From Actinomycetospora sp. (lineage in GTDB: Bacteria; Actinomycetota; Actinomycetes; Mycobacteriales; Pseudonocardiaceae): DNA of 15,857 bases. How positions within the stretch are numbered: the first letter of the stretch is position 1; each line of letters opens with the position of its first letter. Below, piece after piece: positions 1-15,857 of the stretch. Where the stretch lies: contig JAICLN010000043.1 in the NCBI GenBank assembly GCA_025925615.1, positions 1 through 15,857 of the forward strand. Direction: 5' to 3'. The translations under genes were made by a program, and so were the position numbers. The notes beneath the pieces are model-generated. The model made no database searches, was not told the DNA's origin, and saw only the letters and a list, made by a program, of their open reading frames with translations.

Positions 1-53
1 CGCCCGCCCCCGGGTGACGACGACGGCGGGTGCGGTTGCCTACGCTGACCGTC

Positions 54-138
54 GGAAGCGTGGCAGAGCGGCCGATTGCACCCGCCTTGAAAGCGGACGT
101 ACCGCAAGGTACCGGGGGTTCGAATCCCCCCGCTTCCG
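54..138 (+). tRNA. tRNA-Ser (anticodon UGA)
   Basis: The acceptor stem GGAAGCG (54-60) pairs with CGCTTCC (131-137), and G138 is the discriminator, as usual for serine tRNAs. The anticodon loop CTTGAAA spans 86-92 with anticodon TGA at 88-90. A long class II variable arm (GTACC-GCAA-GGTAC, about 100-112) and the T-loop GTTCGAATC follow. The genomic sequence after the discriminator is CA rather than CCA, so the tail must be added enzymatically. The 3' half of this gene is repeated at 2366-2422, so the 3' part here may have been donated by an integrated element. Confidence 0.97.
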
Positions 139-139
139 C
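86..139 (+). repeat. attL-like copy of the tRNA-Ser 3' half
   Basis: Two blocks are shared exactly with the right-hand copy. One is the 19-bp stretch from the anticodon loop through the anticodon stem (86-104 versus 2366-2384). The other is a 28-bp stretch covering the T-arm, acceptor 3' strand and discriminator (112-139 versus 2393-2420). Between them the variable-arm bases differ by substitutions and one indel, so the copies are diverged att sites rather than a recent duplication. Confidence 0.85.
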
Positions 140-198
140 AGCGCTCACCAGCCGTTTCGGTGACGGTCGGAAGCCTCGTCCCGACGGCGGCCCCGGTG

Positions 199-218
199 TG
201 GTCTCAGTCCTGGTCTCA
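199..218 (+). repeat. Left pair of 12-bp direct repeats (putative integrase arm sites)
   Basis: TGGTCTCAGTCC is followed at once by TGGTCTCA. The same arrangement occurs at 2251-2270 with one mismatch in 20 bases and in the same orientation. The pair lies about 60 bp inside the left att copy and overlaps the integrase stop codon (216-218). Short direct repeats flanking the core are typical of arm-type binding sites of tyrosine integrases, which is the likely role here. Confidence 0.6.
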
Positions 219-799
219 TTCGGTGCTCCAGAGCAGGTCGCCGACGCGGCTCGCGATGTCCCGTCGGATGGGCTCCGCCACGTGCTGGTACCGCTTCGCC
301 ATGGCCGAGTGAGACCACCCCATGGTCGCCATCGCGGCACGCTCGGGGACGCCGAGGGGAAGCAACATCGTCGCCGCGGTGTGCCGGGCGTCATGGAGCC
401 TGGCCTCGCGAACGCCGGCCGCGCGAAGCAGCGCCTTCCAGTGATTGTGATCGGACTCCGGCGTGATGGGCCGGCCAATCGGTTGGGCGAACACCCAGCC
501 GCCCTCCTCCCAGAGGTCGGCCGCGACCGGGCGTTTCTCGTCGTGCGTCTCGCGGTGACGACGGAGGAGCGCGACGACGGGATCGGGGAGGCCGATTCCG
601 CGGCGTCCGGCACGTGACTTGGTCTCGACGTGACGAGGCCACCGCCCGTTCGTTCCGAGCAGTCCCGTGGACGCTTCCGGCCGCATTCCCCGCCGCACCC
701 GTGACGCCACGAGCGGCGCTGAAGCGCGCGGTTGATGCGGAGGACTCCGGCGTCGAGGTCGACGTCGGGCCACTGGAGAAGTCCTCGTAGAACCAGAGC
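216..799 (-). pseudogene. Tyrosine recombinase/phage integrase, truncated and frameshifted
   Basis: The C-terminal catalytic domain is readable from about 650 down to the stop at 216. The beta-hairpin Lys lies in ETKSRAGRR, followed by GLPDPVVALL, the HxxR box in LHDARHTAAT, a Trp replacing the second His in MGWSHS, and the nucleophile Tyr in KRYQHV. Upstream, at about 799-713, the match continues in another frame (LLQWPDVDLDAGVLRI), the conserved stretch that follows the first catalytic Arg. A frameshift therefore lies between about 713 and 650. The N-terminal DNA-binding part is absent: the adjacent YihY gene ends at 879, leaving no room for it. It would have catalysed site-specific integration into the neighbouring tRNA-Ser gene and is almost certainly inactive now. 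Confidence 0.82.
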
Positions 800-878
800 C
801 ACGGTTCGCGTCCCAAGCCGGCCCACGCGTTGACTCAGGGACGGCTTCCCTCCCCCGGACCGTCGGGGTCGACCTGGG

Positions 879-1937
879 TCAGGGCTGGAGGGGTGTGGAG
901 TCGGCCTTGACGGCGTCGCGGCGGCCGAGGGGCTGGGGTGGGCCGTGGGTGGTGTCGTGGGCGGTCTGCTTCTCGGCCTCGGCGTTGATCTCGGCGCCGA
1001 GCAGCACGATGTAGGCGGTGAGGTAAAGCCACAGCATGAGTATCACCACCCCGGCCAGGGTGCCGTAGGTCTTGTTGTAGCTGCTGAAGTTGTCGATGTA
1101 GACGCTGAACACGACGCTGCCGACGAGCCAGAGCACGGTCGCCACGGTGGCGCCGAGGCTGACCCAGCGGAAGCGGGGGGCGTCGCGGTCGGGGCCGAAC
1201 CGGTAGACCACGGCCAAGGCGACGGTCACCACCGCCAGCAGCAGCACCCAGCGCACGATCTGCGCGAGGACCCGCCCGATCAGGGGTAGCCCGTCGAGGA
1301 CGATGGGGGCCACCACGACCAGCGCGACCGCGACGAGCACGAAGACGATGGCGCCCAGGGTCAGGGCCAGGGCGGTGCCCCGGAGCTTGAGGAAACCGCG
1401 GGTCTCCTGCTCGTCGTAAGCCAACGTGATCGTGTTGATCAGGGTCTGGGTGCCGCTCGAGGCGCTCCACAACGCGGCCAGCAGCGCGACGACGAGCCCA
1501 ACACTCAGCGTGCTGCCGCCGCCCTGGCTGACCGACATCAGTTGATCGGCGATCAACGGCTGGGCGGTGGACGGAAGTACGGTGGTCAAGCCCGAGAGCT
1601 GGCCGGCGACCTCGGCCGGGTCGGCCACCAGTCCGTAGAGGGTCAGCAACGCGATCATGGCGGGGAACAGCGCGAGGAACGCGAAGAAGGCCACGGCCCC
1701 GGCGAGCACGCTGATGTAGTCGGCACTGCTCTCCTTGAACGCGCGCCGCACGATCTGACGCCATCCGCCAGCGGGAATTTGGGTCGGGGTCTCGGCGTCG
1801 ATCCCCGGTGTGGCGGCCGGGACGTTCGCCGAGGAAGGTCGGGTTCTACCGTCGGTTTGCTCGCTCACGGGCGGGCTATACCCCAACGGGAAGATCACAC
1901 CCCAACCGTCGCCGACCTCGACAGAGGCGTCGGTCAC
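879..1937 (-). CDS. YihY/BrkB family (UPF0761) inner-membrane protein
   Basis: The product is 352 residues from the GTG at 1937. About 65 N-terminal residues are polar and Pro/Thr/Ala-rich. They are followed by about six hydrophobic segments with family features: YISVLAGAVAFFAFLALFP in the first membrane segment, the central WSASSGTQTLINTITLAYD, and near the C-terminus YNKTYGTLAGVVILMLWLYLTAYIVLLGAEIN split over the last two helices. The family is widespread and has been linked to envelope or transport roles, but its biochemical function is unsettled. No strong ribosome-binding site precedes GTG1937; an internal GTG at 1868 (residue 24) is an alternative start. It is the only intact gene inside the tRNA-Ser element relic and its stop lies close to the broken integrase, so it is likely cargo or was brought there by deletion. 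Confidence 0.88.
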   Translation of the reverse strand: MTDASVEVGDGWGVIFPLGYSPPVSEQTDGRTRPSSANVPAATPGIDAETPTQIPAGGWRQIVRRAFKESSADYISVLAGAVAFFAFLALFPAMIALLTLYGLVADPAEVAGQLSGLTTVLPSTAQPLIADQLMSVSQGGGSTLSVGLVVALLAALWSASSGTQTLINTITLAYDEQETRGFLKLRGTALALTLGAIVFVLVAVALVVVAPIVLDGLPLIGRVLAQIVRWVLLLAVVTVALAVVYRFGPDRDAPRFRWVSLGATVATVLWLVGSVVFSVYIDNFSSYNKTYGTLAGVVILMLWLYLTAYIVLLGAEINAEAEKQTAHDTTHGPPQPLGRRDAVKADSTPLQP

Positions 1938-2365
1938 CGGCTCGGGCGTTCGTACCGAATGTCGGTCGGTCGAGGACGGCCGGCAGGCGATGGTCGCCTC
2001 AGCGTTGGGCCGGCTCCGCGGCGTGAAGAGCCACTCCGTCGGGACGGTGCCGGCCGAGCCTTTGGGCAGTCGCTGGCGGTTGGTCCGGAGAGTGCCGGGC
2101 TGTGCTCAGTGGCGCTGGGCAGCGAGTCGGCCCGTTTGTTCTCCGGCGGCCCGAAGCCCTTTGGGCGGCCAGATAGGGTCGAGGAGATCGACGCCGCGGG
2201 CGCGGCTCCCCCGCGAAACTGCTCGACGGTTGTCCCGCCCGTCTGACCACTGGTCTCAGTCTTGGTCTCAGTCGTCCCGGTCCGCCCAGGTTCGTGCGTC
2301 GCGTGCGGGCGCGGCGGACCGTGGTCCGCGCCGCCGTAACCCGTCGTGTACGGGCCGACCTACAG
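1938..2365. other. Gene-free right part of the element relic
   Basis: I see no convincing coding region here: reading frames on both strands are Arg/Pro/Gly-rich and lack family motifs. It holds a small hairpin (GCCC-TTT-GGGC near 2155-2165) and the right-hand pair of 12-bp repeats at 2251-2270. It should also contain the YihY promoter. An excisionase gene might be expected next to this end but none is recognisable. Confidence 0.5.
2251..2270 (+). repeat. Right pair of 12-bp direct repeats (putative integrase arm sites)
   Basis: TGGTCTCAGTCT is followed by TGGTCTCA, matching the left pair at 199-218 in 19 of 20 positions and in the same orientation. It lies about 95 bp inside the right att copy. 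Its presence at both ends and nowhere else I noticed supports a role as the second arm-binding site of the integrated element. Confidence 0.6.
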
Positions 2366-2422
2366 CTTGAAAGCGGACGTACCGAGAGCTACCCGGGGGT
2401 TCGAATCCCCCCGCTTCCGCCA
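2366..2422 (+). repeat. attR-like orphan 3' half of tRNA-Ser
   Basis: The sequence starts in the anticodon loop (CTTGAAA) and runs through the T-arm and the acceptor 3' strand to discriminator G2419, followed by an encoded CCA (2420-2422). No matching 5' half precedes it, so it is not a functional tRNA. The encoded CCA is missing from the intact upstream gene. This suggests that this copy is the original host 3' end, displaced when an element carrying its own 3' half recombined in. The variable arm here has a C-C mismatch, consistent with decay. Confidence 0.85.
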
Positions 2423-2434
2423 GCGCGCCGTCCC

Positions 2435-2749
2435 TCAGTGGACGAGCTTGAGCCCGACGACGCAGGCGACGATCCCGGCCAGGAACACCACCTTGAGCGT
2501 CGTGATCGACTCGTCGCCGGTGGCCATCGCGTAGGCGACGGTCGCGACGGCGCCGATCCCGACCCACACCGCGTAGGCGGTCCCGGTCGGCAGCGAGCGC
2601 ATGGCGTACGCCAGGCCCGCCATGCTCGCGATGAGCCCGGCGGCGAAGACGAGCAACGGGGAGATCCGCGAGAAGCCGTCCGCCTTGCCGAGGGCGGTCG
2701 CCCAGACGGCTTCGAGGACACCGGACACGACCAGGACGACCCACGCCAT
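2435..2749 (-). CDS. sugE: Guanidinium exporter, SMR family (Gdx/SugE type)
   Basis: A 104-residue small multidrug resistance protein with four membrane helices. The essential Glu13 lies in VSGVLEAVWATALGK, followed by Trp16 and Lys22, then SMAGLAYAMRSLP and the Gdx-type signature GTAYAVWVGIGAV (about 56-68). The protein ends GLKLVH, much as E. coli SugE does. Characterised Gdx proteins export guanidinium in exchange for protons as antiparallel dimers. The ATG at 2749 is preceded by AGGGG six bases upstream. A guanidine-III riboswitch directly precedes the gene and independently supports guanidinium as substrate. The reading frame stays open upstream into the TetR gene, but that extension is not credible. 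The stop lies 12 bp from the orphan tRNA-Ser 3' half. Confidence 0.95.
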   Translation of the reverse strand: MAWVVLVVSGVLEAVWATALGKADGFSRISPLLVFAAGLIASMAGLAYAMRSLPTGTAYAVWVGIGAVATVAYAMATGDESITTLKVVFLAGIVACVVGLKLVH

Positions 2750-2751
2750 GA

Positions 2752-2760
2752 CAGACCCCT
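2752..2760 (-). promoter_or_regulatory. Shine-Dalgarno of gdx with predicted anti-SD pairing
   Basis: On the minus strand AGGGG (2760-2756) runs directly into TCTG, ending three bases before the ATG. GGTCTG (2757-2752) is perfectly complementary to CAGACC (2785-2780) inside the riboswitch aptamer. That CAGACC contains most of the 3' strand of aptamer helix P1. Ligand-bound P1 and SD sequestration would therefore be mutually exclusive, which predicts a translational ON switch. The complementarity is seen directly; the mechanism is inferred. Confidence 0.5.
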
Positions 2761-2762
2761 GA

Positions 2763-2807
2763 GGCTGCCGTCTTGTCGTGGTCTGGGTACGGCGCCGCTC
2801 GTCCAGG
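2763..2807 (-). ncRNA. Guanidine-III (ykkC-III) riboswitch
   Basis: Read on the minus strand, the leader contains CCTGGACGAG, GGCGCCGTACCCAG and ACGACAAGACGGC in order. These match the conserved blocks of the structurally characterised Thermobifida fusca guanidine-III aptamer as I remember it (GGACGAG, GCGCCGUACCC, GACAAGACGGC). CTGG pairs with CCAG to form P1, with the change from the CCGG pair kept complementary. GCCGT pairs with ACGGC to form the pseudoknot. The aptamer ends only a few bases before the gdx Shine-Dalgarno. It should sense free guanidinium and switch on the exporter. Confidence 0.92.
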
Positions 2808-2815
2808 AGCCCTCC

Positions 2816-2844
2816 GTGCGGAACGCTCGTGATCAGGCTGTCAA
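2816..2844 (-). promoter_or_regulatory. Candidate promoter of the gdx transcript
   Basis: A perfect -35 hexamer TTGACA lies on the minus strand at 2844-2839. Seventeen bases further the -10 position (2821-2816) reads CCGCAC, a poor match. The spacing would place the transcript start near 2809, right at the 5' edge of the riboswitch, which supports the assignment despite the weak -10. Confidence 0.35.
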
Positions 2845-2876
2845 GCGACCCCGCCCCCGGCAACGATTGGTGCGCC

Positions 2877-3572
2877 TCATCTCCCGTCCGACGGCGGATG
2901 CAGGGCGTCGACGCCGGCGAGGGCGAGGTCGATCCCGGCGAGGAACTGCTCCCGGTCGTCGTGCTCAGCCATCTGGCCCGCGACGGTCCGGGTGAACGGC
3001 CAGTCCTCGGGGTCCAGCTCCTCCCACGTCGCCGCCATGGCGCCGAGCGCGTCCGCACGGTCGACGCCGGGCCCGAGGACCTGGGCGTTCGCGGCGTTCT
3101 GGGCCGCCGCGCCGAGGATGTACTGCACGAGCACCGACGCCACCGTGAACCACTCGCCCCGGGGCACGCCCAGGGCGCGGACCTGCCGGCCGATGCTCTC
3201 GAAGATCCGTGGTGCCGCCGCCTGCCAGGAGCCGGCCGAGAGCTGCGCCGCGACCCACGGGTGCTCGTCGATCGCGTCGAACAGCGCGAGCGCGACCGCC
3301 CGGATCCGCTCTCGCGGCGGCGACTCGGCGGAGGTGTCGACGCCGAGAGCGGCGCCGACGACGGCGTCCGTGGCCGCCTCGAGCAGCTCGCCCTTGTTGG
3401 CCACGTGCCAGTAGATGGCCCCGGGCCCCGTCGCGAGGTGGTCGGTGAGCGTCCGGAACGTCAACCCGACCGCTCCCGTGGCGTCGAGCAGTTCGACGGC
3501 GGCCTCGACGATCCGCTCGCGAGTGAGCGCGTCGGTGCGCCGTGGTGACCGACGGCGCGTCTGTGGTGGCAC
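2877..3572 (-). CDS. TetR/AcrR family transcriptional regulator
   Basis: A 231-residue protein from the GTG at 3572. The N-terminal HTH spans about residues 15-65 (LTRERIVEAAVELLDATG, then LTFRTLTDHLATGPGAIYWHV with NKGELLEAA), the typical TetR DNA-binding fold. The rest is the helical ligand-binding and dimerisation domain. The frame is open far upstream, but that part lies antisense to the monooxygenase gene and is a shadow. GTG3572 begins the first stretch that looks like a TetR N-terminus and has GGAG just upstream. The gene is divergent from the FAD monooxygenase at 3663 across a 90-bp region with two inverted repeats, so it most likely represses that gene and itself and responds to a substrate of the enzyme. 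Confidence 0.9.
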   Translation of the reverse strand: MPPQTRRRSPRRTDALTRERIVEAAVELLDATGAVGLTFRTLTDHLATGPGAIYWHVANKGELLEAATDAVVGAALGVDTSAESPPRERIRAVALALFDAIDEHPWVAAQLSAGSWQAAAPRIFESIGRQVRALGVPRGEWFTVASVLVQYILGAAAQNAANAQVLGPGVDRADALGAMAATWEELDPEDWPFTRTVAGQMAEHDDREQFLAGIDLALAGVDALHPPSDGR

Positions 3573-3581
3573 GGCTCCATC

Positions 3582-3610
3582 TTGACACGACTGGAACGTC
3601 GATCCAAAGT
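3582..3610 (+). promoter_or_regulatory. Candidate promoter of the FAD monooxygenase
   Basis: TTGACA at 3582-3587 is a perfect -35. After a 17-bp spacer, CAAAGT at 3605-3610 matches the -10 consensus in three of six positions. The predicted start near 3617 falls inside the second inverted repeat, giving a normal leader before the AAGGAG site at 3652-3657. Confidence 0.45.
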
Positions 3611-3629
3611 GGTCTGGAACAACATTCCA
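3592..3629. promoter_or_regulatory. Two 15-bp inverted repeats, putative TetR operators
   Basis: TGGAACAACATTCCA (3615-3629) is an inverted repeat with perfect 5-bp arms. TGGAACGTCGATCCA (3592-3606) is a related copy with 4-bp arms, starting 23 bp earlier, about two helical turns away. Both share TGGAAC in the left half and end in TCCA. The first sits between the -35 and -10 and the second over the predicted start, which suits repression by the adjacent TetR protein. Confidence 0.55.
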
Positions 3630-3662
3630 CGGTACCCCGGCCCGTCCGTCGAAGGAGTCACC

Positions 3663-4814
3663 ATGAACACCTCGGTCACGATCATCGGCGCCGGCCTCGG
3701 CGGACTCGTCCTCGCCCGCGTCCTGCACGTCCACGGACTCCCGGTCACGGTCTACGAGGCGGAACCCTCCCCGACCTCGCGCGCCCAGGGCGGGATGCTC
3801 GACATCCACGAGGAGAACGGCCAACGGGCCCTCGAGGCCGCCGGACTCACCGCGGAGTTCCGCGGCCTGATCCTCGAGGGCCGCGCGGCCATGCGGGTCC
3901 TCGACCCGGCCGGCACCGTCCTGCTCGACGTCCCCGACACTGCAGCTGAGCACGCCGATAGGGGGGCAGGTGGTCGCCCCGAGGTGCAGCGCGCCGAGCT
4001 GCGTAGCCTCCTGCTCGACTCCCTGCCCGAGGGCACCGTCCGCTGGGGCGGCAAGGTCAGCGGGGTGCGTCCCCTCACCGGAGGGCGCCACGAGGTCGAG
4101 TTCGCCGACGGCACGAGCGTCACCACCGACCTGCTCGTCGGCGCGGACGGGGCCTGGTCGCGGGTCCGGCCGCTGCTCTCGGAGGCGACGCCGGCCTATT
4201 CCGGCCACTCCTTCGTCGAGACGTGGCTCCACGACGGGGACACCCGGCACCCCGCCGCCGCGGAGGCGGTCGGCGGCGGGTCGCTCATGGCGCTCGCGCC
4301 GGGCAAGGGCATCCAGGCCCACCGCGAGAGCGGCGGCACCCTGCACACCTACGTCGCGCTGGCCCGGTCGGAGGACTGGTTCGCCGGGATCGACTTCACC
4401 GATGCGGCGGCGGCCACCGAGCGGATCGCGCAGGAGTTCGAGGGCTGGGCCCCGGAGCTCACCGCGCTGATCACCGACAGTGACACGGCTCCGGTCCTGC
4501 GCACGCTCACGACGTTGCCCATCGGGCACCGCTGGGACCGGGTGCCGGGCGTGACCCTCGTCGGCGACGCCGCCCACCTCGCGCCGCCGAACGGCGAGGG
4601 TGCCAACCTGGCCATGGAGGACGGCGCCGAGCTCGGCCAGGCCCTGGCCGCACATCCCGACGACGTCGAGGCCGCGCTCGCCGGGTACGAGGCGGCGATG
4701 TTCCGCCGGGGGGCCGCGGCCGCCACCGACGGTGAGGAGCTCTACGAGCTCATGTTCGGCGACGACACCCCCCACCGCCTGATCGCGATGTTCACCCGGG
4801 AACCGGCACGGTGA
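3663..4814 (+). CDS. TetX-like FAD-dependent monooxygenase (class A flavoprotein)
   Basis: A 383-residue protein of the p-hydroxybenzoate hydroxylase fold. The FAD-binding GxGxxG motif is at 9-14 (IIGAGLGGLVLAR) with the ribose-binding Glu in VYEAEPS. GGMLDIHEENGQRALEAAGL (43-62) closely resembles the equivalent GGTLDLH region of TetX. The DG motif is at 161-169 (ADGAWSRVR) and the GD motif at 301-309 (GDAAHLAPP), followed by GEGANLAMEDGAEL. Such enzymes use NAD(P)H and O2 to hydroxylate aromatic or polyketide substrates; TetX inactivates tetracyclines. The start ATG at 3663 has AAGGAG five bases upstream. Divergence from a TetR gene suggests substrate-induced detoxification. The true substrate cannot be read from sequence, and tetracycline is only one possibility. 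Confidence 0.9.
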   Translation: MNTSVTIIGAGLGGLVLARVLHVHGLPVTVYEAEPSPTSRAQGGMLDIHEENGQRALEAAGLTAEFRGLILEGRAAMRVLDPAGTVLLDVPDTAAEHADRGAGGRPEVQRAELRSLLLDSLPEGTVRWGGKVSGVRPLTGGRHEVEFADGTSVTTDLLVGADGAWSRVRPLLSEATPAYSGHSFVETWLHDGDTRHPAAAEAVGGGSLMALAPGKGIQAHRESGGTLHTYVALARSEDWFAGIDFTDAAAATERIAQEFEGWAPELTALITDSDTAPVLRTLTTLPIGHRWDRVPGVTLVGDAAHLAPPNGEGANLAMEDGAELGQALAAHPDDVEAALAGYEAAMFRRGAAAATDGEELYELMFGDDTPHRLIAMFTREPAR

Positions 4815-4823
4815 GCGACGTCC

Positions 4824-5333
4824 TCAGCCCCGGAGCGCCGCGTCGAGGTCCCGCACGAGCTCCCCGATGCGGCCTCCGCCGGCGGGAGCCGCGGGCAACC
4901 GGCGGAGGACGGCGACGACGGCGGGTGGCGCCTCCCGGCGCGCGCGCTCCACGGCGTCCGTCGACCCGTGGCCCAGTTCCTCGGCCCGCGCCGCGTGCGC
5001 CGCGGCACCGAGGACGTGTCGGACCTGGTGCGCGCTCGCCAGCGGGTGGAGGAAGGCGGCGCCGGCGGCGTGGCTCGCCGCCCGGGCCGCGTCGGCCGCG
5101 GCCGGAGACGCGGCCTCGCCCGCCGCCCGGAACGCGGCCCACCCGGCCGCCCGCAGCGCCCCCGTCCGTCGACCGCCGGCGGCGAAGGCGGCGGCCGCCT
5201 CGACGGCGTCGCGTGGCCGCGTGTCCTCGGGATGGCACTGCGCATGGATCGGCAGGACCTGGCGCGCACGGTCGGCCGCCCACCCCGCGATGCCGCGGAG
5301 CTCGTCCTCGCTCAGGGCGATCTCGTCCGGCAC
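4824..5333 (-). CDS. Imm-5-like putative immunity protein
   Basis: A 169-residue Ala-rich helical protein, convergent with the monooxygenase and ending 9 bp from it. It contains PRDAVEAAAAFAAGGRRTGALRAA in its middle part, then ASHAAGAAFLHPLASAHQVRHVLGAAAHAA and a C-terminal RIGELVRDLDAALRG. I recognise this pattern from actinobacterial proteins annotated as putative immunity protein (Imm-5-like) and sometimes mislabelled exonuclease SbcC. No signal peptide or membrane segment is visible, so it is probably cytoplasmic. The GTG start at 5333 has AGGA eight bases upstream. No toxin gene is evident next to it, so an immunity role is by family resemblance only. Confidence 0.65.
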   Translation of the reverse strand: MPDEIALSEDELRGIAGWAADRARQVLPIHAQCHPEDTRPRDAVEAAAAFAAGGRRTGALRAAGWAAFRAAGEAASPAAADAARAASHAAGAAFLHPLASAHQVRHVLGAAAHAARAEELGHGSTDAVERARREAPPAVVAVLRRLPAAPAGGGRIGELVRDLDAALRG

Positions 5334-5360
5334 GGTCCGGATCCTGCCCCGACTCCGTCG

Positions 5361-5580
5361 TCGGGCGTCGAACTCGACGCGCTGCTTCGGATGGCCCCCG
5401 ACCTCCGTCCGCCGGATGCCGCCGAGTAGATCCGGAGCGTCGGGACTTCTGGGCCTGGGTGCTCACCTACCGCCTGCGGCGGCGGTTCCTCGCGGCCGTC
5501 CGGAAGGAGGCCCGGGCGCGTGGCTCGTGGTGCTCCACGGCCCGCGGGCCACCGAGGCCTGGCTGGCCGACACCGGCTGA
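5361..5580 (+). pseudogene. Possible remnant of an unrecognised gene
   Basis: No continuous gene fits 5334-5725. Three plus-strand pieces show strong G/C third positions but lie in different frames: VELDALLRMAPDLRPPDAAE ending at TAG 5427-5429, then RRDFWAWVLTYRLRRRFL, then AWLVVLHGPRATEAWLADTG ending at TGA 5578-5580. This could be one small gene broken by frameshifts, or chance in GC-rich DNA. The upstream piece overlaps the start of the minus-strand immunity-like gene. I do not recognise a family. Confidence 0.25.
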
Positions 5581-5624
5581 GCGGGAGGGGGTTGTCCCCA
5601 CGTCCGGAGTAGGGAGCGCGCCGA

Positions 5625-5666
5625 CGGATCGGGGGGTGCACTCGATCGAGGGGGAGGCCCGATCCG
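5625..5666. promoter_or_regulatory. 42-bp nested palindrome upstream of the His-rich gene
   Basis: The outer arms CGGATCGGG (5625-5633) and CCCGATCCG (5658-5666) are perfect 9-bp inverted repeats. Exactly at their centre (5645.5) sits a perfect 10-bp palindrome, CTCGATCGAG (5641-5650). The two 7-bp intervals between inner and outer elements are not complementary, so it looks like a two-tier operator rather than one long hairpin. It lies about 60-100 bp upstream of the ATG at 5726, a normal place for regulator binding. Confidence 0.45.
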
Positions 5667-5725
5667 AGCACTCTTGGTGCCAGGCCGGAACGACGAGGAA
5701 CCGGCCCCACCGAGAGGAAAACACC

Positions 5726-6274
5726 ATGTCGCAGCGTCCGATCGAACACGGGACCCACGGCAACCACGGCAACGGGCACGGCCACGGGAACGGCCACGGC
5801 AACGGCCATGGGAACGGCCATGGCAACGGCCATGGCAACGGCCACGAGGGTGGTCACGGCAACCACGGCAACCACGGCAACCACGGCAACCACGGCAACC
5901 ACGGGCACCCGGGCGGGAACCACCACCCCGGCCACCCGCACCACCCCCACCACCCGGGCGGGAACCACCACCCCGGCCACCCGCACCACCCCCACCACCC
6001 GGGCGGGAACCACCACCCCGGCACGGGCGGCGACTGGGGCCACGGCAAGCACGGCGGTCACGGCAAGGACTGGGGCCACGGCAAGGGCGGCGACTGGGGG
6101 CACGGCAAGCACGGCGGTCACGGGAAGGACTGGGGCCACGGGAAGGACTGGGGCCACGGGAAGAACCACAGCAAGGACTGGGGCCACGGGAAGAACCACG
6201 GCAAGGACTGGGGCCACGGGAAGAACCACGACGGGGGTCACGGCCAGGGCCACGACCAGGTGATCCACCACTGA
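5726..6274 (+). CDS. His/Gly-rich low-complexity repeat protein
   Basis: A 182-residue protein with about 51 His (28%) and still more Gly, no Cys, and very few hydrophobic residues. After MSQRPIEHGTH it has runs of GNGH and then five GNH units. Next come two and a half copies of a 15-residue unit beginning PGGNHHPGHPHH, and finally a C-terminal region of DWGHGK and KNHxKDWGHGK units, ending HDQVIHH. No signal peptide or membrane segment is seen. It should be disordered and able to bind Ni, Zn, Co or Cu through imidazoles, by analogy with His-rich metal-storage proteins such as Hpn; this is inference. ATG5726 follows GAGAGGAAA at a suitable distance. The frame is open far upstream, but that part is antisense to the preceding gene. 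Third positions are mostly C or G, as in real genes here. Confidence 0.72.
   Translation: MSQRPIEHGTHGNHGNGHGHGNGHGNGHGNGHGNGHGNGHEGGHGNHGNHGNHGNHGNHGHPGGNHHPGHPHHPHHPGGNHHPGHPHHPHHPGGNHHPGTGGDWGHGKHGGHGKDWGHGKGGDWGHGKHGGHGKDWGHGKDWGHGKNHSKDWGHGKNHGKDWGHGKNHDGGHGQGHDQVIHH
5909..6022 (+). repeat. 45-bp tandem repeat within the His-rich gene
   Basis: Two identical 45-bp units (5909-5953 and 5954-5998) and a 24-bp partial third (5999-6022) encode the PGGNHHPG... block. Identity at the DNA level, including third positions, indicates recent in-frame duplication, so copy number probably varies between strains. Shorter repeats flank it: 12-bp GNGH and 9-bp GNH units on the left and 18-bp GHGKDW-type units on the right. 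Confidence 0.9.
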
Positions 6275-6285
6275 GCCGGCCCCGA

Positions 6286-6318
6286 CCGACCACCCATCCG
6301 ACCACCCATCCGACCACC
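6286..6318 (+). repeat. 12-bp tandem repeat after the His-rich gene
   Basis: CCGACCACCCAT occurs at 6286-6297 and 6298-6309, followed by a partial third copy to 6318. It is noncoding spacer 12 bp past the stop codon, with no hairpin that would make it a terminator. Confidence 0.8.
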
Positions 6319-6368
6319 GACCGGACACCGAGGCCCACGGGCCGGCGCCGTACGAGGGGGAGACCGTG

Positions 6369-6491
6369 ATGCGCGACCAGCTGACCGTCATCACCACGTA
6401 CAGCGCCGGCCCGGCCGCGACCCGGCCGTTTCGCCGCCGGGGGACCGTTCGTCGCACTCCGATCGGTGCCCGACACCGGTCCCGAGCCTGA
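6369..6491 (+). CDS. Possible 40-residue small protein
   Basis: ATG6369 follows a purine-rich GGGGGAG site six bases upstream, one of the better ribosome-binding sites in this region. The frame reads MRDQLTVITTYSAGPAATRP, then becomes Arg-rich and ends at TGA 6489-6491. The first 20 codons have the high G/C third-position bias of real genes and the rest less so, so it may be the start of a gene broken by a frameshift. It lies 94 bp after the His-rich gene on the same strand. I recognise no family. Confidence 0.3.
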   Translation: MRDQLTVITTYSAGPAATRPFRRRGTVRRTPIGARHRSRA

Positions 6492-6542
6492 GCGGACGCG
6501 GTCGGCAGCCTTCTCCGAGGAGCGCGCCTCCTCTCCCAGGTC

Positions 6543-6781
6543 GTGTCCATCGACCCGTCGCCAGCCCGGATCGCCGGCGACTTCGACACGAACCGGCTCG
6601 CGGTGCACCGGAAGAAGAACAGCGCGCTGAGCACGACGATCACCATCGGCATGCGCGCCTACATGGGCTTCGTGATCTTCTTCGTGCTCGGGCGTCCCGC
6701 GAGATGGAGGAGCTCCTGCGCGGCCTCGAGCTGGGCGTCAGCAGTGCCTACCGCAGCCGCGTCGAGGCCCTGACCCCGTAG
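6543..6781 (+). pseudogene. Possible small membrane protein with a -1 frame break
   Basis: From GTG6543 a frame with nearly all G/C third positions encodes about 50 residues. These include a Lys-rich patch (RKKNSALSTTITIG) and a short hydrophobic segment (MGFVIFFVLG). Near 6690-6700 the coding signal moves to the -1 frame, which continues ASREMEELLRGLELGVSSAY to a TAG at 6779-6781. The original frame ends at 6773 in a poor Ser/Ala-rich tail. One lost base, a sequencing error or programmed slippage would explain it; alternatively ATG6704 starts a separate 25-residue peptide. No clear ribosome-binding site is seen and no family is recognised. The minus strand shares the same third positions and is also open, which weakens the argument. 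Confidence 0.3.
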
Positions 6782-6793
6782 CGCGGAGCGCAC

Positions 6794-7474
6794 CTACCTA
6801 CCCAGGAACACCTCCACCGCGTGGTCGGCACTCGCCTCGATCTCCGCCGGCGTCGGCACGGGGCCCGCGACGCGGAACATGCCCTCGTCGAGGACCCGGC
6901 CGAGCAGGAGGAACGCGAAGTCCGACGCGGCCCGCGTCGGGTCCCCCACGCGCAGCAGACCCCGCCCGACGAGGTCGGCGAACAGGTCCCCGAGGGCGGC
7001 CAGCACCCGGGCCGGCCCGCGCTCGTAGTAGGCGGCGGCCAGGTCGGGGAAGCGGGTGGCCTCGCTGATCACCAACCGGCGCAGGGCCAGGACCTGCGGG
7101 CTGACCACCGTCGTCAGGTACCGGCGGGCGAGGGCCCGCAGCGCCGCGTCGAGCCCGGCCGGGGAGTCGAGGTCGTCCATCGACCCGGCCAGCGCGTCCG
7201 CGAACGCCTCCGCCGTCGCGGTCACGCCGAGCACGATCTCCCGGAAGAGGCGCTCCTTGTCGCCGAACTGGTTGTAGACGGTCTGCTTCGACACCCCCGC
7301 GGTCGACGCGACCTGCTCGGTGCTCGTGGCCTGGTAGCCCTGCGCGAGGAACAGCTCGGTCGCCGCCCGGGCGATCGCGGCCCGCTTCCCTTCGGCCGCT
7401 CGAGGGGCCCGGTCCGCCCCGCGCGGGGTGATGCGGACGAGCAGGCCGTCGTCGGCGCCCGCGGGCTCGGGCAT
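6794..7474 (-). CDS. TetR/AcrR family transcriptional regulator
   Basis: A 226-residue protein from ATG7474, which has GGAGGGG six bases upstream; an ATG at 7537 would extend into the divergent promoter and has no such site. The HTH spans about 30-80: KRAAIARAATELFLAQGYQAT, then STEQVASTAGVSKQTVYNQF and GDKERLFREIV. The C-terminal part (RYLTTVVSPQVLALRRLVISEATRFPDLA split by short turns) matches the AefR/TetR_C-like regulators that control membrane proteins. It is divergent from the DUF998 gene, and a 38-bp imperfect palindrome lies between them, the likely operator for both. Confidence 0.93.
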   Translation of the reverse strand: MPEPAGADDGLLVRITPRGADRAPRAAEGKRAAIARAATELFLAQGYQATSTEQVASTAGVSKQTVYNQFGDKERLFREIVLGVTATAEAFADALAGSMDDLDSPAGLDAALRALARRYLTTVVSPQVLALRRLVISEATRFPDLAAAYYERGPARVLAALGDLFADLVGRGLLRVGDPTRAASDFAFLLLGRVLDEGMFRVAGPVPTPAEIEASADHAVEVFLGR

Positions 7475-7498
7475 GAACACCCCTCCGATCGACCGGAC

Positions 7499-7536
7499 TG
7501 GACCGTACGGTACCGAGACCAGTACCGTGCGGTCCA
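7499..7536. promoter_or_regulatory. 38-bp operator-like palindrome at the TetR/DUF998 divergent start
   Basis: The arms TGGACCGTACGGTAC (7499-7513) and GTACCGTGCGGTCCA (7522-7536) are complementary at 14 of 15 positions around an 8-bp spacer. The left arm contains the perfect palindrome ACCGTACGGT. The right arm ends on the A of the DUF998 ATG. Extra CGGTACCG palindromes occur at 7508-7515 and 7541-7548. A TetR dimer pair bound here would block both genes. Confidence 0.6.
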
Positions 7537-8309
7537 TGAGCGGTACCGATCAGTCCAACAATCCGGGTACCACTCGGTCCACCCCGGGTGGGCACCGCAC
7601 CGGGCCGTCCGGCAGCCCGCTGGTGGGCCGGGGCGACGCCGACCGCACCGCTGCGATCACCCGTTCCCTACTGGGGTACGGCCTCGTCGCGGGGCCGTTC
7701 TACGTCGTCGTGGGGCTCGCCCAGGCCCTCACGCGGGCCGGCTACGACCTCACGCGCCACGACCTGAGCCTGCTCGCGAACGGGCCGCTCGGGTGGATCC
7801 AGATCGCCGACTTCGTGCTGACGGGGCTCATGACGGTCGCCGCGGCGGTCGGGATGGCGCGCTCGCTGCGGGTGCTCGGCGGCGGGCCGGGCACCGTGTG
7901 GGGCCCCCGGCTGGTCGGGGCCTTCGGCGTCGGGCTCGTCGGCGCCGGGATCTTCGTGGCCGACCCGATGAACGGCTTCCCGCCCGGCACCCCCGACGGC
8001 CCGGCCACCGCGGTCTCCGTCGGCGGCCTCGGGCACCTGGTGTTCGGCGGCCTCGGTTTCCTCGCCCTCGTCGCGGGCACCATCGTGCTCGCCCACCACT
8101 ACGCCGCGCAGGGGCGCGGCGGCCTGGCGTGGTTCTCCCGGATCACGGGGGTGCTCTTCCTCGTCGCGTTCGCCGGACTGGCGAGCGGTTCCGCGACCCC
8201 TGCGGTCGTCCTCGGCTTCTGGATCGCCCTGCTGATCGCGTGGACCTGGCTCGCCGTGGTCTCCCTCGACCTCTACCGGCGCACGCCCCTGCTCACCCCC
8301 GCCCCCTGA
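7536..8309 (+). CDS. DUF998 family membrane protein
   Basis: A 257-residue protein with a polar N-terminus of about 45 residues and then about six hydrophobic helices. Family features include the first helix SLLGYGLVAGPFYVVVGLAQ, then DLTRHDLSLLANGPLGWIQIADF, FVADPMNGFPPGTPDGP, GHLVFGGLGFLALVAGTIVL, and ITGVLFLVAFAGLASGS near the C-terminus. The function of the family is not established; members are often under TetR control, as seems true here. ATG7536 has no ribosome-binding site in front, so translation may be leaderless. In-frame starts further upstream (7473, 7431) overlap the divergent TetR gene and look unlikely. Confidence 0.85.
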   Translation: MSGTDQSNNPGTTRSTPGGHRTGPSGSPLVGRGDADRTAAITRSLLGYGLVAGPFYVVVGLAQALTRAGYDLTRHDLSLLANGPLGWIQIADFVLTGLMTVAAAVGMARSLRVLGGGPGTVWGPRLVGAFGVGLVGAGIFVADPMNGFPPGTPDGPATAVSVGGLGHLVFGGLGFLALVAGTIVLAHHYAAQGRGGLAWFSRITGVLFLVAFAGLASGSATPAVVLGFWIALLIAWTWLAVVSLDLYRRTPLLTPAP

Positions 8310-8382
8310 GGGCGACGACGCGATCGGCCCGTTTCCTCGTCCAGACGCAGCGAAGGTGCCGTTCGCTCCGTGAACCGGGACC

Positions 8383-8961
8383 ATGGTCGCCGTGACGAGC
8401 AGCCAGGGTCCGGTGGCCGATCTCGAGCGGGCGTTCGACGCGGCGGCGGCGATCGTCGACGCCGTCCCGGAGGACCGGCGCGACGCGTCCTCGCCGTGCG
8501 CGGACTGGACGGTGGCCGACGTCGTCGAGCACGTCATCGGCGGCAACCTCGCCGTTGCCCGGGCGCTCGGTCCCGAGCTCGCGGACGCGCCCGAGGTCGC
8601 CGAGTCGCTCGCCCCGCGGTTCCGCAGCTCGGCCGAGGCGCTCGTCGCCGCGTTCGCCCTCCCCGACGCGCTGTCGGGCACCGTCACGATCCCGTTCGGG
8701 ACCGTCCCCGCCCCCGTCGCCGTACAACTACGGACGATCGAGGCGCTGGTGCACGGGTGGGACGTGGCGGTCGCGTCCGGCCAGGACCCGACGACGTTGC
8801 CCGCCGACCTCGCCGAGGCCGGGATCGCGTTCTCCGAGTCGGTGTTCGCGGGCCAGGACCGGACCCAGCTGCCGTTCGCCCCGGCGGTCACCCCGGCGGA
8901 CGATGCGCCGGCGATCGACCGGCTCGCCGGGCTGCTGGGGCGCACCGACCCGCGGAGCTGA
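8383..8961 (+). CDS. TIGR03086 family metal-binding protein (mycothiol maleylpyruvate isomerase N-terminal fold)
   Basis: A 192-residue actinobacterial protein of the DinB-like four-helix fold. The conserved stretch SPCADWTVADVVEHVIGGN (about 37-55) places His50 as a likely metal ligand. A second motif, EALVHGWDVAVASGQDP (120-136), supplies His124 and Asp127. Related proteins use mycothiol or act in metal-dependent thiol transfer, but members of this subfamily are uncharacterised. The start could be ATG8383 or GTG8392; neither has a strong ribosome-binding site. It follows DUF998 after a 73-bp gap and converges on the LtrA gene. Confidence 0.85.
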   Translation: MVAVTSSQGPVADLERAFDAAAAIVDAVPEDRRDASSPCADWTVADVVEHVIGGNLAVARALGPELADAPEVAESLAPRFRSSAEALVAAFALPDALSGTVTIPFGTVPAPVAVQLRTIEALVHGWDVAVASGQDPTTLPADLAEAGIAFSESVFAGQDRTQLPFAPAVTPADDAPAIDRLAGLLGRTDPRS

Positions 8962-8971
8962 CCACCCTGCT

Positions 8972-8998
8972 GTCAGGACCCCGCCGTCAGGACCCCGC
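8972..8998. repeat. 13-bp direct repeat at the end of the LtrA gene
   Basis: GTCAGGACCCCGC occurs at 8972-8984 and again at 8986-8998. The right copy contains the LtrA stop codon (8987-8989 on the minus strand) and the left copy lies beyond it. It looks like a slip duplication in the 25-bp gap between two converging genes. Confidence 0.85.
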
Positions 8999-10210
8999 GG
9001 CGGGCACCGCCGCCCGGTGTCGCAGCAGGAGCAGGTAACCGGCGAGCATCGCCGCGAGCACCAGCCCCATGAGCAGCACCGACACCCCGATGCCGATCAC
9101 GCCGGCCAGCGCCGCGGACACCAGGACCCCGACGACGGCGGACGCGACCCAGCCGAGCGCGAGCGACCCCGGTGCCCACGTCAGCCGCCGCAACGCCGTC
9201 AGGACCAGGAGCACCAGCGCGATCGGGATGGCGACCGCGAACGCCGCGGTCGTCGCCGACACGTGCGCCGTGTGCTCCTCGGCGTCGACCGCGACCTCGA
9301 GGCCGGCCCCGGTCGCGGCGATGCCCGCGAACACCACGTAGTGCCCGTAGCCCCAGGTGAGCGCCACCCGCAGCGACGTCAGGCCCTCGTCGTCACCCGC
9401 CAGGAAGTAGATCCACCAGATCCCGACGACGACGAGGAGCCCGCCGATCCCGAGCAGCAGCAGCGGGACCGAGAAGCCGCGCTCCGAGAGCGCCGGGCCG
9501 AAGGCGCCGGTGATCCCGAGGATCACCTCGCCGAGCACGATCAGCGTCAACAGCCCGTAGCGCTCGGCGATGTGCTCGGGGTGCCACGTCGTGCCACCGG
9601 TCGGGGAGGCCTCGGCGTCGACCTCGCGGGACTCGGCGAAGGGCGGCAGGGAGACCTCGCCGACCACGAGCACGACGAACCCGATGTAGGCCCACGGCGC
9701 CGGGACGAACACGAGGCCGATCCAGAGCGCCTGGATGACCGCGAGCGCGGCGGCGTAGGCACGGCAGACCGCGGCCCGCGCCGGGTCGTCGTGTGCGGCC
9801 CGCAGCCACAGCGCGATCATCGCGATCCGCATGATCGTGTAGCCGAGGACGACGGTCCCGATGTCGAAGTGCTCGAACGCGGCGGGGATCCCGACGGCGA
9901 GCACCAGGACGCCGGCCATCTTGAGCACGGTGAGCACGCGGTAGAGGGCGTCGTCGCAGTCGTACGCCGACGCGAACCAGGTGAAGTTGATCCACGCCCA
10001 CCAGATCGCGAAGAACACGACGAGGTAGCCGAGCAGGCCTGCGAGCACGTGGTCCTCGCTGATCGCGTGGTGCAGCTCGGCCGCGGCGGCGGCGATCGCG
10101 ACGACGAAGGTCAGGTCGAACAGGAGTTCCAGCGGCGACGACGCGCGGTGCTCCTCGTGCGGGTTCCGCGCCGACATCGGGCGGAACCACTCGGTACGGG
10201 GGCTCGTCAC
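8987..10210 (-). CDS. Low-temperature-requirement A (LtrA) family membrane protein
   Basis: A 407-residue polytopic protein with about twelve hydrophobic segments. Family signatures are SPLELLFDLTFVVAIAAAA near the N-terminus, WWAWINFTWFASAYDCDD, the central HPEHIAERYGLLTLIVLGE, and WWIYFLAGDDEG. LtrA was named from a Listeria mutant unable to grow in the cold; its biochemical role is unknown. The GTG start at 10210 has GGGAGGA eight bases upstream. It lies 69 bp downstream of the DUF1990 gene on the same strand and could be co-transcribed with it. The C-terminal AAVPAAGS is followed by a small duplicated sequence. Confidence 0.92.
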   Translation of the reverse strand: MTSPRTEWFRPMSARNPHEEHRASSPLELLFDLTFVVAIAAAAAELHHAISEDHVLAGLLGYLVVFFAIWWAWINFTWFASAYDCDDALYRVLTVLKMAGVLVLAVGIPAAFEHFDIGTVVLGYTIMRIAMIALWLRAAHDDPARAAVCRAYAAALAVIQALWIGLVFVPAPWAYIGFVVLVVGEVSLPPFAESREVDAEASPTGGTTWHPEHIAERYGLLTLIVLGEVILGITGAFGPALSERGFSVPLLLLGIGGLLVVVGIWWIYFLAGDDEGLTSLRVALTWGYGHYVVFAGIAATGAGLEVAVDAEEHTAHVSATTAAFAVAIPIALVLLVLTALRRLTWAPGSLALGWVASAVVGVLVSAALAGVIGIGVSVLLMGLVLAAMLAGYLLLLRHRAAVPAAGS

Positions 10211-10279
10211 GGCCGGAATCCTCCCGAATCAGGGCGAGCGGAGCGACGGGGAGTCGTGGAGTCGTTGGGTGGTGGAGTC

Positions 10280-10966
10280 TCAGCGCGACGGGGCGCGCAC
10301 CACGTCGTCGGGCCCGACGGGGTCGGGCACCGGCCGGTCCCCGCCCTCGGGGACCTCGCGCACGCGCTGCTCGAGCTTGTGCGCGATCGCGCGGTAGAAC
10401 CGGCGCTGGGTGAACCGTCCGAAGACGCCGAACCCGAGGGCGATCACCGGGTTCCGGATCTCGGCGCGGGACGACACCCCGGTGATGACGAACTCGACCT
10501 TGCCCGTGGTCGTGTTCTTCACGACCTCGTACACCAGTCGGCCGCGCTCCAGGTGGTGCTCGAGGGTCCGGTAGCTCCACCCCCACACCCGCTCGGAGGT
10601 GCCGTCGGCGCGCTCGCGGGTCTCGTCGACCTCGGCGTCCACCCGCACCCCCATCGGGAAGCGGAGCACGACGAAGCGGCCCTCGAGGACCATGTCCCGC
10701 CCCACGAGCGGGGCCCGCGCGTGGAACAGGGCCGACATGATCCGGCGGTCGGCGAACTCGTAGTCGTGGACGAGCCCGCAGGCGATCTCCCAGGGCCCGC
10801 CCGGCTCCGGGTCGCCGGGGTCCTCGACGGCCAGCGGATGACGCAGGCGGTCGTGGTGCCAGCCCTTGCCGCCCGTCGTCGACGGGTCGTAGTTCAGCTC
10901 GTACGTCGCGATCTCGGCGAGGTCGTCCGCCGGATGGGAGACGGGTGAGAACCGCCACGTCCGCAT
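10280..10966 (-). CDS. DUF1990 family protein
   Basis: A 228-residue soluble protein from ATG10966, which has GGGAG seven bases upstream. Family features are YELNYDPS near the start, then EDPGDPEPGGPWEIACGLVHDYEF, RDMVLEGRFVVLRFPMGVRV, VDETRERADG and VWGWSYRTLEHHLERG, each conserved in DUF1990 members. The domain resembles START/SRPBCC-type ligand binders in its beta-rich pattern, but no function is established. The C-terminal 35 residues are Pro/Glu/Arg-rich and probably disordered. The reading frame continues upstream of the ATG without coding character. Confidence 0.88.
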   Translation of the reverse strand: MRTWRFSPVSHPADDLAEIATYELNYDPSTTGGKGWHHDRLRHPLAVEDPGDPEPGGPWEIACGLVHDYEFADRRIMSALFHARAPLVGRDMVLEGRFVVLRFPMGVRVDAEVDETRERADGTSERVWGWSYRTLEHHLERGRLVYEVVKNTTTGKVEFVITGVSSRAEIRNPVIALGFGVFGRFTQRRFYRAIAHKLEQRVREVPEGGDRPVPDPVGPDDVVRAPSR

Positions 10967-11144
10967 GCACGCTCCCTGGGTCTCGTCGCGCCCGCGGCAC
11001 GTGATCGCGCCGCATCGTCCCAGGTGCCCCGTTCGCCCGCCGGGCGTGCACCGAATTCCGCCGACCGACCGGGTTCGACTGCTCACCTCGGTCGCACGCA
11101 GCTCTCAGCGGCCCCTCAGCACCGCTCCGTAGCTTTCGGCGCCG

Positions 11145-12377
11145 ATGACCTCCGTCGAGGAGCGTCCGCGGTCGGTGCCCGCAGCACCGCCGACCACGGT
11201 CCCCGCCGCTCCCCCGCTCCCCGGTCCCCTGCTGCAGCCGGCCGCGTCCGGTGAACGTCGCCTGAGCTGGGACGTCATCCGCGTCCTCGCGGTGATCAGC
11301 GTGGTCGTCCAGCACGCCACCTTCACCGCGCAGGGCGTCATGCCGTGGCTCGTCGCGCCCCCGGTCACGTGGGGCGTCGAGGCGGGGGCGAACACGCTCA
11401 TGGTGATCTCGGCGTACTTCGTCTGCGTGACCCTCGCGAAGCGCCGGCCCGGGCGCTGGTGGTGGCAGCGCATCGCCCGGCTCCTGCCGGCCTACCTCGT
11501 GGCGGTCGTCGTCACCTACGCCGCGACCCTCGTGGCCGCCGACTTCGGCTACTGGCGCCCCGGCGTGCGCGACCTCGTCGGGAACCTGCTGCTCGTCCAG
11601 AGCTTCGACCCGGCCGTCACCTACATGGACCACTCCTACTGGACGTTGCCGCTGCAGATCGGTGTCTTCACGCTCGCGGCCCTGGCGCTCGGGCTGCTCG
11701 GGCGCGAGCTGTGGCGCCACCCCGTCGTGCTCCCGACGCTGGCCTGGGTCGGCGTCGTCGTGCCCGTCCTGCTCGCGGAGTGCGCGACGGGCTGGCTCGC
11801 GACACTGTCGAACGGCTTCGTCATGTGGCGCTGGCAGCTCTTCGCGATCGGGCTGGCAATGTGGCTGGCCTCGCGCCGCAGGATCTCGCTGACCCACCTC
11901 GCCGCGCTCACCGCCGCGGGCGTGCTCGCCGAGGCGGTCATCTCGCCCGACGTCGACTCCGCGATCGTGCTGGCGCTCGCCTGCCTGCTCGTCGCCGCGG
12001 CCACCCTCGGGCCGGACTGGGACTTCCTGCGGGTCGGACCGCTGCCGCGGATGATCGGGTGGCTCGCCGGGATCTCCTACGGCGTCTACCTCATGAACCA
12101 GCAGATCGGCTACTTCTTCGCCTGGCTCGCCCAGGACCGCCTCGGCATCACCGGCTGGGGCCGGCTCGCCGGGGTCGTGGCGCTCGCGGTGTTCCTCGGC
12201 TGGCTGCTCACCCGCTTCGTCGAGACCCCGGCGTCCCGGGTCCTCACGAGGCGACGGGCCGGCCCGCGTCAGCCCGGGAAGGACGAGGCGGCGTCGATGA
12301 GCAGGTCGTTCTCGTCGGGTGCGCCCGCCGAGATCCGCACGCCGAACGGGGAGAACCCGCGCACCACGACCTTGTGA
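11145..12377 (+). CDS. Acyltransferase-3 family membrane protein
   Basis: A 410-residue integral membrane protein with a Pro/Ala-rich N-terminal tail of about 38 residues and then about ten helices. The first helix carries the AT3 signature RLSWDVIRVLAVISVVVQH, with Arg46 and the catalytic-type His57. Further marks are RIARLLPAYLVAVVV, YWTLPLQIGVF and ISYGVYLMNQQIGYFF. Such enzymes O-acylate surface glycans, lipids or secondary metabolites. ATG11145 lacks a ribosome-binding site; GTG11175 is an in-frame alternative. The last 36 or so codons (after RRRAGPRQP) run antisense through the end of hisC and look like poor coding sequence, perhaps because the original stop was lost. Confidence 0.88.
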   Translation: MTSVEERPRSVPAAPPTTVPAAPPLPGPLLQPAASGERRLSWDVIRVLAVISVVVQHATFTAQGVMPWLVAPPVTWGVEAGANTLMVISAYFVCVTLAKRRPGRWWWQRIARLLPAYLVAVVVTYAATLVAADFGYWRPGVRDLVGNLLLVQSFDPAVTYMDHSYWTLPLQIGVFTLAALALGLLGRELWRHPVVLPTLAWVGVVVPVLLAECATGWLATLSNGFVMWRWQLFAIGLAMWLASRRRISLTHLAALTAAGVLAEAVISPDVDSAIVLALACLLVAAATLGPDWDFLRVGPLPRMIGWLAGISYGVYLMNQQIGYFFAWLAQDRLGITGWGRLAGVVALAVFLGWLLTRFVETPASRVLTRRRAGPRQPGKDEAASMSRSFSSGAPAEIRTPNGENPRTTTL

Positions 12378-13327
12378 TCCAGGGCGTGGTCGGTGAACGC
12401 CTGGGTGCGCTCCCCGAGCGGCAGCCACAGGAAGTTCGCCTGCGACTCCGGGATCTCGTAGCCCATCCCGCGCAGCGCCGTCGTCATCCGGCCGAGCTCG
12501 CCGACGGCGCTCCGGGCGTCGCCCAGCAGGTCGTCGAGGACGTCGAGGGCGGCCATCGCCGCCGCCTGGGCGGGGGTGGACACCGAGAAGGGCACCGACA
12601 CCCCCTTCAGGGCGGCCGCGAGGTCGGCCGGCCCGATCGCGTACCCGACGCGCAGGCCCGCGAGGCGGTGGGCCTTGGAGAAGGTGCGGAGCACGACGAC
12701 GTGGGGGTGCGCGTCGGTCAGCGTGAGCCCGTCGGGGACCTCGGGGTCGGACACGAACTCGCGGTAGGCCTCGTCGAGCACGACCAGCACGTGCTCCGGG
12801 ACGCGGGCGAGGAAGGCCTGCAGCTCGGTGCGGCGCACCGCGGTGCCGGTGGGGTTGTTCGGGTTGCAGACGAACACCATGCGCGTCCGGTCGGTGATCG
12901 CGGCGGCCATGGCGTCGAGGTCGTGGACGTGGCCCGGGGTGAGCGGCACCGGCACGGCGGTCGCGTGCCCGATGAGCGTCACGATCGGGTAGGCCTCGAA
13001 GGACCGCCAGGCGAACACCACCTCGTCGCCCGGTGAGCAGACCGAGGACACCAGCTGCTGGCACAGCGCGACCGATCCGCAGCCGACGGCGATCCGCTCC
13101 GGTGCGACACCGTGGTGCTCGGCGAGCCGGCGGGTCAGCGCGGTGACGGTGATGTCCGGGTAGCGGTTGCCCGCGGCCACCGCCTCGGCCACCGCGGCCT
13201 GCACCGCCGGGTGCGGCGGCAGCGCGACCTCGTTGCTCGCGAGCTTCACCGCGCCCGCGACGGTGCGCCCGGCGACGTAGGCGGGCAGCGTGGACAGGTC
13301 GGGGCGCAGCGGCGTCGGTCCGGTCAC
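12269..13327 (-). CDS. hisC: Histidinol-phosphate / aromatic aminotransferase (HisC2/Pat type)
   Basis: A 352-residue class II PLP-dependent aminotransferase. The N-terminal substrate region KLASNEVALPPHPAV is at 28-42, followed by NRYPD (54-58), GCGSVALCQQL (82-92), CNPNNPTGT (154-162), DEAY (185-188) and the PLP-lysine motif TFSKAHRLAGLRVGY with Lys218. The C-terminal half has SQANFLWLPLG and VVVRGF. It resembles mycobacterial HisC2/Pat (Rv3772), which transaminates aromatic amino acids, more than operon HisC. No other his gene is nearby, so an aromatic (Phe/Tyr) role is likely. The start is GTG13327; no ribosome-binding site is evident, so a leaderless transcript is possible. Confidence 0.9.
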   Translation of the reverse strand: MTGPTPLRPDLSTLPAYVAGRTVAGAVKLASNEVALPPHPAVQAAVAEAVAAGNRYPDITVTALTRRLAEHHGVAPERIAVGCGSVALCQQLVSSVCSPGDEVVFAWRSFEAYPIVTLIGHATAVPVPLTPGHVHDLDAMAAAITDRTRMVFVCNPNNPTGTAVRRTELQAFLARVPEHVLVVLDEAYREFVSDPEVPDGLTLTDAHPHVVVLRTFSKAHRLAGLRVGYAIGPADLAAALKGVSVPFSVSTPAQAAAMAALDVLDDLLGDARSAVGELGRMTTALRGMGYEIPESQANFLWLPLGERTQAFTDHALDHKVVVRGFSPFGVRISAGAPDENDLLIDAASSFPG

Positions 13328-13414
13328 GGGACCACGGTAATCCGCAGCGGACGGTGTTCGGCCCCTCGCAGCCTGCTCCCGCCACGCGGACCGCGACGTG
13401 GAAGGCTGGTGACC

Positions 13415-14155
13415 ATGACGACCCGGACGGAGACGATCCCCCTCGTCGACGAGACCGAGCTCGCGGTCACCGTCGGCGAGCCGGAGGGCGCGGCGGTGCG
13501 CGGGGGGATCGTGGTGCTGCACTCCTCGCACGGGGTCACCGAGCGCACCGAACGGATCGTGGAGGGCCTCGCCGGCGAGGGCTGGCTCACCATCGCTCCC
13601 CACCTGTTCCACCGTGACGGCGCGTCCCGGTTCGACGACGCCGCGTCCGTGTCCGAGGGCGCCCAGCGGGTCTCCGGCGCCTCGGTCCTCGCCGACTCCG
13701 ACGCTTCGTTCGGATGGCTCGCCGACAAGGGGGTCCCCTCGGACCGCATGGGCGTCCTCGGCTTCGACCTGGGCGCGACCGCGGCCCTCGTCGTCGCCTC
13801 GCAGCGCGCGCTCGGGGCGGCGGTGACGGTGGCCGCCGCGGGCGTGCAGGCGCCGCTGGCCGACGGGCTGCCGGCCCTGCTCGACGTCATCGGCGAGCTG
13901 ACCTGTCCCTGGCTCGGGCTCTACGGCGAGACCGGCGACCCGGTCGACCCGTCCGACGTCGACCGGCTGCGGGAGGCCGCGCACGCCTCGGGCGCCGTCG
14001 TCGACGTCGTCGTCTTCCCGGCCGCCGAGCACCGCTTCGACGCGGACGAGGTCGCCCCGGGCGCCGAGGACCCGCTCGAGGACGGTGACGTCGAGGGCAC
14101 CCGTTCCGAGGCCCGCAACCGCGTGCTCAACTGGTTCGACGCACACTTGCGGTGA
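13415..14155 (+). CDS. Dienelactone-hydrolase-like alpha/beta hydrolase with Asp at the nucleophile position
   Basis: A 246-residue single-domain alpha/beta hydrolase. IVVLHSSHGVTERTERIVEG (32-51) and WLTIAPHLFHRDG (57-69) match the start of dienelactone hydrolases. The nucleophile elbow is MGVLGFDLGATAAL (112-125), so Asp118 stands where the family has Cys (GFCFGG) or Ser. The acid is probably Asp175 (GETGDPVD) and the His is His206 (AEHRFD), so the triad would read Asp-Asp-His. Enzymes of this family open lactone rings; with Asp the protein may do different chemistry or be non-catalytic. ATG13415 has GGAAGG nine bases upstream. It is divergent from hisC and 37 bp ahead of lysX on the same strand. 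Confidence 0.85.
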   Translation: MTTRTETIPLVDETELAVTVGEPEGAAVRGGIVVLHSSHGVTERTERIVEGLAGEGWLTIAPHLFHRDGASRFDDAASVSEGAQRVSGASVLADSDASFGWLADKGVPSDRMGVLGFDLGATAALVVASQRALGAAVTVAAAGVQAPLADGLPALLDVIGELTCPWLGLYGETGDPVDPSDVDRLREAAHASGAVVDVVVFPAAEHRFDADEVAPGAEDPLEDGDVEGTRSEARNRVLNWFDAHLR

Positions 14156-14192
14156 CGCCGGACCACGGCGTCGCGCAGAGCCGGGGGACGGT

Positions 14193-15857
14193 GTGACGAC
14201 CACGCACGAGCGCCCCGAGGGGGAGGTCCGGCAGGAGCGGCGCCGCCGTGCCCGGATCGCCGGCGTCGTCGTCTGGTCGGCCCGGATCGTGGGCCTGCTG
14301 TCGATCTTCTCCATCTTCGCCCCGGCCGCCCGGCGTCGGCTGGAGCCCATGGCGTGGTTCGGGCTGCCGGTCGAGGCCTCGCTGGTGGGCACGGTCATCC
14401 TCGCGACCGCCGGGGTCGGGCTGATGCTGCTGGCCACCGGGCTGCGGCGCCGCAAGCGTCGGGCGTGGCAGCTCGCGGTGCTGATGTGCGTGGTGATCGT
14501 CGCGTCGCACGCCCTCGGCCGGCACCCGATCCCGCCGCTCGTGGTGGCCCTCGTCCTGCTGATCGGGCTGCTGCTCACCCGGCGCGAGTTCGACGCCGTG
14601 CCCGACCCCGTCGGCCGGCTCCTCGCGCTGCGGCTGGTCCTGCAGCTGGTCGCGGCCGGGTTCGTCATCGTCTCGGCGATGCTGTTCTTCGTGCGGCCGA
14701 CGCTGTTCGTCGACCATCCCTCGGCCGGGGAGAAGTTCGCGCACGCGGCGCTCTCGCTGATCGGGGTCGAGGGGCCGGTCGAGTTCCGGATCGACTGGTA
14801 CGACGACCTGACCGCGGCGGTCGGGCTGTCGTTCGGCATCGGCGCGCTACTGCTCGGTGGCTACTTCCTGCTCCGCTCGGCCGAGCCGCGCCCGCAGCTC
14901 TCGCCCGACGACGTCGAGGGCATCCGGGATCTACTGGCCCGTCACGGGGCGGCGGACTCGCTGGGCTACTTCGCGCTGCGCAGCGACAAGTCGGTGGTGT
15001 TCTCGGAGTCGGGCAAGGCGGCGGTGGCCTACCGCATCGTCGCGGGCGTCGCGCTGGCGTCCGGCGACCCGCTCGGCGACGTCGAGGCCTGGCCCGGGGC
15101 GATCGAGGCCTTCGTCGCGGTCTGTCGGCGCTACGGCTGGGTGCCCGCGGTCCTCGGGTGCTCGGAGACCGGCGCGCGGGTGTGGTCCCGGGAGGGGGGC
15201 CTCGACGCGCTGGAGCTCGGGGACGAGGCCGTCGTCGACGTCGCGACGTTCTCGCTGCAGGGCCGGGCGATGCGCACCGTGCGCCAGGCCGTGTCGCGCA
15301 TCAAGCGGGCCGGCTACGAGACCTCGGTCCGGCGGCTGCGCGACGTCGGGGACACCGAGCTCGCGACGCTGCGGGCGTGCGTCGCGCGCTGGCGCGGCGG
15401 GCCCGACGAGCGCGGCTTCTCCATGGCGCTCTCCCGGTCCGCGGACGCTGCGGCCGACCCGGACGCCGTCGTCGTCGTGGCGTCGTCGGAGGGGGCACCC
15501 AAGGGACTGCTGCAGTTCGTGCCGTGGGGGACCGAGGGGCTCTCGCTGGACCTCATGATCCGCGATCCGGCGGTCACCGAGAACGGCCTCAACGAGCTGC
15601 TGATCACCGACCTGCTCGCCGCGTGCCGGGGGCTGGAGGTGGACCGGGTGTCGCTGAACTTCGCGGTGTTCCGCTCGGCGCTGGAGCGCGGTGAGCGCAT
15701 CGGGGCGGGCCCTGTCGCGCGCCTGTGGGCCCGGCTGCTGCGGATCGCGTCGCGGTGGTGGCAGATCGAGACGCTGTACCGGTTCAACGTGAAGTTCCGG
15801 CCCTACTGGGAGCCCCGATTCATCTCCTTCCCGTCCTCGCGAGACATTCCCCGGATC
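14193..15857 (+). CDS. lysX: LysX-type lysyl-phosphatidylglycerol synthase, N-terminal part (runs off the window)
   Basis: GTG14193 opens a frame with no stop before the window ends, giving 555 residues. About seven membrane helices occupy residues 20-230. The cytoplasmic DUF2156/MprF-type lysyltransferase domain starts near 237: LSPDDVEGIRDLLARHG, then SLGYFALRSDKSVVFSESGKA, GVALASGDPLGD, RTVRQAVSRIKRAGYE, SLNFAVFRSALERG and RWWQIETLYRFNVKFRPYWEPR. The order and wording follow mycobacterial LysX, whose later half is a lysyl-tRNA synthetase; whether that half exists here lies outside the window. LysX transfers lysine from Lys-tRNA to phosphatidylglycerol, lowering membrane negative charge and giving resistance to cationic peptides. 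It may be co-transcribed with the hydrolase gene 37 bp upstream. Confidence 0.93.
   Translation, partial: MTTTHERPEGEVRQERRRRARIAGVVVWSARIVGLLSIFSIFAPAARRRLEPMAWFGLPVEASLVGTVILATAGVGLMLLATGLRRRKRRAWQLAVLMCVVIVASHALGRHPIPPLVVALVLLIGLLLTRREFDAVPDPVGRLLALRLVLQLVAAGFVIVSAMLFFVRPTLFVDHPSAGEKFAHAALSLIGVEGPVEFRIDWYDDLTAAVGLSFGIGALLLGGYFLLRSAEPRPQLSPDDVEGIRDLLARHGAADSLGYFALRSDKSVVFSESGKAAVAYRIVAGVALASGDPLGDVEAWPGAIEAFVAVCRRYGWVPAVLGCSETGARVWSREGGLDALELGDEAVVDVATFSLQGRAMRTVRQAVSRIKRAGYETSVRRLRDVGDTELATLRACVARWRGGPDERGFSMALSRSADAAADPDAVVVVASSEGAPKGLLQFVPWGTEGLSLDLMIRDPAVTENGLNELLITDLLAACRGLEVDRVSLNFAVFRSALERGERIGAGPVARLWARLLRIASRWWQIETLYRFNVKFRPYWEPRFISFPSSRDIPRI

Follow-up and report, generated by a model that had tools for sequence, protein, structure and literature searches.

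Guanidine-III riboswitches (ykkC-III) are found mainly in Actinobacteria and are predicted to free the Shine-Dalgarno sequence upon binding, as stated in the available part of PMC12186494. The same text, citing Richards and Belasco (2021), also reports that guanidine-III protects mRNA from RNase E. The roles of residues E13, W16, S42, Y59, and W62 have been described in the transporter Gdx-Clo, and W16 is conserved in Gdx and is Gly or Ala in Qac, according to the accessible text of PMC7695847. On the side of degradation, 9FEK and 7ESR/7OI1 are the guanidinases of Nitrospira inopinata and Synechocystis in the accessible portion of PMC11410670. The riboswitch class and the gene family are already known, as are their association and general mechanism. 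A literature search that lacked the key primary papers found no description of the Actinomycetospora leader or of the strand-exchange detail discussed below, so no priority is claimed.

The DNA analyzed here is a stretch of 15,857 nucleotides from Actinomycetospora sp., referred to as the window. An earlier note had proposed a guanidine-III riboswitch directly upstream of a Gdx-type exporter gene (Table 1). This proposal is supported by the covariance model, the covariation of P1 and the pseudoknot, the same arrangement before gdx in 11 of 17 congeners, the similarity to Gdx-Clo, and W16. The sequence evidence thus supports a guanidine-III aptamer before a Gdx-type exporter gene, with guanidine binding and export as putative functions. 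Accumulating guanidine probably acts through this riboswitch to switch on translation of a guanidinium/proton antiporter of the Gdx type. With this locus, an Actinomycetospora genome joins the known set of bacteria equipped to sense, and probably to expel, guanidine; nothing known is overturned.

Table 1. Features of the leader and of the gene that follows it (window positions; all on the minus strand).
Feature	Position	Strand	Basis or remark
Guanidine-III aptamer, full Rfam match	2761..2827	-	RF01763, 37.5 bits, E 7.5e-5
5' hairpin (Rfam model), weak in the window	about 2808..2827	-	bounds approximate, from sequence; one non-standard pair in the cmscan alignment
P1 5' strand CUGG	2803..2806	-	sequence
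Pseudoknot 5' strand GCCGU	2789..2793	-	sequence
P1 3' strand CCAG	2783..2786	-	sequence; compensated relative to Rfam CCGG/CCGG
Pseudoknot 3' strand ACGGC	2767..2771	-	sequence
Predicted competing hairpin CCACG-CA-GACGG / CUGUC-UG-CGUGG	2741..2781	-	MFE -19.7 kcal/mol; inferred OFF state
Shine-Dalgarno-like AGGGG	2756..2760	-	read from sequence
gdx, 104-aa SMR transporter, guanidinium-exporter type	2435..2749	-	PF00893; Gdx-Clo 6wk5; E13, W16, S42, Y59, W62

The aptamer and its distribution

Searching the whole window with cmscan (Rfam 15, curated cut-offs) gave two matches, a tRNA and Guanidine-III. The latter (2827 to 2761, minus strand) lies 1.5 bits above its cut-off (37.5 vs 36), and its E-value refers to 15,857 bases x 4227 families; the covariance-model check named in the earlier note therefore returned a match. 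In the organism's own assembly (3.52 Mb in 382 contigs, completeness 59.8%) the locus is the sole Guanidine-III match at E <= 0.001, with E 3.9e-6. The aptamer ends 11 nt from the gdx start codon on the same strand, and ACGAG comes after P1 in the minus-strand reading. The span first given for the element, 2750 to 2807, includes the conserved core together with the spacer that leads to the start codon, and misses the 5' hairpin. A scan of positions 2300–3000 found neither promoters nor terminators.

The pairing of the aptamer was compared in 138 pattern-read loci of the order, of which 28 came from searches of the own assembly and relatives, 30 from a survey of the order, and 80 were picked among the matches listed. 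P1 is fully paired in 133 of them, with the types CCGG/CCGG (117), CUGG/CCAG (10), GCGG/CCGC (5), and CCCG/CGGG (1); the remaining five are imperfect. All 10 CUGG/CCAG loci belong to Actinomycetospora, namely the window and nine congeners. Among the gdx loci of the window and 11 congeners, CUGG/CCAG occurs in 10 of 12, CCGG/CCGG in one, and CCCG/CGGG in one, always paired. The compensated P1 claimed for the window, fully compensated relative to Rfam, is therefore real and inherited in the genus. The pseudoknot, also claimed to be intact, joins 2793–2789 with 2771–2767 in the window and has all five pairs in 125 of the 138 loci. Its types in the 129 loci with an assigned start include GCCGU/ACGGC (71), GUCGU/ACGAC (14), GGCGU/ACGCC (12), and ACCGU/ACGGU (11).

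A Guanidine-III match is present in 14 of 17 Actinomycetospora congeners. It exceeds the cut-off in 10 and falls below it, at 34.1–35.4 bits, in G001, G003, G014, and G015; G004, G008, and G010 are the three congeners without a match. In 11 of the 17 the match lies 12 to 19 nt upstream of a gdx relative of 68–78% identity. The gdx genes of G004 and G008 (54% identical) have no Guanidine-III nearby even at E 1; locus L073 contains 247 nt upstream of its gdx. In the order survey, 190 of 298 genomes contained a match, 185 of them over the cut-off. The aptamer pattern, which is a pattern match and not a model score, was found within 160 nt upstream in 76 of 80 named gdx loci, those kept from a search with more matches; one of the four misses, L216, has only 12 nt of upstream sequence. 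The riboswitch-gdx association is ordinary, since it rests on 190 of 298 order genomes with a match and on 76 of 80 gdx loci with the pattern.

The putative exporter gene and its surroundings

The gdx gene runs from a start codon at 2749–2747 to a stop codon at 2437–2435. Its product belongs to the SMR family (PF00893, 72.2 bits vs a Pfam cut-off of 23.7). The best NCBIfam family is the SugE equivalog NF008512, to which the protein is not assignable, as its 96 bits lie below the curated cut-off of 126. The best solved structures are 6wk5 (Gdx-Clo, E 8.5e-21) and its close variant 8vxu (E 3e-20). Structures of EmrE rank after Gdx-Clo, with E 7.9e-6 or weaker and at most 29.4 bits vs 77.4. In an alignment of 12 sequences including the window, E13, W16, S42, Y59, and W62 are invariant and position 22 is variable. 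Glu13, Trp16, and Lys22, named in the earlier note, all stand at those positions, but Lys22 is not diagnostic: K21 of Gdx-Clo corresponds to G21 of the window protein, and position 22 varies.

The 11 congener loci that have both the riboswitch and gdx showed none of 12 other window proteins in the vicinity of gdx, and the riboswitch-gdx unit therefore travels without the window neighborhood. On one side, a tRNA-Ser(TGA) at 54–139 (54–138 by cmscan; tRNA-Ser by ARAGORN) is followed by an ORF carrying a partial phage-integrase catalytic domain (216–773), a BrkB/YihY gene (879–1937), and a second, incomplete copy of the 3' half of the tRNA (2366–2420) located 14 nt from the gdx stop. These four features together resemble the termini of a small integrated element that has degraded. 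On the other side lie a divergent TetR-type regulator and FAD monooxygenase (2877–3530 and 3660–4814), for which TetR and Tet(X) are the best NCBIfam names, both far below cut-off. Neither gene turned up in the vicinity of gdx in any of 13 congener loci, of which two are shorter than the others. A Gly/His/Asn-rich repeat frame at about 5760–6274 contains 9-, 30-, 45-, and 60-nt tandem repeats and has no Pfam match.

A predicted competing hairpin at the start codon

The leader is likely a translational ON switch, in which the 3' pseudoknot strand is modeled to pair either within the aptamer or with the start region. In the absence of guanidine, this strand and the preceding linker would fold onto the region before and at the start codon (2781–2741). 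Guanidine would favor the pseudoknot GCCGU/ACGGC, so that the 3' strand would be withdrawn and the start region freed. The guanidine-bound leader may additionally shield the mRNA from RNase E, and Gdx would then export guanidinium.

In fold predictions, all made without pseudoknots, the window hairpin pairs the linker and most of the 3' pseudoknot strand with CUGUC, codons 2–3, and a portion of the start codon. Its z-score against shuffled spacers was -1.85 and -2.16 in two runs. A pairing of AGGGG with the aptamer sequence CUCCU, read by eye, was set aside; the local fold predicts pairing of GACGG. In the first leader set the mean z was -1.32 (26 of 28 leaders folded), and in the named gdx set, which overlaps it in species, the mean was -1.25 (n=76). 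A larger set was derived from the 138 loci by leaving out nine without an assigned start (129), removing duplicates (122), and excluding starts beyond 40 nt, which gave 108 distinct leaders; the last filter removes all ACGCC leaders, of which there were 12 before. The mean z of the 108 is -1.52, with 42 leaders below -2 and five above 1. In 91 of the 108 predicted folds the 3' pseudoknot strand has three or more of its five bases paired downstream, and in 85 most of the start codon is paired; the Shine-Dalgarno sequence is at least half paired in only 56. The hairpin signal is absent in L002, L007, L011, L015, L018, L021, and L022 and in three congener guanidinase leaders.

Partner swaps among 22 dissimilar leaders gave totals as low as the native one in 2 of 5000 permutations for spacers and in 0 of 5000 for aptamer arms. 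The effect per leader was modest, with a mean z of -0.37 and the own spacer in the best tenth for six of the 22. When strands were exchanged between classes, the own strand was best for ACGGC and ACGAC leaders and not for ACGGT; in the class-swap table, ACGCC gives the 16 ACGGT leaders a slightly better fold than their own strand does. The swap totals suggest that the aptamer arm and the start region have coevolved, although part of the signal may still reflect shared ancestry.

Accessibility predictions varied with the length of coding sequence. With 12 nt, 100 of 108 leaders open at the SD-to-AUG region, but this direction is biased, as access tends to rise in any case when the core is withheld. 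With 40 nt, the region opens in 68 of 108 leaders (p 0.0039) and in 16 of the 22 dissimilar ones (p 0.12), and the Shine-Dalgarno sequence alone closes on average, from 0.49 to 0.40. For the window itself the SD-to-AUG region closes with 40 nt, from 0.35 to 0.22, which is opposite to the ON-switch model. A cruder run on 21 leaders, in which the core was misplaced in L014, L016, and L019 and starts were misassigned in L006, L015, and L018, revealed no consistent shift.

Several other explanations bear on these data. The low score of 37.5 bits and the weak 5' hairpin with its one non-standard pair might suggest a chance match or a decayed aptamer; against the E-value of 7.5e-5, the intact core, and a compensated P1 at the same place in nine congeners, such an origin is hardly credible. 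It is somewhat easier to imagine, and still very improbable, that the transporter is a generic quaternary-ammonium (Qac-type) pump standing after a riboswitch by happenstance. The NCBIfam name of its best family is quaternary ammonium SugE transporter, and quaternary-ammonium resistance has been reported for some Gdx proteins in the available part of PMC12186494. Nevertheless, the window protein has the W16 that is conserved in Gdx and is Gly or Ala in Qac (PMC7695847, accessible text), it scores far higher with Gdx-Clo than with EmrE, and the same riboswitch class precedes a guanidinase-like gene in three congeners.

A more serious alternative, unlikely on present evidence, is that a genuine guanidine-binding aptamer works chiefly by blocking RNase E, and so on mRNA stability, rather than on ribosome access. 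The protection from RNase E reported in the part of PMC12186494 cited above and the ambiguous accessibility predictions speak for it. The aptamer arm and the start region, in contrast, pair better in total with their own partners, and a pure stability role needs no such thing. Translational control, with strand exchange as its putative mechanism, remains the preferred reading. The strand-exchange model in its wider form holds that Actinomycetota guanidine-III leaders carry a start-side decoy of the 5' pseudoknot strand, with one strand shared three ways and coevolving, and that P1 in Actinomycetospora was rewritten more than once with compensation; this generalization is tentative, with chances a little short of even. 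If true, it would give the guanidine-III class a defined strand-exchange expression platform, and would show rewriting of a P1 that is otherwise near-invariant. The leader comparison offers a concrete model of how guanidine-III may reach the ribosome-binding site.

Putative guanidine-linked genes and comparison with known systems

The congeners put the same kind of sensor before either an exporter or a guanidinase-like gene. In G001, G003, and G014, Guanidine-III precedes an arginase-family gene, and the solved structures that match it best are 9fek and 7esr/7oi1; the guanidinase-like ORF is listed in G001, and the same gene occurs in G003 and G014 at 99% identity. In these three genomes and in G010, no gdx relative exceeds 31% identity, but guanidinase relatives are present at 67–100%. 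G005, G006, G011, G012, and G013 have both gdx and guanidinase relatives, the latter at 58–65%; gdx and the guanidinase-like gene are arranged tail to tail in G006, G011, and G012. No guanidinase relative was found in the own assembly, which is about 60% complete. The earlier note had reported no guanidine or urea carboxylase in the window. None was seen there, and the urea carboxylase model TIGR02712 was over cut-off in 0 of 18 genus genomes, including the own assembly at 60% completeness; partial profile matches occurred in every genome and likewise in all 14 controls.

The G001 locus (L264, G001:C1:704500-710500) has Guanidine-III at 35.4 bits, below cut-off, before the guanidinase-like gene. 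Convergent with it is a Guanidine-I match, at 60.1 bits short of its cut-off of 63, followed by an ORF that resembles an APC-type permease by eye. This is possibly a locus for guanidine uptake and hydrolysis. Guanidine-I over cut-off is located just before guanidinase-like genes at G005:C1:136481-136595, G013:C1:624468-624572, and G010:C22:34296-34406. In one genome from another family of the order, Guanidine-I and Guanidine-III lie close together on opposite strands (L003:1246-1567), with the Guanidine-III side upstream of a guanidinase-like frame.

In four genomes Guanidine-III is located directly before a gene whose product, a membrane protein of 84-87 aa, belongs to NF047864, the CBU_0592 family of NCBIfam (loci L025/L270/L271 in G040, L131/L267/L277 in G075, L155/L268/L278 in G139, and L181/L269/L276 in G093). 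Three members score 44–53 bits and the fourth 43 bits. Among 200 genomes of the order, 17 had an NF047864 match, 15 of them over cut-off, and the riboswitch was just upstream in four of the 17 loci, three over cut-off and one at 35.8. The family is a candidate for a new guanidine-linked gene; the literature search found nothing under the name CBU_0592.

With regard to the systems described, the guanidinases 9FEK and 7OI1/7ESR have close relatives 3' of a Guanidine-III match in three congeners. Gdx-Clo (6wk5; PMC7695847, accessible text) and the window protein are alike in belonging to the SMR family and in E13, W16, S42, Y59, and W62; they differ in that the window protein has G21-K22 where Gdx-Clo has K21-Y22, and its transport is putative. 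The leader shares with the class RF01763 the core GACGAG, GUACC, and AAGAC, P1 and the pseudoknot, and an SMR exporter gene downstream, and it departs from the class in its P1, which is CUGG/CCAG instead of CCGG/CCGG and is compensated.
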